Part shown: piece by piece, positions 1 through 64,000 of the stretch
Numbering within the stretch: the stretch's first letter is position 1
How the letters are laid out: every line of letters begins with the position of its first letter
DNA from: an uncultured Ilumatobacter sp.
GTDB lineage: Bacteria; Actinomycetota; Acidimicrobiia; Acidimicrobiales; Ilumatobacteraceae
DNA: 64,000 nt
Direction of reading: 5' to 3'
Assembly (NCBI GenBank): GCA_937919625.1
Contig: CALFRK010000001.1
Span: forward strand, 1-64,000
Position numbers and translations under genes: made by a program
The notes under the pieces: model-generated
The model's input: the letters and a program-made list of their open reading frames with translations, nothing else
Databases searched by the model: none
What the model was told of the DNA's origin: nothing

Positions 1-46
1 AAACTGATATTGGACCAACAACGGTCGTTATGGAAAGAGGTGTGTG

Positions 47-598
47 ATGATTAAGAGCCGAGTAGCGGTGATTGCCGCAGCGGTGTTGATGTTCTCGGCG
101 TGTGGCTCGTCTGACGAAAAGAGCAACACGACGATTTCTGGTGATGATGTACCGGCGGTCGCCGCTGCGTGCATCGAGGGCGTCGTCGACTGCAACGACA
201 CCGCTGTATTAGATGACGTCTCGGGCCCTGACGGCCTTGATGTCGACGATGCCGCAGGAATCGTCACGAGCGGAGCAGTGACACTTGACGGCGGCCTGAC
301 AATCGACGAGGCGCTTGCGCCGGACGCCACGGGGATCATGGCGATACGGGGCTACCTGTTCGATGACGGAAGTGGGCTCAGATTGTGCAGCGTATTGGCC
401 GAGTCGTTCCCGCCGCAGTGTGGCGGGGCGTCGGTGCCGGTCGAGGGATTCGGTTTTGACCAGGTCGGCGGATTGGCCGATGACGAACTTGTAAGTGTCG
501 AGCAGTCCGGCGCGGTGACATGGACCGGCGGGCAGGTCACCTTGTTCGGTGAAGTCGTCGACGGAACTCTCGTCGTCGATCAACTCGTCGCAGGATGA
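47..598 (+). CDS. Predicted secreted lipoprotein of unknown function
   Basis: A 183-residue protein with a lipoprotein signal peptide: basic start (MIKSR), a hydrophobic stretch and a lipobox ending FSAC near residue 20, followed by a polar GSSDEKS linker. The mature part is acidic, rich in Asp/Gly/Val, and has a few Cys (residues about 40-50 and 115-125) that could form disulfides. I see no known domain. I chose ATG at 47 because a purine-rich GGAAAGAGG lies 6 nt upstream; a GTG sits directly before it. It is likely anchored to the outer face of the membrane. It converges on the MetE-like gene, with a strong hairpin between the two. Confidence 0.75.
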   Translation: MIKSRVAVIAAAVLMFSACGSSDEKSNTTISGDDVPAVAAACIEGVVDCNDTAVLDDVSGPDGLDVDDAAGIVTSGAVTLDGGLTIDEALAPDATGIMAIRGYLFDDGSGLRLCSVLAESFPPQCGGASVPVEGFGFDQVGGLADDELVSVEQSGAVTWTGGQVTLFGEVVDGTLVVDQLVAG

Positions 599-674
599 CG
601 GCCGAGCAACGCCCAACGTCAGCGAAGCGAGACCGGGCCCGGATGAGTCGCCTGACCTCGTGCCGGGTTCCCAA

Positions 675-711
675 GTTCACCGCACTCGGTCAGCAACCGA
701 GTGCGGTGAAC
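675..711. terminator. Perfect 16-bp inverted repeat between convergent genes
   Basis: Arms of 16 bp (675-690 and 696-711) pair perfectly around the 5-nt loop CAGCA. It sits between the stop of the lipoprotein gene and the stop of the MetE-like gene, so it probably serves as a bidirectional terminator. There is no long T tract on either side. Confidence 0.7.
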
Positions 712-721
712 GGCTGCGGGA

Positions 722-1786
722 CTAGATTCCAAGCTTGTCGGCTGCCATCTGCGTGCCTTGAACTCTCGCCGAGATCTTGGCGAAGGCGGTGTCGCGACTG
801 GTGGCGATGTCATCGCTGAACGGCGAGTACCCGCAATCATCGGTGGTTCCGAGCTGCCCAACGGGGATATGTTCGGCCGCAGCGAGTACCCGATCGCAGA
901 CGGTCTGAGCCGATTCGACCACCTCGTTACAGACGTCGATCACGCCCACGTAGACCCGTTGATGCGGCTGCAGGTGCTGCGCCACAACCGCAAGCGACCT
1001 CCCCGGATCGGCCTCGCTGGCCATCTGCATGAAGAATCGCCCGGCGCTCAGCGTGAGCAGCTTCGGTATCAATTCGACGTAATCGATGTCGGCGCTGTGG
1101 GTGCTGTCGTGATCACCTCCGGGACACGTGTGCACACCGATGCGCTGAAGCTCTTCGTCTGAGAATCGAGCGAAGACCTCGTTGTTCAGATCGATGAAGT
1201 CTTGCAGGAGGCCGCCAGATGGGTCGAGCTTGAGTGCCAGCCGACCCTCGGTGAAATCGACCTGCACACTGTCGGCGCCCGCGTCGAGGCAGCTGCGGAT
1301 GTCGGCAACCGCCTGGTCGATCAGGTCGTCGTGGAACTGCTCGGGGCTGTACCCATCAAGCCCCGCCGCCGGGTAGAGCAGGCCCATCGCCGATGCCGAG
1401 ATGACGGCTTGCTTCACCGGACGGTCGGTGAACTTGCGTGTGCGCTTCACGTAACTGCCAGCAAGGTTTTGGTATTGGAATGGCCCGGCGGTGATGACCG
1501 GGAGTTGCCGTACGTGGCCATCCTCGAACGGAATCTTCACCCCGTTCGGCGCCAAAGTAGCCAGGCCCTCGAGCGGATAGGTGGCGAAGCTCGACTTCGT
1601 CTGCTCGCCGTCGGTCACGACCGGCGAGCCGGTGGCTTCAAACCTGGCCACGGTCTCAGATACTGCAGCGTCGAACAAGTCATTGAGCGCTTCGGCTGAT
1701 AACGAGCCATCAGCGTGGGCCTGCATTCCCGCCTGGAGTTCAGCACTCCGAGGCACGCTTCCCACAGGTTCGGTCGGAATGGTCAT
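722..1786 (-). CDS. MetE C-terminal-domain-like methyltransferase (short, 354 aa)
   Basis: This resembles the catalytic C-terminal barrel of cobalamin-independent methionine synthase without the N-terminal half. Thiol-activating zinc ligands are recognisable: an HTC motif near residue 220 (HTCPGGD), an Asp/Glu-rich strand GVIDVCNE, and a late Cys in TTDDCGYSPF. Full MetE is about 750 residues, so this belongs to the short MetE-like group, members of which transfer methyl groups to thiols such as homocysteine or coenzyme thiols. The donor is not predictable; a methylated corrinoid or folate linked to the demethylases 9-30 kb away is a reasonable guess. The start is ATG at 1786, preceded by GGGAG; a longer upstream reading is Arg-rich and unlikely to be coding. 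Confidence 0.75.
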   Translation of the reverse strand: MTIPTEPVGSVPRSAELQAGMQAHADGSLSAEALNDLFDAAVSETVARFEATGSPVVTDGEQTKSSFATYPLEGLATLAPNGVKIPFEDGHVRQLPVITAGPFQYQNLAGSYVKRTRKFTDRPVKQAVISASAMGLLYPAAGLDGYSPEQFHDDLIDQAVADIRSCLDAGADSVQVDFTEGRLALKLDPSGGLLQDFIDLNNEVFARFSDEELQRIGVHTCPGGDHDSTHSADIDYVELIPKLLTLSAGRFFMQMASEADPGRSLAVVAQHLQPHQRVYVGVIDVCNEVVESAQTVCDRVLAAAEHIPVGQLGTTDDCGYSPFSDDIATSRDTAFAKISARVQGTQMAADKLGI

Positions 1787-2089
1787 GGTTTGTCTCCCAG
1801 TTGGTGCTCTGGGGCCAGCGTAGTCGAGGTGTCCTGCCGTGCTCACACGGCGATCCCGCGTTCTGCGGAAGGGCCGACGGGCGGAAGGGCGGACTCCGAG
1901 ATATCGGCATCGCGGACGGGAGTGGCCGCAACGCAACAATCGCCGTCGCAATGGGATAAGACCATCACACCACGCGACTCATGCCAGGTGACACGAAAGA
2001 ACTCATCGGATCAGGGTGCCTGCGGCACGAGGATGCGATGCCGTTCACCTTCTCCGTGCTATCCCACAACACAATTAGCCGCCTTCTGA
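1787..2089. other. Intergenic region, no gene seen
   Basis: About 300 bases between the MetE-like start and the transposase remnant. It must hold the MetE-like promoter. I found no convincing ORF, RNA or long repeat. In-frame transposase-like coding begins right after a TGA at 2087. Confidence 0.4.
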
Positions 2090-3337
2090 GACCGCAAGGT
2101 CTATGCGTCGGCTCGCAAGGTCGAAGCCGAACTCGGCCATCCCCTGGTGTGGGGTCGGATCCGCAAGATCGTTCGCGAGCGGTTCCCTACCGAACCTGAT
2201 CGTTGGCTGCCTGAGATGTCGATGCGACGCCACCACTACCTGTACGGGCGCACCACGTATCTCACCCAGCCAGAGGTCCTCGAACGTTTGCGGGCGGTCC
2301 ACCGCCAACACGCTGCGGCGCAGGCGAAGCGGATCGGCCTGCTCAACCCGGCTGGTGGCGGGTCGTGGACCCACCCTGATCTGGATCGGGTGGTGCATGC
2401 TGACGGCAAGGTGATCACGCCGCTGTTCCGGGCACGACCCGGCGACAAGATCATCAACAAACACACCGGTGAGATCCGTTACCCGCGCGCCGACACCGAC
2501 GCCGCCCTCCATGTCGAAGGAACCGGTGAAATGGTGTGGGGCTGCAAATACGTGATCATCGCCGCCCGCGGTCAACACCCCAACGCCCGGATCATCCTCG
2601 ACGCCGGCCACGTCGACCACCCCGGCGGCGAAGCAGCCCAAGCCGTCACCATGTTCACCGCCCTCGCACCAGAAATACCCGGCGCCCAAGCAGTCATCTA
2701 CGACGGCGCCCTGCGCGGTGTTCACCACCAAACGTTCCTGCGCGACCTTGGAATACTCACCGTCAGCCGGGTCGCCGCCGCCCGTCGGATCCACAACAAG
2801 AACAGCAAAGCCGTCAAACGTGTCGACAAGATCGTCTACGTCGAAACCAAACGCATCACGACCCCGACCGGAACCGTCGATCTGAAGTTGTTCTCGCGAG
2901 GCGGCCAACTCGGTGTCGGTGAACTCACCGACACCGGCGAGATCGCCTTCATCGCGCTCGAGCGGGTCCGAACCCACCGCGCCCAATCCAAAGCCGGCAC
3001 CTACCGCTGGTACAACGACCACCGCCTCCCCACCGAACACGGCGGAGGGATGATCACCGTGCGCCTCCACGCCAACACCGACGACACCAAACGCAAATTC
3101 AACCGAACCGAGAACGTTCGGCCGATCCCACCCGACGACCCCGACTTCGACCGCCTCTACGCCCGTCGCAACGACGCCGAAAGCATCAACCGCCACCTCG
3201 ACGACACCCTCTGGCTGCGACGCGCCCACAGCATCGGGCAACACCGCCAAACCCTCAACCTGCTCACCTACGCCCTGTGCGTCAACGGGCTGGCACTCCA
3301 CCTGCACCGGCGACGACAACACGCAACCGCCGCGTAA
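2090..3337 (+). pseudogene. 5'-truncated DDE transposase
   Basis: The reading frame runs from just after a TGA (2087-2089) to TAA at 3337. Its first usable start (GTG 2147) lies inside protein-like sequence, since about 19 upstream in-frame residues (DRKVYASARKVEAE...) also look coding. That suggests the true N-terminus is lost. A DDE arrangement is visible: DGKVI near residue 86, VIYDGALRG near 185 and a late AESINRHLD near 345, followed by LTYALCVNGLALH as in IS4/IS1182-type enzymes. No terminal inverted repeats could be assigned by eye. It lies just upstream of the tRNA-Thr integration site. I am confident of the transposase class and less so of the IS family. Confidence 0.6.
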
Positions 3338-3532
3338 CACGACCAGCATCAACACCGCCCACCAGGCGGAACAACCGCGGGTCGGCACCGATCCGTCGGG
3401 CAACCACCGTCGAAATCCGCCGACTCAGACCTCGAACCGGGTCGGCGCGACCGTTCCGCAGCGATACGCTTCAGCCGCCATAACCGTTCGACCAGCCCCC
3501 GGGGGTTTTCTCCCAGGTTTTCGACCGGTCCC

Positions 3533-3605
3533 GCCCAGATAGCTCAGTCGGTAGAGCAACGCACTCGTAATGCGTAGGTCAGGAGTTCAATTCTCCTTCT
3601 GGGCT
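3533..3605 (+). tRNA. tRNA-Thr (anticodon CGT)
   Basis: A full cloverleaf is visible: acceptor GCCCAGA/TCTGGGC, D arm GCTC-GAGC, anticodon stem ACGCA/TGCGT with loop CTCGTAA (anticodon CGT), and T arm AGGAG/CTCCT with loop TTCAATT. The discriminator base is T and the CCA end is not encoded. Its 3' part is duplicated at 6603-6658. Confidence 0.93.
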
Positions 3606-3617
3606 CTGAGAAACACC
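3562..3617 (+). repeat. attL-like direct repeat (tRNA-Thr 3' end)
   Basis: These 56 bases, from the anticodon stem through the tRNA 3' end plus 12 downstream bases, recur at 6603-6658 with one mismatch (T3568 versus C6609, within the anticodon). Duplication of a tRNA 3' end is the usual footprint of tyrosine-recombinase integration. Confidence 0.85.
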
Positions 3618-3662
3618 AGGTAGATCGGAGTCTTTCGAGAGTGGCTGCGAATTCAAGGAACT

Positions 3663-3695
3663 CCAACCAAGCAGCTAACCAAGAATTTGGTTAGC
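3663..3695. repeat. CCAAG-box cluster, left end of element
   Basis: Contains CCAACCAAG, TAACCAAGAAT and the inverse TTGGTTAG within 33 bp, 46 bp inside the left att copy. Similar clusters lie at 6477-6515 and 8510-8546. They could be integrase arm-type binding sites; this is inference from position and sequence. Confidence 0.4.
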
Positions 3696-3753
3696 GATTG
3701 CGGGCATGAAGGGCTCATTGCGTGAGCGCCATCCCGGCACGGGCAGAAGAGGT

Positions 3754-4091
3754 CTACCCAGCCTGGTGGTCGTCCAGGATCGCCTGAAGTTGGACTCGAA
3801 CGGCAGGGATGTCGCGCTCCACGACGTTGCCGATGATGTCCTGATCGACGTGGAAATAGGCGTGGGCGAGGATCACCCGAGTTCCGATGATCTCGCGCCA
3901 CGGAACTTCTGGATGGGCCGACCGAACTTCGTCAGACAGATGCGACGCCGCCTCGCCGAGCATTTCTAGCCACCGTTGGGCAGCCGCTTGGACGAGGGAT
4001 CGGGGGCGAGCACGGACTGGTCGGACGCGTGTGCGAGCAGCAGGTCGCACATCTCCAACATGTCGAGGAGTCGCTCCTCGTCGTTCCTCAC
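3754..4091 (-). pseudogene. HepT-like HEPN toxin, frameshifted
   Basis: The N-terminus ([19 protein letters not shown]) reads from GTG 4091, which overlaps the mntA stop as GTGA. The rest (LEMLGEAASHLSDEV to LDDHQAG) reads in another frame to TAG at 3754. The span is not a multiple of three, and the shift falls near a CCCCC run around 4000-4015. The HEPN RNase motif is intact in the second part: R-V-I-L-A-H-A-Y, i.e. Rx4HxY. In HepT-MntA systems HepT is the RNase toxin and MntA the AMPylating antitoxin. The toxin is probably dead here, unless the shift is a sequencing error. Confidence 0.6.
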
Positions 4092-4384
4092 AGCTCGACG
4101 GCGTCACTCAGCACGCGTTGGGAAACACGAGAGCGCAGACCCGCCTCAGTGACGACATCAACGGAATGTCCGAGGAGATCCTGAAGGTCCATCAGCAAAC
4201 CCCCGAGGTCGAACAATCCGCGTTCCTCGTCGAGGTCGACGAGGAAATCGATGTCGCTGGTGTCGGTGGCATCACCGCGAGCGACTGATCCGAAAACTCG
4301 GACTCGACTCGCACCGCGTGCGTGCGCCATTTGGAGGATCTCGCTGCGGCGCTCACGCAGATCGGCCAGCACCGGCACGCTCAT
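4088..4384 (-). CDS. MntA-like minimal nucleotidyltransferase antitoxin
   Basis: A 98-residue protein of the MNT family. The nucleotidyltransferase signature is complete: GSVARGDAT followed by SDIDFLVD (GSx10DxD) near residues 32-50. MntA AMPylates and neutralises HepT. The ATG at 4384 overlaps the stop of the preceding ORF (ATGA), and its own stop overlaps the hepT GTG, so the genes are translationally coupled. The antitoxin is intact although the toxin is not. Confidence 0.75.
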
Positions 4385-4656
4385 TCTGCCCAGGATATAG
4401 CCATCGCCGACACGAGGAACGAGCGGATCGGTTCTCTCCGGCCCGCACAAGGGATCGCCAACTGCGACACTGGACCGACTCCATGTCGTGCGGGCTCGGC
4501 TGGCGCGCCACCTTTCACCACGCCGGCCGGCAGCATCTGACCGACGATCGTGTGCGCCACTGTGCGCCGGAGTCTCGGCTCGGCTATGCCGAGTTCGCCG
4601 GCAAGATTGCGCAGCCGCGCTGCCAGAGTTCGTTGCTTCGCCGGCGGTTCCCTCAT
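4381..4656 (-). pseudogene. AbiEii-like toxin N-terminal fragment
   Basis: 91 residues. The first 50 resemble the start of AbiEii/AbiGii nucleotidyltransferase toxins: a helical [11 protein letters not shown] segment, then LPAGVVKGG, the VxKGG strand that opens the fold. The following sequence ([11 protein letters not shown]...) does not continue the family and the catalytic Asp region is missing, so the gene looks truncated or shifted. The start overlaps the stop of the upstream short ORF (ATGA) and the end overlaps the mntA ATG. AbiEii assignment is from a short stretch and remains tentative. Confidence 0.4.
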
Positions 4657-4781
4657 CGGGCGGCCCCGATCTCCTCGATGAGACGCGCATGGTCTCGGCG
4701 GCAGATCAGTCCCTCGTCACGAGCACGACCATCGGCATCGGCATCGGCATCGGCATCGGCATCGGCGAGTCGGTCGCCCAT
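4653..4781 (-). CDS. Short ORF (42 aa) with Ala-Asp repeats, possible antitoxin remnant
   Basis: Reads from ATG 4781 to TGA 4653 and overlaps the AbiEii-like ATG by 4 nt. Residues 6-17 are an (Ala-Asp)n tract encoded by the hexanucleotide repeat at 4731-4766. The end ([12 protein letters not shown]) is protein-like. In position it corresponds to the antitoxin of an AbiE-type pair, but it is far too short for AbiEi. It may be a remnant or a chance frame. Confidence 0.3.
4731..4766. repeat. Hexanucleotide tandem repeat (ATCGGC)6
   Basis: Six uninterrupted copies of ATCGGC. As a multiple of three it would change length without shifting frame in the minus-strand ORF, where it encodes Ala-Asp. 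Confidence 0.9.
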
Positions 4782-4918
4782 CACCGTGCACGTGTGATCC
4801 TGAGGTCATCCGCGAGGGCTTCGGGGGACGCCATGCCGGACCCAGATCCACGCAAAGTGGATTCAGTGGCACGGAACCGGATCGGCTTTTCACGGAGTCG
4901 GCACCATCGCGAGTTCTC

Positions 4919-5010
4919 GCAATCTGTAGCTCAGCAGGGTTGCAACATGCATTCTGCATAGTCTGCAATGTGTAGCCTGAGGTGGCTGCAACCTGTAGGC
5001 TTGTGTGATG
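4919..5010 (+). promoter_or_regulatory. Four 23-bp direct repeats upstream of the ATPase gene
   Basis: Units begin at 4919, 4942, 4965 and 4988, exactly 23 bp apart. Each starts GCAA and shares TG at positions 7-8 and A at position 10; three of four contain TGTAG. The last unit ends on the ATG. The period is close to two helical turns, so a protein could bind along one face. This looks like an operator array or iterons. The gene has no obvious Shine-Dalgarno, and the array leaves room for a leaderless transcript. Confidence 0.6.
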
Positions 5011-6264
5011 GTCGTCTACCGCTCCCGCGTCATCGATTCCGTGTTGGCTGACCGTCTTGCGTCCGCCGGCGCGGTGCTGGTCGAAGGTCCGAAGGCATGC
5101 GGGAAGACATTCACCGCCGAACAGCAGGCCGCCAGTCGCGTCTACCTCGACACCGACGATCAGGCACGCGCCGCCCTCGGCGTGGACCCGACGCTCGTGC
5201 TGTCCGGTAACCCACCACAGCTCATCGACGAGTGGCAGCTCGACGCCACCAGGGTGTGGAACCACGTTCGCGCCGAGGTTGACCGTCGCCAAGGCAGCGG
5301 GCTGTACATCCTCACCGGTTCCGCCACGCCGCCCAACGACGCCCGGCGTCACAGCGGCGCCGGGCGCTTCGCCCGACTGACGATGCGACCGATGAGCCTC
5401 TTCGAGTCGGGCGACTCGACCGGTGAGATGTCGTTGGCGGCGCTACTTGACGGACACCGGCCGACCGCAAAGTCGACCGAGATGACCGTGCCCCGCTACG
5501 CCGAACTGGTCGTTCGTGGTGGTTGGCCGCTGAACCTCACGAGAACGGTCGCCGCTGCGGCGCGAGCGAACATCGACTACGTCACCACGATCACCGATGT
5601 GGACCTGCCCACGATCGACCCGGCCCGGCGGCATCCCAGGCTGGCCCTGCGGGTCCTGCAAGCGCTCGCCCGCAATATCGGGATGGACTATGTCGTCACC
5701 CGCGTCGCGCAGGACGCGAGCACCGACGACTCTGACATCGCACGATCGACGGTCTACGACTACCTGGCACCCCTCGAGCGCCTGATGATGCTCGACCCAC
5801 TCGAGGCATGGTCATCACATCTGCGTTCCCGGGCCCGTCTGCGCAACTCGCCACGGGTGCAGTTCTGCGATCCATCCGTTGCCGTTGCTGCACTACGCGC
5901 CGGAGCGGGCCAACTGCTCGCCGACCTGAACTACTTCGGGCACCTGTTCGAAGCGCTCGTCGTGCGTGACCTACGAGTGTTCGCCGACGCGGTGGACGGC
6001 ACCGTGCAGCACTACCGGGACTCCGACGACCTGGAGATCGACGCGGTCGTCACCGCCGGCGACGGACGCTGGGCGGCATTCGAGGTGAAGCTCGGCCAGG
6101 ACGACATCGACATGGCTGCTGCCAACCTGCTCGCCTTCTGCGGCAAGGTGGACACCACCAAGATCGGCGAACCGGCGACGCTCGCAGTGATCACCGCCAC
6201 CGGATACGGCTACACCCGCCCTGACGGCGTCGTTGTCCTGCCTGCCGCCACCCTCGGCCCCTGA
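5008..6264 (+). CDS. AAA-family ATPase with C-terminal DUF4143
   Basis: A 418-residue cytoplasmic ATPase of the AAA_14/DUF4143 type. The Walker A is intact (EGPKACGKT, about residue 27), a Walker B-like LIDEWQ sits near 75, and a sensor-like ILTGSA near 112. The C-terminal region ends with a PD-(D/E)xK-like strand pair, EIDAVV and AAFEVKLG (about 345-370). Such proteins are common in mobile and toxin-antitoxin neighbourhoods, but their role is poorly known. The start is ATG 5008 (GTG 5005 directly before it). It is the only full-length large gene in the tRNA-Thr element. A truncated relative lies at 7746. Confidence 0.8.
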   Translation: MVVYRSRVIDSVLADRLASAGAVLVEGPKACGKTFTAEQQAASRVYLDTDDQARAALGVDPTLVLSGNPPQLIDEWQLDATRVWNHVRAEVDRRQGSGLYILTGSATPPNDARRHSGAGRFARLTMRPMSLFESGDSTGEMSLAALLDGHRPTAKSTEMTVPRYAELVVRGGWPLNLTRTVAAAARANIDYVTTITDVDLPTIDPARRHPRLALRVLQALARNIGMDYVVTRVAQDASTDDSDIARSTVYDYLAPLERLMMLDPLEAWSSHLRSRARLRNSPRVQFCDPSVAVAALRAGAGQLLADLNYFGHLFEALVVRDLRVFADAVDGTVQHYRDSDDLEIDAVVTAGDGRWAAFEVKLGQDDIDMAAANLLAFCGKVDTTKIGEPATLAVITATGYGYTRPDGVVVLPAATLGP

Positions 6265-6602
6265 TCATCGCACCCGCCGACCGGCTACACATCCATCGAG
6301 AACCGACCGGCACCGAGTGCCCGAATCGCCAGAACATGCCCTTGACCGCGATCACACGTATAACGCCGGTTCACGGACACGTATCGACCGCTGCCGACGG
6401 CACCCCGGATCCGAGGGCTGATCGGGCGCCACGGATCGGCCGGATTACACGACCTCGCAGTTACGTCGACCGGTCGCCAACCAAGAATCCAACCAAGAAA
6501 TCCGCTTGGTTGGGGCGGAAACGGCGGGACTCGGCGGAACGCCGCCCTCGCGAAATACCAGCTAGATGGCCCTCTCAAGGACTCAACGGAACGCTCAGAT
6601 CT
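6265..6602. other. Non-coding right end of the tRNA-Thr element
   Basis: Between the ATPase stop and the right att repeat. It holds the CCAAG cluster at 6477-6515 (two AACCAAGAA boxes and an inverse CTTGGTTGG). I saw no convincing ORF. Confidence 0.45.
6477..6515. repeat. CCAAG-box cluster, right end of element
   Basis: Two CCAACCAAG-type boxes 12 bp apart and one inverse copy, about 90 bp inside the right att copy, matching the cluster inside the left end. Confidence 0.4.
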
Positions 6603-6658
6603 CACTCGCAATGCGTAGGTCAGGAGTTCAATTCTCCTTCTGGGCTCTGAGAAACACC
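6603..6658 (+). repeat. attR-like direct repeat (partial tRNA-Thr copy)
   Basis: 55 of 56 bases match 3562-3617. Only the tRNA 3' portion is present, so this is not a functional tRNA. Confidence 0.85.
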
Positions 6659-6659
6659 G

Positions 6660-7060
6660 TCCCGGGGTCTGGGAGCTGGTCGTGCAGCTCCCCCGCGATG
6701 CCACGTCCGCCCGAGCGAGCGAGGCAGCTCAGTCGTACCTTTCACGGCACCAAACGGGAGGCACTGCGCGCCCTCGCGGCACCCGTCACCGAGGTGTCAG
6801 CTGGAAAGATCACGTCGTCGATGACCACACTGCGCGAGCTGTTGGCTCGATGGCTTGACCATGTTGCCTATCAGTTGTCCCCGACGACGGTCCGGGAGTA
6901 TCGGCGCTTCGTGTCGAAGATGATCGAGCCCGCTCTCGGCAAGCTCACCCTGCGACGCGTCACAACACAGCGTCTCGACGCGTACTACGCGAGCCTCAGC
7001 CGGGAGCGCGGTGCGCCCTCGGCTGCAGTGACACTCGAGAAGAGCCGTCAACGCATGTTG
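6660..7060 (+). pseudogene. Tyrosine recombinase (integrase) N-terminal remnant
   Basis: Begins right at the end of the right att repeat. One frame reads VWELVVQLPRD (6665-6700), typical of the N-terminal beta strands. A second frame then gives RPPERARQLSRTFHGTKREA, LRELLARWLDHV, LSPTTVREYRRF and LGKLTLRRVTTQRLDAYY, which is the SAM-like core-binding domain of phage integrases. At least one frameshift (about 6695) and loss of the whole catalytic domain make it non-functional. Its place next to att identifies the class of enzyme that made the duplication. Confidence 0.7.
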
Positions 7061-7140
7061 ACGATACTATCGAAGCGACGTAGGCTTGGTTCGTTGACAT
7101 CGAGGCGGGCGCCCGCAAGCACGGTGTCTCTGATGACGAC

Positions 7141-7329
7141 ATGCTGCATGCACTCAGACACCACTGGCGAGCGTTCGAGACAGCTGATCCCTGCGTCACG
7201 ATGTTCGTCGGACCGGCCCGCAACGCTCGGCCGCTCGAAGTCGGGGTGGTCAGTGACGACGAGGACGTCACGATCATTCATGCAATGCAGGCACGATCCA
7301 AGTTCCTGAAAGGCTGGTGGGCACCATGA
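7141..7329 (+). CDS. Small toxin-like protein, probably 5'-truncated
   Basis: 62 residues from ATG 7141 (MLHALRHHWRAFE ... LEVGVVSDDED ... KFLKGWWAP). It resembles a widespread actinobacterial small protein encoded upstream of an HTH partner, with the look of a toxin-antitoxin pair. In-frame residues before the ATG (AWFVDIEAGARKHGVSDDD) also read like family sequence, but a TAG at about 7080 removes any earlier start. The stop overlaps the next gene as ATGA. Family and function are inferred from memory of similar pairs. Confidence 0.45.
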   Translation: MLHALRHHWRAFETADPCVTMFVGPARNARPLEVGVVSDDEDVTIIHAMQARSKFLKGWWAP

Positions 7330-7582
7330 CCACGACACGGACACAACGAGCCGAGGCGCTCGAGCGTTGGGCCGACGATGTCGATGCCGATGATCTCGTC
7401 GAGGCGAATACTGCCGCGCTCCGCACGATTGCCAAGTTGATCGAGCAACGAGACGACGTCAATACAGCGCTACTGGACGCGATTCGTGATGCGCGGCGGG
7501 CAGATCGGTCGTGGTCGGAGCGATGCTGGGTGTCTCGAAGCAGGCCGCCCAACGCAAATACGCCGCCAGAATCTCGGCATAG
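7326..7582 (+). pseudogene. HTH antitoxin-like protein, frameshifted
   Basis: ATG 7326 starts MTTTRTQRAEALERWADDV and runs to DRSWSE. At about 7517 the frame breaks; the next frame continues AMLGVSKQAAQRKYAARISA to TAG 7582, a recognisable HTH end (S-W-S-E, L-G-V-S-K-Q-A-A-Q-R). Two to four bases seem to be missing at the break. It is coupled by ATGA overlap to the toxin-like gene. Confidence 0.55.
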
Positions 7583-7745
7583 CGCCAGTCGCTGAGCCGG
7601 CGGCAACAGAGCACAGCGCAACCGACCGGTCGACCGACCACGAGGTCGTCCGCGTCCGAGACTGAGGCAGATCCGCAGCAGATACTCGGCATTTTTCGAT
7701 TAGTAGTCCGGCATATTCTCATTAGCCGGCCTGGCCTGAGCGTCG

Positions 7746-8471
7746 ATGGACATCGCTCGACACCTGACTGAGCCGGCCGAAGAGCTGCTCGGAGACTTTC
7801 GAGCGGTCGTCATCAATGGCCCTCGCCAGTCCGGCGAGAGCACACTCGTCGAGCAGGTACAGCGGGGTCGCGGGCCGGTGATCACGCTGGACGAGCCCGG
7901 CGCGATGGAAGCCGCGCTGAGTGATCCAGTTGGGTTCCTGGACGGTCAACCCGAGCAAGTCGCGATCGACGAGTTCCAGCGCGGCGGGAACGGATTGCTG
8001 CTCGCACTCAAGGCCCAACTCGACCGATCCGACGATCGCGGGCAGTACCTGCTTGCGGGCTCGACACGGTTCCTTTCGACTCGAACACTCTCGGAAACGC
8101 TGACGGGGCGAGTCGGGCTGACTGAACTCCTGCCGGTCTCGATGGGAGAGCGGGTCGGCGTGCACGAGACCTTCCTCGACGGCCTGTTCAATGCCGAGCT
8201 ACCACCCACGCCGACCACACCGCTCAGCCGGGCCGACTATGCGGAGCTGATCGCTCAAGGCGGGTTTCCCGAAATGCTGCTCGGTCCGACCACGCGCCGG
8301 TTCCGCGCTACCTGGTGTGAGTCGTACCTGCGCACCGTGACCGCTCTCGCCAACGTCGAGCAGGCCGCCGAGATCCGGCGCCCCGAACTCGTCGCACAGC
8401 TCCTCGATCAGGTCGCTGTCCGGTCGGGCGGCGAGATCGTCGCCGCACCCATTGCGACGCTGTGGGGATGA
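7746..8471 (+). pseudogene. Truncated AAA_14/DUF4143 ATPase with mutated Walker A
   Basis: 241 residues against about 420 for the family. The Walker A reads GPRQSGEST: Glu replaces the invariant Lys, which should abolish nucleotide binding. The Walker B-like AIDEFQ and the LLAGSTRFL sensor are present, then the protein ends soon after VAVRSGGEIVAAPI. The DUF4143 C-terminus is lost near 8460. It is related to, but not a recent copy of, the intact gene at 5008. Confidence 0.65.
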
Positions 8472-8509
8472 GTACAGGCACCTCGACGTCCTCCAGAATG
8501 GCCGCCACC

Positions 8510-8546
8510 ATCCAAGATTTCATCCAAGAAACAACGTGATACTTGG
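8510..8546. repeat. Third CCAAG-box cluster
   Basis: ATCCAAGATTTCATCCAAGA plus an inverse ACTTGG, at the point where the truncated ATPase ends and the sigma-factor remnant begins. It may mark the far end of a second integrated element. Confidence 0.3.
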
Positions 8547-8635
8547 CAATACGAGCCAACACGACGACCCGGGTCGGTCGGCCGGGAAACGTAGTGTTCG
8601 TGAACTGCCCACTCAGTACCCAGCTCGAACTTTCT

Positions 8636-8959
8636 TTGTCCGGCGCCCGACACAAGCTGGTCGACCACTATCGCAGCAACGCTCGCGAGCAACGGCGTTT
8701 GGCTCTGGCGTGGTCGAGCGGGGTCGGGCGCGACGACGAGACGGTCGACGACCTGGTCGATGTCGATCCAGGCCATCTCAACGAGCTGCTGCGTGATCTC
8801 TCGGCCGATCACCGCATGGTGCTCGTGCTGAAGTGCCTCGACGAGTCGTCGGTCGATCGAATCGCCGGTGAGATCGGGCGTTCTGTACACGCAATCGAAT
8901 CGTTGCTGGCCCGCGCCAGGCAAGCGCTCGCCCAAAGTCATAAGGAGAGGCAGCCATGA
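8636..8959 (+). pseudogene. ECF sigma factor, 5'-truncated
   Basis: In-frame sequence from about ARHKLVDHYRSNAREQRRLA to the stop at 8959 matches the end of sigma region 2 and all of region 4 (LRDLSADHRMVLVLK, HTH IAGEIGRSVHAIESLLARARQAL). Region 2 with the -10 recognition helix is gone, so it cannot act as a sigma factor. The stop overlaps the next gene as ATGA. The junction with foreign sequence lies near 8600-8640. Confidence 0.6.
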
Positions 8960-9590
8960 CCCGGCACCCGCTCTACGACGCGTTCGATCGCGTCGATCCC
9001 GAGCCGTCCGCCGCGTTCCGCGACGACCTGCGAGCGCGACTGCTCGACGAGTTTGTTGCATCCGATGTAGCACCTGATTCAGCAGCCAGCGACGCAGGCA
9101 CGGATGACGGGGACCAACGCACCGACCCGACCCACGACGTGCGCGTGCTCGGCGATACCGATCACGGCCGCCAGGGTGGGCCTCGATACAGGATCATGTT
9201 GGCGGCCGCCGCGGCAACGATCGTCATTGTCGGAGCCGGGGCGCTGTTGCTCGAGCGCAGCGGTGGACCCGACAAGGTCACCACGGTCCCGACGTCAGAG
9301 ACAATTCCATCGACGTCTGCCCCGACCACCACGGCGCCCACGCCAACAACGACGGAGCCGTCCGAGACGGCGCCAGCGGCGCTGCCCGTGACGGTCCCGG
9401 CGGTCGATGACGCGGCGCTCGTCGCCGATGCACTGGTCGAGACGAAGGAGATCGGCGCCGGTACGAACATCGCCGCCTTGTCGATGACGACGCTCGGTCG
9501 GCCCGACAACTGGGCGCTCCTGCACGCGATGTGGGCGGCCGAGCCGGCGTGCGCCGAGCACACGGCCACTCGAACTGGAACCCCTTCAGC
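8956..9590 (+). pseudogene. Membrane-anchored protein after sigma factor, 3'-truncated
   Basis: Starts MTRHPLYDAFDRVDPEPSAA, a soluble N-terminal part, then one membrane segment (about residues 77-99, IMLAAAAATIVIVGAGALLL) and a Thr/Pro-rich outer linker. Its place after the sigma remnant suggests an anti-sigma or co-transcribed sensor. After about ACAEHTATRTGTPS the sequence stops resembling protein; the open frame continues only as the antisense of the MttB gene, so the real 3' end has been lost near 9590. Confidence 0.5.
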
Positions 9591-9789
9591 ATTTAGACCA
9601 AGCGCCGGGCCGAGGTGGGCGGGAGGCTTACAAACCGCCAGCGGCCTTCTGGCATTACGAAAGCACGGTCATAGACCGCCGCGCGGTGTGCAACTAGGGC
9701 GTCCTCCATCACGGCTTCGGTTCGGCCGGGTCGTGCGTTGGTCACCTGGCACGACGCGATCCGCGATCCCGGCACGACACGCCGACCGC

Positions 9790-11391
9790 TCAGACGGCGA
9801 TCGACTCCACCGGAATCGTTGCGACCGGGGCGGCCCTGGAAATCATCCGATCACGCGGGAAACTGATCGGCAGTTCGGCCCGGATCGCGGCGTCGACATC
9901 CTCAGGAATGTGATCGGGGAAGTGGCGGTCGAGCACGTCGCGAACCTTGGCGATCGCTTGGTCGACGATCATCGGACGGCCGACCTCGTTCCATTCTTTC
10001 GGGCTCAGTCGGTCGCCGATCGCGGGATAGATGTATTCGGTCTGCATCAGCTCGAGTGTCTGGGGCGAGCCGAGATAGTGACCGGGGCCGCCGATTACCG
10101 CGCTGCGGATCGTGTCGAGCGAGAGCGTCTCGTCGGAGACCTCGATGCCCTTGATGGTGCGCTGTACGGCGCCAATGATGTCGTTGTCGAGCACCACGCC
10201 CTCGAGCGAAAACCCGAGCAGGCTGCCGTGCATCCCGGCCGCCTCGTAGATCAGGTTGGCGCCGGCGTTGCCGACGAGCGCGTGGTTGTAGCCCTTCTCG
10301 GCGCCGGCCTGCGCATCGGGCATTTTCGAATCGCTGATGCCCGACGATGTGCCTCCGGTGAGATCGTAAAAGTGGGCCATCTGACCACACGCCGCTGACA
10401 GCAGCGCCTGCTCAGGGCTGCCCCCCGACATCGCCCCCGAACGCAGATCCGACACGAACGGCCAGAGTCCGAAGATCGCCGGATGGCCCGGCTTGATGGC
10501 GTTCACATACGCCAGTCCGGCGAGCACCTCGGCGACCTCCTGCACGAGCGCCCCTGCCAGCGCCGCCGGCGCGGTGGCGCCAGCCTGGCCGGCCGACAAC
10601 AACAAGACGGGCATCCCGCCGTGTACAGCCATCTCCAGGCAGCGACATGCGTCGGCGGCGAACTTGAGCGGGGGAACCACGAAGCAGTTCGACTGGCTGA
10701 CGAACGGACGCGCCCGCCATTGCTGCTCGCCGCCGGCGATCTGGTGCAGCATCTTGAGCGACGCCTCCAGGTGATCAGGGTGCACCCACGAGGTGCCGAC
10801 GTGCTTCGTCGTTCCGCTCACACTGAGGTAGCAGGTGTTGATGTCCATCTCGGCCGGGTCAGGGAGATCCCGCGGCACCACGGCGCGCTGGTAGAAGTGG
10901 ATGTGCTCCATCGTGTCGACCAGGCGGGCGATGTCGTAGGCGTCCTGTGACAGCGACTCGCGATACTCACCCGTGATCGGATCGATGATGTACACAGCCG
11001 CCCCAGCGGTTCCGAAGTAGACCTTCTTGCCCCACGGCTCCATGTCGTGCTTGGGATCCTGACCGTGCAGGACGAAGTTGCGTCCGGCCATGGCGACGGT
11101 GTCCTCGATCAGACCGCGGGGGAACAACAGGCGGCCTTCGTCGGAGATCGTGCAGCCCTTCGGCAGGAGCACGTCGAGGCACGACGGGATCGCGTCAGCG
11201 AGTCCGATGTTCTCGAGGACGTCGAGCGCGGCCAGGTGAACCTTCATCACCTCGGCATCGGTCAGCGCCGCATAGCGCCCGCTGACCATGCCGGGGTTGA
11301 CCGGGCGGACATCGAGCGCCAATGGCGCGGCGCGCAGCGCGCGCCTCGCCTCGCGTCCGCCACGTCGCCCAGCCTGTTGAGCATCGCTCAT
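9790..11391 (-). CDS. MttB-family (non-pyrrolysine) corrinoid methyltransferase
   Basis: 533 residues of the trimethylamine methyltransferase family (COG5598). The frame has no in-frame TAG, so it belongs to the pyrrolysine-free branch, which includes glycine betaine:corrinoid methyltransferases (MtgB). Family-like segments include GTSWVHPDHLEASLKML, NAIKPGHPAIFGLWPF and SDSKMPDAQAGAEKGYNH. It should demethylate a quaternary amine and pass the methyl group to a corrinoid protein, but no corrinoid protein gene is present in the window. I chose ATG 11391 because AGGGGGA lies 7 nt upstream. It is transcribed divergently from a LysR gene, which is its likely regulator. Confidence 0.85.
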   Translation of the reverse strand: MSDAQQAGRRGGREARRALRAAPLALDVRPVNPGMVSGRYAALTDAEVMKVHLAALDVLENIGLADAIPSCLDVLLPKGCTISDEGRLLFPRGLIEDTVAMAGRNFVLHGQDPKHDMEPWGKKVYFGTAGAAVYIIDPITGEYRESLSQDAYDIARLVDTMEHIHFYQRAVVPRDLPDPAEMDINTCYLSVSGTTKHVGTSWVHPDHLEASLKMLHQIAGGEQQWRARPFVSQSNCFVVPPLKFAADACRCLEMAVHGGMPVLLLSAGQAGATAPAALAGALVQEVAEVLAGLAYVNAIKPGHPAIFGLWPFVSDLRSGAMSGGSPEQALLSAACGQMAHFYDLTGGTSSGISDSKMPDAQAGAEKGYNHALVGNAGANLIYEAAGMHGSLLGFSLEGVVLDNDIIGAVQRTIKGIEVSDETLSLDTIRSAVIGGPGHYLGSPQTLELMQTEYIYPAIGDRLSPKEWNEVGRPMIVDQAIAKVRDVLDRHFPDHIPEDVDAAIRAELPISFPRDRMISRAAPVATIPVESIAV

Positions 11392-11453
11392 CGAAATCCC
11401 CCTTGCTGCTGCAGTTTGGATCATTCTGAACTGAATCGACGCCCACAACAAGC

Positions 11454-11483
11454 GATCTTCTCTCATCGATCGATGAGAAGATC
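11454..11483. promoter_or_regulatory. Palindromic LysR-type operator candidate
   Basis: Contains a perfect 16-bp palindrome (CTCATCGATCGATGAG, 11462-11477) flanked by GATCTTCT and AAGATC, giving a longer imperfect dyad. It lies between the divergent mttB-like and lysR genes. Confidence 0.6.
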
Positions 11484-11501
11484 TCATGTAACCTGCGGAT
11501 C

Positions 11502-12446
11502 ATGGAAGGGCTCCCGTCAATGGCCTCGCTGCGCGCCTTCGACGCCGCCGCCCGCAACCTCAGCTTTCGGGTCGCGGCCGAGGAGCTGATGGTCACCCAG
11601 TCGGCGATCAGCCACCAGGTCGCCCAACTCGAGCGACGGCTCGGGGTCTCGCTGTTCGATCGCCGAAACCGTCGCGTCGAGCTCACCACCGCCGGCATTC
11701 ACTACCAGGCGTACGTGAGCGACGGCCTCGAACGGATCGCTGCGGGCACGGCGGTCGTCGCCGGGTCGGGGCGGGTCGATCAACTCGATGTGCAGGTGTA
11801 CGTCACGATGGCCGCCCGCTGGCTGATCCCGCGCCTGCACACATTCGGGTCATCCCATCCGGAGATCCTCGTCAGGTTCAACGCCAGCCACCTCGACTGG
11901 GAATTCGACGAGGCCGCCGGCGATGTGGCGATCGTGTGCACCGAACGCCCGGACCGGCCGGGGATCGACTACACGCATCTGTTCGATGCGCGCCTGACGC
12001 CGGTGTGCAGTCCAGCGCTCGTCCACGGTGGGATCGGGCTGCGTCAACCGGCCGACCTGGTCAACCAATCGTTGCTGCAGCTGTACACGGCGGCCGACGA
12101 GTGGTCGACCTGGCTCGACGCCGCCGGCGTCCCAGAGGTGCATGGCCTTCTCGCTCCGCGGTTCGACTCGTACCTGCTCGCCCTCGAAGCGGCCACCGAC
12201 GGGCAAGGGGTGGCGATCGTGCCAACCTTCCTCGCCGCCGCCGACCTGCGCAGCGGTCGCCTCGTGGCACCGTTTCCGATCGAGGTGTCGCAACCGCGAC
12301 GGTGGTATTTCGTCTGCCGCCGCGACCGTCGCGATGACGTCGCCGTATTGGCCTTCCGCGAATGGCTGCACGCCGAGATCGCCGACGATCCCGACATGTA
12401 TCCAGCCGCGGTCGATGCGGCCGGGCTCGGTCCAGCTGCTCAGTAA
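11502..12446 (+). CDS. LysR-family transcriptional regulator (GcvA-like)
   Basis: 314 residues. N-terminal winged HTH: FDAAARNLSFRVAAEELMVTQ then AISHQVAQLERRLGVSLFDR, residues about 12-60. C-terminal periplasmic-binding-like effector domain from about residue 90. The sequence style (SLRAFDAAARNLSF, DRRNRRVELTTAG) matches the GcvA subgroup that controls glycine and one-carbon genes. It is divergent from the MttB-like gene with a dyad between them. Its 3' end overlaps the convergent XRE-cupin gene by 7 bp. Confidence 0.85.
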   Translation: MEGLPSMASLRAFDAAARNLSFRVAAEELMVTQSAISHQVAQLERRLGVSLFDRRNRRVELTTAGIHYQAYVSDGLERIAAGTAVVAGSGRVDQLDVQVYVTMAARWLIPRLHTFGSSHPEILVRFNASHLDWEFDEAAGDVAIVCTERPDRPGIDYTHLFDARLTPVCSPALVHGGIGLRQPADLVNQSLLQLYTAADEWSTWLDAAGVPEVHGLLAPRFDSYLLALEAATDGQGVAIVPTFLAAADLRSGRLVAPFPIEVSQPRRWYFVCRRDRRDDVAVLAFREWLHAEIADDPDMYPAAVDAAGLGPAAQ

Positions 12447-13057
12447 TGCGGCGGCGTGATCACCCACAGCACCTTGGCGGGTTCGCACGTGCTGTTGGCG
12501 CAGCGGTGCGGTTTGGTGCTCTCGAACGCAAAGCTGTCGCCGGCATGCAGCCGGAAGTGCTGCTCGCCGACCCATAGCTCCAGGTCGCCCGACATCACCA
12601 GGCCGGCCTCGGCACCATCGTGCTCGTAAAACTCGCTGTCGGCGCCCGGGTGGATCGTGCTGATCAGCAGTTCCAGGGGCCCGGAGAGGTTGGGCGAAAG
12701 CAACTCCTCGTTGATCCCGAGCCCGGTGAAGGTCAGGTTTCGGCGGTGGCCGGCACGCACCACGATCTCGCGCTCCTCGGCTGGCCCCTCGGCCCCGTGC
12801 TGGAAGAACCAGTGCATGTGTACGCCGAGTACGTCGGAGATCCGCTTGAGCACACCGATCGGGAGCCGCGACACGTTGCGCTCGATCTGGCTGAGATAGC
12901 TAACAGAGATGCCGGTATCTGTCGCGACGTCCTTGAGCGTTAGCCCCTTGGCTTTGCGTAGCTCGCGCAGTCGCCCACCTATCAGGGCATCGTCGAACGG
13001 CGCGGAATCGGAGGGCGAGGTCGCCTCGTCCGCTGTGTGTACAGCCCGGATCGCCAT
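12440..13057 (-). CDS. XRE-family HTH regulator with C-terminal cupin domain
   Basis: 205 residues. The HTH lies near residues 28-82 (RLRELRKAKGLTLKDVA, GISVSYLSQIER). The cupin is about 110-200 (SEFYEHDGAEAGLVMSG, ELWVGEQHFRLHAGDSFAFES, PHRCANS). This architecture senses small ligands and often controls amine or polyamine catabolism. It lies 5 bp after the stop of the first demethylase gene and is probably in the same operon. The inverted repeat at 15547-15573 upstream of that operon is a candidate target. Confidence 0.85.
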   Translation of the reverse strand: MAIRAVHTADEATSPSDSAPFDDALIGGRLRELRKAKGLTLKDVATDTGISVSYLSQIERNVSRLPIGVLKRISDVLGVHMHWFFQHGAEGPAEEREIVVRAGHRRNLTFTGLGINEELLSPNLSGPLELLISTIHPGADSEFYEHDGAEAGLVMSGDLELWVGEQHFRLHAGDSFAFESTKPHRCANSTCEPAKVLWVITPPHY

Positions 13058-13062
13058 CGTGC

Positions 13063-15510
13063 TCAGCTCTTGACGCGCAGGCTCTTGGGGTCGTACAGCG
13101 GGGCGAGTGACACATTGGCTGGCAGGCGCTCACCAGCCACCTCGATCTCGTAGCGACCAGCCAGAACGAACTCGCGGTCGACGACTCGGCCGGCATCACC
13201 CACGTACCCCATCCCAAGCGATGCATCCAGCGTGTGCCCGTACATCCCCGAGGTGATGCGTCCGACCAGAACATCATCGCGCCAGATCGGCTCGTTGTGG
13301 TATAGCAGCCGCTGGCGGTCATGCAGCGCAAACTGGGCGAGGCGCTGCTTGACGCCATGCTGTTTCTGCTCGATCAGGGCATCGCGGCCGATGAATCCGT
13401 CTGGCTTCGTCCAACGCACAGCGAAGCCGAGCCCGGCCTCGAGCGGGGTTTCGTCCGGTGAGATGTCGTGGCCCCAATGCCGGTACCCCTTCTCCATCCG
13501 CAACGAGTTGAGCGCGTGGTACCCCGCTTGGCGCAAACCGAACCCCGAGCCCGCATCCACGAGGACGTCGTACACCCCGGTCGCGAACTCGGTCGGGATG
13601 TAGAGCTCCCACCCCAGCTCACCAACGAAGGTGACCCGGCTGGCGCGCACCCTGGCGTAGCCGAGATCGATGATCCGCGACGTGCCGAACGGGAACGCGT
13701 CGTTGGACATGTCGGTGGGGGTCAGTGTGGCGAGCAGCGCTCGGGAGTTGGGCCCCATCACACCGAGCACGGCATGGGCGGACGTGACGTCGGTGGCGAC
13801 GGCGCGAGCCCCGTTGGGGATGTGGTCCTTCAACCATGCCAGATCGCGTACTTGTGTCGCCGCCGCGGTGACGATCAAGTAGCGGTCGTGCGCCTCACGC
13901 GTGACAGTGAGGTCGGCTTCGATGCCACCCTGCTCGTTGAGCCACTGGGTGTAGACGATCCGGCCGACGGGAACGGCGACGTCGTTGGCGCAGATCTGGT
14001 TGAGCACGGCCTCGGCGTCGGGGCCCTCGAGCAAGAACTTGCCGAACGACGACTGGTCGAACACGCCCACCGCGGTGCGGACCGCGGCGTGCTCGGCGGC
14101 GGAGTGCGGGAACCAGTTCTGTTTGCCGTAGCTGTACTCGTACACCGGCTCGACACCGGCCGGGGCAAACCAGTTGGCACGCTCCCAGCCGGCCATCTCA
14201 CCGAAACAGGCACCCCGCTCGGCCAGCCGATCGTGAAGTGCCGAACGCCGCACACCCCGGGCAGTGTCGGGCTGGCGGAAGGGCCAGTGCATCGCGTACA
14301 ACAGCCCCAACGCCTCGATCGTGCGGTCGTGCAGGTACGAGCGGTTGCGCTGGAACGGCATCACGCGGCGGACGTCGACATCCCACAGGTCCATCGGTGG
14401 GTAGCCGTCGATGATCCAATCGGCAAGGACCTTGCCGGCCCCACCCGACGACTGGATCCCGATCGAGTTGAACCCACAGGCCATGAACAGGCCTTTCACG
14501 TCGGGCGACTCGCCCAGCAGATAGCGATCGTCAGGGGTGAACGCCTCGGGACCATTGAAGAACAGTCGGATGCCGGCCGAGGCGAGCAACGGCATCCGGT
14601 GCGCCGCCGCTTCGACGAGCGGGGCAATGTGTTCGAAATCCTCCGGCAGGGAATCGAACGCGAACGACTCGGGGATCCCGTCCATGCCCCACGGCTTCGC
14701 CACCGGCTCGAACCACCCGACGAGCAGCTTGCCGGCATCTTCCTTGAAGTAACCGCAGCCATCAGGATCGCGGAGCACCGGCATCGTGGGCGAGATGCCG
14801 TCGACACCCTCGGTGACGATGTAGAAATGTTCGGCCGCATGCAGAGGTACCACGGCGCCGGCCTGATCGCCCAACTCTCGGCCCCACATGCCGGCTGCAT
14901 TCACGACGGCGTCGGCGCGGATGTCTCCGGCCTCGGTGACAACCCCCACGGCGCGACCGTGTTCGACCACGATCCGTTCGACCTTGACGTTCTCGACGAT
15001 CCGCACGCCAAGTGCACGGGCGCCCTTCGCCATCGCCTGAGTGGTGTCGATCGGGTTGATCACGCCGTCGTTCGGCAGATGCACACCCCCGACCAGGTCG
15101 TCGACCCTGGCCAACGGCACCAAGTCGGCGACGTCGGCCGGCGTGATGATGTCGACCTCCAGGCCGAACACGCGAGCCATCGAAGCGCCGCGCTTGAGCT
15201 CCTCGAATCGCTCTTGTGTGGGCGCCACCGACACCGAGCCGCGCTGCTGGAACCCCGTGGCCTGACCGGTCTCGGTTTCCAACGTCGCGAATAGGTTCGT
15301 CGTGTACTGCGCCAGCCGGGTCAGGTTGTGGGTCGCCCGCAGTTGCCCGACCAACCCAGCGGCGTGCCAGGTGGTGCCACAGGTGAGCTGCTTGCGTTCG
15401 AGCAGGACGACATCGGTGCACCCGCGCAGGGCGAGGTGGTAGGCAATGCTGCACCCGACGATGCCACCTCCGACGATGACGACGCGAGCATTGGTGGGCA
15501 GATCGGTCAT
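13063..15510 (-). CDS. FAD oxidoreductase-GcvT fusion (dimethylglycine/sarcosine dehydrogenase-like), paralog 1
   Basis: 815 residues. An N-terminal DAO-type FAD domain (VVIVGGGIVGCSIAYHLA; TTWHAAGLV near residue 48, with the His used for covalent FAD attachment in dimethylglycine dehydrogenase) occupies about 1-380. A middle domain and a GcvT/aminomethyltransferase-like folate domain follow from about 430 (YTQWLNEQGGIEADLTVTR, FVGELGWELYIP, DISPDETPLEAGLGFAV). Expected reaction: oxidative removal of an N-methyl group with transfer of the one-carbon unit to tetrahydrofolate. The exact amine is not predictable. It is divergent from paralog 2 over 89 bp that contain a perfect inverted repeat, and is followed by the XRE-cupin regulator. 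Confidence 0.85.
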   Translation of the reverse strand: MTDLPTNARVVIVGGGIVGCSIAYHLALRGCTDVVLLERKQLTCGTTWHAAGLVGQLRATHNLTRLAQYTTNLFATLETETGQATGFQQRGSVSVAPTQERFEELKRGASMARVFGLEVDIITPADVADLVPLARVDDLVGGVHLPNDGVINPIDTTQAMAKGARALGVRIVENVKVERIVVEHGRAVGVVTEAGDIRADAVVNAAGMWGRELGDQAGAVVPLHAAEHFYIVTEGVDGISPTMPVLRDPDGCGYFKEDAGKLLVGWFEPVAKPWGMDGIPESFAFDSLPEDFEHIAPLVEAAAHRMPLLASAGIRLFFNGPEAFTPDDRYLLGESPDVKGLFMACGFNSIGIQSSGGAGKVLADWIIDGYPPMDLWDVDVRRVMPFQRNRSYLHDRTIEALGLLYAMHWPFRQPDTARGVRRSALHDRLAERGACFGEMAGWERANWFAPAGVEPVYEYSYGKQNWFPHSAAEHAAVRTAVGVFDQSSFGKFLLEGPDAEAVLNQICANDVAVPVGRIVYTQWLNEQGGIEADLTVTREAHDRYLIVTAAATQVRDLAWLKDHIPNGARAVATDVTSAHAVLGVMGPNSRALLATLTPTDMSNDAFPFGTSRIIDLGYARVRASRVTFVGELGWELYIPTEFATGVYDVLVDAGSGFGLRQAGYHALNSLRMEKGYRHWGHDISPDETPLEAGLGFAVRWTKPDGFIGRDALIEQKQHGVKQRLAQFALHDRQRLLYHNEPIWRDDVLVGRITSGMYGHTLDASLGMGYVGDAGRVVDREFVLAGRYEIEVAGERLPANVSLAPLYDPKSLRVKS

Positions 15511-15546
15511 GAGTCCTCCGAGGTGGAGCGCTCGCTAGATGCGGGC

Positions 15547-15573
15547 TGTGTAATTCGTGTCTACTATTACACA
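15547..15573. promoter_or_regulatory. Inverted repeat TGTGTAAT-N11-ATTACACA in a divergent promoter
   Basis: Two perfect 8-bp arms (15547-15554, 15566-15573) lie between the divergent demethylase genes 1 and 2. The A+T content is high for this genome. It is a likely operator controlling both directions, with the XRE-cupin protein as first candidate binder. Confidence 0.6.
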
Positions 15574-15599
15574 AATCGAACCGAGAAGGAGCCGGCATC

Positions 15600-18080
15600 A
15601 TGAGCGAGCACGCAGTGAGCGACCAACCGACCCGAGAGCAGGCACGGATCGTCGTGATCGGTGGTGGCATCGCCGGCTGTAGCACGATGTTCCACCTGGC
15701 GAAGATGGGATGCAGCGACGTGCTGTTGCTCGAGCGCGACGAACTCACATCGGGTTCGACCTGGCACGCGGCTGGGAATGTCCCCACGTACAGCACGAGC
15801 TGGAGCGTGATGAAGGTGCAGTCCTACTCGGCGGCGTTGTTCCGCGAGCTGGCTCAAGATCCCGAATTCCCGATCACCTACCACGTCACCGGGTCCGTGC
15901 GGTTGGCGCACGGCGCGGAGCGGATCGCCGAGTTTCGCCACGTCACCTCGATGGCCAACGCCCAGGGCATGGGCTACGACATGCTGACTCCGGAGCAACT
16001 CGTCGAGCGTTACCCGCTGATCGAGACCCACGACTTGGCGGGTGCCTTGTGGGATCCCCTCGACGGCGACATCGACCCGTCCCAGGTAACCCAGGCGATG
16101 GCACGCGCCGGGCGTGCACTCGGAGCGCGGGTGCGACGCTTCGAGCGGGTCGTCGCACTGGAGCAGCATCCGAACCATTCCTGGACGGTGACAACTCGCA
16201 CCGCCGACGGCGAGCATCACGTCGTCGACTGCGAGATCGTGGTCAATGCAGCCGGCTACCGCGCCGGCGAGGTGATGCAGCTGATCGGCCGCCACCATCC
16301 GATCGCGCAGATGTCGCATCAGTACTACGTAACCGACGAGATCGCCGAGCTAACGGCGCGCGACACCCCGCTCCCGCTGCTGCGCGACCCCGACACGTCG
16401 TACTATCTGCGCCAAGAGCGCAACAGCTTCATCCTTGGGCCGTACGAGTGGAAGGCCACCGCGATGTGGCGCGACGGCATCCCCGACAAGTTCGCCAACA
16501 TGCTGTGGAGCGAAGACCTCGAACGGCTTGAACCGCAGATCCTCGACGCCGGCGAGCGGGTGCCCGTGTTGGGCGAGGCAGGCATCGCCCGCGTTGTCAA
16601 CGGGCCGATCCCGTACGCACCCGACGGCAATCCCTATCTCGGCCCCGAGCGCGGCCTGCGCAACTTCTTCCACTGCAACACGTTCAGCTTCGGCATCGCA
16701 CAAGGTGGAGGCGCCGGCAAGGCGATCGCCGAATGGATCCTCGACGGCCGGCCCGAGTTCGACATCTGGTCGATCGATCGTCGCCGCTACAAGGACTACG
16801 CAACGACCCAGTACACGATCGACAAGGCGATCGAGGTGTACCAGAACGAGTACGCGATGGGCTTCCCATTTGAGGAGCGGCCGGCCGGCCGGCCGGCCTA
16901 CACGTCACCGCTGTACGCCAAGCTGCTTGCAAAAGGGGCCTACTACGGCGCCCGGGGCGGGTGGGAGCGTCCGACCTGGTTCGACACGGGCCACGGAACG
17001 CCCGCAGCGATCACCGACCACTCGCTGTCGTTCTTGCGTCGCAACGCTTGGCGCCCCTTGGTGGCCGAGGAATGCGACGCTGTGCGCAACCGTGTCGGAC
17101 TGCTCGACTTTCCGGGCTTCTCTAAGTTCGAGGTGCGCGGTACTGGCGCCGAGTCCTATCTGGACCGTCTGCTGTGCACGAAACTGCCAAGGCTGGGACG
17201 CGTGTCGCTCGTGTACGCCCTGCTGCCCGATGGCAAGGTGCTCAGCGAGTTCACGCTCACCCGGGTCGCCAACGATCACTTCTATCTCGTGGGCGCGGCC
17301 GGTGCCGAGTGGCACGACCTCGACGTGCTCGAGCACGCCTTGCCCGACGACGGCTCGGTCGCGGTCAGCAACGTCACGGCCGACTACGGCTCGCTCGTTC
17401 TGGCGGGTCCGAGGTCGCGTGAGGTGTTGTCCCAGATCACCGAAACGCCGCTCGACAACGCCGCGTTCCCGTGGTTGTCGATGCGTTCGATCGCGACCGC
17501 GGTCGGTCCGGTCCGCGCCCTGCGGGTCAATTACGTCGGCGAACTGGGGTGGGAGCTGCACGCTTCCAACGCCCAGATAGAAGCCCTGTACGACGCGATC
17601 TGGTCGGCCGGCGAACCACACGGCATTCGCGATTTCGGCATTTACGCCGTCGACAGTCTGCGCCTCGACAAGGGTTACCGAGGGTGGAAGGTCGATCTTG
17701 AGATCGGGTTCTCGCTGTTCGACGCGTCGATGGATCGCTTCGTCGACCTTTCCAAGCCCGACTTCGTCGGCAAGCCGGCGATGGTCGCCGAGCGCGAGAG
17801 TGGCCCCGCTTGGCGCTTCGTGTCGATGACCCTTGATGATCCCGGCGATGCCGACGCGCCCTTCTGCGCTTCGGTGTTCAGCGGTGATCGCCGGGTGGGC
17901 CTCGTCACGTCCGGCGGTTGGAGCTTCACACTCGGCCAGAGCGTGGCACTCGCCTACGTTCGTCCCGAGTTCGAGGCGTCGGGGACAAAGCTCGAGGTCG
18001 AGATATTCGGTCGGCGGCAACCGGCGACGGTCGGGACCGAGCCGCTTTTCGATCCCGAGAACACTCGATTGCGAGGATGA
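15600..18080 (+). CDS. FAD oxidoreductase-GcvT fusion, paralog 2 (divergent folate domain)
   Basis: 826 residues with the same layout as its neighbour: FAD-binding VVIGGGIAGCSTMFHLA, flavin-linking GSTWHAAGNVPT, and a C-terminal GcvT-like part with VNYVGELGWELH. It differs where the others carry a (D/N)xTPxEAG-type motif: here the region reads YRGWKVDLEIGFSLFDASMD, so the folate-site loop is altered. AAGGAG lies about 11 nt before ATG 15600. It is followed 86 bp later by the AhpD-like selenoprotein gene and then an aldehyde dehydrogenase, a plausible operon. The substrate is unknown, probably an N-methylated amino acid or betaine derivative. Confidence 0.82.
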   Translation: MSEHAVSDQPTREQARIVVIGGGIAGCSTMFHLAKMGCSDVLLLERDELTSGSTWHAAGNVPTYSTSWSVMKVQSYSAALFRELAQDPEFPITYHVTGSVRLAHGAERIAEFRHVTSMANAQGMGYDMLTPEQLVERYPLIETHDLAGALWDPLDGDIDPSQVTQAMARAGRALGARVRRFERVVALEQHPNHSWTVTTRTADGEHHVVDCEIVVNAAGYRAGEVMQLIGRHHPIAQMSHQYYVTDEIAELTARDTPLPLLRDPDTSYYLRQERNSFILGPYEWKATAMWRDGIPDKFANMLWSEDLERLEPQILDAGERVPVLGEAGIARVVNGPIPYAPDGNPYLGPERGLRNFFHCNTFSFGIAQGGGAGKAIAEWILDGRPEFDIWSIDRRRYKDYATTQYTIDKAIEVYQNEYAMGFPFEERPAGRPAYTSPLYAKLLAKGAYYGARGGWERPTWFDTGHGTPAAITDHSLSFLRRNAWRPLVAEECDAVRNRVGLLDFPGFSKFEVRGTGAESYLDRLLCTKLPRLGRVSLVYALLPDGKVLSEFTLTRVANDHFYLVGAAGAEWHDLDVLEHALPDDGSVAVSNVTADYGSLVLAGPRSREVLSQITETPLDNAAFPWLSMRSIATAVGPVRALRVNYVGELGWELHASNAQIEALYDAIWSAGEPHGIRDFGIYAVDSLRLDKGYRGWKVDLEIGFSLFDASMDRFVDLSKPDFVGKPAMVAERESGPAWRFVSMTLDDPGDADAPFCASVFSGDRRVGLVTSGGWSFTLGQSVALAYVRPEFEASGTKLEVEIFGRRQPATVGTEPLFDPENTRLRG

Positions 18081-18166
18081 ACGGCACGTCAAATTCTGGC
18101 ATTGTGTGATCGTGCCGAGTAGCTCGCTGTGCTGCCGTCGCCCACGACGATGTGAGACGCTGGCAA

Positions 18167-18715
18167 ATGGCAAGAATTGAGACCGTGCCCGATGATTCGT
18201 GGGACGGCGAGCTCGGCAAGCTGTACCCAACGGTCGTCGACCCGAAATACGGACGCGTCGACAACATCATCGCCGTGCACTCGCTCAACCCCCGCGGATT
18301 GGCTGCGCATCAGAGTTTGTACGGGTCCGCGATGGCGAGCACGGCCTCGCTGCGCAAGGTCGAACGCGAGCTGATCGCGCTCGTCGTCAGCCTTGAGAAC
18401 CACTGCCACTATTGAATAGATCATCACGGGCGCGGTCTGCGCCTGCTGCTCAAGAACGATGAACTGGTAACCGCCGTCGAGCGTGACTGGCGAATCGCCG
18501 ACCTTTCCAAAAAGCGCCAAGCGATGCTGTCGTTTGCGATCAAACTCACCGTGACACCCGGCGCGATGAACGACGACGACACCCAAGTGCTGCGAACGGC
18601 CGGCTTTTCTGACCGTGACATCCTCGACATAGTCGAAGTGGTCGCCTACTACGCCTACGCCAACCGCATTGCCGACGGTCTCGGGATCGAGATCGAACCC
18701 TGGATCACCGACTGA
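18167..18715 (+). CDS. AhpD/carboxymuconolactone decarboxylase-family selenoprotein (Sec encoded by TGA 18413-18415)
   Basis: One frame encodes 182 residues if TGA 18413 is read as selenocysteine. Before it: MARIETVPDD ... SLRKVERELIALVVSLENHCHY. After it: IDHHGRGLRLLLKND ... GLGIEIEPWITD. The TGA falls at position 83, giving CHYU in place of the AhpD CxxC. The spacing of E68, C80, U83 and H87 matches the Glu-Cys-Cys-His catalytic set of AhpD (E118, C130, C133, H137 in M. tuberculosis). The C-terminal half is well preserved, which argues against decay. AhpD-like proteins are thiol peroxidases or hydroperoxide reductases; here the enzyme could remove peroxide made by the flanking flavin oxidoreductases. 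The alternative is a nonsense mutation of TGC/TGT. Confidence 0.82.
18413..18444 (+). promoter_or_regulatory. Candidate bacterial SECIS element
   Basis: After the UGA come 18 nt and then the loop GGUCU (18434-18438), closed by a perfect 5-bp stem GGCGC/GCGCC (18429-18433 with 18439-18443). Counting the U of UGA as 1, the loop G and U fall at 23 and 24. These are the positions recognised by SelB in the E. coli fdhF SECIS, whose loop is also GGUCU as I recall it. Confidence 0.75.
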
Positions 18716-18847
18716 GAACACCCGCGCTGAGTGTGTCAGGCACACGATTGCGGCGGTTCCGGAGCGATCGCTTGTACGGGTTCCCTGGCATACTCGATAC
18801 CACGCACGATGGGCGTCACAGGCCACGTCACAGAGGAGAATTCCAAG

Positions 18848-20239
18848 TTGTCCCACTCCATTCAGATCGTGTCGCCCGTCAACGGCGAGGTGTACTCCCA
18901 ACACTCCCTGTCGGATCAGCAGCAGGTGACCGACGCTGCGTTGCGGGCCCAGCAGGCGCAAGCGCAATGGGCCCAGGTTCCGATGCGCGATCGACAGATG
19001 ATCTGCCGACGGTTCATGCGTCTCTTCGATCAGCAACGCCAGCAGATCGTGAACGAACTGGCATGGCTGATGGGGCGCCCGGTCGCTGTTGGATCCGGCG
19101 AAGTGAGCGGTGTGATCGAGCGCTCTACCTATCTGATCGACGTCGCCCCCGAGGCCCTCGCCGATCAGCACTTCGACGATCTCGCCGGCTTCGACCGGTG
19201 GGCTTCGCGCGAGCCGCTCGGAGTCGTGTTCATCATCGCCCCGTGGAACTACCCATACCTCACGTCGATCAACTCGATCGTTCCGGCCTTGCTGGCCGGA
19301 AACGCTGTCTTGCTGAAGCACGCATCACAGACCACCCCGTGCGCCAATCGCCTGGCCGACACCTTCAGTGCCGCCGGCCTGCCCGACGACCTGTTGGTGC
19401 CGCTGGCGATGTCGCACTCCGTTGCGGCAGCCCTGATCGGTGGGTCGGTGGTTGATCAGGTCGTCCTGACCGGATCGGTGGAGGCTGGTCGAACGATTCA
19501 GAAGGCCGCTGCCGATCGATTCATCGGAGTCGCCACCGAACTCGGCGGCAAGGATCCGGCATACGTGCGCGCCGACGCCGACCTGGCCCACACCGTGCCG
19601 GCGCTGGTCGAGGGCAGCTTCTTCAACTCCGGGCAGTCATGCTGTGCGATCGAGCGGATTTACGTCCACGCCGGCATCTTCGACGAAGTGGTCGAACTGT
19701 TCGTGGCCGAAACCAACCGGCTCGTGCTCGGCAACCCGCTCGACCCCACGACGACGCTCGGGCCAATGGTCACGGCGCGCGCTGCCGACCAAGTGCGACT
19801 GCAGGTAGCCGACGCCGTGCAGGCCGGAGCAAGATCTCTGATCGATGCATCCGACTTCCCTGGCGACACTCCCGGCACGGCCTACATGGCGCCCCAAGTG
19901 CTGATCGACGTCGACCACCAGATGGCGCTGATGACCGAGGAAACGTTCGGCCCGGCGATCGGCATCATGTCGGTCGCAGACGACGCCGAGGCGGTGCGAT
20001 TGATGAACGACAGCCGATACGGCCTGTCGGCCTCGGTGTGGTCTCGAGACCCGGATGCGGTTCGCAGCATCGACCACGGTCTACAGACGGGAACAGTGTT
20101 CATGAACCGATGCGACTACCTCGACCCGATGCTGCCGTGGGTCGGGGTCAAAGACACAGGCCGCGGCTGCTCGCTGTCGAAGTGGGGGTTCCTCGCCCTC
20201 ACCCGCCCCAAATCCCACCACTACCGCCTCCCAACGTGA
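18848..20239 (+). CDS. NAD(P)-dependent aldehyde dehydrogenase
   Basis: About 463 residues of the ALDH superfamily: APWNYPYLTS (Asn of the oxyanion site), ELGGKDPAYV (general-base Glu) and FFNSGQSCCAIERIYV (catalytic Cys), ending KSHHYRLPT. It resembles short succinate-semialdehyde or betaine-aldehyde type enzymes. I chose TTG 18848 because AGAGGAGA lies 9 nt upstream; ATG 18809 is an in-frame alternative that would place the ribosome site inside the gene. Oxidation of an aldehyde formed from a methylated amine would fit, but the substrate is not predictable. Confidence 0.8.
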   Translation: MSHSIQIVSPVNGEVYSQHSLSDQQQVTDAALRAQQAQAQWAQVPMRDRQMICRRFMRLFDQQRQQIVNELAWLMGRPVAVGSGEVSGVIERSTYLIDVAPEALADQHFDDLAGFDRWASREPLGVVFIIAPWNYPYLTSINSIVPALLAGNAVLLKHASQTTPCANRLADTFSAAGLPDDLLVPLAMSHSVAAALIGGSVVDQVVLTGSVEAGRTIQKAAADRFIGVATELGGKDPAYVRADADLAHTVPALVEGSFFNSGQSCCAIERIYVHAGIFDEVVELFVAETNRLVLGNPLDPTTTLGPMVTARAADQVRLQVADAVQAGARSLIDASDFPGDTPGTAYMAPQVLIDVDHQMALMTEETFGPAIGIMSVADDAEAVRLMNDSRYGLSASVWSRDPDAVRSIDHGLQTGTVFMNRCDYLDPMLPWVGVKDTGRGCSLSKWGFLALTRPKSHHYRLPT

Positions 20240-20241
20240 CA

Positions 20242-20288
20242 GCACGGCGTAACGGTTTGGTGCCTGGCACCAAACCGTTACGCAGTGC
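20242..20288. repeat. 47-nt near-perfect palindrome
   Basis: Arms 20247-20264 and 20266-20283 are perfectly complementary (18 bp) around a single T. After one mismatch, 4 more pairs follow (20242-20245 with 20285-20288). It starts 2 nt after the aldehyde dehydrogenase stop. It may work as a terminator or be a REP-like element with the TGCCTGGCA core. There is no T tract. Confidence 0.8.
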
Positions 20289-20368
20289 GGCTCTGATCGA
20301 TGCTTCGGACGCCACGGATGGTGGGCCCTTTCTCGAGCGCGGTTGGGTGACGAGTAGAATCCGCGGCG

Positions 20369-22831
20369 ATGGTCGATTTCCATACCTCGGCGCGGGCAGT
20401 GATCATCGGCGGCGGGATCGTCGGCTGCTCAACGGCTTACCACCTCGCCCATCTCGGTTGGACCGACACCGTGCTCGTCGAGCGTGGCCAACTCACATGC
20501 GGTTCAACCTTCCACGCCGCCGGGTTGGTCGGCCAGCTCAGATCGAGTGCCAACACAACCCAGCTGCTCGGCTATTCGGTCGATCTCTACAGGCGGCTCG
20601 AGGCCGAGACCGGTCAAGCGACAGGGTGGAAGATGAACGGCGGCCTCCGCCTGGCGTGCAACGCCGAGCGGTGGGAAGAGGTCAAACGGCAGGCCACGAC
20701 AGCTACCTCGTTCGGGCTCGAGATGCACCTACTGTCGCCGGCCGAAGCACGCGCCATGTGGCCGCTGATGCAGGTCGACGACCTGGTCGGGGCGGCGTTC
20801 TTGCCAACCGACGGACAGGCCAACCCGACCGACATCACGATGGCGCTCGCCAAAGGGGCCCGCCAGGCCGGGGCGACGATCGTCGAGGACTGCTTTGTCG
20901 AACGCATCGACGTGGCCGACGGTCGGATCACCGGTGTGGTCACGTCGCATCTCGGTGTTGAGCGCCGCATCGAATGTGAGGTAGTCGTGCTGTGCGCTGG
21001 GCAGTGGACCCGCCAGTTGGCCGCGGCGATCGGCGTGAACGTGCCGCTGGTGTCGGTCGAGCACCAATACGTGATCACCGAACCGTTCGGCGTGGCCCGC
21101 GATCTACCGACATTGCGCGACCCCGACCGGCTCACGTATTACAAGGAAGAGGTCGGTGGGTTGGTGATGGGCGGCTACGAACCGAATCCGAAGCCGTGGT
21201 CGGCGTCGGTCAAGCGGGTGCCCGACGACTTCACGTTTCGCCTGCTCGACAGCGACTGGGATCACTTCGCACCGATCATGGAATCGGCGATAGGACGCGT
21301 GCCCCAACTCGCGGAGGTCGGCATCAACCAGTTGGTCAACGGGCCCGAAAGCTTCACGCCGGACGGAATGTTCATCCTCGGCGAGGCACCAGAACTGAAC
21401 AACTGTTTCATCGGCGCCGGTTTCAACGCGTTCGGGATCGCGGCCGGGGGAGGCGCCGGGATGGCGCTCGCCGAGTGGGTCGTGCAAGGTGCCCCACCGT
21501 ACGATCTGTGGAACGCCGACATTCGCCGTTTCGGGCGCAACCACCGCTCGATCGAGTGGGTCCGAACCCGCACACTCGAGGCGTACGCCAAGCACTACAC
21601 GATGGCGTGGCCGCACGAGGAGCACGAGAGTGCACGCCCATCTCGGCGCTCCCCGCTGTATGACCGACTGCTCGCCCAAGGCGCCTGCTTCGGCGAAAAG
21701 CTCGGGTGGGAGCGACCGAATTGGTTCGCGTCTGGCGACGCTGGAGAACAGCCGCTCGACCTCTACTCCTACGCCCGCCAGAACTGGTTCGCGGCGGTCG
21801 GCCGCGAACATCGAGCGATACGTGAAACAGCAGCGTTGATCGACCAGACCTCGTTCGCCAAGTTCGTGCTCGCCGGAAGTGGCGCGGCAGCGGCGTTGAA
21901 CTGGATCTGCGCCAATAACGTCGACAAGCCTGTCGGGGCATTGACGTATACGCAGATGCTCAACCCACACGGTGGGATCGAGTGCGATGTCACGGTCGGA
22001 CGAACTGGCGAGGAGGAGTTCTACATCGTCACCGGTACGGGGTTCGCGACCCACGACTTCGACTGGATCAAACGCAACATCCCACCTCATGCCGACGCCA
22101 GGCTTATCGACGTCACCTCTGGGCGGTCGGTCTTGACCGTCATGGGCCCGGCGTCGCGGGCGATCCTCGCCGACCTGTCCGACGAAGACGTGAGCAACGA
22201 AGGCTTCGCGTTCGGTACATTGCGCCGTCTGTCGATCGCGTCGTGCGAGGTGATGGCGTTGCGTATCACGTATGTCGGCGAGCTCGGCTACGAGCTGCAC
22301 GTGCCGGTCGAGTCGGCGGCCACCGTGTACGACGCGCTGATCCTCGCCGGCGGGCGGCACGGGCTCATGAACGCCGGCTACCGGGCGATCGAGAGTTGTC
22401 GTCTCGAGAAGGGCTACCGCGCCTGGGGCAGCGATATCGGGCCGGATCACACGCCGATCGAGGCCGGGCTGGCGTGGGCCGTGAAAGACCGCGGCGCGGT
22501 CGATTTCATCGGGCGCGAGGCGATCTCGGCGCAACGTGTCCACGGCGTTCACAAGCGCCTCGCCGGGTTCACCACCGATCCGTCGGTGGTATTGCTCGGA
22601 CGCGAGACCATCTACCGCGATGGCGAACGGGTCGGCTGGCTGTCGAGCGCCGGATTCGGCTACACGGTCGATCGGTCGATCGGCTACGGCTACGTGCGTC
22701 ACACTGACGGCGTGACCGCCGACTTCGTACATTCCGGTCACTACGAGCTGGAGGTGGCGACCGAGCGCGTGGCGTGCGCTGTGTCGCTGCGGCCGTTCTA
22801 CGACACGCACGGCGATCGGGTCCGATCCTGA
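20369..22831 (+). CDS. FAD oxidoreductase-GcvT fusion, paralog 3
   Basis: 820 residues with N-terminal VIIGGGIVGCSTAYHLA, the flavin-linking motif GSTFHAAGLVGQL (Phe replaces the usual Trp before His), and a GcvT-like C-terminus with ITYVGELGYELHVP and DIGPDHTPIEAGLAWAV. It is closest in motif detail to paralog 1 and keeps the complete folate-domain loop. ATG 20369 follows a weak ribosome site. The downstream choline-kinase-like gene overlaps or abuts it, so the two are co-transcribed. Role: N-demethylation of an amine or betaine-derived substrate with methylene-THF formation (inferred from family). Confidence 0.84.
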   Translation: MVDFHTSARAVIIGGGIVGCSTAYHLAHLGWTDTVLVERGQLTCGSTFHAAGLVGQLRSSANTTQLLGYSVDLYRRLEAETGQATGWKMNGGLRLACNAERWEEVKRQATTATSFGLEMHLLSPAEARAMWPLMQVDDLVGAAFLPTDGQANPTDITMALAKGARQAGATIVEDCFVERIDVADGRITGVVTSHLGVERRIECEVVVLCAGQWTRQLAAAIGVNVPLVSVEHQYVITEPFGVARDLPTLRDPDRLTYYKEEVGGLVMGGYEPNPKPWSASVKRVPDDFTFRLLDSDWDHFAPIMESAIGRVPQLAEVGINQLVNGPESFTPDGMFILGEAPELNNCFIGAGFNAFGIAAGGGAGMALAEWVVQGAPPYDLWNADIRRFGRNHRSIEWVRTRTLEAYAKHYTMAWPHEEHESARPSRRSPLYDRLLAQGACFGEKLGWERPNWFASGDAGEQPLDLYSYARQNWFAAVGREHRAIRETAALIDQTSFAKFVLAGSGAAAALNWICANNVDKPVGALTYTQMLNPHGGIECDVTVGRTGEEEFYIVTGTGFATHDFDWIKRNIPPHADARLIDVTSGRSVLTVMGPASRAILADLSDEDVSNEGFAFGTLRRLSIASCEVMALRITYVGELGYELHVPVESAATVYDALILAGGRHGLMNAGYRAIESCRLEKGYRAWGSDIGPDHTPIEAGLAWAVKDRGAVDFIGREAISAQRVHGVHKRLAGFTTDPSVVLLGRETIYRDGERVGWLSSAGFGYTVDRSIGYGYVRHTDGVTADFVHSGHYELEVATERVACAVSLRPFYDTHGDRVRS

Positions 22832-23760
22832 CTGCGCTCCCGAACGGGTTCGGTGAGATCACCCAGGCGCTCCGCACGAGCTTTCCGGATTGGTCGGCCG
22901 ATGAGGTCGTGCTCGAACCTCTCGGTGGTGGGCTCACGAACCACAACGTGCTCGTGACGGTCGCGTCGCTGGCGCCGCGGCGCTTTGTGGCCCGGCTACC
23001 CGGCGATCGAACAGAGTTGCTCGGCATCGACCGGGCCAACGAGGCCGAGGCGGCCCGCCGCGCCGCCGACCTCGGCATCGGCCCACCGGTCTTCGGCGAA
23101 CTGCTCGGAATCGGCACCCTCGTCACCGACTTCATGCCGGGCGGTCATCTTCACCACGACGACTTCGTCGCACGACTCGAGGAAGTCGTCGGTCTCATCC
23201 AGCGATTCCATCGAGCAGCACCGCTGGGCGGCGCGTTCGCGATCCATCGAGTAGTCGAACGGCACGCCAGGGATGCGTCCAATCACGGTGCCACTGTGCC
23301 GGTCGCGTTCGATGACCTGCAGGCGCTGTCGATCCGGATCGAGACCGCGTTCGCGGCGGCACCTGACGCGCTGGTGCCATGCCACAATGATCTGCTGCCC
23401 GGCAACATCCTGTTCGATGGCGACCGCACCTGGTTGCTCGACTTCGAGTACGCCGGCATGAACGACCGCTCGTTCGATCTCGCCAACCTCTCGATCAATA
23501 ACGGCTTCAGCGCCGCCGACGACGAGCGACTCCTCACGTTGTATTTCGGTTCGGTCGCCGACCGCCATCGTGCCCGACTGGCCCTCATGAAGATCATGAG
23601 CGAGTTCCGCGAAGCGATGTGGGCCATGGTGCAGCAGGCGGTCAGCACGCTCGATACCGACTTCGCTACCTACGCCGACGAGCGGCTCGGTAGTGCCCAG
23701 GCGCTCGCCTCCGGTGGCGACCTGTCGGATTTGCTACGAGCAGCATCGGCGCCGTGCTGA
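22774..23760 (+). CDS. Choline/ethanolamine kinase-like phosphotransferase
   Basis: Aminoglycoside phosphotransferase/choline-kinase fold. Glycine-rich LGGGLTNHNVLV, Brenner's catalytic loop VPCHNDLLPGNIL and the metal site WLLDFEYAGMNDRSFDLANL are all present, as in LicA-type choline kinases. GTG 22774 would overlap paralog 3 by 58 bp. The conserved part starts near FGEITQAL, so the true start may be a CTG at 22828 that overlaps the TGA. Location among amine demethylases suggests a methylated amino alcohol as substrate. It is convergent with the HAD gene, with a 2-nt gap. Confidence 0.75.
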   Translation: MRCVAAAVLRHARRSGPILTALPNGFGEITQALRTSFPDWSADEVVLEPLGGGLTNHNVLVTVASLAPRRFVARLPGDRTELLGIDRANEAEAARRAADLGIGPPVFGELLGIGTLVTDFMPGGHLHHDDFVARLEEVVGLIQRFHRAAPLGGAFAIHRVVERHARDASNHGATVPVAFDDLQALSIRIETAFAAAPDALVPCHNDLLPGNILFDGDRTWLLDFEYAGMNDRSFDLANLSINNGFSAADDERLLTLYFGSVADRHRARLALMKIMSEFREAMWAMVQQAVSTLDTDFATYADERLGSAQALASGGDLSDLLRAASAPC

Positions 23761-23762
23761 TA

Positions 23763-24500
23763 TCAGCGCAGCGCTGAGCCGACGCCAACCTCGTCGATGC
23801 TCGACACGGTCGCATCGGAACCAGCGGCGGCGGCCGTGCCGTGGCCGACGGCGATGAACCAGGCACCTGCAGCTCGGGCCGCATTCTGGTCGGCCATCGA
23901 GTCGCCGACCAACACGATCCTGTCGGCCGGGCACCCCATCGCCTGCCCGATCCGGTGCAACCCGTCAGGGTGCGGCTTGGGGTATTCGACATCGTCGGCG
24001 GTGATCGCGACCGAGACGAGCTCGAGCACACCGACCTGTTCGAGAAAGCGAACGGTGGGCCCCCGGTCATCGCTGGTGAAGATGGCGATCTTCACCCCAC
24101 GGGCGGCAAGCCGCGTGAAGATGAGACCGACATCGGCCAGCGTGACAGGGACGGTGCGGGCAACCGCCGCGTCGACCTCAGTGCGAGCACGTTCAAGCGC
24201 AGCCTCGACACCGTGCAGTGACCATCCCGCAGCGAGCAACAGATCGCGAGTGACGTCGCCGGCAAGACCGAGCGTCCCAGCCGCGAACGTGCTGTCGGGA
24301 ACGAGGCGTCCTGTGACGAGGTCCAAACCGAGAGTGTCGGACAAGTCGTGGATCAGCCCGTCGTCGTCGCCGGCGACGGCGGCCACCCAACTCCGCGCCA
24401 TCGGCCCCCACGACGAGTCGAGATCGACCAGCGTGCCGTCCTTGTCGAACACGACGACGTCGACATCGAAGTCGCGTTCGTGAACTCGAATGACAGGCAT
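23763..24500 (-). CDS. HAD-superfamily phosphatase
   Basis: 245 residues. Motif I is FDKDGTLVDLDSSW (nucleophile Asp and +2 Asp), motif II IAIFTSDD, and motifs III/IV EYPKPHPDGLHRI and IVLVGDSMADQNAA. Phosphoglycolate-phosphatase-like subfamily. It is the last gene of the ABC importer operon, 7 nt after the ATPase stop. The start is ATG 24500. A phosphatase in a transport operon near a choline-kinase-like gene hints at phosphorylated amino alcohols, but the substrate is unknown. Confidence 0.8.
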   Translation of the reverse strand: MPVIRVHERDFDVDVVVFDKDGTLVDLDSSWGPMARSWVAAVAGDDDGLIHDLSDTLGLDLVTGRLVPDSTFAAGTLGLAGDVTRDLLLAAGWSLHGVEAALERARTEVDAAVARTVPVTLADVGLIFTRLAARGVKIAIFTSDDRGPTVRFLEQVGVLELVSVAITADDVEYPKPHPDGLHRIGQAMGCPADRIVLVGDSMADQNAARAAGAWFIAVGHGTAAAAGSDATVSSIDEVGVGSALR

Positions 24501-24507
24501 CGCGCCG

Positions 24508-25566
24508 TCAGGCTGCGGGCTCGAGAACCGCCCGAGCCCCATCGAGGCCGACGGTGACGCGATCGGCGTTGTGCAGGATGCCCTCGGTCGACCCGATGAT
24601 ATGAACCCTGACGTGCACATCGAGCACATCCAGCCGCACGCTCACATCGGTCGACGAGCCCTGAAAGGTCTGGCCGACGATCGTGCCCGCAAGGCCGCCA
24701 CCGTTGTCATCATCGGCAACGATTCTGGCATCCTCGGGCCGGACCAGCAGGTTGACCTCGGTCCCCGAAGTGAAGTCGTGCGATCGCGAAGTGGCCACCA
24801 CCGTGTCGAGCACACGAACCGCCCCGGCATCGACGACGGTCGCCGGAATCTCGTTCATCGATCCGATGAACCGGGCGACAAAGGCGTTCGCCGGGTTGCC
24901 GTAAATCTCGGCGGGTGTGCCTAGCTGCTCCATTGCTCCCTGCGACATCACCGCAATGCGATCGGAGATGGCCAGCGCCTCTTCCTGGTCGTGGGTGACG
25001 AACAGTGTGGTGATCTTGAGGTCGGTCTGGATCCGGCGGATCTCGTCGCGCAGGCTCGACCGTACTTTGGCGTCGAGCGCGCTGAGCGGTTCGTCGAGCA
25101 ACAGCACCGACGGCTCGATCGCCAGCGCTCGCGCCAGTGCGACCCGCTGCTGCTGTCCCCCCGAAAGTTGGTGTGGGTACTTCGGCGCCTGGTCGCTGAG
25201 CTGAACGAGCTCGAGGATGTCGGCAACGCGACGTCGCCCTTCGGTACGGCCGACCTTGCGTGTGCGGAGACCGTATTCGACGTTGTCGGCGACGGACAGA
25301 TTGGGAAACAGGCTGTAGCTCTGGAAGACCATGCCCATGTTGCGCTTGTGGGCCGGCAGGCGCGAGATGTCGTTGCCGGTCACCGAGACCGATCCGCTGT
25401 CGGCCGTCTCGAATCCGGCCGCGATGCGAAGGGCGGTCGTCTTGCCGCAGCCAGACGGGCCGAGCAAACTGATCAGTTCGCCCGGTTCGACCCGTAGGTC
25501 GAGCCCTTGCAGGGCGATCGTTGGGCCGAACGTCTTGCGTATCTTTTGGAAGGTGAGGTCACTCAT
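24508..25566 (-). CDS. ABC importer ATP-binding protein (PotA/FbpC type)
   Basis: 352 residues. Walker A GPSGCGKTT, Q-loop VFQSYSLF, signature LSGGQQQRVALARAL, Walker B VLLLDEPLSALD and switch His THDQEEAL, followed by a TOBE domain (LLVRPEDARI) from about residue 240. This type powers importers for polyamines, iron or betaine-like solutes. It starts 2 nt after the second permease stop. Together with two permeases and a lipoprotein it forms a complete importer. Confidence 0.88.
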   Translation of the reverse strand: MSDLTFQKIRKTFGPTIALQGLDLRVEPGELISLLGPSGCGKTTALRIAAGFETADSGSVSVTGNDISRLPAHKRNMGMVFQSYSLFPNLSVADNVEYGLRTRKVGRTEGRRRVADILELVQLSDQAPKYPHQLSGGQQQRVALARALAIEPSVLLLDEPLSALDAKVRSSLRDEIRRIQTDLKITTLFVTHDQEEALAISDRIAVMSQGAMEQLGTPAEIYGNPANAFVARFIGSMNEIPATVVDAGAVRVLDTVVATSRSHDFTSGTEVNLLVRPEDARIVADDDNGGGLAGTIVGQTFQGSSTDVSVRLDVLDVHVRVHIIGSTEGILHNADRVTVGLDGARAVLEPAA

Positions 25567-25568
25567 AG

Positions 25569-26432
25569 TCAGAACCGCGTCGTTCGTGTGATGCCGGCCG
25601 CTCGGTCGGCCTTACGGGCCGCACGCACCGCTTTCGGGCGGGCGAGGATGGTGAGGCCGCCCAGCAGGATGGTCGTGGTGATCAGGGTCAGCATTGCTAG
25701 AGCGATACCGCCTTGGGGTTCGTATCCGAAGAACTGAAAGCTGAAGACCGGGAAGGTCGGCTTGTTGAGCACGTTGGCGATCGTGAACTCGCCGAGGACG
25801 ACGGTGGTGGTGAGAAACGAGGCGGAGACGAGGCTAGATGCCATGTTGGGCAGCACCGCCCGGCGAAGTGTTGTTCCCCAGCCGGCCCCGAGGCTGCGCG
25901 AAGCATCGACGAGTGTGCGTACATCGATCGCCTTGATACCGGCATCGATCGATCGATAGGTAAACGGCAACGCCATCACCACGTAGAACGGCACCAAGGC
26001 CCACTGCGAGCTGAACAGCCACCGGGCATTCGCTCGGTAGAACGCGGCGATCCCTGCCGCCAGGGCAATCGGTGGGACGACGTACGGCAACACGGTGAGG
26101 AATTCGACAAGTCCGCGCGCCTTCGGAATCCGCAAATGGACGTACAGCGCCGTCGGCACGAGCAGCCCAAGCGTGATCGCCACGGTCGCCGCGGCGAGCT
26201 TGAGGCTGAACTGCAAAGACGGCCAGAACATCGGGTCCTCGAAGACCTTCTTGATACCATCGAGGGTCCACTTGTCGAAGACGCTCGACCAGTTGAGCAG
26301 CGGCATCGGGACCCTTTGCATCGCCTGACGTGTAGTCGAAATGATCGGCGCGATAAAGAAGAACGCGCAGGCGATCAGCACCAGGTTGGGCCCGAGCCGC
26401 GACAGGCGCGAACGAAATGTCCGGCTGCTCAC
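25569..26432 (-). CDS. ABC importer permease (PotC-like)
   Basis: 287 residues from GTG 26432, which overlaps the stop of the first permease (GTGA). About six membrane segments, with the binding-protein-dependent transport EAA-type loop DASRSLGAGWGTTLRRAVLPNM. A longer upstream frame is only the antisense of the neighbouring permease and is Arg-rich. Confidence 0.85.
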   Translation of the reverse strand: MSSRTFRSRLSRLGPNLVLIACAFFFIAPIISTTRQAMQRVPMPLLNWSSVFDKWTLDGIKKVFEDPMFWPSLQFSLKLAAATVAITLGLLVPTALYVHLRIPKARGLVEFLTVLPYVVPPIALAAGIAAFYRANARWLFSSQWALVPFYVVMALPFTYRSIDAGIKAIDVRTLVDASRSLGAGWGTTLRRAVLPNMASSLVSASFLTTTVVLGEFTIANVLNKPTFPVFSFQFFGYEPQGGIALAMLTLITTTILLGGLTILARPKAVRAARKADRAAGITRTTRF

Positions 26433-27343
26433 GTCGGTTGCCAGCGTTCGGCTCGTTTGCGAAGCAGGAGATACCCGCCCATCGCGACCGCGATGACGAT
26501 GATCATCCCCGTTGCCAACGCGTACGGCTCGGACGACTTGCCGCCCACGTCGCCGACCAGCCCAAAGCTGATCTTGACCGGCACGACGTTGGCCTGATTG
26601 TTGAGTGCATACACCGTGGCATACGCGCTGAATGCGTTGGCGAAGAGCAGAAGGAACCCGCCCAGCATCGACGGCGCAAGCACAGGTAAGCCGACCCGCC
26701 GCCAGTACGTCCACGTCGTTCCGCCGAGATTTGACGAAGCCTCACGCCACGCCGGCTTGAGCCCGTCGATGGCCGGCAACGTGACGAGCACCATCAGCGG
26801 AATCTGAAAGTACATGTAGACGGTGACCCACCCCCAAAACCCGGAGATGTCGAACCATCCGGTGTCGTACAGCTGGTAACCAACACCTTCGTCGATCAGC
26901 TTGGTTCCGAGCCCTTGTCGGCCGAGCAGCGTGAAGAACAGGAACGCCAGGATGACGCCGCCCATGTTGGCGGCGACACCGCTGAACGCCGCCACCAGCG
27001 AACGCAACCACTTGGGCCGTTGAGCAGTGGCGGCCGCGTACGCGACCGCGGTCCCGATGACCACACCCAGTACGGCGGTGACCAGAGAGACCTTGGCCGA
27101 GCCGCGGAACGCCTTGCTCTCGGAACTGAGCACGTCGAAGAACGTCGACGGCGAGAATCCGCCGCCGCCCTCGCCACCGAATCCCTTCTTCACCACGCCG
27201 TAGGCGGGAAGCAGCAAGAACAGGAAGAGGAACGAGAGGAACGGCAGGAGGCCGGCAGCGGCCGGAATTCGAACTCGGCGGCGCGGGGCGGGGACCGTGC
27301 CATCGGCACGGTCCCCGTCACGCGTGAGTGCGGTATCGCTCAA
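26429..27343 (-). CDS. ABC importer permease (PotB-like)
   Basis: 304 residues with about six membrane segments: first LLPFLSFLFLFLLLPAYG, later VILAFLFFTLLG and MIIVIAVAMGGYLLL. The EAA-type loop is REASSNLGGTTWTYWRRVGLPVL. It starts 10 nt after the binding-protein stop and is translationally coupled to the next permease. Confidence 0.85.
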   Translation of the reverse strand: MSDTALTRDGDRADGTVPAPRRRVRIPAAAGLLPFLSFLFLFLLLPAYGVVKKGFGGEGGGGFSPSTFFDVLSSESKAFRGSAKVSLVTAVLGVVIGTAVAYAAATAQRPKWLRSLVAAFSGVAANMGGVILAFLFFTLLGRQGLGTKLIDEGVGYQLYDTGWFDISGFWGWVTVYMYFQIPLMVLVTLPAIDGLKPAWREASSNLGGTTWTYWRRVGLPVLAPSMLGGFLLLFANAFSAYATVYALNNQANVVPVKISFGLVGDVGGKSSEPYALATGMIIVIAVAMGGYLLLRKRAERWQPT

Positions 27344-27353
27344 CGTGTTCCGA

Positions 27354-28610
27354 TCAGGCGTCGGCCACCATCGGACCCCAGTTTGCCTCGATCACCGCGG
27401 TCGCGGCGGCGATCTGGTCCTGGGTGAGGAAGCTCACCTGGGCGAGCAGATCGGCCGGCGGCAGCTCGGCCTTGGCTGCCTCATCGATCAATCCAGCGGC
27501 TTCGAGCGCACCGAATCGGGCAGGCATCGCGCCGCCACCGAGATACCCGAGCGCGCCCTCGTTCGAGAGAATGTGCTCGACCCACAGCTTGCCGCACGCC
27601 TGGTTTGGCGAGTCCTTGACGACGCCCTGCGTGTAGTAACCGCCGTACACACCATCGGATGGGAAGTTTACCTCGACGGTGTAGCCAGCGTCCTCCATCT
27701 GCTTGCGCAGGCCGGGCCAGTTGTAGCTCCAGTCGATCGCGATCGGGGTCTCACCAGAGATTACGGTGGCCTGATCGACCGAGACCGGAATCAGGTTGCC
27801 GGAGGCCTTCAGGTCGGCGAAGTACTGGATGCCAGGCAAGATGTCGTCGGGGCTGCCGCCGCTGGCGATCGATGCCGCCATCACCCCAGCAAAGGCCGAG
27901 CCCGAGGTGCGCGGGTCGCCGTTGAGAGCGACCTTGCCCTTGTACTCCGGCTTGGCCAGATCGGCAAACGTCTTCGGCGCGTTCGGCACGATCGTGGTGT
28001 TGGTGCCGATCGAGATGATGCCGTAATAGGCGGCGATCCAGTTGCCGGCAGGATCTTTCAGGTTGGCAGGGATCTCGGCGTCGCTGGCCGGCGTGTACGG
28101 CTCCAAAAGCCCTTCATCGATGGCAATCTGGGCCTTGGCGGGGCTCACGTCGATCGAGTCGGGCATGTCGGACTGGCCAGACAGGTTGACGATTGCGTCG
28201 AGCTCTTCTTGCGATGACCCGTTCGGGTTCTGGACCGGATGGTCGACGCCGGGATACTTGTCGCTGAACGAGGCCAGGATGCCCTTGTAGTTGGCCCATT
28301 CGTCGGGCAGGGCAATCAGGTTGACAGTGGCACCACCAGCGAGGCACTCCTGGTACAGCGCGTCGATCGGATCATCGCCGCCAGGTGCGTCGGTCGTTAC
28401 CGGCGCATCGGGAGCATCGGTCGTTACCGGAGCGTCGGGAGCGTCGGGAGCGTCGGGAGCGTCGGTCGTTACCGGAGCGTCGGGAGCGTCGGTGGTTACC
28501 GGCGCATCGGTCGCTACGGGAGCATCGGTCGCATCGTCGTCGCCGCCGCATGCTGCGAGCAGCAGACCGGCAACGACGGCAATAGTCATGACCTTGTTCA
28601 CGGGTCTCAT
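27354..28610 (-). CDS. ABC importer substrate-binding lipoprotein
   Basis: 418 residues. Signal peptide MRPVNKVMTIAVVAGLLLAAC with lipobox LAAC, an unusually long low-complexity spacer of Thr-Asp-Ala-Pro units (about residues 30-75), then a PotD-like extracellular solute-binding domain (DALYQECLAGGATVNLIALP, IDWSYNWPGLRKQM, YGGYYTQGVVKD). ATG 28610 follows AAGGGGA. First gene of the importer operon and divergent from demethylase 4, so the cargo is probably a methylated amine, though the polyamine-like fold does not fix it. Confidence 0.85.
   Translation of the reverse strand: MRPVNKVMTIAVVAGLLLAACGGDDDATDAPVATDAPVTTDAPDAPVTTDAPDAPDAPDAPVTTDAPDAPVTTDAPGGDDPIDALYQECLAGGATVNLIALPDEWANYKGILASFSDKYPGVDHPVQNPNGSSQEELDAIVNLSGQSDMPDSIDVSPAKAQIAIDEGLLEPYTPASDAEIPANLKDPAGNWIAAYYGIISIGTNTTIVPNAPKTFADLAKPEYKGKVALNGDPRTSGSAFAGVMAASIASGGSPDDILPGIQYFADLKASGNLIPVSVDQATVISGETPIAIDWSYNWPGLRKQMEDAGYTVEVNFPSDGVYGGYYTQGVVKDSPNQACGKLWVEHILSNEGALGYLGGGAMPARFGALEAAGLIDEAAKAELPPADLLAQVSFLTQDQIAAATAVIEANWGPMVADA
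28383..28530. repeat. Imperfect repeats encoding a TDAP/DAPV linker
   Basis: Repeated GGAGCGTCG and GTCGTTACCGG blocks within the binding-protein gene encode the Thr-Asp-Ala-Pro spacer between the lipid anchor and the ligand-binding domain. Copy number could vary in frame. Confidence 0.8.
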
Positions 28611-28809
28611 TGGTATCCCCTTATGCGTTAGGACGCGCTGTCGCGTCGCCGAGGACTCTAGCCCTATCCGCACGACACGCAGGCAACGGGCGGAAAACAG
28701 CAGGTGAACATCTGTGCCGGCGGATCACGCCGGCGTGTGCGACTTTCGTCAGCATCGATCGCCGTTGCGAACGCGGTCCCTAAGCCGTGCCGGTCCGTAG
28801 CATGGTCTG

Positions 28810-31269
28810 ATGGTGGAGGTGCCGTCACGGGCTCGGGTCGTGATCATCGGAGGCGGCGTGATCGGAACGTCGATCGCATACCACTTGGGCCATCTTGGAT
28901 GGACCGACACAGTGCTGGTCGAGCGCGACCAACTCACCTCTGGAACCACCTGGCACGCCGCCGGGTTGATGGTCACATTCGGATCGACGTCGGAAACATC
29001 GACAGAGCTACGCAAGTACACCCGCGACCTCTACACCCACCTCGAAGCCGAGACCGGTCTGGCGACGGGATTCAAGCCGGTCGGGTTCGTCGAGCTGGCC
29101 GCCGACGAGGGTCGCCTCGAGGAGTACCGGCGGGTCGCCGCCTTCAACCGCTATTGCGGCGTCGACGTACACGAGATCTCACCGGCCGAGGTGGGCGAGC
29201 TGTTCCCACTCGCCCGCACCGATGATCTGCTGGCCGGCTTCTACGTAGAAGGCGACGGGCGGGTCAACCCCGTCGACGCCACGATGTCGCTCGCCCGTGG
29301 GGCACGCCAACAAGGTGTCACGATCGCCCAGGGCGTCACCGTCACCGACGTCATCGTGCGTGACGGCACCGTGCGTGGCGTTGTCACCGATCACGGCACG
29401 ATCGAATGTGAGTACGTCGTCAATGCGGCCGGCATGTGGGCCCGCCAGCTCGGCGAACTGTCAGGCGTCACGATTCCGCTCCAAGCGGCCGAGCACTACT
29501 ACATGATCACCGACCAAATGGACGGGATCGACCCAAGCTGGCCCGTGATCGAGGATCCAGCCAACTACGGCTACTACCGCGAGGAAGTCGGCGGGCTGAT
29601 GATCGGGCTGTTCGAGCCGGTGTGCGCGCCGTGGAAGGTCGAGGGCATCCCCGGCGACGCCTCGTTCACCACGCTGCCACCCGACTGGGACCGCATGGGT
29701 CCGTACGTCGAGGCGGCGATGAGCCGCGTGCCCGCCGCCTACAACACGGGCATCCGCACCTTCTTCTGCGGGCCAGAGAGTTTCACTCCCGACCTGCGGC
29801 CGATCGTCGGCCCTGCGCCAGAGGTGCGCAATTATTTTGTGGCCGCCGGGCTCAACTCGATCGGCATCCTGAGCGGCCCCGGGATCGGGCGGATGGTCGC
29901 CCATTGGATCGTCGATGGCGACCCTGGCGGCGACGTCACCGGCATGCACCCGGCCCGCCTGCAGCCGCATCAGGCCACCGCCGAGTACCGCCGCACCCGC
30001 ACGGTCGAGGCGCTCGGCATGGTGTATCAGTGCCACTATCCCAACCGTTCGATGAAGACAGCCCGCGGTGCCAAACTGTCGCCGCTGCACGACCGGTTGC
30101 TCGCAGAGGGCGCCCATTTCCGCGAGGTCAGTTTGTGGGAGGGCGCCGACTGGTTCGCCGGGGCCGGTCACGCACCCGACCCCGGCCCGCTCACCTGGCG
30201 ACGCCCGTCGTTCTGGGCGCAGTGGGAGGCCGAGCATCATGCCTGCCGCAACGGCGTGATCTTGATGGACATGAGCTTCATGTCGAAGTTCCAGGTTGAC
30301 GGACCGGGTGCGGGGCAGCTGCTCGAGCGCCTCTCGGCCAACGCCGTCAACGGCGATGTGGGCACGATCACCTACACGCAGTGGCTCAACGAGCGAGGCC
30401 TGCTCGAGGCCGACTTGACCGTCACCAAGCTCGACGACGAGTCATTCTTCGTGGTCGCCACCGACACCGCTCACCGCCACGTCGAAGCACATCTGCGCCG
30501 AGCCGCCGACGAAGCAGGCAACGGCACAAGCGTGGCCGACGTGACATCCGACTACGCCCAGATCAATCTCCAAGGGCCGCTCTCGCGCCAGGTGCTCCAG
30601 GCGGTCACGTCGATCGACCTGTCGAATCGGGCGTTCCCGTTCCGCTCTGCTCGCGAGATCAAAATCGGGTCAGCACGAGTGCTATGTGTTCGGATCACAT
30701 ATCTCGGTGAGCTCGGCTACGAGCTTTATGTTTCCGCCGAGCATGCCGTTCAGGTGCACGACGTGCTGCTCGAAGCCGGCCGACCGTTCGGGCTGCGCCA
30801 CGCTGGATTGAAGGCCCTGTCGAGCTTGCGACTGGAGAAGGGCTACCGCGACTACGGCCACGACATCGACAACACCGACGGCCCTCTCGAAGCCGGATTC
30901 AGGTTCGCGATGGCGTTCGACAAACCGGGCGGCTTCGTCGGTCGTGAGGCGGTGCTGGCGCGCCGTGACGCCGGGCCGCTCCCCCGGCGGCTCGTGTCGA
31001 TACAACTGCTCGACCCGGACCCCCTGCTGTACCACGCCGAGGTGATCCGCCGAAACGGCCAACCCGTCGGATACGTGCGGGCCGGCTCGTACGGGCACAC
31101 CGTCGGTGGCGCCGTCGGACTCGCCATGATCGCGGCCGACGGCGAGCCGATCACGTTCGACTGGCTCACGGCCGCCCGGTGGACCGTCGAGGTGAACGGC
31201 GCCGAGTACCCGGCGCTGACAGCCCTGCGCCCGCTGTACGACCCCACCAACGACCGCATCAAAGCCTGA
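28810..31269 (+). CDS. FAD oxidoreductase-GcvT fusion, paralog 4
   Basis: 819 residues. VVIIGGGVIGTSIAYHLG, flavin-linking GTTWHAAGLMVTFG, IRTFFCGPESFTPD, and a GcvT-like C-terminus with ITYLGELGYELYV and DIDNTDGPLEAGFRFAM. The folate-domain loop is mostly kept, with GP where the others have TP. It is divergent from the importer operon across 199 bp; that gap contains a small GC hairpin (28716-28734). The ferredoxin gene converges on it with 17 bp between stops. Likely role is N-demethylation of the imported amine. Confidence 0.84.
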   Translation: MVEVPSRARVVIIGGGVIGTSIAYHLGHLGWTDTVLVERDQLTSGTTWHAAGLMVTFGSTSETSTELRKYTRDLYTHLEAETGLATGFKPVGFVELAADEGRLEEYRRVAAFNRYCGVDVHEISPAEVGELFPLARTDDLLAGFYVEGDGRVNPVDATMSLARGARQQGVTIAQGVTVTDVIVRDGTVRGVVTDHGTIECEYVVNAAGMWARQLGELSGVTIPLQAAEHYYMITDQMDGIDPSWPVIEDPANYGYYREEVGGLMIGLFEPVCAPWKVEGIPGDASFTTLPPDWDRMGPYVEAAMSRVPAAYNTGIRTFFCGPESFTPDLRPIVGPAPEVRNYFVAAGLNSIGILSGPGIGRMVAHWIVDGDPGGDVTGMHPARLQPHQATAEYRRTRTVEALGMVYQCHYPNRSMKTARGAKLSPLHDRLLAEGAHFREVSLWEGADWFAGAGHAPDPGPLTWRRPSFWAQWEAEHHACRNGVILMDMSFMSKFQVDGPGAGQLLERLSANAVNGDVGTITYTQWLNERGLLEADLTVTKLDDESFFVVATDTAHRHVEAHLRRAADEAGNGTSVADVTSDYAQINLQGPLSRQVLQAVTSIDLSNRAFPFRSAREIKIGSARVLCVRITYLGELGYELYVSAEHAVQVHDVLLEAGRPFGLRHAGLKALSSLRLEKGYRDYGHDIDNTDGPLEAGFRFAMAFDKPGGFVGREAVLARRDAGPLPRRLVSIQLLDPDPLLYHAEVIRRNGQPVGYVRAGSYGHTVGGAVGLAMIAADGEPITFDWLTAARWTVEVNGAEYPALTALRPLYDPTNDRIKA

Positions 31270-31286
31270 CCAGGGGGCGTTCTCCG

Positions 31287-31556
31287 TTAGGGTGACGGCA
31301 GCTCGTAGACCGCGTCCTCTTCGATGAAGATGCATTCGCCAGGGCATTCGAGTGCGGCGGCGATCACGTTCGACTCGAGCTTGCGTGGCACAGGCACCAT
31401 GCTCGGGCGTCCACCGGGTCCGGCCGGGGCCTGGCTGGTCGACACATCACGCACATACGAGATGCCGTCCTCCTGCAGCACGAACACCTCGGGGCAGTGG
31501 TCGGTACACAAGCCGTCACCCGTACACAGGTCCTGATCGATCCAGACGTGCATCAT
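31287..31556 (-). CDS. Small 3Fe-4S/4Fe-4S ferredoxin
   Basis: 89 residues. Cluster ligands in LCTGDGLCTDHCPEVFVL and a last Cys in LECPGECIFIEE, the pattern of actinobacterial ferredoxins that often serve P450s and oxidoreductases. GGAG lies upstream of ATG 31556 (ATG 31553 is also possible). Beside a flavin demethylase it could be an electron acceptor, but this is only positional. Confidence 0.8.
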   Translation of the reverse strand: MMHVWIDQDLCTGDGLCTDHCPEVFVLQEDGISYVRDVSTSQAPAGPGGRPSMVPVPRKLESNVIAAALECPGECIFIEEDAVYELPSP

Positions 31557-31757
31557 ACCCACTCCCCAAGCGTGGATGATCGCCAGCAGCACGTCAATGG
31601 CCGCCCGTTCCTCTGGCTTCCCGAGCCTGCCACGCTCACACGAACAGCCGATCGCGGAACACGACGCTGACGATGACCACTGCGACAATCAATGTGGACA
31701 GCGCCCACGGCGGTCATGCCCGGTCTGTCGCGCACTGTCGGCGAAACGGTTCGGACG

Positions 31758-32489
31758 TCACGTGAGCGCAGTGACGTCGCCGACGAGGGCGACGAGCCCG
31801 AGCACGGCGATACCGAGCCAACCGGCGCGTGCGAGCAATGTTGCGGGACGGCTACGGGTCCATGCCATCAGGGGGGTCCGTTCTCGAACCCCCAACCAGA
31901 TCGTGAAGATCAGTGCACCGGGAGCGAGCACGACGATCGTGAGCGGGAAACAGGCGAACAACACAACGGGCAGGATCCACCGGACGCGGCCGCGGGCATT
32001 CAACGTCGGGTCGCTGACACGGTCGACCACGGCGCCGATCGCGGCCCCGAACAGCGCCGGCAACAACACGAACAGGCCGATCGCCAACCACATCGGTTTG
32101 AGCACACGGAAATCGATGCCGTCGGCGTGCACCAGCATCGATCCGACGACAACACCGCTGGCCAGCGCGACGGTTAATCGTTGGAACCACAGCGGACCGA
32201 TCAGTCGAGGTGCAACGCACTGATATGCAGCTACGCCGATGATCCCGACTGCTGCACCGAGCAGCAGCAAGTTGTAGGAGCCCCCGAGGGTGAACTCGCC
32301 GATCGTGAAGTCGTCGTCGCTCTGGCGCCCGATCACCGAGTCCGGAGACGTCAGACGGAGGGCCAACATCGCCAGGCGGCTGCCGATACCGACCACGATC
32401 GCGCCGGTACCGATCCCCGCCACCACGAGGACACGGATCTGTTCGAGCACGAGCCGGTTAAGCGACCTGGGCGCGGGAGCGGGCGTCAT
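31758..32489 (-). CDS. Multi-pass membrane protein of unknown function
   Basis: 243 residues with about seven hydrophobic segments, e.g. IRVLVVAGIGTGAIVVGIGS, LLLLGAAVGIIGVAAY, LAIGLFVLLPALFGAAIGAVV and a C-terminal LGIAVLGLVALVGDV. I recognise no family. ATG 32489 follows AAGGCGA. It lies 67 bp after the last permease of the upstream ABC-2 operon, on the same strand. Confidence 0.7.
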   Translation of the reverse strand: MTPAPAPRSLNRLVLEQIRVLVVAGIGTGAIVVGIGSRLAMLALRLTSPDSVIGRQSDDDFTIGEFTLGGSYNLLLLGAAVGIIGVAAYQCVAPRLIGPLWFQRLTVALASGVVVGSMLVHADGIDFRVLKPMWLAIGLFVLLPALFGAAIGAVVDRVSDPTLNARGRVRWILPVVLFACFPLTIVVLAPGALIFTIWLGVRERTPLMAWTRSRPATLLARAGWLGIAVLGLVALVGDVTALT

Positions 32490-32556
32490 GTCGTCGCCTT
32501 TCGTGAACCATGCATCGACGACGCCATCAGCGACCATCGGGTGATGAATGGGTGGT

Positions 32557-33222
32557 TCATGTGGGCAGCTTGCTCCGCTCGGCGGGCACTGACAAGATCT
32601 GCCGGCGGGCGGGATCACGGCTGAGCAACAGGAACCCGGCCAACGAAACGAGACCGATCACGCTCCAGCGAACGTGCACGATTCGCCATGCCGGGCTGGG
32701 ACCGCTCCACAACCAATCCAACGTGCGCGGTGTGAACACGGTGCACACCGTCAACACCGACACGGCGGCCGTTGCACGGACCCCCGACCCACGCCACCCC
32801 AACGTGGAGGTGATCATCGCAGCGAGAACCCAGCCAACCGAGATCAGGGCTGCCACCTCGATCAGCAAGCCGCCCAACGGCAACTCCCCCGTTCGACCGC
32901 TCGTCAATCCAACAAAGACTGCGATGGCGAGCCATGCAAGAGCCCCCATCGCCCCGGTCATCGCCACCGAAGCGACACGACGCCGCGCCATCCCAACCGG
33001 TGCAGAGGCAGTGAGCTCTTCGGCGCCGTCTTCCAAACATGTCGCGGCCACCGCCGCCACTGCCAGAGCATCGAGCCGGAGCACGAGCACGAGTTCACCC
33101 ATTCCGTCGTTGACCGAAGCCCACAACGCAGTCGCTACGCCGCACACGAGCGCCACGCCGCCGAGTGCCGCCCACGGCGTGCGCCGACCAACGACCATCC
33201 AGAACGCGGAGACGTCGATCAT
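32557..33222 (-). CDS. ABC-2-like membrane protein
   Basis: 221 residues, about six membrane segments (WAALGGVALVCGVATALWAS, GALAWLAIAVFVGLT, VIGLVSLAGFLLL). ATG 33222 overlaps the stop of the upstream permease as ATGA. Last member of the overlapped exporter operon. The frame extends far upstream, but that part is Arg-rich antisense-like sequence. Confidence 0.72.
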   Translation of the reverse strand: MIDVSAFWMVVGRRTPWAALGGVALVCGVATALWASVNDGMGELVLVLRLDALAVAAVAATCLEDGAEELTASAPVGMARRRVASVAMTGAMGALAWLAIAVFVGLTSGRTGELPLGGLLIEVAALISVGWVLAAMITSTLGWRGSGVRATAAVSVLTVCTVFTPRTLDWLWSGPSPAWRIVHVRWSVIGLVSLAGFLLLSRDPARRQILSVPAERSKLPT

Positions 33223-34091
33223 CGGGCGACCACCAGCTCGAACCGTTCGTAGACGACCCACTGCGCGACCACGAACACGGCGACGGAGGCCAGCGCCGCG
33301 CCAAATACCATCCACGTGCGACGATCGCGGTGACGACGCAGAACGGCGATCGCGATCAACGTCGTAGCTAGGGCGACCAGGTAACCGAGATGCAACCATG
33401 GCGTGGTTTGATCGAAGCCGCTCAACGCCAGATCGCAGTTGGCGTCGGTGTTGTCGCACGCTCCGGTCCATCCGTCGGTGACCCACCCGGTGGCGAGCGG
33501 AACCAACCAGACATAGGCATGTGATCCCTCGGCGTGCCATCCGCCGAACCACAGGAACTGGATCAACATCGGAAACGCCAGAGCGGCGCCGATCAACCAG
33601 CCAGGGAGCCAGCGGGCAAGGACGAGACCCAACGCACCGAACACGACGATCGCCAGCGGGCCTTGCAGGAACTGGGCGAAGTTCGGTCGAGGGACGTCGA
33701 CGCCGGAGTTGACGGTTTGGGTCGAGGTGCCGAGCGACGTCGACGGCCAGACGACGATCCACACCACCGTCGTCGCCACCAATGCCGCGCATGCCGGCGC
33801 AACCCCGGCCAGCCCGAGACCCACGGTTCGGGTCGACGACCCCGACGGAAGCACATCGAGCAAGGGGCCGGTGTGGTTGAACCGGCTTCTGCGCGCCGCC
33901 ATCGCGACGAGCACCGTCACAGCGAAGCACGTGAAAATGAGCCCATAACCCGTGAGCACGAAGTGCGTGTCGTCCGCGTTGTCGACCAGAGCAGCCCACA
34001 GAACGGCCGGAATCATCGACAACCAGATGATCGGATTGCGAACCAACCGCCTTCCTTCCAGCTCCGCAAGAATCACCGCGACGTTCGTCAC
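33219..34091 (-). CDS. ABC-2-type exporter permease-like protein, copy B
   Basis: 290 residues from GTG 34091, overlapping the upstream stop (GTGA). Six or so membrane segments. It shares order and motifs with the preceding gene (RLVRNP near the start, PRPNFAQFLQGPLA mid-protein, a Cys-containing outer loop GACDNTDANCDL, then TPWLHLGYLVALA), so the two arose by tandem duplication. Confidence 0.75.
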   Translation of the reverse strand: MTNVAVILAELEGRRLVRNPIIWLSMIPAVLWAALVDNADDTHFVLTGYGLIFTCFAVTVLVAMAARRSRFNHTGPLLDVLPSGSSTRTVGLGLAGVAPACAALVATTVVWIVVWPSTSLGTSTQTVNSGVDVPRPNFAQFLQGPLAIVVFGALGLVLARWLPGWLIGAALAFPMLIQFLWFGGWHAEGSHAYVWLVPLATGWVTDGWTGACDNTDANCDLALSGFDQTTPWLHLGYLVALATTLIAIAVLRRHRDRRTWMVFGAALASVAVFVVAQWVVYERFELVVAR

Positions 34092-34984
34092 GGGGTTCCG
34101 AACGACTGGAATGTGGTCGCTTGTACTACGGCCAACGACACAGCCGCTGCGAGCCCGAGTCCGAACGCCGACCATGTCCGCACGTCACGGCGGTGACGCA
34201 GCACGGCGATCGCGCCGAACAGGAATGCGAGGGCGACGAGATACCCGAGGTGCCACCACGGGGTCACGCGATCGAAACCACTGACCGGCAGGTCGCACCG
34301 TCTATCGAACTCGCCGCACCCGACCCACTCATCGTTGACGACACCGTGGGCGAGAAATCCGCCAACACCGAGCCAGTTGGCGGAACTCGTCGCTGTACCC
34401 ACGAACAGCCCGAAGAAGGCGACCTGCACGATCAAAAAGAACGGGGTCGGCACGATCACCAGCCAGGTCGGGATCCACCTGACGAGCGCCACGGCCAGCG
34501 TGGTGAACGCCAACAACGCCACCGGGCCCTGCAACATCTGTGCCACGGTGGGTCGCGGGATGTCGATGGCACCGACACCATCGATGTCGAAGTCGGTACC
34601 GAGGCTGGCCCCCGGCCGGATCACGGCGAGCATGACGAGCATTGTGAGCATCACCACGACGGCGGGGCCAAGGTTCGCCAAGGCGTGTGCGACGCTGCGT
34701 CGATCATTGCCGACCGCGAGCGTGCCAAGCAGTTCCTCGGTGTGTTCCATCCGGCCACGCAGCACGGCGAAGACGACCGCGACGAACAGCACCAGACCCG
34801 GCACTGCGAAGCCATAGCCGAGCAGCAGCATGTACTTCGTGAGCGGCTGCGATCCGATGCTGGGGCCTCCCCACATCGCCACGCCCAACCACCAGCCGGT
34901 CAGGGCAAACGCGACCCAGACCGCCGGGTTGCGGATCAGTCGCTCGCTCTCGACACGAGACAGCGCGGCGACCGGCGTGTTCAC
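34088..34984 (-). CDS. ABC-2-type exporter permease-like protein, copy A
   Basis: 298 residues from GTG 34984, overlapping the ATPase stop. It has RLIRNPAVWVAFALTG at the start, PRPTVAQMLQGPVA mid-protein, a Cys-pair outer loop GCGEFDRRCDL and TPWWHLGYLVALA near the end. Multi-pass membrane partner of the ATPase encoded just upstream. Confidence 0.77.
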   Translation of the reverse strand: MNTPVAALSRVESERLIRNPAVWVAFALTGWWLGVAMWGGPSIGSQPLTKYMLLLGYGFAVPGLVLFVAVVFAVLRGRMEHTEELLGTLAVGNDRRSVAHALANLGPAVVVMLTMLVMLAVIRPGASLGTDFDIDGVGAIDIPRPTVAQMLQGPVALLAFTTLAVALVRWIPTWLVIVPTPFFLIVQVAFFGLFVGTATSSANWLGVGGFLAHGVVNDEWVGCGEFDRRCDLPVSGFDRVTPWWHLGYLVALAFLFGAIAVLRHRRDVRTWSAFGLGLAAAVSLAVVQATTFQSFGTP

Positions 34985-35841
34985 GCCACGGCCTCGTCGG
35001 GGACACGGCCGCCGAGCAGCAGATACCCGTCCTGAACGGTCGGCGTGATCAGCTCGGCGGCGGCCGGCGCCGTACCGACGTTGCGATGGCGACCTTCTCC
35101 GGTACGCCACGAGACCAGAGCACGAGGGTCGGGAACGTCGGCCAGCCAGACCTGATCTTTGGCCAGCGCAGCCAACTCGACAGGCGTACCGTCGAACGTG
35201 ATCCGGCCGAGGTTCATCACCACGACCCGGTCACACAACGCTTCGACGTCTTCGGTCATGTGTGTCGACAACACGACACAGCGTCGCTCGGCGTGTTGCG
35301 AAACGAGCCCACGGAATCGCAGCCGTTGCTCGGGATCCAGGCCGACCGTGGGCTCGTCGAGTACGAGCAACGCTGGATCGCCCAACAGGGATTGGGCGAG
35401 CGCCACACGGCGGCGCATGCCGCCCGACAGCTTGCGGATCTTTTTCGAGCTCACGTCGCCGAGGTCGACCGCCTCGACCACGCGGCGCACCTCATCGCGC
35501 CGCGTTCGGCGATCGGTGTGTTCTTTGAGGATCGCGATGTAGTCGACAAAGTCGAACACCGTGAAGTTCTCGTACAACCCGACCTCTTGCGGCACGTAGC
35601 CGAGCTTGCGCCGAATCTCGAGGCGGCCCTCCGCGTCGGCAGGGTCGTGACCGAGCACGTTGACCGTGCCAGCGGTCGGCGCCAGTGAGGTGGCCAGAAT
35701 CCGCATCAACGTCGTCTTGCCCGCCCCGTTCGGCCCGAGCAGGCCGAGTACCCCGGCACCGACATCGAGGTCGAGTTCGGCGACCGCCTGCGAGCGGCCG
35801 TACCGCTTGGTCAGCCCTCGAATGTTCACATACGAACCCAT
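34981..35841 (-). CDS. ABC transporter ATPase (ABC-2 exporter type)
   Basis: 286 residues. Walker A GPNGAGKTTLM, Q-loop YVPQEVGLY, signature LSGGMRRRVALAQSL, Walker B LLVLDEPTVGLD and switch STHMTEDVEAL. This is the CcmA/multidrug-exporter subfamily. ATG 35841 follows GGAGGG and overlaps the stop of the zinc-finger protein by one base. Cargo unknown; its control by a co-encoded ECF sigma factor suggests envelope stress or export of a signal. Confidence 0.87.
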   Translation of the reverse strand: MGSYVNIRGLTKRYGRSQAVAELDLDVGAGVLGLLGPNGAGKTTLMRILATSLAPTAGTVNVLGHDPADAEGRLEIRRKLGYVPQEVGLYENFTVFDFVDYIAILKEHTDRRTRRDEVRRVVEAVDLGDVSSKKIRKLSGGMRRRVALAQSLLGDPALLVLDEPTVGLDPEQRLRFRGLVSQHAERRCVVLSTHMTEDVEALCDRVVVMNLGRITFDGTPVELAALAKDQVWLADVPDPRALVSWRTGEGRHRNVGTAPAAAELITPTVQDGYLLLGGRVPDEAVA

Positions 35842-36656
35842 CAGCCCTCCCTGTATTCGAACGTTGTATGTCGCACGACCATGGTCAGGGCGCCTGCGAT
35901 GGCAATGCCGATCGAGACGAACTGGATTTGCCCCGCAAAGGCGTCGAGCAACTCGCGGCGTGGAGCGCGAATGAGAATCGGTGTCGAGATCCACGCCCCC
36001 ACGACGATCATCGTGGCGATTTCGAGATCAACCCAGCTCGACAGCGCCAGGGCTCCGAGCGTCAGTGCCAGCGTCGGCAGCAGCCAGGCAACCGACAACC
36101 AACCGCGATCGAGCAACATCGGTACCGACAACGCAGTCAGGGCGATTGCCGGCACCACCGATGCGGCGGTGCGGATCAACACGATCCGCAATGTCGATGT
36201 CGGTGTCACCGATAGCACCGCGTGGGCAGGATCGGCCCACCGCCCAAATGCCCCGGCCGTAGCGACGAGCGGCCCGATCGGAGCCAGCATCAAGAACGCG
36301 CTGAACGCCCCGTCGCCACCCGACCACGACGCGACGAGGGCCATCGCGACGCTGATCGCCACCGCGATCACATACGAGAGGCGGGCGCGACTCGTGGCGG
36401 CGACGATCCGCGAGGACGTGTCCGAGCAGCCGAGCCACCGAAGCGTCCGTTCGGCCCATCCCAACCGTGGCCGGTCGAGGGCGTCGGAGATCTCGCTCCA
36501 CACGAATGCCAACAGGTCGTCCTCGACCGCCACGCCGACTGTCGCCCGACATCGGTCACAGGCGAGCAGGTGCGATTCGATCGACGAGGTACTCGTCGAG
36601 TCGAGTCGTCGAGCGACATACCGCTGTGCCGACTGTTCGTCCACGTGCCAGGTCAT
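35841..36656 (-). CDS. Zinc-finger, multi-pass membrane anti-sigma-like protein
   Basis: 271 residues. The N-terminus carries a putative zinc-binding HxxxCxxC (HLLACDRC, residues 29-36) as in ZAS anti-sigma factors. A short cytoplasmic part is followed by about six membrane segments (from LSYVIAVAISVAMALVAS onward). ATG overlaps the sigma-factor stop (ATGA), the standard arrangement of sigma/anti-sigma pairs. Six membrane segments is more than the usual single one, so it may double as an exporter subunit. Confidence 0.72.
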   Translation of the reverse strand: MTWHVDEQSAQRYVARRLDSTSTSSIESHLLACDRCRATVGVAVEDDLLAFVWSEISDALDRPRLGWAERTLRWLGCSDTSSRIVAATSRARLSYVIAVAISVAMALVASWSGGDGAFSAFLMLAPIGPLVATAGAFGRWADPAHAVLSVTPTSTLRIVLIRTAASVVPAIALTALSVPMLLDRGWLSVAWLLPTLALTLGALALSSWVDLEIATMIVVGAWISTPILIRAPRRELLDAFAGQIQFVSIGIAIAGALTMVVRHTTFEYREG

Positions 36657-37192
36657 GCCAAGGCTCCTCTCAGTTCGACTCGCGCCCGCATCATGCGCGT
36701 CTTCACCGTTCCCGCTGGGATCCCCAGCAACTGACCCGCCTCACGGGTCGTGAGGCCATCGAGCACCGTCGCCTGCACGACCGCTCGCAGCTCGGGTGAC
36801 AGCGACCTGAGCGCCCCCGCCAGATCACCGTGTTCGGTGCCGGACAGCACCAGGTCCTCCACATCGGCCAGCACATCGACCGCGTTCGGGTTCGCCGGCA
36901 CGGGCTCCGGGCGACGCTTGCGAAGGATGCCGATCAAACGGCGAATCGCGATCGACCACATCCACCCGGCCGCAGCCCCGGTTCCTTGATAACTGTGAGC
37001 TCCTCGCCACACAGCGACGAAGGTGTCCTGCAAAGCCTCGGCGATCAACCCATCGTCGGCACAACGGTGTCGCAGGCGGGCGAGCAGCCAGCCTGCGTGC
37101 CGTCGATACAGCTCGGTGAGCGCGTCACGATGCTGATCGGCGACCATCGCCAGCAACTCCGCATCGCTGCAGCCCCCAAGACGGTTGTGCAT
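36653..37192 (-). CDS. ECF-family RNA polymerase sigma factor
   Basis: 179 residues. Region 2 is EALQDTFVAVWRGAHSY with AAGWMWSIAIRRLIGILRKR; region 4 is LRSLSPELRAVVQATVLDGLTT followed by the HTH AGQLLGIPAGTVKTRMMRAR. I chose ATG 37192 (MHNRLGG); an in-frame alternative start lies at 37219. It is the first gene of the overlapped exporter operon and probably autoregulates it. Confidence 0.82.
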   Translation of the reverse strand: MHNRLGGCSDAELLAMVADQHRDALTELYRRHAGWLLARLRHRCADDGLIAEALQDTFVAVWRGAHSYQGTGAAAGWMWSIAIRRLIGILRKRRPEPVPANPNAVDVLADVEDLVLSGTEHGDLAGALRSLSPELRAVVQATVLDGLTTREAGQLLGIPAGTVKTRMMRARVELRGALA

Positions 37193-37661
37193 ACCCGTAC
37201 TGTCGCGCCGATCAGACACACCGGTTCACCAAACCCGAGACCACTGCGCAGTGACAACCCCAGACCTGCCCCGCCACGGGCGGAGCGACCATTCGTCGGT
37301 GGCGATTCAGGTCGCATCGTGTTGGGCGACCAGCCGGTTCAAAGCGCGCCCGAATGGCTCTCCAACATGTCGTCGCCCGGCCAGCGCAGCTCCATCAACC
37401 AAATCACGATTTGGTGGTGGAACCCGAACATCGCGGGCTTCGGCTGACGCCGCCCTGTTGGTCGTCGACCGCGGAAGAACGTACACACTGTCGACATGCC
37501 AACAGCACTCGACCACATGCGACACCATCCCGGCTATCGGCCGTCGCCATCGCCCGTCGTGCGTGGAATGTTCCTCACCGCCTGCGGCGACCAGGACGCC
37601 TGCTACAACCGTTACTCCAGGTGCCGGCTTGGGCACCTTTGGTAACGGGTAACGTCTGCGC
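37193..37661. other. Intergenic region before fcl
   Basis: About 470 bases between divergent genes. It must hold the ECF-operon and fcl promoters. One plus-strand frame ends SSINQITIWWWNPNIAGFG at a TGA (37445-37447) and reads somewhat like protein, but it lacks a convincing start. A small inverted repeat AGGTGCC/GGCACCT lies at 37619-37638, about 24 bp upstream of fcl. Confidence 0.35.
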
Positions 37662-38651
37662 ATGACGCATCTGGACCGGGACGCTCGGGTGTATGTGGCC
37701 GGTCACCGCGGACTGGTGGGCTCGGCACTGGTACGCCGACTCGAGGCGGAGGGCTTCGCCAACATTCTCACCGCCACCCGCGACGAACTAGACCTGCGCG
37801 ATCAATCCGAGGTGTCGCGATGGTTCGAGGCCAACCAGCCCGACTATGTGTTCCTCGTCGCCGGCACCGTCGGCGGGATCCTCGCCAACAGCACCCGCCC
37901 GGCCGAGTTCATCTACGACAACCTGATGATCCATGGCACGGTGGTTCACTCGGCGTACGAGACCAAGGTGCACAAGCTGCTGTATCTCGGCTCGTCGTGC
38001 ATCTACCCGCGTGACGCCACCCAGCCGATCACCGAGGAGCAACTCTTGACCGGCCCGCTGGAAGCCACCAATGAGTGGTATGCGATCGCCAAGATCGCCG
38101 GCATCAAGCTGTGTCAGGCGTACCGTCGCCAATACGGCTGCGACTTCATCTCGGCGATGCCGACCAACCTGTACGGCCCGGGTGACAACTTCGACCTCGA
38201 CTCGTCACACGTGATCCCGGCCTTAATGCGCAAGTTCCATGATGCCAAGCAGAGCGACCCGAACGAGGTCGCAGTGTGGGGAACCGGTAGTGCGTTTCGT
38301 GAATTCCTACACGTCGACGACCTCGCCGCCGCCTGCCTGTACCTGATGGAGCACTACTCCGACGACTCACACATCAATGTCGGAACAGGGGTCGATCTCT
38401 CGATCAAGCAGCTCGCCGAAACGATCCGCATCGTCGTCAATCCCGACGCCCAGCTGACGTGGGACAAGTCCAAGCCGGACGGCACGCCACGCAAGCTGCT
38501 CGACGTCACCCGGTTGCGCTCGCTGGGATGGTCACCGTCGATCGATCTCGACGCCGGGCTGGCATCGACCTACCAGTGGTATCTCGACCAAATCGGCTCG
38601 CGCTCAGAGTTGCGCGGTGTCGAACAGTCGACGGCACCAACGCAGAGCTGA
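37662..38651 (+). CDS. fcl: GDP-L-fucose synthase
   Basis: 329 residues of the SDR epimerase/reductase family. Nucleotide-binding VAGHRGLVGSALVRRL at the N-terminus, LGSSCIYP (catalytic Cys/Ser region) near 110, the YxxxK pair in NEWYAIAKIAGIKLC and FREFLHVDDLAAA. Together these are diagnostic of GDP-4-keto-6-deoxymannose epimerase/reductase. Its usual partner gmd (GDP-mannose dehydratase) is not in the window. Product GDP-fucose would feed envelope or exopolysaccharide glycans. A MarR gene follows 3 bp after. Confidence 0.87.
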   Translation: MTHLDRDARVYVAGHRGLVGSALVRRLEAEGFANILTATRDELDLRDQSEVSRWFEANQPDYVFLVAGTVGGILANSTRPAEFIYDNLMIHGTVVHSAYETKVHKLLYLGSSCIYPRDATQPITEEQLLTGPLEATNEWYAIAKIAGIKLCQAYRRQYGCDFISAMPTNLYGPGDNFDLDSSHVIPALMRKFHDAKQSDPNEVAVWGTGSAFREFLHVDDLAAACLYLMEHYSDDSHINVGTGVDLSIKQLAETIRIVVNPDAQLTWDKSKPDGTPRKLLDVTRLRSLGWSPSIDLDAGLASTYQWYLDQIGSRSELRGVEQSTAPTQS

Positions 38652-38654
38652 CCC

Positions 38655-39131
38655 GTGGCCCCCGACGACGCCACCACACGCCGGATCGCACTCGCCTGGC
38701 GCGAGTTGCGCCGGGGCGCCTCCGGTGCAGCGCTGCGCTCTCACCTGCTTGGCCCTGACGGACCAGCGCTCGAGCAAGCCCAACTCGATGCGCTCGAGAT
38801 CCTTGCCAGCGAACCCGACGGGTGGAGAATGAGCGACTTCGCCGATGCCATGCATATCGATCCGAGCACGGCCACGCGGGCCGTCAATCGACTACAACAG
38901 CTCGGGCTGGCCGAACGCGTCACCGGCGCCAACGACCGTCGCGTGGTCGTGGCGCGCGCCACCACCACCGGGCGACGGATGATCCGTCGTGTCACCATCG
39001 GACGGGCAGCCGGCATGGAGCGCCTGCTCGAACAGTTCGACCAGGCCGAGCGCGAACAGCTCGCCCAATATCTCGAACGGTTTGTTGGTTCGATCGATCG
39101 GCTTGTCGCCGAACTCGCCAACCAGGCGTGA
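38655..39131 (+). CDS. MarR-family transcriptional regulator
   Basis: 158 residues from GTG 38655. Winged HTH with [29 protein letters not shown] and wing [20 protein letters not shown]. It lies 3 bp after fcl and 25 bp before the SigR-like gene. No ligand can be inferred. Confidence 0.8.
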
Positions 39132-39156
39132 GCAGCACCAGGTAGGGTCGCGACCC

Positions 39157-39744
39157 GTGGCTGATCAGCAGAACTTCGCCGAGCAGGCGATGGAATTCGC
39201 ACCCCAGCTGTACTCGGCCGCGATGCGCATGACCCGCAACAAAGCAGACGCCGAAGACCTGGTGCAAGAGGCGTATCTCAGGGGTTTCCGCAGCTTCCAC
39301 ACCTTCCAAGACGGCACCAACCTGCGGGCCTGGATGTTCCGGATCCTCACTAACGCCTACATCAACTCGTACCGAGCCAAGCAACGTCGCCCCCAAGAGA
39401 GCGAGCTCGGCGAGCTAGAAGACCTCTACCTGTACCGCCGGCTCGGATCGATGGAGACAGCGGCCGCCTCGATGTCGGCTGAAGAGCAGTTCCTCGACGT
39501 GTTCACCGATGACGAGGTCAAACAGGCGCTCGAAGACCTCCCCACCAACTTTCGGTTGCCGGTGCTGCTCGCCGATGTCGAGGGCTTCGCCTACAAAGAG
39601 ATCGCCGAAATGCTCGAGATTCCGATCGGTACGGTCATGTCGCGGCTGCACCGGGGAAGAAAAGCGATGCAGCGCGCGTTGTACGGGTACGCCGAGGCGC
39701 GGGGACTCACCCGGCACCTCGACAACGAGGCTCCCGAAAGCTGA
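39157..39744 (+). CDS. SigR/SigH-type ECF sigma factor
   Basis: 195 residues from GTG 39157 ([17 protein letters not shown]). Region 2: [26 protein letters not shown] and [19 protein letters not shown]; region 4: [22 protein letters not shown] and [15 protein letters not shown]. This is the thiol-stress sigma subgroup of actinobacteria. A small zinc anti-sigma gene follows 16 bp later. Expected targets are thioredoxin and mycothiol genes; the MshA-like gene at the end of the window fits mycothiol use. Confidence 0.85.
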
Positions 39745-39760
39745 CAAACAACACATCGAC

Positions 39761-40018
39761 ATGGCGAACTGCAACGAAACCATCCGAGAGCTCGACGCCT
39801 TCCTCGACGGAGAGCTCCCTGACGATGTTCGCGATCACATCCACCTGCACCTCGACTCGTGCATGGACTGCCTCCAAGCCTTCGACTTCCAAGCCGAGCT
39901 GAAGCTAGCGATCCGTCGCAAGTGCAGCACCGAGGAGATGCCAGCGGGCCTGCTAGGTCGGATCGAGATGTGCTTCAACACCGATCTCGACGAAGACGGC
40001 ATCATCGGTCCCGCGTAG
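39761..40018 (+). CDS. RsrA-like zinc anti-sigma factor
   Basis: 85 residues. Early Cys (MANCNETIREL), then HLHLDSCMDC giving the HxxxCxxC motif of ZAS anti-sigma proteins. In RsrA these Cys release zinc and form a disulfide under oxidation, freeing SigR. It has an extra Cys (RRKCSTEEM). Cytoplasmic, with no membrane segment. Position right after the SigR-like gene supports the pairing. Confidence 0.8.
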   Translation: MANCNETIRELDAFLDGELPDDVRDHIHLHLDSCMDCLQAFDFQAELKLAIRRKCSTEEMPAGLLGRIEMCFNTDLDEDGIIGPA

Positions 40019-40091
40019 CACCGCCTCAGCAAACGCCACCGCTCATGCTGAACTTGGGTGGAGCGGGACTCTGGTCGCTACGCTGGGCGCC

Positions 40092-40244
40092 ATGCTTGCC
40101 GCCTACATCTGGCACTGGTGGATCGGACTCGTTATGTTGTTTGCCGGTGTCGGCGCGACGATCGGGCTGATTGGCCTCTACATCAAACAGGTGTCGTCAC
40201 AGCACTACCCCGGCGGCAAGCGTCGGCGCGAGCAAGAACTCTGA
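40092..40244 (+). CDS. Small single-pass membrane protein (50 aa)
   Basis: Reads MLAAYIWHWWIGLVMLFAGV, then GATIGLIGLYIKQVSSQHYP and a basic tail KRRREQEL. One clear membrane helix with Trp-rich flank and positive cytoplasmic end. The TGA overlaps a CTG that could begin tilS. Codon bias and hydrophobic pattern support a real gene; function unknown. Confidence 0.6.
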   Translation: MLAAYIWHWWIGLVMLFAGVGATIGLIGLYIKQVSSQHYPGGKRRREQEL

Positions 40245-41110
40245 GTCTGCTCGGCAACCTCCTCACACGCTGTACGTTTCCGGCTTCAGGTACGCCTGTC
40301 GCCTGCGCGTTCTCCGGAGGACCCGATTCGGCTGCCATGACAGCCCTCGCACACCACCATGGCTGCATCGTCACCGCGCATCACGTCGACCATGGGATTC
40401 GCACAGAATCGGCCGACGACGCCCGAACTTCACGTTCGATCGCAGCCCAACTCGGCGTCGAGTTCGTTTTGCACGAACTACAGGTCGAGCCCGGCCCAAA
40501 CCTCGAAGCGCGAGCACGGGCAGCGCGCAAGCAGGCGCTCGCTCCCGACGCACTAACGGGCCACACCGCCGACGATCAGGCGGAGACGCTGATCTTGCGC
40601 TTGCTGCGCGGAAGCGGAAGCGGTGGTCTCGCTGCCATGACCCCAGGTCCGACCCATCCGATCCTCGGCTTGCGGCGCTCTGAGACCGAAGCCGTGTGTG
40701 CAGAAATTGGCATTGAGCCGGTTCGTGACGGATCGAACCAGGTGCTCGACGTCTGGCGCAACAGGGTCCGCCACGAGCTGCTGCCACTCGCCACCAACAT
40801 CGCCGCCCGCGATCTGACGCCGATCCTGACCCGTACGGCCGATCTGCTGCGCGACGACGACCGGTTCCTCGACGCCCTCGCGGCGACGATCGATGCCACC
40901 GACGCAAAGGCGATCGCCGGTGCCGACCCAGTGCTTGCCAGGCGGGCACTGCGCTGCTGGCTGAGCGTTGACGGATACCCGCCGGACGCGGCGAGCATCG
41001 AGCGTGTGTTGGCGGTCGCTCGCGGCAACGGCATCGCCTGCGAGCTGTCGGGCGGGCGGCGGGTCGAACGATCCAACCAGCGCTTCCGCATCATCTCTCC
41101 CGACCGATAG
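40241..41110 (+). CDS. tilS: tRNA(Ile)-lysidine synthetase
   Basis: About 289 residues. The PP-loop SGGPDSAAMTAL is diagnostic, with TAHHVDHGIRTES, GHTADDQAETLILRLLRGSG and WRNRVRHELLP following. TilS makes lysidine at the wobble base of tRNA-Ile(CAU) and is essential. The C-terminal domains are short, as in actinobacteria. The start is unusual: no ATG or GTG occurs between the small membrane ORF and the PP-loop. A CTG at 40241, overlapping the upstream TGA, or another at 40247, is the simplest choice; a GTG at 40058 would run through the small ORF in another frame. Confidence 0.82.
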   Translation: MSLLGNLLTRCTFPASGTPVACAFSGGPDSAAMTALAHHHGCIVTAHHVDHGIRTESADDARTSRSIAAQLGVEFVLHELQVEPGPNLEARARAARKQALAPDALTGHTADDQAETLILRLLRGSGSGGLAAMTPGPTHPILGLRRSETEAVCAEIGIEPVRDGSNQVLDVWRNRVRHELLPLATNIAARDLTPILTRTADLLRDDDRFLDALAATIDATDAKAIAGADPVLARRALRCWLSVDGYPPDAASIERVLAVARGNGIACELSGGRRVERSNQRFRIISPDR

Positions 41111-41165
41111 AGTTGGAACCCGCGATGTGTCCGACGACCGACTCGATGACCTGGAGTGAATGCTG

Positions 41166-41681
41166 ATGCCCCCAAAGCTGCGCGGCAAATGGGCGCTTGG
41201 CATCACGCCTCGCAACTTCACATGGATCTTGAAGGACAAGCTGGCGATCTGCGAGCGTCCGGGCGGCTATGGCGACAACCACCGCCGGGTCCGCCGCCAA
41301 GAAGAGATCATCTGGATCCGTGAGAACGGGTTCGACTACGCGATCTCGATCATCCAGGCACCGCACAACCTGCACAACTACGACGAGCTCAACCTGCCCT
41401 ACCGGCATCGCCCATTTCGAGGCGACGACCGCGACCGGTGGCTGAAGGCGTTCTACACCGAACTCGACGACCTGCTCCGCCACGGCAACAAGTTGCTGGT
41501 TCACGGAGAAGAGCTCGGTGATCGCCTGGTCGGCGTCATGGGTGGCTACATCCGGTGGTCAGGCCTGGTCGACAACAACACCAAGGCGATCGAGGTCACC
41601 GAGCGGCTGACCAGCCGCAAGCTCGATCCATGGGCTCGCGACGTCATCATGACCGCTGAGATGCTCCGCGGTACCGACTGA
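41166..41681 (+). CDS. Protein-phosphatase-like protein lacking the catalytic Cys
   Basis: 171 residues. The segment LLVHGEELGDRLVGVMGGYI has the helix-loop pattern of dual-specificity phosphatases (HCx5R), but Gly stands where the Cys should be, and Arg is kept. The rest (EEIIWIRENGFDYAISI, YRHRPFRGDDRDRWLKAF) fits that fold loosely. If correct it is a pseudo-phosphatase that binds rather than cleaves. I chose ATG 41166 over 41160 because GGAG is then 9 nt upstream. Function unknown. Confidence 0.5.
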   Translation: MPPKLRGKWALGITPRNFTWILKDKLAICERPGGYGDNHRRVRRQEEIIWIRENGFDYAISIIQAPHNLHNYDELNLPYRHRPFRGDDRDRWLKAFYTELDDLLRHGNKLLVHGEELGDRLVGVMGGYIRWSGLVDNNTKAIEVTERLTSRKLDPWARDVIMTAEMLRGTD

Positions 41682-41741
41682 TTTCCGTCGCTGCAACCGG
41701 GCGTAATCAGGCAGCAACCGCCGCTCAGTAGGCTTTGCCCA

Positions 41742-42620
41742 ATGAGCGAACATCCCGCTGACTGGTATCCAGATCCGACGCAGCGCCACGAGCTGCGGTA
41801 TTGGGACGGCACGGCGTGGACCGACCATGTCAGCAACCAGGGTGTCGCCGGTCATGACCTGGTCAGCACCACCGACGTGGGCCCCGCCACCACGCGGATG
41901 GACCGGCTCGACGCCGGTCTCACACTCGGCGACGAGGGCAAATCGGAAACGATCAATACCCAACTGACAGGGACCGGGCGAAAGGGCATCGGGCTGACCG
42001 GCCCGGTTGCGGGCGGAGGCGGGGGGATCCTCACCGAGCCGATCCTGATCGTGAATCAAAAGGCCAAGTTGATCGAGCTCAACAATCAGTACAGCGTGTT
42101 CGATCAGCACGGCAATCAGGTGGCGGCGGTCAATCAAGTCGGCCAGTCGGCGACCAAGAAGGTGCTCCGCCTGGTATCCAGCTTCGACCAGTTCATGACC
42201 CACCAGCTGCAGGTCACCGATCCGTCCGGCCGGGTCTTGCTGCAGATCACGCGTCCACGCAAGGTGATCAAATCGACCGTGATCGTCAGTGACGGCGACG
42301 GCCGCGAACTGGGGCGCGTCGTGCAACAGAACATGATCGGCAAAATCAACTTTGGGCTCGAGTCGGACGGCCACCAACTCGGTGCCATCAAGGCCGAGAA
42401 CTGGCGGGCCTGGAACTTTCGAATTGAGGACACGGCAGGCAACGAGATCGCGCGGATCACCAAGACATGGGAGGGGCTCGCCAAGACCATGTTCACCACG
42501 GCTGACAACTATGTGCTGCAGATCCAAGCCCGCCCGTCAGAGCCGTTGAACTCGCTGGTTGTCGCCAGCGCGCTCTCGATCGACACGGCGCTCAAGCAGG
42601 ACAGTCGCGGGTTCGGCTGA
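41742..42620 (+). CDS. DUF2510 protein with scramblase/LURP-one-like domain
   Basis: 292 residues. An N-terminal DUF2510 motif (ADWYPDPTQRHELRYWDGTAWTDH, residues about 6-29), a Gly-rich linker near 85-95, then a phospholipid-scramblase-type 12-strand barrel (LIVNQKAKLIELNNQYSVFD, QVTDPSGRVLLQITRP, FRIEDTAGNEIARI). Bacterial members have unknown roles. It converges on the M23 peptidase gene with 3 bp between stops. Confidence 0.75.
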   Translation: MSEHPADWYPDPTQRHELRYWDGTAWTDHVSNQGVAGHDLVSTTDVGPATTRMDRLDAGLTLGDEGKSETINTQLTGTGRKGIGLTGPVAGGGGGILTEPILIVNQKAKLIELNNQYSVFDQHGNQVAAVNQVGQSATKKVLRLVSSFDQFMTHQLQVTDPSGRVLLQITRPRKVIKSTVIVSDGDGRELGRVVQQNMIGKINFGLESDGHQLGAIKAENWRAWNFRIEDTAGNEIARITKTWEGLAKTMFTTADNYVLQIQARPSEPLNSLVVASALSIDTALKQDSRGFG

Positions 42621-42623
42621 CAG

Positions 42624-43226
42624 TCAGTACAGGTTGCAGATCCAAGGAATATCGAGCAGCGGTACGGGGTCGACCGGCGTCGAATACGGATCGGGGCCGG
42701 GCCGCAGCTCGAAGTGCAGGTGCCAGCCTCCAGGGGTGGCGTTGCCCGTGTCACCGACATAACCGATGACCTGTCGTTCGGTCACACGATCACCCACCGC
42801 CAGCCCATCGGCGACGGCATCAAGGTGGTAGTAACGGTATTTCGTGTCGGTGTCTGACCACAGCTCCCAACCAATACCGGACGAACTGCCACCGAACAGG
42901 CTGGTCAAGATGCCGTCCTCGACGGCGTAGACCTCCTGGCCAAGCGTGGCACCGATATCGACACCCTGGTGGCCGCCGCTGCCAAACGCCTTGCTGTAGC
43001 CGCCAAAGTTGTTCAGCACCTCGCACACGGGTGACGGATCGATCGGAAACAGCACACCGTCGCCGGTCGTCAGCACCCGCCTGGCCGTCTCGTTGACGAC
43101 CGCCGCCCGATTGATACTTGTCGTCTCAGCGTGGACGACACTCGACCCGGCGAAGGCGACCGCGACCGCGACCGCGATCCTGAAGGATCGGGTCTTCACG
43201 GGGGGTGTGGGGCTAGCGTTATCCAT
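42624..43226 (-). CDS. Secreted M23-family (LytM-like) peptidase
   Basis: 200 residues. Signal peptide (KTRSFRIAVAVAVAFAGSSVVHA, cut near residue 33). Zinc ligands: HQGVDIG (HxxxD) near 87 and HLHFE (HxH) near 170. It should act in peptidoglycan remodelling outside the cell, or as an activator if the zinc is lost. Its ATG directly abuts the GTG of the divergent epimerase gene. Confidence 0.83.
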   Translation of the reverse strand: MDNASPTPPVKTRSFRIAVAVAVAFAGSSVVHAETTSINRAAVVNETARRVLTTGDGVLFPIDPSPVCEVLNNFGGYSKAFGSGGHQGVDIGATLGQEVYAVEDGILTSLFGGSSSGIGWELWSDTDTKYRYYHLDAVADGLAVGDRVTERQVIGYVGDTGNATPGGWHLHFELRPGPDPYSTPVDPVPLLDIPWICNLY

Positions 43227-44198
43227 GTGGCAGGTGTTCGGGTCCTCATCAGCGGAATGGGCGGCGAGCTTGGGTCTCGGGTCGCCAGTCTGCTCGAAAA
43301 CGAATCATGGGTGGGATCGATCGAAGGTATCGATGCCGATCCTCCCCGGCGCCGTCTGCGCCGGACCGTCTTTCATCGTATCGTTCCTGGTCAACACGAA
43401 CGCACGGTCAAGGTCGTCACTGACTACAACCCACACGTGGTGGTTCACATCGCCGTCTGGGAACCGCACGCCCGAGCCGCAACCGGCACCGCCCGCTCGC
43501 TGACCGACGATGCCGCCACATCGATCTTGGGGGCCGCCGCGGAGTGCAGAGCGCTCGAGTCGATCGTCGTGCGTAGCGGGATCGAGATCTACGGTCGTGG
43601 CCGCGGCTCGGTCACACGTCCCAGCGAACAGGTCGCCCCGAACCCCACCAGCGAGTACGGCCGGATGGTGGCCTGCATCGAGGACACCGCCAACGCGATC
43701 GGCAAGCGGATCGGTGTCTCGGTCGGCAGCCTGCGACTCGCCACCGTGCTCGGCCCACACGTACCGAGTGCACTCGGTCGGCTGCTCCGGCTACCGGCCG
43801 TGCCGTTCAGCATGCTGGCCAATCCGCCGTTCGCCGTGATTCATCAGCACGATGCCGCCGAGGCGTTCGTATCTGCCGCCAGGCAACGCATCGACGAGCC
43901 GCTCAACATCGTGGCACCAGGGGCGATCACAGCCCTGCAGGCGATCCGGCGTGGCCAACGAATTCCGATTCCGCTACTCGGGCCCGAGTGGGGTGCCGCC
44001 ACGGCATTCACCTATCTCGCCGGTGCACCACTACCCGATCATGTGCGCGAGATGCTGCATCGTGGCCGCCTGGCCGACAACGCCCGCGCTCGCGAGGTGA
44101 TCGGATTCGCTCCCAGCACAACCACGAGCGACGTGATCGATCAGTTGTATCGCTGGCCCAGCGTCGTCCACACCCCAGCCATCAAGCAGGTGGCCTGA
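43227..44198 (+). CDS. NAD-dependent epimerase/dehydratase-like protein
   Basis: 323 residues from GTG 43227. A Rossmann strand opens the protein (VLISGMGGELGSRVASLL), and the extended-SDR pattern continues with VVHIAVWEP, SIVVRSGIEIYG and SEYGRMVACIED (Tyr without the usual Lys four residues on). NAD binding is likely; catalysis is uncertain because the YxxxK Lys is replaced. Its stop overlaps the next ATG (TGATG), and four genes in a row are joined this way. Confidence 0.65.
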   Translation: MAGVRVLISGMGGELGSRVASLLENESWVGSIEGIDADPPRRRLRRTVFHRIVPGQHERTVKVVTDYNPHVVVHIAVWEPHARAATGTARSLTDDAATSILGAAAECRALESIVVRSGIEIYGRGRGSVTRPSEQVAPNPTSEYGRMVACIEDTANAIGKRIGVSVGSLRLATVLGPHVPSALGRLLRLPAVPFSMLANPPFAVIHQHDAAEAFVSAARQRIDEPLNIVAPGAITALQAIRRGQRIPIPLLGPEWGAATAFTYLAGAPLPDHVREMLHRGRLADNARAREVIGFAPSTTTSDVIDQLYRWPSVVHTPAIKQVA

Positions 44199-44944
44199 TG
44201 AACAACACCGCTCAGCGTCTTGCCGACGTCGTTTCGATGCCTGCCCGCAGCGTCGGCACACAGGCCGCCACCGCGGCCACCGACACCGTGCGACACCTCC
44301 GCAACTGGACCACCAACGAGGTCGACGACTGGGGGCGCGACGACTCTTTCGTGAGGCGTGTCTGGTCGCTCAGCCACGTGCGTTGGGATACCTCGGTCGG
44401 TGGCATCGAACATGTGCCAAAGCGCACCGGCGCTCTGATTGTCGTCAATGCCCGTCGCTTCGCCCTGGCGCCGGTCTTCGCAGCCATGGCGATCGGTGCG
44501 GCCGTCGACCGGCCGGTTCGGTTCGTCGGTCGCCCCGACATCGCGCCGCTCGGGCCGATGATGCAAAGGCTCGGCGGCCTACTCCCCGTCGAAGCCGAGC
44601 TCGAAGGTGCCCTCAGGGCTGGAGAATTGATCGTGTTGGGCGCCTCGCCCACCAGAACCAATCTCCACACGGGCGTCATCGATCATCAACTCGTGGGATC
44701 CGCCGTGGCGGCCAAGGTGCGAGTCTTGCCGGCGGCGACCATGTCTGTGCCGCTGCAACGCAACGCCCGCGTCGAGATCGGCGCTCCGATCCGGCTCCGT
44801 CACAAACGCCGCGGGCCACTCGAAGAGCTCGAGACTGCCGATCACCTGCAGGCTCACATCAATGCCGTCCTCGACGAAATGGCAGGAACGATGACCGGCA
44901 CTCCGATCGACTGGTTCCCGAACAGCTGGGTCGGGAGGATCTGA
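44198..44944 (+). CDS. Acyltransferase-like (PlsC family) protein without the HX4D motif
   Basis: 248 residues. The order of segments (VRWDTSVGGIEHVPKRTGALIVVNA, RPVRFVGRPDI, MQRLGGLLPVE) follows 1-acyl-glycerol-3-phosphate acyltransferases, where NHxxxxD would be expected after the V-V strand. Here it reads NARRFALAP, so both His and Asp are missing. The FxGR-type substrate motif (FVGR) remains. It may be an inactive relative or use another mechanism. Overlaps both neighbours by start-stop coupling. Confidence 0.6.
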   Translation: MNNTAQRLADVVSMPARSVGTQAATAATDTVRHLRNWTTNEVDDWGRDDSFVRRVWSLSHVRWDTSVGGIEHVPKRTGALIVVNARRFALAPVFAAMAIGAAVDRPVRFVGRPDIAPLGPMMQRLGGLLPVEAELEGALRAGELIVLGASPTRTNLHTGVIDHQLVGSAVAAKVRVLPAATMSVPLQRNARVEIGAPIRLRHKRRGPLEELETADHLQAHINAVLDEMAGTMTGTPIDWFPNSWVGRI

Positions 44945-45801
44945 TGCCCTTCGTCCGCGCCACCGACGGCGTCCGCTTGCACTACAACGAGTTTGGGCGT
45001 CGCTCCGGTCCACCCGTGTTGATGATTCAGGGCTTGGGCACCGACAAGCACGCTTGGACCCTTCAGCGGTTGGCGCTGGCATCTAAGTACCGAACGATCG
45101 CCCTCGACAACCGGGGCGCCGGGCGCAGCGACAAGCCCTACGGCGACTATTCACTCGAGCAGATGGCGCAGGACGCGATGACGGTGCTCGACCATGCCGG
45201 CATCGAGACCGCCCACGTGATGGGCGCCTCGATGGGCGGAGCGATCACCGAGATCATCGGCGTGCGACACGGCCAGCGGACGCGCTCATTGACACTGGCC
45301 TGCACCGCCTGCATGCACCACGAATGGCGCAGGGAATTGCTCGCCGAGTGGGCCAGCTCGGCTACGCGCAACGGCATGGGTTCGATGACTGCAGAAGCGG
45401 CACGATGGATCATCGGCCCGCGTTCGTTCCGGCGCCTCGCTCCGGCGATCGGCTGGATGGGACCATTCGCCTTTACCCGACCGCCGCACGCATTCGCGGG
45501 CCAAGTTGCAGCGATCCTATCGATCGACGATTCATTGGCCGACGAGCTGTCAGAAATCTCGGTGCCGACGCTGGTGATCGTCGGCAATCAAGACATCCTC
45601 ACCCCGCGTGGCGACGCCGAAGACATCGCCGACCGTATTTCGACCGCCGAACTAGTCGTAATCAGTGGGGCGGCACACGGTTTGATGATCGAACACGCCA
45701 CCACGTTCAATCGGGTTCTGCTCGAGTTCCTCGGCCGCGCCGAGCAGACATACCAGGCCACATCAGCTGAGATCCACGAGGCCGCGGCGAACGCCAGCTG
45801 A
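44944..45801 (+). CDS. Alpha/beta-hydrolase
   Basis: 285 residues from ATG 44944. Oxyanion strand LMIQGLGTDKHAW, nucleophile elbow MGASMGGAI (Ser about 100), acid in IVGNQDILTP and His in GAAHGLMI. A complete catalytic triad of the esterase/lipase-like family. Third gene of the coupled four-gene cluster; a lipid or ester substrate would suit the acyltransferase-like neighbour, but this is speculative. Confidence 0.83.
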   Translation: MPFVRATDGVRLHYNEFGRRSGPPVLMIQGLGTDKHAWTLQRLALASKYRTIALDNRGAGRSDKPYGDYSLEQMAQDAMTVLDHAGIETAHVMGASMGGAITEIIGVRHGQRTRSLTLACTACMHHEWRRELLAEWASSATRNGMGSMTAEAARWIIGPRSFRRLAPAIGWMGPFAFTRPPHAFAGQVAAILSIDDSLADELSEISVPTLVIVGNQDILTPRGDAEDIADRISTAELVVISGAAHGLMIEHATTFNRVLLEFLGRAEQTYQATSAEIHEAAANAS

Positions 45802-46754
45802 TGAGGGTCGTTGTGATCGGCGCCGGTCTGTCCGGCCTGGTCGCCGCCAGGTCGCTCGCCAACCAGCACGATGTGATCGTGCTCGACAAGGGTCGCTCGG
45901 TCGGCGGCCGCCTGGCCACCCGCCGCATCGGCGACGCTCGGCTCGACCACGGGGCCCAGTTTTTCACTGTGCGGGGCGTCAATCTGCAAGCCCAGGTCGA
46001 CGACTGGCTGGAACGTGGGGTCGCCCGAGTGTGGTGCCATGGGTTTGCAGGCCGACAAGACGGTTTCCCACGATTCTGCGGGACCGAGGGGATCAACTCG
46101 CTGGCCAAGGATCTCGCTAGAGATATCGACTGTCGGTCAAGTCAGATGGTCTTCTCGGTGCGCCAAACCGAGGACGGCTGGAATGTCGTGATCGACGACG
46201 GCAGCACGATCGGTGCCGATGCGATAGTTCTCACCTGCCCGGTGCCACAATCGTGGGCCTTGTTGGCACAGGCCGAGCTAGCGATCCCCGAGGAGCTGTT
46301 CCGGCGCGCCTACCACCGCACGATCTGCCTTTTGACCGTGCTCGACCGGCCGAGCGCCGTGCCCGAGCCTGGCGGCGTGCAGTTCGATCCGGGCGAAGAG
46401 TCGAATCCGTTCGCGTTCATCGCCGACAACCAGGCCAAGCGCGTCAGCAAGGTTCCGGCTGTCACGTTCCTCGCCACGCAGCCATGGAGCACCGAACACT
46501 GGAACGACTCCATCGCCCAGTTGCGACATCTGCTACTCGAACGAGGGCGGCCGTGGCTGGGCAACGCCACCGTCATCGGAGCGCAGATAAAGAAGTGGCG
46601 ATTTGCCGGACCCGTGGAGCCCTGGCCCGAACCCTGCTGGGTTGATGCAGAACACCAGGTGGTGCTGGCCGGCGACTTGTTCGCCGGCCCAAAATTCGAG
46701 GGCGCTTTCAACTCAGGCCTGGCAGCAGCGGCTGCCGTTCACGATTTCTCCTGA
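45801..46754 (+). CDS. FAD-dependent amine oxidase/renalase-like protein
   Basis: 317 residues. Dinucleotide-binding VVVIGAGLSGLVAARSLA, then the flavin motif KGRSVGGRLATRRIGDARLDHGAQ typical of renalase-type FAD oxidoreductases. The C-terminal flavin-contact strand is VVLAGDLFAGPKFEGAFNSGLAAA. Fourth gene of the coupled cluster. Its stop lies inside the left arm of a terminator hairpin. Substrate unknown. Confidence 0.8.
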   Translation: MRVVVIGAGLSGLVAARSLANQHDVIVLDKGRSVGGRLATRRIGDARLDHGAQFFTVRGVNLQAQVDDWLERGVARVWCHGFAGRQDGFPRFCGTEGINSLAKDLARDIDCRSSQMVFSVRQTEDGWNVVIDDGSTIGADAIVLTCPVPQSWALLAQAELAIPEELFRRAYHRTICLLTVLDRPSAVPEPGGVQFDPGEESNPFAFIADNQAKRVSKVPAVTFLATQPWSTEHWNDSIAQLRHLLLERGRPWLGNATVIGAQIKKWRFAGPVEPWPEPCWVDAEHQVVLAGDLFAGPKFEGAFNSGLAAAAAVHDFS

Positions 46755-46780
46755 CCGGGCAATCACCGATCGGTCAGGAG
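46748..46780. terminator. 10-bp inverted repeat between convergent genes
   Basis: Arms CTCCTGACCG (46748-46757) and CGGTCAGGAG (46771-46780). They lie between the FAD protein stop and the LPXTG protein stop, so this probably terminates both. The left arm includes the stop codon of the FAD protein gene. Confidence 0.65.
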
Positions 46781-46790
46781 AGACTCGCGA

Positions 46791-48119
46791 TCACACCGCT
46801 CGGCGGCGCGCCAGCAGCAGCACACCACCGGACGCGATCAACAGCATCGCGACAATCGCGACCCACGAGTTTGTTTTTGCCGAGGTGCCGGTCGCCGGCA
46901 ACGTCGCCGCACCTGCGCCGAGCGCCGTCGTCGTCGGCGCCACCGTCGTGGTCGTAGTCGTGGTCGTGGTCGTGGTCGTCGGTGGCACGTCGTTGTTGGT
47001 GATCGTGCACGTCACTTGGTTGTACGGCAGGATCTCGGCCAGCGCTGCGTCACCTGGCAGCGATTCGTTCAGCACCTGTGCGGTCGTGGGCGGGGTGGTG
47101 CCGGTCGGCGATGGCCCGTCGGGCCCCTGCGTCTCGACGCACGCCACGGTCGCTGCGTAGCCGGCCGGGCCCGTCTCACCGACCCGGTATGTACCGATGC
47201 CGAGATCGGCGTCGACACACGAACCGTTGGCGATGCACTTCTGCGACAGTGCCAGCGCGCCGCCGACTTCTTCGTACACCTCTGCCGTGAAGTCGGCGGG
47301 GGTGGCGGTGCCGGTGTCGTCGTTGACGACGACCTTCTCGACGACCAGGTTGCCTTGGTAATAGCGGTTGGTGATCTCGCAGTACTCGACGACCGGCTCT
47401 TGCACGCCACCGATCGAGAACTCCCCGATGCCGGCAGCGAACCGATCGGCGGGGGCACTCACCCGAAAGTTGACGCAGCCGACGTTGTCGACCGCATACC
47501 CGTACTCGGCAACCTCACCGAGTCGGTACGAGCCGGCGGCGAGCGCCACGACCGAGCAGTCCGCCAGATTCGCGGCGACGCCGATACACGTCGCCGGATC
47601 GGGGTCGTTCGTGGTGGAGACGAGCGCCCCACCGCTGTCGTACACCTCGATCGCGAAGTCGCTCGAGGTCAGCGGACCACCACCGACGACGAGCTTGTCG
47701 ACGATCAGCGTGGGGATGTCGACATATATCGAACACGTCGAAAACACGTTGTTCGGAGAAATCTGGTCGGGTTGGCCATTGTTGGGATTGCAGGACACCG
47801 TAACGAGCGCATTCGCCGGCACACCGTCGATACCGATCGTCTCGTCGGCGCCCCCGCTGTTGCAGCTGAAGGCCTGTGTGGCGAAGAGCCCAGACCCGGT
47901 TCCGGTGAAGCCGGACGAACATACGAGCGAGCCGGTCGTGGTGGGGATCGCGGCAGCGGCGACCGCATCCGCATTGGCTCCGGTGACGTACACGTTGATC
48001 GTGGCCGTACCGCCGCTAATGCCAGCCTCGACCGTGCCGCCGGACCAACCTGCTCCGGTTGCGACCGCTGTGATCAAGCCGAGTGCGCCCGCCAATTTCC
48101 GAATCCGTGCGATTGCCAC
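46791..48119 (-). CDS. LPXTG cell-wall-anchored surface protein
   Basis: 442 residues. Signal peptide (IRKLAGALGLITAVATGAG), Cys-containing repeats resembling SpaA/prealbumin-like domains (SFxxEVY-type DFAIEVYDSGGALV and DFTAEVYEEVGGAL, each followed by GSYRLGE/GTYRVGE and a Cys-rich ITNRYY/ITNNDV end), a Thr-rich spacer of about 12 Thr, then LPATG near residue 410, a membrane helix and RRR. This is a complete sortase substrate. No sortase gene is in the window. Confidence 0.85.
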   Translation of the reverse strand: MAIARIRKLAGALGLITAVATGAGWSGGTVEAGISGGTATINVYVTGANADAVAAAAIPTTTGSLVCSSGFTGTGSGLFATQAFSCNSGGADETIGIDGVPANALVTVSCNPNNGQPDQISPNNVFSTCSIYVDIPTLIVDKLVVGGGPLTSSDFAIEVYDSGGALVSTTNDPDPATCIGVAANLADCSVVALAAGSYRLGEVAEYGYAVDNVGCVNFRVSAPADRFAAGIGEFSIGGVQEPVVEYCEITNRYYQGNLVVEKVVVNDDTGTATPADFTAEVYEEVGGALALSQKCIANGSCVDADLGIGTYRVGETGPAGYAATVACVETQGPDGPSPTGTTPPTTAQVLNESLPGDAALAEILPYNQVTCTITNNDVPPTTTTTTTTTTTTVAPTTTALGAGAATLPATGTSAKTNSWVAIVAMLLIASGGVLLLARRRAV

Positions 48120-48183
48120 GATGACTCCCCCGTCCGTGTGGCTGACGCCACTCTGATGACGACATCATCGCACATCACGACCG

Positions 48184-48861
48184 CTATGAACCTGAAGCGA
48201 CCGTGGTCGGTGTGATGGTGCTGTCGATCGTGGTCGTGACCGCTGGTTCGGGCGCATAGGCAACCCTGACACGGCAGTCGACCGCCGAAAGGCGCCGGTC
48301 GTCGATGTCGTAGATGGCGGTGAAGTCGTCGCCGAAGGTACGCCGGAAGTCGCGGTACGACTCGAACTGCTCGTCACCGCACCGACGATCGAGCACAGGG
48401 GCGAACCCGACCTGCCAGCCGTTGACCAAGGTGGCCAGGCGGTCGCCAAGCGTGTCGATGGCGGGCATTCGAACAGTCTGGTTTGTTCCCATCGGGACCA
48501 GGGCGAACCATACGACTGCCTCACCCAACAGATCGGCCACGACGGCGCAGGCGCCGATCTCGCCGAAGCCTGGGCACATCATCTCGCCAGGGGTACCGGC
48601 GACCACATGCAGCGTTCGAGAGCTGTCGATCACGAAGTCGGTGTTGCCCTCCGCCAATCCGTCGAAACCAATTCGAAACTGTCCATTGCTCGACGAGAAC
48701 ACCTGATCGACGAGGTCGATCTTGTGCAATTCGACGCTGACGGTGTCGCCGCCGCCGCCATCGATCACCTCGCGAGTGGCCAAGATCGTGGTGAGCAAGA
48801 AGAACAGGCCGACCACGGCGCCGACGGCGGCGAAGAAGCGCACGCTGAAGATCTGCCGCAT
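48184..48861 (-). CDS. Single-pass membrane-anchored protein of unknown function
   Basis: 225 residues with one N-terminal membrane helix (FFAAVGAVVGLFFLLTTIL) and an outer domain with four Cys (MMCPGFGEIGACAV, DRRCGDEQF, SAVDCRVRV), ending in a Thr-rich tail. I do not recognise the family. It lies 30 bp after hemL on the same strand. Confidence 0.65.
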   Translation of the reverse strand: MRQIFSVRFFAAVGAVVGLFFLLTTILATREVIDGGGGDTVSVELHKIDLVDQVFSSSNGQFRIGFDGLAEGNTDFVIDSSRTLHVVAGTPGEMMCPGFGEIGACAVVADLLGEAVVWFALVPMGTNQTVRMPAIDTLGDRLATLVNGWQVGFAPVLDRRCGDEQFESYRDFRRTFGDDFTAIYDIDDRRLSAVDCRVRVAYAPEPAVTTTIDSTITPTTVASGS

Positions 48862-48891
48862 GGTGGAACCGACGCTAGTTGCTGAGAAGGG

Positions 48892-50229
48892 TCACGCCGT
48901 GGCGGCGGCGATCGCGGAGCGATACGCACGCTCGGCGATCTGGTCGATCACGCCATCGGTATGCGCGATACCTACGAAGATCGCCTCATAGGCCCCGGGC
49001 GCCATCGCCACACCCTCAGCCAACATGGCGTGGAAAAACCGAGCGTAGGCGGCCTCGTCGGTCTGTTTGGCGTCGTTGAAATTGTGGGCCGGGCCGTGGT
49101 CTCCACACACCATTCCGACCAGCGTGCCGACGACCGGGAACGACGCATCAAACCCGGCTGAGGCACAAGCATCGGACATCACCGAAGAAAACCGTTGGGC
49201 ACGGTCGGAGAGCAGCGAGTACACGTCGGCGTCGAGCAGGTTGAGGGCGGCGAGTCCGGCGGCCGTGGCGATCGGATTGCCCGACAGCGTGCCGGCGTGG
49301 AAGACCGGACCCAGCGGCGACAGGGTCTCCATGATCTGGCGGCTGCCACCGACGGCGCCGATTGGCAGACCGCCACCGATCACCTTGCCGAACGTCGTGA
49401 GATCGGGCCACACGCCGTACTTGGCTTGAGCACCGCCGACGCCCAACCGAAAGCCGGTAATCACCTCGTCGAAGATCAGCACAGCGCCAACCCGGTCACA
49501 TTCGTCACGCAAGCCCTGCAGGAATCCCACCACTGGGGCGACGACACCCATGTTGGCGGCCACCGGCTCGACGATCACACAGGCCACGGTGTCGTCGAGC
49601 TGCGGCACCTCGTTGTATGGCACAACCATCGTCTCGGCGACCGCCCCAGCGGGCACGCCGGCCGTGCCGGGCAGACCGAGCGTTGCCACGCCGCTGCCGC
49701 CGGCCGCCAGCAGGGCATCGGTCGCCCCGTGAAAGTTGCCGTGGAAGATGACAACTCGGTCGCGGCCCGTAAAACCACGCGCCAGGCGCACGGCCGTGCT
49801 GGTTGCCTCGGTGCCAGAGTTCATGAACCGCACTTGCTCGCACGAGCCGACCCGCTCGGTCATCGCCTCGGCGAGCTTCATCTCGCGAGGGGTCGGGGCG
49901 CCGTACGAAGTGCCACCTGCGGCTGCCTGAGTGACGGCTGCGGTGATCGCCGGGTGGGCGTGTCCGAGGATCACGGCGCCATAGCTTTGAACGAGGTCGA
50001 TGTACTCGTTGCCCTCGACATCCCACACATGGGCGCCCTCGGCGCGGGCGACGACGTACGGCCGGCCGCCGACCGACGTGAACGCCCGGATCGACGAGTT
50101 GACACCACCGGGGATCACCATCGTTGAGCGGGCGAAGAACTCGTCGTTGGAGGCCAAGCCGGCTCCGACGCAGACGGTTGCCGAGCAACCGGCCACGGCG
50201 CAGCGATCAGGGTCGCACAACGGGATCAC
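48892..50229 (-). CDS. hemL: Glutamate-1-semialdehyde 2,1-aminomutase
   Basis: 445 residues. PLP enzyme converting glutamate-1-semialdehyde to 5-aminolevulinate. Diagnostic segments: IPGGVNSSIRAFTSVGG, MNSGTEATSTAVRLAR, IFDEVITGFRLG, PLP-binding Lys in TTFGKVIGGGLPIGAVGG. GTG 50229 overlaps the hemB stop (GTGA); this gives about 30 extra N-terminal residues with three Cys compared with the usual start near SNDEFFARS, so a later TTG start is possible. Confidence 0.9.
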   Translation of the reverse strand: MIPLCDPDRCAVAGCSATVCVGAGLASNDEFFARSTMVIPGGVNSSIRAFTSVGGRPYVVARAEGAHVWDVEGNEYIDLVQSYGAVILGHAHPAITAAVTQAAAGGTSYGAPTPREMKLAEAMTERVGSCEQVRFMNSGTEATSTAVRLARGFTGRDRVVIFHGNFHGATDALLAAGGSGVATLGLPGTAGVPAGAVAETMVVPYNEVPQLDDTVACVIVEPVAANMGVVAPVVGFLQGLRDECDRVGAVLIFDEVITGFRLGVGGAQAKYGVWPDLTTFGKVIGGGLPIGAVGGSRQIMETLSPLGPVFHAGTLSGNPIATAAGLAALNLLDADVYSLLSDRAQRFSSVMSDACASAGFDASFPVVGTLVGMVCGDHGPAHNFNDAKQTDEAAYARFFHAMLAEGVAMAPGAYEAIFVGIAHTDGVIDQIAERAYRSAIAAATA

Positions 50230-51224
50230 GACGCAACCCTCGAGCCAGAACGCTCCGCGAACCAACGTGTCAGATACGTGAGGATCAGGTCGGCGCCGGC
50301 GCGCTTGATCGCCGTGAGGTGTTCGAGGGCGACCGTGTCGTGATCGATCCAGCCGTTGGCGGCCGCCGCCTTGATCATCGAGTACTCACCGCTGACGTGA
50401 TACGCCGCCAGCGGAACGTTGACCTGCCGCCGCACCTCGTGGATGATGTCGAGATATGCCAGGGCCGGCTTGACCATGACCATGTCGGCACCCTGAGCGA
50501 GATCGGCGTACACCTCGACCAGCGCCTCGCGGGCATTGCGAAAGTCTTGCTGATAACCCTTGCGATCGCCCCCGTCGGCGATGCTGACATCGACGGCGTC
50601 GCGGAACGGCCCGTACAGGCCACTGGCGTACTTTGCCGAATATCCGAGGATCGCCACATTGACAAAACCGTTGTCGTCGAGCGCCGAACGGATCGCCGCG
50701 ACCTGACCATCCATCATGCCGCTCGGGGCGACGACATGCGCACCAGCCGTTGCTTGGGCAACGGCTGCCTTGGCGTAGACCTCCAAGGTGGCGTCATTGT
50801 CGACGTTGCCGTCGGGGCCGACGATCCCACAGTGGCCATGGCGCGTGTACTCGTCGACGCACAGGTCGGCCATCAGCACGACATCGTCGCCGACCTCCGC
50901 TCGCAGATCTTGGAGGGCGAGCTGCACGATGCCGTTGGGGTCGTAGGTGCCCGAACCGGTTTCATCCTTGTCGGCAGGAACACCGAACAGCATGATCGCC
51001 CGCACGCCCATCTCGGCAAGATCGACAACATCGCGCCGCAAGCTGTCGCGGGTGTCCTGATAGACCCCCGGCAGTGAGCTGATCTCCACTCGTTCGTCGA
51101 TGCCTTCGCGCACGAACAGTGGGGCGATCAGATCGGTCACCATGAGATTGGTTTCGGCAACCAGATCACGCAGCGCTGTGCTGGTGCGCAACCGCCGCGG
51201 TCGGTGCAACGGGAAGTCTGCCAT
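50226..51224 (-). CDS. hemB: Porphobilinogen synthase (5-aminolevulinate dehydratase)
   Basis: 332 residues. Schiff-base Lys segments ILGYSAKYASGLYGPFRD and MVKPALAYLDII. The metal loop reads DLCVDEYTRHGHCG: the first and third Cys of the zinc site are kept, but the middle one is Asp (E. coli has CFCEY...C). The start is ATG 51224 (MADFPLHRPRRLR) with GAGGG upstream; ATG 51242 is in frame. Condenses two 5-aminolevulinate molecules in heme/corrinoid synthesis. Confidence 0.92.
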   Translation of the reverse strand: MADFPLHRPRRLRTSTALRDLVAETNLMVTDLIAPLFVREGIDERVEISSLPGVYQDTRDSLRRDVVDLAEMGVRAIMLFGVPADKDETGSGTYDPNGIVQLALQDLRAEVGDDVVLMADLCVDEYTRHGHCGIVGPDGNVDNDATLEVYAKAAVAQATAGAHVVAPSGMMDGQVAAIRSALDDNGFVNVAILGYSAKYASGLYGPFRDAVDVSIADGGDRKGYQQDFRNAREALVEVYADLAQGADMVMVKPALAYLDIIHEVRRQVNVPLAAYHVSGEYSMIKAAAANGWIDHDTVALEHLTAIKRAGADLILTYLTRWFAERSGSRVAS

Positions 51225-51411
51225 CGGCCCTCGAGCTGCCATGCCCGCATGGTAGGGGCATTGCGGGCCACGACACACCTCCGGCCCGTGACGTCTGACC
51301 AGATACGTCACGCTGCCACGTCCGCCTTCGCATGGCTGCCGGATCATGAGGATCGCGCAGTCATCGGGAGATGTCAGAACCCTGACCCACTTCGGCTGTA
51401 ACGTCGGGGCG

Positions 51412-52644
51412 GTGTCGGTACAGGTGTGGTTCGCCCAGGACGAGGTCTCGATGCACCCGGGCGACTCGACGTCGCTGTCGTTGTCGGTCGAGAACGTCGG
51501 CGACACGACGGAGAGCTACACAATCATCGCGGCCGGGCTGACGGCGGCCTGGACCACTGTCACGCGCCCCAACATCACGCTATTCGCCGGTTCCCGAGAC
51601 CTGGTCGAAGTGGTCGTGCATCCGCCCGCCATCTATTCGACCACGGCTGGACCGACCGCCCTCGCCGTTCGGGTAATCCCGCAGGGCGCTCCCGATGACG
51701 CCATGATCGCCGAGACAATCGCGGCCGTGCGCCCGTTCGATGATCGACGTATCACCACGCTGCAACCCGTCCAACGCGGCCGCCGCAGGGCGACATACGA
51801 GTTCATGGTCGAGAACCAGGGCAACAATCTCGCCAGCTGTCGGCTGCATCTGGTCGACGCCAGCAATCGAGTCGATGGTTCGTTCAACCCGCCGGCGGTC
51901 GGCGTGGCCCCCGGCTCGGCGGGTCTCGTAAGACTCGATCTGCGTGCCCATGGGCTACTGCGGCGAGCCGAGCGGCAACTCAATTTCGAAATCGAGGCAA
52001 CCGAGCCTGACCACATCCCTGCCACCGGCCGCGCAACCCTGATCCAATCCCCCACGATCTCTGCCCGAATGGTGTGGCGAACGTTGGCGCTGGCCGCTGC
52101 CGTCGTCGCCATCGTGCTGGCATGGTTCGGCGTGGTTCGGCCCGAGCTGCGGGACGCCGCCAAAAACGCCGTCGGAAACCGCATCGAGGAACTCGGCGCA
52201 GTGCCCGAGGCGACCTTGCCGACCGTCGATGTCACAGTACCGCCCGAGGAAACCGAGCAACCTCCGCTGGCTGCGGTCGCCGCCGATGACGGTGAGCCTG
52301 TGTCGTACCGCATCGCCCTCGATGTCGGCGTCACCCAAGAGCGCAGCGAATCGATTTCGGTACCACCCGACTCCCAGTTCCTGTTGACCGATGTCGTGCT
52401 GCAGAACCCCAACGGCGACTTCGGCACCGCCCAGCTGTTGCGCAACGCCGACATCCTGTACGAATGGGACCTCGGCTCGACGAACTCAGCCAACGAGTTT
52501 CAACCGCGAGTGAGCCCGCTGCCGTTCGCACCCGGAGACAACCTGGTGCTCGCCGTCGAGTGCGATGTCGCGGGGCAAACAACAGGGACCGGCTGCGAAG
52601 TCGCCGCCTTGCTGGGCGGCAGACTGGTGCCCGTCAACGAGTAG
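51412..52644 (+). CDS. Membrane protein with repeated beta-sandwich domains, unknown function
   Basis: About 410 residues from GTG 51412 (an in-frame ATG lies at 51346). Two Ig-like/DUF11-type units precede the membrane (MHPGDSTSLSLSVENVGDTTESY and ATYEFMVENQGNNLASCRL), one helix follows at about 225-245 (LALAAAVVAIVLAWFGVV), then a Pro/Glu linker and a C-terminal beta domain. Because there is no signal peptide, the N-terminal domains may be cytoplasmic. Divergent from hemB. Confidence 0.6.
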   Translation: MSVQVWFAQDEVSMHPGDSTSLSLSVENVGDTTESYTIIAAGLTAAWTTVTRPNITLFAGSRDLVEVVVHPPAIYSTTAGPTALAVRVIPQGAPDDAMIAETIAAVRPFDDRRITTLQPVQRGRRRATYEFMVENQGNNLASCRLHLVDASNRVDGSFNPPAVGVAPGSAGLVRLDLRAHGLLRRAERQLNFEIEATEPDHIPATGRATLIQSPTISARMVWRTLALAAAVVAIVLAWFGVVRPELRDAAKNAVGNRIEELGAVPEATLPTVDVTVPPEETEQPPLAAVAADDGEPVSYRIALDVGVTQERSESISVPPDSQFLLTDVVLQNPNGDFGTAQLLRNADILYEWDLGSTNSANEFQPRVSPLPFAPGDNLVLAVECDVAGQTTGTGCEVAALLGGRLVPVNE

Positions 52645-52708
52645 TAGCCGACAGGCGCGGCGAACAACTGTCCCGACACCAGATACGCCGAATGGCACCG
52701 ACGCCGGG

Positions 52709-55138
52709 TCAGCCCAGGCCGTAACCGGGAACACCGGGCATCCAGCGGCGGATCGGAGCATCGATGTTGATAGAGACGGCCGCCACGACGCCGTCGGCCG
52801 ACGAGGCGACAAGTCGGCGAGCGCCCGATCGCAGCCGGCTCGGCAGTGTCAGGATCGCCAAAAAGCTGCCTTCGTCGTTGGTCATTACCGAGTCGAAGGG
52901 CACGCTGCCGTCGTCGAACCCGATCGACACGGCGGCGCCGGCAGGAAACCCTGAACCTCCAAATCCGACAGTGCCGCCCGCGCGAGCATGTCGGTCGGCT
53001 GTCTCAAAGGATGGTTCATAGCGGGCGAATCCGCCGAGCACGGCCGAGGTGTACTGGCCGATCGGCGTCGTGGTGATCAGCAGCGCACTGCGATAGCCGG
53101 ACCCTGTGGGACGAAACTCGATCTCGATCGTGCAGCTCGCATCGGGATTCAGCGCACGACCCGTGCAACTTTGCGCCGTGATCTCGAAGTCGTCGGGGTT
53201 GGCACCGCCGAGTTGGATCCGAGCAACAGAGGACGGAAAGAAACCGATATTGATGATGTCGATCGCGATACGGTCGCCGACAGTGCCCACAATGCCATCC
53301 GACAGATCGACGCCACCTGGATTGGCTAGCAAGGAGGGGTCGCCGGCTGAACCCCTGATCGAGGTCGACACTGAGGCCGCCCCGGGCCCCGCGCCATTCA
53401 CCTTCAACGTGCCCGAATAGCCGCGCTGGGCGGTTGGGGTAAACGTAAGCTTCACCGAACACGAGGTGCCGGCCGCCACGATCACACCGCGAACACAGGT
53501 TCCGCCTGAGATAGCAAAGTTCGACGAGATGCTGACCTCGGTCGGCTCGAACGCAGCAGGCCCGGCATTGAGTACCTGGGCGTACATCTCTGCGCTCTGG
53601 AAACCGAGCAGCACCGTGCCGAAATCGAGGGCGGCGAGCGACAGCCGAGGTGTGACCTCGACGCTAAATATCGAACGGCCCATTGCCGACCTGGTAACTC
53701 CGGTGAGCGGTGCCGCAGCCATGGTTTCAAAGGCGATCACCTGGCCGGTCTTGGACAATGACGGACGACCGTGAGCACCCGGCACTCCGGTTAGGTCGGG
53801 GGCATTGAGAACGCGCCGGATCTGGCCAAGTTCGAACTCGGCCACGAGCAGATCGCCATGATCGCTGGCACCGCCACCGCCACGACGGCTGGGCAACAGA
53901 TTGGTGGCGTCGGTGACGAACGCGATCTGGCTGCCATCAGCGTTTACAGCGGGCGCCCACGACGAATCGTCACCGGCGCGGGGGACGCCAAACTCGACGA
54001 AGCCGGCGTCGATCGCAGACACGATCGACAACGGATTGCGACGCGGCGGCTCGTCGAAAATTCCGTTGCCGTCGGTATCGCGATCGAACCGGTACACCTG
54101 GGTCGGGCACTCGGGAACACATCCGGTGAGTTCGGCGGGGACAAGCCCCCGGTCGCGCGATGTGAACACGATGATGCGGCCGTCGTCGGACATCGCGGGG
54201 GCCTCGCCGCCGGTAGCGCTGACCTGCCCATCTCGGCCCGACACCAGCCTGACGCTGCGGCGCGGATCAGCGGCGCGACGATCCCACACATACACCTGGG
54301 CGGCGGCTAAGCCACCGAGCAGCGGGCCCTCGGCCCACCCCGGCAACACCGATGATGCGGTCGTGTCTGACACAAAGGCGAGGTGCCGCCCATTCTGTGA
54401 CAACGCAGGTTGGGTGGCACCGCGGTAGAGAAATGCTCGATTCGGAGCCTCGATCGGTATACCAGCGACGTGCTCGATGCGGCCGGGTTCATTGATTGGC
54501 ACGGTGACATCGACCACGCTGATCGTTCCGACCGTGTCGGTTGCCCCGAGCAACGGATGGACGTATGCGATCACCGCCCCCGAGCCGGAGATCGCCGGCG
54601 GCGATTGGGTGAACACATCGTCTCGCGCTGTGCCGGTTCGTTCGGACGCTGACACCAGCTCCCAACCGTTCGGTTGGCCGCCACATTCGGGCAACACGAG
54701 GCGGTAGATATCCCATCGATCGTCGCGGTCGTCGTCGCGGAACAGATCGAACGGGATCTCGGTCGCCGCAACGACCACGCATCCGTCGGCGGACAGTCGG
54801 GCGTTGATCGTGTCACCGGGTAGCGCAGCAGCAGGCACCGAGGACAGCTCGGTGGTTTCGCCCGATTCGCGATCCGTCCGAAACACCGACCGACGAGCAC
54901 CCGACGATCCGCCGAAGACCACCCAGCGACCATCGGCCGACACCGACGGGGCCGTCGCTTCGATCACACCATCCGACACCATTTCGACACCCGCAGGCCC
55001 ACCTCCGTCATCGTCGGAGTTGGGATCTGTGGGCGGATCACCCGCAGCCGCTGGACGCGACACAGCCACAGTTGAGACAGCCACCGCCGCCGCTATCACG
55101 GCGGCGAATCGCCGACTGGTCGAGTTCGGTCGTCGCAT
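52709..55138 (-). CDS. Secreted beta-propeller (PD40/TolB-like) protein with choice-of-anchor domains
   Basis: 809 residues. Signal peptide ending AAAG near 33. At least five PD40-type blades (APSVSADGRWVVFGG, QPALSQNGRHLAFVSD, APAMSDDGRIIVFTSR, APAVNADGSQIAFVTD, RPSLSKTGQVIAFE) make up about residues 55-470. They are followed by two ASPM-SPD2-Hydin-like modules (LDFGTVLLGFQSAEMYAQVL..., TCVRGVIVAAGTSCSVKLTF; then SCTGRALNPDASCTIEIEF) and a C-terminal Ig-like domain. No LPXTG or membrane anchor. It separates hemD from hemB. Confidence 0.78.
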   Translation of the reverse strand: MRRPNSTSRRFAAVIAAAVAVSTVAVSRPAAAGDPPTDPNSDDDGGGPAGVEMVSDGVIEATAPSVSADGRWVVFGGSSGARRSVFRTDRESGETTELSSVPAAALPGDTINARLSADGCVVVAATEIPFDLFRDDDRDDRWDIYRLVLPECGGQPNGWELVSASERTGTARDDVFTQSPPAISGSGAVIAYVHPLLGATDTVGTISVVDVTVPINEPGRIEHVAGIPIEAPNRAFLYRGATQPALSQNGRHLAFVSDTTASSVLPGWAEGPLLGGLAAAQVYVWDRRAADPRRSVRLVSGRDGQVSATGGEAPAMSDDGRIIVFTSRDRGLVPAELTGCVPECPTQVYRFDRDTDGNGIFDEPPRRNPLSIVSAIDAGFVEFGVPRAGDDSSWAPAVNADGSQIAFVTDATNLLPSRRGGGGASDHGDLLVAEFELGQIRRVLNAPDLTGVPGAHGRPSLSKTGQVIAFETMAAAPLTGVTRSAMGRSIFSVEVTPRLSLAALDFGTVLLGFQSAEMYAQVLNAGPAAFEPTEVSISSNFAISGGTCVRGVIVAAGTSCSVKLTFTPTAQRGYSGTLKVNGAGPGAASVSTSIRGSAGDPSLLANPGGVDLSDGIVGTVGDRIAIDIINIGFFPSSVARIQLGGANPDDFEITAQSCTGRALNPDASCTIEIEFRPTGSGYRSALLITTTPIGQYTSAVLGGFARYEPSFETADRHARAGGTVGFGGSGFPAGAAVSIGFDDGSVPFDSVMTNDEGSFLAILTLPSRLRSGARRLVASSADGVVAAVSINIDAPIRRWMPGVPGYGLG

Positions 55139-55166
55139 GCTCTCCTTTCACGACTGGAGATCTATT

Positions 55167-55907
55167 CTACGGCCGTGGCCCGAGGACCGAAGTGACCTCG
55201 TCGACAAGCCCCTCGATGCTGTGTTCGGAGGCTACGTGGGTGACCACAAGACCGGCAGCAACCGCTGCGGCGCGTGTGGTTGGCCCGATCGCGACCACGA
55301 CGGGCGGAGCGACGGCTCCGAACGCATCGACCCACGAGATGGCCGCCGACCCACTCGCGAAGGTGACCGCGTCGGCCCCGAGTGCGGCTAGCCGCTCGGC
55401 ACCCGACGGGGTACGCAGTCGCGTCGAGTAGCCATCGACCGTCGTCACCTCGAACCCGCGAGCACGCAGCCCCGACGCCACCGCCTCGTCAGCCCGATCG
55501 GCCTGCACGATCAATACTCGTCGCCCGCCATCGGACGCTTTCGGCAAGGCGTCCACCAGAGCAGCAGCGGTCTGACGGTCGGGAACGACAGCCGGATGAC
55601 GCCCTGTCAACTCGGCGAGCTCACGGGCGGTGCCGGTTCCGACAACCGCCAAGTTCACAGATGGATATCTTGCCGCGACAGCGCCGACCCGCCGGGCACC
55701 ATGCCGGGACGTGACGACCAGCCAGGCGAACGAGCCGAGATCAGCGACAGCGCTGGCAAGTGCCCTCCCGCCGTCTGGCGCATCCTCGACCACGATCAAC
55801 GGCACGTGAACGACGTCGGCGCCAGCCATGGCGAGCAGCGAGTCGAGCCTGCCGCGCTCGTCCCGGGTGGTGACGACACGCCGCCCGCTCAACGGACCGG
55901 AGCTCAC
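55167..55907 (-). CDS. hemD: Uroporphyrinogen-III synthase
   Basis: 246 residues from GTG 55907. Two alternating alpha/beta domains with weak family motifs: VVTTRDERGRLDSLLAMAGA at the start, LVVTSRHGARRV, AVVGTGTARELAEL, VLIVQADRADEAVASGLRARG, DAVTFASGSAAISWV and VAIGPTTRAAAVAAG. An earlier ATG (55979) would overlap hemC by 65 bp. Cyclises hydroxymethylbilane. Its place after hemC confirms the call. Confidence 0.85.
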   Translation of the reverse strand: MSSGPLSGRRVVTTRDERGRLDSLLAMAGADVVHVPLIVVEDAPDGGRALASAVADLGSFAWLVVTSRHGARRVGAVAARYPSVNLAVVGTGTARELAELTGRHPAVVPDRQTAAALVDALPKASDGGRRVLIVQADRADEAVASGLRARGFEVTTVDGYSTRLRTPSGAERLAALGADAVTFASGSAAISWVDAFGAVAPPVVVAIGPTTRAAAVAAGLVVTHVASEHSIEGLVDEVTSVLGPRP

Positions 55908-55914
55908 CGCAGGT

Positions 55915-56799
55915 TCACCGCTCGTTGACGCGATCGTGAGCGGATCGCGAGGCGCCGGCTGCGGCCTGGACGTCGGCATCGAGATCGCCCGTCAATTCGA
56001 TCGTGTCGGAAACGGTAATGCTCGATTGCGCGCCCGCCAGAAATGTGTACAACTTGCCGGCGTCGACGTGGGCACCGACCGGCAGGGAACAGCCAGACCC
56101 CAGCTCGGCTAGAAAGGCCCGTTCGATGCTGACCTCGACACGCGTCGGCTGATGATCGATCGCTTCGAGTGCGTCGTGCAGGCGCCGGTCGCGGCGACGG
56201 CACTCGACGGCCACACAACCCTGCCCAACCGCCGGTACGAACTCGGCCGGATCGAGTATCTCGGCGATCTGCTGGGTGAGACCGAGTACCTCCAGCGCCG
56301 CAACGGCCATCACGATTGCTCCACCAGCGGGAACCTTGCCGAGTCGGGTGTGGATATTGCCGCGCAGTTCGATGAAGGCAAGATCGGGCCGGGCCCGATG
56401 CAGCTGCGCCTGGCGCCGTACCGAGCCGGTGGCAACCGTTGCCCCCGCCGACAGTTCGACCAGCGACCGTCCGATCAACGCATCGGCGGCCGATCGACGC
56501 TTGGTGTAGGCACCGATCACGAGACCTTCTTGTTGGGCGGTCGGCAGGTCTTTGGCCGAGTGCACGGCGATGTCGGCACGCCCATCGAGCACGGCCATCT
56601 GCACTTCTTTGACGAACACCCCTTGCCCGCCGATCGTATGCAGTGCCACGTTGGTCGCCTGCGTTCGGTCACCGTGGGTTTCGATCAACACCAGTTCGCT
56701 GACGAAGCCTTCCCGGCGCAACATTTCGGCGACATGTTCGGCCTGAGCGACGGCCTGGGCACTGCCGCGAGTGGCGATCCGGATGGTGGTGGAGTTCAC
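55915..56799 (-). CDS. hemC: Hydroxymethylbilane synthase (porphobilinogen deaminase)
   Basis: 294 residues. RIATRGSAQAVAQAEHVA, VALHTIGGQGVFVKEVQMA, IAVHSAKDLPT, ATGSVRRQAQL and the dipyrromethane cofactor Cys in LGSGCSLPVGAH. It assembles four porphobilinogens into hydroxymethylbilane. GTG 56799 lies 6 bp after the hemA stop, in the rex-hemA-hemC-hemD run. Confidence 0.93.
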   Translation of the reverse strand: MNSTTIRIATRGSAQAVAQAEHVAEMLRREGFVSELVLIETHGDRTQATNVALHTIGGQGVFVKEVQMAVLDGRADIAVHSAKDLPTAQQEGLVIGAYTKRRSAADALIGRSLVELSAGATVATGSVRRQAQLHRARPDLAFIELRGNIHTRLGKVPAGGAIVMAVAALEVLGLTQQIAEILDPAEFVPAVGQGCVAVECRRRDRRLHDALEAIDHQPTRVEVSIERAFLAELGSGCSLPVGAHVDAGKLYTFLAGAQSSITVSDTIELTGDLDADVQAAAGASRSAHDRVNER

Positions 56800-56805
56800 G
56801 TCGAG

Positions 56806-58062
56806 TCAGCCAAGGTCGAACAGATCGGCGACCGCGGCGGCATTGCGCTCGCCCTGCGGTGTGCCAGCCTGGTTGCGCAGGCGCACCGATGGCTCGTGCA
56901 ACAACTTGGCCACGAGGCCCCTGGTGATCGACTCGACCAGCTCGCGCTGGGCGTCGTCGAGGCGAGCGAGCCGGTTGGCGTATCGATCGAGCTCGGCGGC
57001 GCGGTGGGCCTCGGCCCGCTGACGAAGTGCCGATACGAGGGGGGCGGCCTGCAGCGCTGCTGATTCGAGGGCGAACCGTTCGACCTCTTCGCCAACGATC
57101 CGAAGCACATGGTCGACTTCGCCCAATCGATGTGATCGCCCGCGGTCGGCCCAGGCACTGAGATCATCCAGATCGAGCACGGTGACGTCGTCGAGTTCGG
57201 CGACGTCGGGCGAGACGTCGCGCGGCACAGCAATGTCGACAAAGAGCAGCGGACGACCATTACGCGGCACCTGTTGCATCAGCTCGCGGGTGATGATCGG
57301 ACTGCCAGAACCGGTCGAGGTCAGCACCACGTCGGCCTCGTCGATCGCTTCGATCAGATGGTCCATACCGAGCGCCACACCATTGATGCGCTCGGCTAGC
57401 GAGCGGCCACGATCGGCCGAGCGATTGACTACCCTGACGTCGCCCACGCCTGCACCGTGAAGAGCGACGGCGATCCCCTCGCCCATCGATCCGGCGCCGA
57501 CCACGGTGACCCGCCGACCGTCGATGCTGCCGTGATGCTCGACTGCCATCTCGACGGCGGCGTGGCTGACCGAAGCTGTACCACGGGCGATACCGGTTTC
57601 GGTTCGGGCCCGCTTGCCGACACCGACTGCGTGTCGGAATAACAGATTGAGCGAGGTACGGGCGCCCCCCTCATGTTGGGCGATCTCCCATGCCTGACGT
57701 ATTTGACCGAGGATCTCGGCCTCGCCCACCACCGCCGAGTCAAGCCCGGCAGCGACCTCGAACAAGTGCCGCACCGCAGCCTCGTCGTGCTCGGAGTAAA
57801 GGTGCGGATGCAGCTCGTCAGGGGGAATGTGGCCAAGGTCGCACAGGAAGTCACGGATATCGGCGTAGGCGCCGTGGAACTTCTCGGCAACGGCGTAGAT
57901 CTCGGTGCGGTTGCAGGTGCTGAGCACCACGACCTCGCGGACATTGTCACGACCCACCAGTCCAGTGACCGCCTTGGGAAGCTCGTCGACGGACAGTGTC
58001 ACGCGTTCGAGCACGCTGAGCGGCCCGCTGTGATGATTGACTCCGATGACAAGGATCGACAT
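56806..58062 (-). CDS. hemA: Glutamyl-tRNA reductase
   Basis: 418 residues. GVNHHSGPLSVLERVTL, catalytic Cys in VVLSTCNRTEIYAVAE, VVGEAEILGQIRQAW, the NADPH-binding VVGAGSMGEGIAVAL and a C-terminal dimerisation helix domain. It makes glutamate-1-semialdehyde, the committed step of C5 tetrapyrrole synthesis, which then goes to HemL encoded 7 kb away. Starts 12 bp after rex and is probably co-transcribed with it. Confidence 0.94.
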   Translation of the reverse strand: MSILVIGVNHHSGPLSVLERVTLSVDELPKAVTGLVGRDNVREVVVLSTCNRTEIYAVAEKFHGAYADIRDFLCDLGHIPPDELHPHLYSEHDEAAVRHLFEVAAGLDSAVVGEAEILGQIRQAWEIAQHEGGARTSLNLLFRHAVGVGKRARTETGIARGTASVSHAAVEMAVEHHGSIDGRRVTVVGAGSMGEGIAVALHGAGVGDVRVVNRSADRGRSLAERINGVALGMDHLIEAIDEADVVLTSTGSGSPIITRELMQQVPRNGRPLLFVDIAVPRDVSPDVAELDDVTVLDLDDLSAWADRGRSHRLGEVDHVLRIVGEEVERFALESAALQAAPLVSALRQRAEAHRAAELDRYANRLARLDDAQRELVESITRGLVAKLLHEPSVRLRNQAGTPQGERNAAAVADLFDLG

Positions 58063-58074
58063 GAGCTGCCCAGC

Positions 58075-58779
58075 CTAGGCGGTTGCACCACGGCCACGGT
58101 CGGCGGGGGCCCCTTGAAGCTGGCCGTTCTGTTGGGCAACCGAACGGCGCTGCTCGTGATAGCTGAGGATCTGTAGCTCGACCGCTAGGTCGACCTTGCG
58201 CACAGTGATCCCGACCGGTACCGAAAGAATGACCGGAGCGAAGTTCAGAATACTGGTTACACCAGCCTTGACTAGAAGGTCGGCCGCATCTTGAGCGGCG
58301 CTCGACGGAACGGCGACTACGCCGATCGAGATGTCCTTCGACTCGACGATCTGTGACAGTTCGTCGAGCGGCCTGACGCGTGCTCCGGCTACTACAACAT
58401 CAAACTTGGCGGGATCGACGTCGACAATACCTCCGACGGGAAAGCCCCGATCAATGAACCCGCCGTAGCCGGCGAGCGCCTGCCCGAGATTGCCGGCGCC
58501 GACGATGATGACGGGCCAGTCGTAGTTGAGACCGAGCTCGCGGCGAATCTGATAGATGAGATAGCCGACGTCGTAGCCGACACCACGCGTTCCGTAGCTG
58601 CCGAGATACGAGAGATCCTTGCGAACTTTGGCGGCGTTGACGCCGGCCAAGCCGGCGAGGCCTTCGGAGGAGATGTTGTCGATTGCGGCCGTGGACTGTT
58701 CGGCGAGGATCTGGAGATAGATCGGAAGCCGGGCCACGGTCGCATCGGGAATGCGTCTGCGGGCGGGGGGTGGAGGCAT
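58075..58779 (-). CDS. rex: Redox-sensing transcriptional repressor Rex
   Basis: 234 residues. N-terminal winged helix (ARLPIYLQILAEQ, ISSEGLAGLAGVNAAKVRKDLSYLGSYGTRGVGY), Rossmann NAD(H) domain (VIIVGAGNLGQALAGYGG, DVDPAKF), ending with a C-terminal swapped helix. Rex senses the NADH/NAD ratio and controls respiration and heme genes in actinobacteria. A Rex-operator-like sequence lies 23 bp upstream, consistent with autoregulation of rex-hemACD. Confidence 0.93.
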   Translation of the reverse strand: MPPPPARRRIPDATVARLPIYLQILAEQSTAAIDNISSEGLAGLAGVNAAKVRKDLSYLGSYGTRGVGYDVGYLIYQIRRELGLNYDWPVIIVGAGNLGQALAGYGGFIDRGFPVGGIVDVDPAKFDVVVAGARVRPLDELSQIVESKDISIGVVAVPSSAAQDAADLLVKAGVTSILNFAPVILSVPVGITVRKVDLAVELQILSYHEQRRSVAQQNGQLQGAPADRGRGATA

Positions 58780-58801
58780 CGAGATCAAAGCCTACGACGC
58801 A

Positions 58802-58817
58802 TGTGCGCGAGTTCACA
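58802..58817. promoter_or_regulatory. Rex operator (ROP)-like site
   Basis: TGTGCGCGAGTTCACA matches the ROP core TGTGAA-N4-TTCACA at 10 of 12 fixed positions. It lies just upstream of rex. Confidence 0.6.
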
Positions 58818-58862
58818 AAGCGCTCCCCGCACGCGATCTGAACTTGGCCCGGAGACCGCAGC

Positions 58863-60395
58863 TCAACCGTCGAGAATTGTGCCCTCGAGCTCGCGACGGA
58901 TCAGCTTGCCTGCCGCGTTGCGCGGAAGCTGGTCGACGAATACCACCTTCGAGGGGCACTTGTAGCGAGCGAGATAGCCGCTGGCGAATTCGATTAGTTG
59001 GTCCTCGTCGATTCTGGCCCCATCCGTCACCACAACATAGGCCTTGACCGCCTCACCGTAATGCGGGTGCGGAACGCCGAGCACCCCGACCTCGGCGACC
59101 TCGGGGTGCGATTGCAGCACCTGCTCGACCTCACCAGGGAACACATTGAATCCGGACACGATTATCAGGTCTTTGGCGCGATCGATGAGATAGAGATAAC
59201 CGTCGTCGTCAACCGTTGCGATGTCACCGGTTCGCAGCCACCCGTCGACCAACACTCGTTCGGTAGCCTCGGGCTCGTTCAGATAACCCCGAAAGACGTT
59301 GTTGCCACGCACCCAGACCTCGCCGGCGTCACCGACAGGGACGTTCTGTCCGGCATCGCCAACCAGTCGTACCTGGAGGCCAATCAGAACACGACCAACC
59401 GACCCAGATCGACACGGCATGCCTGCCGAACTGGTGACCACCGGAGATGCCTCGGTTAGCCCGTATCCCTCGTGAATCTCGAGCCCGAACCGGTCGCGCA
59501 TCCGGTCGGCGACGGCGGGGGGAAGACGCGAGGCACCAGACACGGCAAGGCGAATCGAAGCGAACGTATCGGCAGGCAACTCATCGAAGTGGCTGAAGGC
59601 GACCCACATCGGTGGTGCACCCGGCACCACAGTGACCTGACGCTGCACGATTGATTGCACGGCGGTAGCGGGATCGAAACGCTGCACAAGGAGCAGCGTG
59701 GCGCCAACCGCCATCCCGACGCCCAGCACCACATTGAGACCGAAGATGTGGAACATCGGCAACACCGCGTAGACCATGTCGCCCTGGCTGACGTGATCGC
59801 GGGCCGAGAGGCCCTGCTCGATGTTGGAAAGGAGGTTGCGATGGCTCAGCATGGCGGCCTTTGGCAGCCCGGCCGTACCGCTGGTGAACATCATCACAGC
59901 GATGTGATCGCCGTCGACATCGACGACTGGAATCGGCTCGGCGAGCATCAGCTGACCGAGCGATCGAGCGCCAGCGGGTGGCTCGCCCTCGGCCACCACG
60001 ATCGTGTCGATCGATTCGACGGACGCCACATCGACGCCTGACCAGGCGCCCATCGCGCTTGGCCCAACCAGTACGAGACGCGGCTCGATGACCATCAGCT
60101 CGCGTTCGATCTCATGCGCCGGACTGGAAGGGTTGAGCGGCACAGCCACGGCACCCAGCCCGAGCGTCGCAAAATAGGCTGTAACGAAGTACCGGTTGTT
60201 GCCGCACAGGATCGCCACTCGGTCTCCGAGCCCGACACCGGCCGCCGCCAGACCCCCACGAAGGTGGTCGATCTGATCACGCAACTCGCCGTACGTGGTT
60301 TCATGGTTACGCGAAATCAACGCCACGCGGTCGGCCTCGTGTGGCTCGAGGATCCGAGCCAGATTGATGAGCTGCTGCTCCCCCACGTCAAACAT
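58863..60395 (-). CDS. Acyl-CoA synthetase (AMP-forming)
   Basis: 510 residues of the ANL superfamily. The ATP loop is MFTSGTAGLPKAAMLSHRNL, with GYGLTEASPVV, the hinge LYLIDRAKDLIIVSGFNVFPGEVE and the C-terminal catalytic Lys in RNAAGKLIRRE. Probably activates a fatty or carboxylic acid. The start is at 60395. It lies on the same strand as rex but 83 bp upstream of it. Confidence 0.87.
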   Translation of the reverse strand: MFDVGEQQLINLARILEPHEADRVALISRNHETTYGELRDQIDHLRGGLAAAGVGLGDRVAILCGNNRYFVTAYFATLGLGAVAVPLNPSSPAHEIERELMVIEPRLVLVGPSAMGAWSGVDVASVESIDTIVVAEGEPPAGARSLGQLMLAEPIPVVDVDGDHIAVMMFTSGTAGLPKAAMLSHRNLLSNIEQGLSARDHVSQGDMVYAVLPMFHIFGLNVVLGVGMAVGATLLLVQRFDPATAVQSIVQRQVTVVPGAPPMWVAFSHFDELPADTFASIRLAVSGASRLPPAVADRMRDRFGLEIHEGYGLTEASPVVTSSAGMPCRSGSVGRVLIGLQVRLVGDAGQNVPVGDAGEVWVRGNNVFRGYLNEPEATERVLVDGWLRTGDIATVDDDGYLYLIDRAKDLIIVSGFNVFPGEVEQVLQSHPEVAEVGVLGVPHPHYGEAVKAYVVVTDGARIDEDQLIEFASGYLARYKCPSKVVFVDQLPRNAAGKLIRRELEGTILDG

Positions 60396-60413
60396 CGTAT
60401 CGACCGTGAGCGA

Positions 60414-60497
60414 TCAGAGCCGCACGAGCGAGATCACGCCGGCGACGAGGATCGCTGCTAGCAACAAACCGAGTGTGAGTGTGGTGGCCGGGCGCAT
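60414..60497 (-). CDS. Tiny membrane peptide (27 aa), tentative
   Basis: Reads MRPATTLTLGLLLAAILVAG then VISLVRL. One hydrophobic helix with basic ends, filling the gap between the SAM-dependent enzyme and acyl-CoA synthetase genes on the same strand. No clear ribosome site. It could be chance. Confidence 0.35.
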   Translation of the reverse strand: MRPATTLTLGLLLAAILVAGVISLVRL

Positions 60498-60521
60498 ACG
60501 AGCGAGGCTAGTGCCGTGCGC

Positions 60522-61400
60522 TCAGCGACGCCCCAGCACGACCTGAGTCGCGACCGCCGGCGGATCGTCCAGCGACACGATCGTGACCTGATCACCGGCG
60601 GCCAAACCCAGTTCTTCGGCGGCCGAGCGCTGGTCCATGGCTACAGCCAACATGCCGTACGAGTCGAGCACCAGTCCGACCGCCCCGCCCGACAACTCGG
60701 CAAAGCTGGTGGCGCGCACGGCGCGTCGAACGGTAACGCCCGAGGGATCGGTCGGCGCCCCGACCTGCACCTGCAGGTGAGAACCCCATGCCACGGGCAG
60801 ATCATCTGGCCCAACATTGAGCTGGGCGTTGCCGAAACGATCGACCCACAAGACCTCGGTCACTAGTGCGTCGCCGTCTTCACGGGGCAACGGCACGGTG
60901 CCGGGAAGCAACAGCACGGGGTCGACCTCAGGGCCCAGTTCCGACAGATCGACACCGTTGCACACATGGGCAGCGGCCGGGGCAAAGATGTCGCGACCCG
61001 CGAAGGTAGCGCCGGCCGCCTCGATTTGGTACTCGGGATTAGTCAGCTCGAAGGCTCTTTCGGCGCCGCCTGCCATCGCCACCGCCGGCGCCAACAGACC
61101 ATTGTCGGGGCCGATCACGACGCCTGCTCCACCCGCCACCTCGATCGCGACGGCGCGCCGATTGGTAGCCACGCCTGGGTCGACAACGGCCAGCACGACA
61201 CCACTCGGCACGTAGCCGATACAGCGCGCCAATGCGAGCGAGCCGGCGCGGATGTCGAACGGGACGATCTCGTGGGTTAGGTCGATCACCCAAACATGCG
61301 GGGCCAAGTCGCGGATCACCGACTTGACGACACCAACGAACTCATCCGACGTTCCATAGTCGGTTAGAAACGAAACTGTGTCGAAGCGTGGCTCAGTCAC
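60522..61400 (-). CDS. SAM hydroxide adenosyltransferase (DUF62 family)
   Basis: 292 residues from GTG 61400. The family signature VSFLTDYGTSDEFVGVVKSVI opens the protein, followed by VIDLTHEIVPFDIRAGS, AVVDPGVATNRRAVAIE and VLWVDRFGNAQLNVG. Members hydrolyse S-adenosylmethionine to adenosine and methionine, and relatives are fluorinases and chlorinases; the housekeeping hydrolase is the likelier role here. Confidence 0.85.
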   Translation of the reverse strand: MTEPRFDTVSFLTDYGTSDEFVGVVKSVIRDLAPHVWVIDLTHEIVPFDIRAGSLALARCIGYVPSGVVLAVVDPGVATNRRAVAIEVAGGAGVVIGPDNGLLAPAVAMAGGAERAFELTNPEYQIEAAGATFAGRDIFAPAAAHVCNGVDLSELGPEVDPVLLLPGTVPLPREDGDALVTEVLWVDRFGNAQLNVGPDDLPVAWGSHLQVQVGAPTDPSGVTVRRAVRATSFAELSGGAVGLVLDSYGMLAVAMDQRSAAEELGLAAGDQVTIVSLDDPPAVATQVVLGRR

Positions 61401-61483
61401 TGAGGCGACGCTATCTCCCAGTTCACCGCCTGCCCGGCGAGACGGCCCCGGGGGGCGATACGGCCCCGGTCGCGCCAAGGGCC

Positions 61484-61537
61484 GGTGCCAACCCCCCGAT
61501 GGCACCGACCCTTCGGCGCTGACCGGCTTTCGCCGGT
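61484..61537. terminator. Two hairpins in the proC-downstream gap, possible terminator
   Basis: GGTGCC/GGCACC (61484-61489 with 61501-61506) and ACCGGC-TTTC-GCCGGT (61522-61537). Both lie downstream of proC on the minus strand. No T tract. Confidence 0.4.
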
Positions 61538-61622
61538 GCGCTCACCGATCGTCACTGTACGGCACGATCGACGATGAGAAAAGAGTCACATCAAAATATA
61601 TTTGAACGAGCAGGTTGGACGC

Positions 61623-62414
61623 TCAGCTCTGGCCGAGTTGGCGACTGCGCTCGGTCGCCGCTTGCACAGCGCCAATCAGCGCCGCACGAACGGCGCGTTC
61701 TTCGAGCACGCTCACGCCGGCCGCCGTCGTGCCACCCGGCGACGTCACCATCGCCCTCAAGCCCGCAGGGTCACCACGCTCGGCCAAGAGCTTCGACGAA
61801 CCGACGAGCAATTGGGCGACCATCCGCTCGACTGCCACCCGTGGCAGTCCGGCAACGACGCCGGCATCCATCAACGCTTCGGCGACCAAGAACACGTAGG
61901 CGGGGCCCGATCCGGTCAAACCTGTCACGGCGTCCAGTTGCGCTTCGGCCACCCTTACGACCAGGCCGACTCCGGTAAGGATCCGCTCGGCCCAGTCGAG
62001 GTCGGCATCGGTGGTACCGACAGCACCGCTGAGCGCAGACACCCCTTCGCCGACGAGTGCGGGCGTGTTGGGCATCGTTCGTAACACGGCGACACGATCG
62101 CCGACAGCCGCCTGAATCGTGGCCGTGGTGACGCCGGCCGCGACCGAGAGCACCCTGGTGGCTCCGGCCAAGGCGGCAGCCTGGGCGACGGCTGGGATGT
62201 CGGGAGGCTTGACGGCCAACACGGCCGCCGAACAACCGGGCACCCGATCGGTAACCGCGACCCCGGTGAACATCGACTCGAGTTCGACGCGGCGAGGCGC
62301 GTACGGCTCGACGACGGCGACATCGGCGGCAGCGACGGCACCAGAATCGAGTAGCCCCCCGAGTAGGGCGGCACCCATGTTTCCCCCACCGATCACCACC
62401 AGTTCGAACGTCAT
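61623..62414 (-). CDS. proC: Pyrroline-5-carboxylate reductase
   Basis: 263 residues. Rossmann LVVIGGGNMGAALLGGLL, LAVKPPDIPAV, RTMPNTPALVGEGV and the diagnostic GLTGSGPAYVFLVAEAL, then VTSPGGTTAAGVSVLE. Last step of proline synthesis. ATG 62414 is chosen; upstream in-frame sequence is unlike the family. Confidence 0.92.
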   Translation of the reverse strand: MTFELVVIGGGNMGAALLGGLLDSGAVAAADVAVVEPYAPRRVELESMFTGVAVTDRVPGCSAAVLAVKPPDIPAVAQAAALAGATRVLSVAAGVTTATIQAAVGDRVAVLRTMPNTPALVGEGVSALSGAVGTTDADLDWAERILTGVGLVVRVAEAQLDAVTGLTGSGPAYVFLVAEALMDAGVVAGLPRVAVERMVAQLLVGSSKLLAERGDPAGLRAMVTSPGGTTAAGVSVLEERAVRAALIGAVQAATERSRQLGQS

Positions 62415-62660
62415 CCCAACGACGCTAACTGACAACCCGCTGCCGTCCGGCCGGAGTCGGTCGTCATGGATTGACAAATCGTTCGAAGCGCTGGCGCGCT
62501 CGCCTGCCGTTGATCACGAAATCGACATCTATGACCAGCGCGTGACATGGAACGAGTTGTCCGGGCGGCTCGGAGTTTCCGACTTCCCCGATACGCCACC
62601 CGGACAACCCAATGAAGGTCGTCGACAGGGGAAACGGGAAACGGGAAATGAGAAAGCGAA

Positions 62661-63137
62661 TCAGCCGGAGAAACGGCCGGCGAAGGCCAACCGCAACAGG
62701 ACCCGGAAAATGCTCTCGACGGCGGCATACGACGTGCCGAGCACACGGTCGAGTTCGTCGGCCGACAACGCCGAGTCGGGGACCTCGCCGCGCAGGTACA
62801 CGGCGTCCTCTTGGCCGATCGAGAAGTGGGCACCGACCAGCTGATCGTTGCGGCGCAACAGCATCTCCATCACTTCGGCCTGGTTCTCCTCAGGGGCCGG
62901 CATCACATATGTCTCGTAACGGAGAGTGCGCTGACCAAGCGTCAGCCACACGGTGATGAAGTCCTTCTCGTCACCGACCATCCGGACGTACCATCGCGGC
63001 TCGCCGAGCGGAGTGTCGTCGCTGGTGCCGCGATCGACGGCAGCAACCAGAGGATTGTCGGCGGCGAACTCGTTCAGCCATGCATCGACCTCGCCGCGCA
63101 GATCATCGAGGCGCGAGCCGAAATGCAGATCGGTCAT
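62661..63137 (-). CDS. YbjN-family protein
   Basis: 158 residues. RWYVRMVGDEKDFITVWLTLGQRTLRYETYV and EMLLRRNDQLVGAHFSIGQEDAVYLRGEVP fit the YbjN fold, a type III chaperone-like domain. In mycobacteria a related gene sits directly after mshA, as here. ATG 63137 overlaps the glycosyltransferase stop (ATGA). Function unknown. Confidence 0.75.
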   Translation of the reverse strand: MTDLHFGSRLDDLRGEVDAWLNEFAADNPLVAAVDRGTSDDTPLGEPRWYVRMVGDEKDFITVWLTLGQRTLRYETYVMPAPEENQAEVMEMLLRRNDQLVGAHFSIGQEDAVYLRGEVPDSALSADELDRVLGTSYAAVESIFRVLLRLAFAGRFSG

Positions 63138-64000
63138 TCGCCGAGCACGAGCTGACGAGAGGTCAGATCGGTGTAGAGCCGGCGCAGGCGGGCAGCGGCG
63201 AAGCCCCACGTGTAGCTGCTGGCCTTGGTGGCTGCCGATGACGACATGCCTGCTGCAAGCATCGAATCGTCGAGGATCTGGGCGATCGCCTTGGCGAATA
63301 CAACCGGGTTGCGCTCGGACAGCAGGAAGCCTGTCTCGCCGTGGTCGACCAATGACTGCAGGCCGCCGACGGCGCTGGCGACCACCGGCACACCACAGGC
63401 GGCGGCCTCGAGAGCGACAAGGCCGAAGCTTTCGCTGCGGCTCGGCACGATCACCACGTCGGCGGCGCGATAGAAGGTCGACAAGATGTGGTGCGGCTGT
63501 GGCGGCACAAATCGAACCTGATCGTGAAGACCAAGCTCGTCGACGAGTTGGTGGGCGCGTTCGAACTCGCCATCGCCCGACGAACCACTGGCTCCACCAA
63601 CGATCAACAGCAAGGCATCGCGACGCCCGAGGGCATGCACCGCCCGGATTGCCACGTCTGGGCCCTTGAGCGGCTGGATGCGGCCGACGAACAGCAGCAC
63701 GGGAACATCTGTTGGCAAGTCGAGCGCGGCCCGCGCTCCCGACTGTTCGCCAGGAGCAAAGAATGCGTGTTCGACACCGGGGGCCACGATCTCGATCAAA
63801 CCCTGAGGATCGCCGTAGAGCCGACGGAACTGCTGCTCTTCTTCGGCACAGCTGACACAGATCGCGTCGGCGCAGTTGATCAGCTCGGCCTCGGCGCGGT
63901 CGCGCCACCCTGGCTCGGGATCACCACCTTCGGACTTGACCCGCGCAAGGGTGTGAAACGTCGAGATGAAGGGGATGTCGAGCTCGTGTTTGATGCGGTG
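63134..64000 (-). CDS. MshA-like GT4 glycosyltransferase (5' end beyond window)
   Basis: Partial: 288 residues are visible, from HRIKHELDIPFISTFHTLAR at the window edge to RQLVLGE. The C-terminal GT-B half is clear: FVGRIQPLKGPDVAIRAV (nucleotide-sugar base) and the E-x7-E motif in SRSESFGLVALEAAACG. Similarity to D-inositol-3-phosphate glycosyltransferase, the first mycothiol enzyme, is supported by the YbjN neighbour. The N-terminal acceptor domain is outside the window. Confidence 0.75.
   Translation of the reverse strand, partial: HRIKHELDIPFISTFHTLARVKSEGGDPEPGWRDRAEAELINCADAICVSCAEEEQQFRRLYGDPQGLIEIVAPGVEHAFFAPGEQSGARAALDLPTDVPVLLFVGRIQPLKGPDVAIRAVHALGRRDALLLIVGGASGSSGDGEFERAHQLVDELGLHDQVRFVPPQPHHILSTFYRAADVVIVPSRSESFGLVALEAAACGVPVVASAVGGLQSLVDHGETGFLLSERNPVVFAKAIAQILDDSMLAAGMSSSAATKASSYTWGFAAARLRRLYTDLTSRQLVLGE

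Follow-up and report, generated by a model that had tools for sequence, protein, structure and literature searches.

In the 64,000-nt stretch of DNA analyzed here (the window), four direct repeats of exactly 23 bp run into the start codon of a gene for a predicted ATPase-nuclease, and arrays with the same step but other letters stand before most sampled relatives of that gene. We propose that the array is a private operator, which the encoded protein would bind and through which it would control, and most probably repress, its own promoter; from comparison of sequences we give this reading a probability of roughly 0.7. The protein family, known as the candidate antiphage gene PDC-S01, and autoregulation by tandem operators as a kind are both already known. 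What is new is the step common to most sampled members with letters private to each, together with a second class of arrays whose step is about one helical turn longer.

The window array consists of four units:

4919-4941, forward strand: array unit 1, beginning GCAATCTGTAG...
4942-4964, forward strand: array unit 2, degenerate, beginning GCAACATGCAT...; DNA homology with locus L034 starts here
4965-4987, forward strand: array unit 3, beginning GCAATGTGTAGCCT...
4988-5010, forward strand: array unit 4, beginning GCAACCTGTAGGCT...; its 3' end is the start codon

In order, the full units read GCAATCTGTAGCTCAGCAGGGTT, GCAACATGCATTCTGCATAGTCT, GCAATGTGTAGCCTGAGGTGGCT and GCAACCTGTAGGCTTGTGTGATG. 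The preliminary description had claimed four exact-period 23-bp repeats ending on the ATPase start codon, all opening with GCAA and sharing a TGTAG-like core. The period and the GCAA opening (4/4 units) were borne out, as was the end point, the fourth unit terminating on the ATG at 5008-5010 with an in-frame GTG at 5005; the core stands in three of the four units, the second having TGCAT instead. Comparison of the four units gives 74 matching letter pairs out of 138, where the window average is 37.0 (sd 5.5), and the period-23 score is the best of 63,908 positions, attained only at 4916-4920. Periods of 15, 18, 27 and 36 reach higher match fractions elsewhere in the window, mostly in low-complexity runs. 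None of 200 dinucleotide shuffles equalled the array's lag-23 score of 12. A repeat-family search of the window took three of the four copies into its main family, and Tandem Repeats Finder, run on the window with a minimum score of 30, did not list the array at 4919-5010. Our strict lag-calling rule likewise returned no call at 23 for this array, because of a hexanucleotide run nearby:

4730-4766: perfect run of CATCGG, 6.2 copies

The array was given the label 23 by hand in later counts. It is degenerate, and alone it is significant but modest; it is the relatives that make it convincing. Coincidence as its source was ruled out by the rank of the period-23 score together with the arrays of relatives. 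A CRISPR array was also considered and rejected, as such arrays have identical repeats with unrelated spacers of about 30 bp between them, and the window units are 23 bp long, degenerate and head to tail.

The gene behind the array and the parts of its product are as follows:

5008-6264, forward strand: intact AAA_14/DUF4143 gene, 418 aa, matching PADLOC PDC-S01
5086-5109, forward strand: Walker A motif GPKACGKT, residues 27-34; G27, G32 and K33 invariant in 75 sequences
5215-5238, forward strand: Walker B region PQLIDEWQ, residues 70-77; D74 and E75 invariant in 75 sequences
5623-5862, forward strand: predicted winged helix-turn-helix, residues 206-285, with helices at 210-222, 230-237 and 246-258; site of the covariation peak
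5863-6261, forward strand: PD-(D/E)XK nuclease-fold domain, residues 286-418, with E343, D345, E359 and K361

The protein scores above the Pfam cut-offs for both AAA_14 (33.6 bits; cut-off 27) and DUF4143 (102.2 bits; cut-off 28.1), a family that we take to be COG1373, and matches the PADLOC PDC-S01 model PDLC04790 at an E-value of 2.8e-62, a model given without a curated cut-off. NCBIfam returned no match, and a sequence search of the PDB no relative. An AlphaFold2 model of the protein (pLDDT 93.1) has helices at 210-222, 230-237 and 246-258, which may form a winged helix and are the part that we propose as reader of the array; the equivalent part of a Thermus relative is matched by Pfam HTH models. 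The nearest fold to residues 1-298 of the model is the archaeal ATPase 2qen (Z 15.1, rmsd 4.4 over 255 residues), followed by 2fna (Z 13.6) and NLR proteins (Z about 12); these are likenesses of fold only, by which the ATPase part appears STAND-like. It counts against our explanation that the winged helix of STAND proteins is often an internal regulatory domain rather than a reader of DNA. The C-terminus was folded and searched alone, because the whole-model fold search covered mainly residues 1-330. Residues 286-418 matched McrC (7vsr; Z 9.8, rmsd 3.6 over 127 residues) with the PD-(D/E)XK core fold, then Can2 (Z 8.2), Card1, restriction enzymes and NucC (7.8 to 6.2), where a Z under 8 may reflect merely a common arrangement; Foldseek gave no E-value under 0.001 for this domain. 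The residues of a PD-(D/E)XK nuclease are in place, with E343, E359 and K361 invariant and D345 kept in at least 90% of 75 sequences.

Several other features lie near the gene:

3533-3606: tRNA-Thr
3754-4690, reverse strand: HepT-like/nucleotidyltransferase pair adjoining the array, probably a toxin-antitoxin module
6566-7309, forward strand: ORF with a phage integrase N-terminal SAM-like domain
7746-8471, forward strand: second PDC-S01-like ORF, 241 aa, matching AAA_14 only, with no DUF4143 match

The integrase-like ORF and the tRNA-Thr are possibly the remains of a mobile element. Before the second PDC-S01-like ORF there is a weak 22-lag pair at 7687-7725, and 11 of 1000 shuffles scored as high at lags 22-24.

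Arrays of this kind were looked for before homologous genes and were found before most of them. From whole genomes, genome contigs, and plasmid and phage records we collected 193 loci, of which 17 were left out (fragments, loci truncated by the end of a contig, copies that overlap and motif matches) and 176 kept. In a non-redundant set of 98 loci with mutual identity under 70%, the window's own included, the best repeat lag in the 240 bp before the matched protein was 23 in 73 and 46 in 8; the others were best at 22 (5), 24 (2), 44 (2) or some other lag (8). The strict rule applied to all 176 loci called 129 at 23, four at 22, two at 24 and one at 16, leaving 40 uncalled, some of them with weak arrays visible by eye (two boxes in L062) and some without. 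A first pass, which lacked minus-strand loci, had given lag 23 in 31 of 34, and in the same loci there was no lag-23 peak 600-400 bp upstream, inside the gene or downstream. By the number of boxes implied, 46 of 73 arrays have three, 12 have four, 10 have two and 5 have more, with a median length of 65 bp. By record label, which can be wrong for MAGs, arrays are present in Actinomycetota, Bacillota, Bacteroidota, Spirochaetota, Fusobacteriota, Chlorobiota, Pseudomonadota and archaeal Thermoplasmatota. The MAG records L035, L036 and L039, all titled Bifidobacterium breve, hold close relatives of the window protein, and that organism label looks doubtful. The closest relative found, L034/L005, has 89% protein identity to the window protein; compared with window positions 2001-10000, L034 has DNA homology solely at 4942-6273 (84.9%), so that array units and gene are shared and the flanks are not.

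As a further control, we examined the regions before neighboring ORFs of 200 aa or more within those loci, a set of 184 that includes redundant loci and is built on ORFs rather than annotated genes. Nine were themselves DUF4143 relatives (six at lag 23, two at lag 33, one uncalled). Nine of the other 175 also had lag 23, and were set aside because each shares its intergenic region with a DUF4143 gene of the opposite strand. In the remaining neighbor promoter regions lag 23 was found in 0 of 166, with scattered other lags in nine. These counts bear on neutral slippage, by which the arrays would be functionless tandem duplications of promoter DNA. Near-identical unit copies in some arrays (L085, L168) are what slippage would leave, but many other arrays are degenerate and keep the exact step, unrelated letters share that step, and neighboring promoters lack it; we find a neutral origin scarcely credible.

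Relatives also occur on mobile DNA, in 169 of 72,556 plasmid records and 4 of 50,697 phage or viral records, and among six held-out viral-contig loci (five distinct) the best lag was 23 in five and 46 in L194, where 23 came second. Iterons are usually 17-22 bp long, and a similar unit length together with this plasmid and viral occurrence speaks for replication or partition iterons of a mobile element, which the preliminary description had entertained. Against that possibility, arrays stand in promoter-like positions, the contigs that bear the genes behind them reach 1.5 Mb, and an unsystematic look noticed no replication gene beside the window gene. The iteron reading of the window array finds no support here, and we regard it as highly improbable.

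The spacing of the arrays follows the protein family. A held-out profile search of seven genomes gave 59 places, 30 of which were taken as loci; their best lag was 23 in 10, 46 in 4, 32 or 33 in 8, and another value in 8. Six of the 30 were already in our set, all at 23 or 46, and the 24 new ones divided equally, with eight at 23 or 46, eight at 32-33 and eight at neither. In one of the last (L206) the ORF had been wrongly chosen, and it was left out, leaving 23 new loci in the tree: six called at 23, eight at 32-33 and nine uncalled, the uncalled including L224, in which a lag-23 array is nonetheless visible. The loci with a 32-33 bp step (L204, L208, L209, L214, L219, L225, L227 and L228, that of L214 being weak) form a second array class, some members of which keep the same core (GAAAAGTGTA in L219, GTAAAAAGTGTAA in L209); 33 and 23 bp differ by about one helical turn. 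In a tree of 123 proteins, a single change among the labelled rows separates the 22-24 class from the 32-33 class, where the tree (LG+G4, quick search) came with a warning of long branches meeting in the 32-33 group. The 22-bp class needed three changes on the protein tree, against 6.8 in shuffles, none of 500 being as low. Array spacing is thus a clade trait, of 22-24 bp or, in another subfamily, 32-33 bp.

Not every member has an array. Loci L200-L203 and L207, which group as a clade (support 98), have no detectable one, though they are strong PDC-S01 matches, and none was detectable before the PDC-S01 member at L230:14854-16074. The Gemmatimonadota loci L040/L041 have no clear array, and Thermus thermophilus HB27 TT_RS11170, probably TT_P0211, has none before the gene. 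The preliminary description, which had staked its case on homologous loci having a 23-bp periodicity, is therefore not overturned, but in some subfamilies the spacing differs or no array is detectable. Six loci (L062, L064, L067, L077, L082 and L100) have tandem DUF4143 genes, in which the upstream gene is similar to L046 and L098 and is preceded by a lag-23 array, and the downstream gene has only two boxes.

As far as promoters can be recognized by their letters, the arrays lie over the core promoters of their own genes, as expected of operators. In the window the overlapping element is:

4996-5001, forward strand: TAGGCT, a putative -10 hexamer read from sequence

This hexamer would place the start of transcription on A5008 of the ATG, giving a leaderless transcript. 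A TANNNT hexamer lies in the array 6-8 nt before the ATG in the window and in L002, L020, L024, L026 and L031, which suggests leaderless transcription; a consensus promoter scan of the window found no sigma-70 site. Of the Bacillota-rich loci L043-L113 the set contains 70, and in these a TTGAAA-like hexamer of the last unit can serve as a -35 box. Such an array-borne -35-like box is found in 57 of the 70, and the best spacer to a -10-like hexamer is 17 nt in 41 of these 57, ties counted. A -35 hexamer and a 17-nt spacer together make up the step of 23, and the arrays in Bacillota may therefore have originated by duplication of the promoter; this does not apply to the window, where the putative -10 lies inside a unit. 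The part of the promoter on which the box falls thus varies between lineages, and this speaks against repeats that are nothing but promoter elements.

These positions also weigh on a different role for the array, as an assembly platform on which the ATPase-nuclease would polymerize and thereby be switched on, stored or licensed, with effects on transcription secondary or positive. The STAND-like ATPase fold would suit this role, joined as it is to a nuclease-fold domain in which the key acidic residues and the lysine vary little or not at all, and the rigid step within each clade suggests protein-protein contacts. MalT-type STAND proteins bind arrays of boxes. STAND proteins such as MalT are moreover reported to act after multimerizing (PMC5760070). 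In many Bacillota-rich loci and in the window, however, the last box lies on the -35 or the -10 itself, which suits occlusion over activation, and we consider a platform of this sort unlikely.

Although the step is fixed, the letters of the units are not. Close relatives agree in their unit letters and distant ones do not (Mantel r 0.45 over 74 arrays; 0 of 2000 permutations as high). We compared array resemblance with protein resemblance across 133 arrays, limiting the comparison to pairs at 42-92% identity (2200 of 8778) and controlling for overall identity. Resemblance between arrays is best explained by residues 196-295, with a mean partial r of 0.115 against -0.022 elsewhere, an effect that is small and from which shared ancestry is not fully removable. 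In bootstraps, winged-helix windows stood above those outside in 200/200 and the top window lay inside in 166/200. When the second array was reverse-complemented, the values fell to 0.013 inside and -0.013 outside, and one of 80 circular shifts, the unshifted one counted, was as high. N-terminal residues 1-35 were also above average.

We also searched for the units away from their genes. In the window's own genome, the window motif pair (up to three mismatches) has five matches, all before its two DUF4143 genes, which carry different units; a reversed control pattern also has five, so the number of matches alone is no evidence. A Bacillota motif pair (up to one mismatch) gave eight matches in five other genomes, against none for its control; in three of these it occurs only at the gene's own array, and it is absent from the other two, whose units differ. 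In viral contigs the window motif pair has four matches, of which three were inspected, two of these being the same sequence, and none was tied to a DUF4143 gene; a search of plasmid records with the window array found nothing. A single shared host factor was ruled out, since units differ between paralogues of one genome. More generally, some other host regulator might bind the arrays and control the gene, and in favor of this, it is from covariation that we deduce binding by the gene's own product. Yet units differ between same-genome paralogues (e.g., L001 and L002), they covary with the gene's own winged helix, and the motif pair was found solely before DUF4143 genes in the genomes searched, a combination that a single host factor would hardly give. 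Control by such a regulator therefore seems very unlikely.

Autoregulation through the array, which the preliminary description had put forward as a possibility, is the reading best supported by the recurrence of the array, its covariation with the winged helix, the distribution of spacing on the tree and the conservation of array and gene as one block, from which we infer binding and repression. In the mechanism that we favor, the winged helix of the encoded ATPase-nuclease would bind the boxes of the array, presumably with one protomer, or one unit of an oligomer, on each box, arranged head to tail at the fixed 23-bp step. Assembly on the array would cover the core promoter, and the protein would thereby control, most probably repress, its own transcription; the position of the boxes on promoter elements makes repression the likelier sign. 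In a defense role, loss or recruitment of the protein might then derepress the gene. For TT_P0211 of Thermus, a member without an array, a 6.6-fold rise in RNA is reported with plasmid DNA in the presence of Argonaute (PMC4406477), which hints weakly at inducibility in the family at large. It is tempting, if doubtful, to extend the proposal to all array-bearing subfamilies: each ATPase-nuclease would read its own ladder of boxes at the step of its subfamily, and the ladder would be a scaffold holding a silent oligomer until phage DNA or proteins remove it, such that derepression and release of the nuclease are one event and paralogues are insulated from one another.

Several known systems resemble this arrangement in part. 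PDC-S01 is of the same family, an ATPase fused to a PD-(D/E)XK domain, and was ranked the fourth most common defense across all prokaryotes, with 29,494 in sampled Bacteria and 9,986 in Archaea (PMC12988326). Experimental validation is pending for most PDCs; the available text of that survey covers the protein and its distribution, mentions no upstream array and gives no mechanism for PDC-S01 (PMC12988326). Nor did the accessible portions of the open-access literature yield a description of upstream repeats in the DUF4143/COG1373/PDC-S01 family. MalT-like STAND regulators, including IniR, are STAND-type ATPases that control a promoter and form multimers, as proposed here, but in IniR a MalT-like middle domain is combined with a LuxR-like DNA-binding domain at the C-terminus, and its target is iniBAC (PMC5760070), whereas in the window family the array stands before the gene itself and a nuclease-fold domain occupies the C-terminus. 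RptR represses through three direct repeats in its own promoter in a defense context, but is a homodimeric repressor with 9-bp repeats and one conserved site (PMC12255303). The window family, by contrast, is a predicted ATPase-nuclease and combines a fixed step with free letters. Iteron-binding plasmid initiators, which are often autoregulatory, have tandem direct repeats near the initiator gene. They differ from the present family, in which unit letters are private to each gene and the step is common to large parts of the family, and no replication role was seen. Orc1/Cdc6 and ORC also combine an ATPase with a winged helix, and origin-bound Cdc6/Orc1 (2qby) was among our PDB matches, but with low TM-scores (0.21-0.27).

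An array in cis that names the likely binding site of each protein offers a handle by which binding, specificity, stoichiometry and regulation could be studied together. Pairs of protein and array, being many and divergent, would constitute a natural set of orthogonal regulator-operator pairs, and the two spacing classes, of 23 and of 32-33 bp, provide a test of how STAND-like ATPases assemble on DNA.
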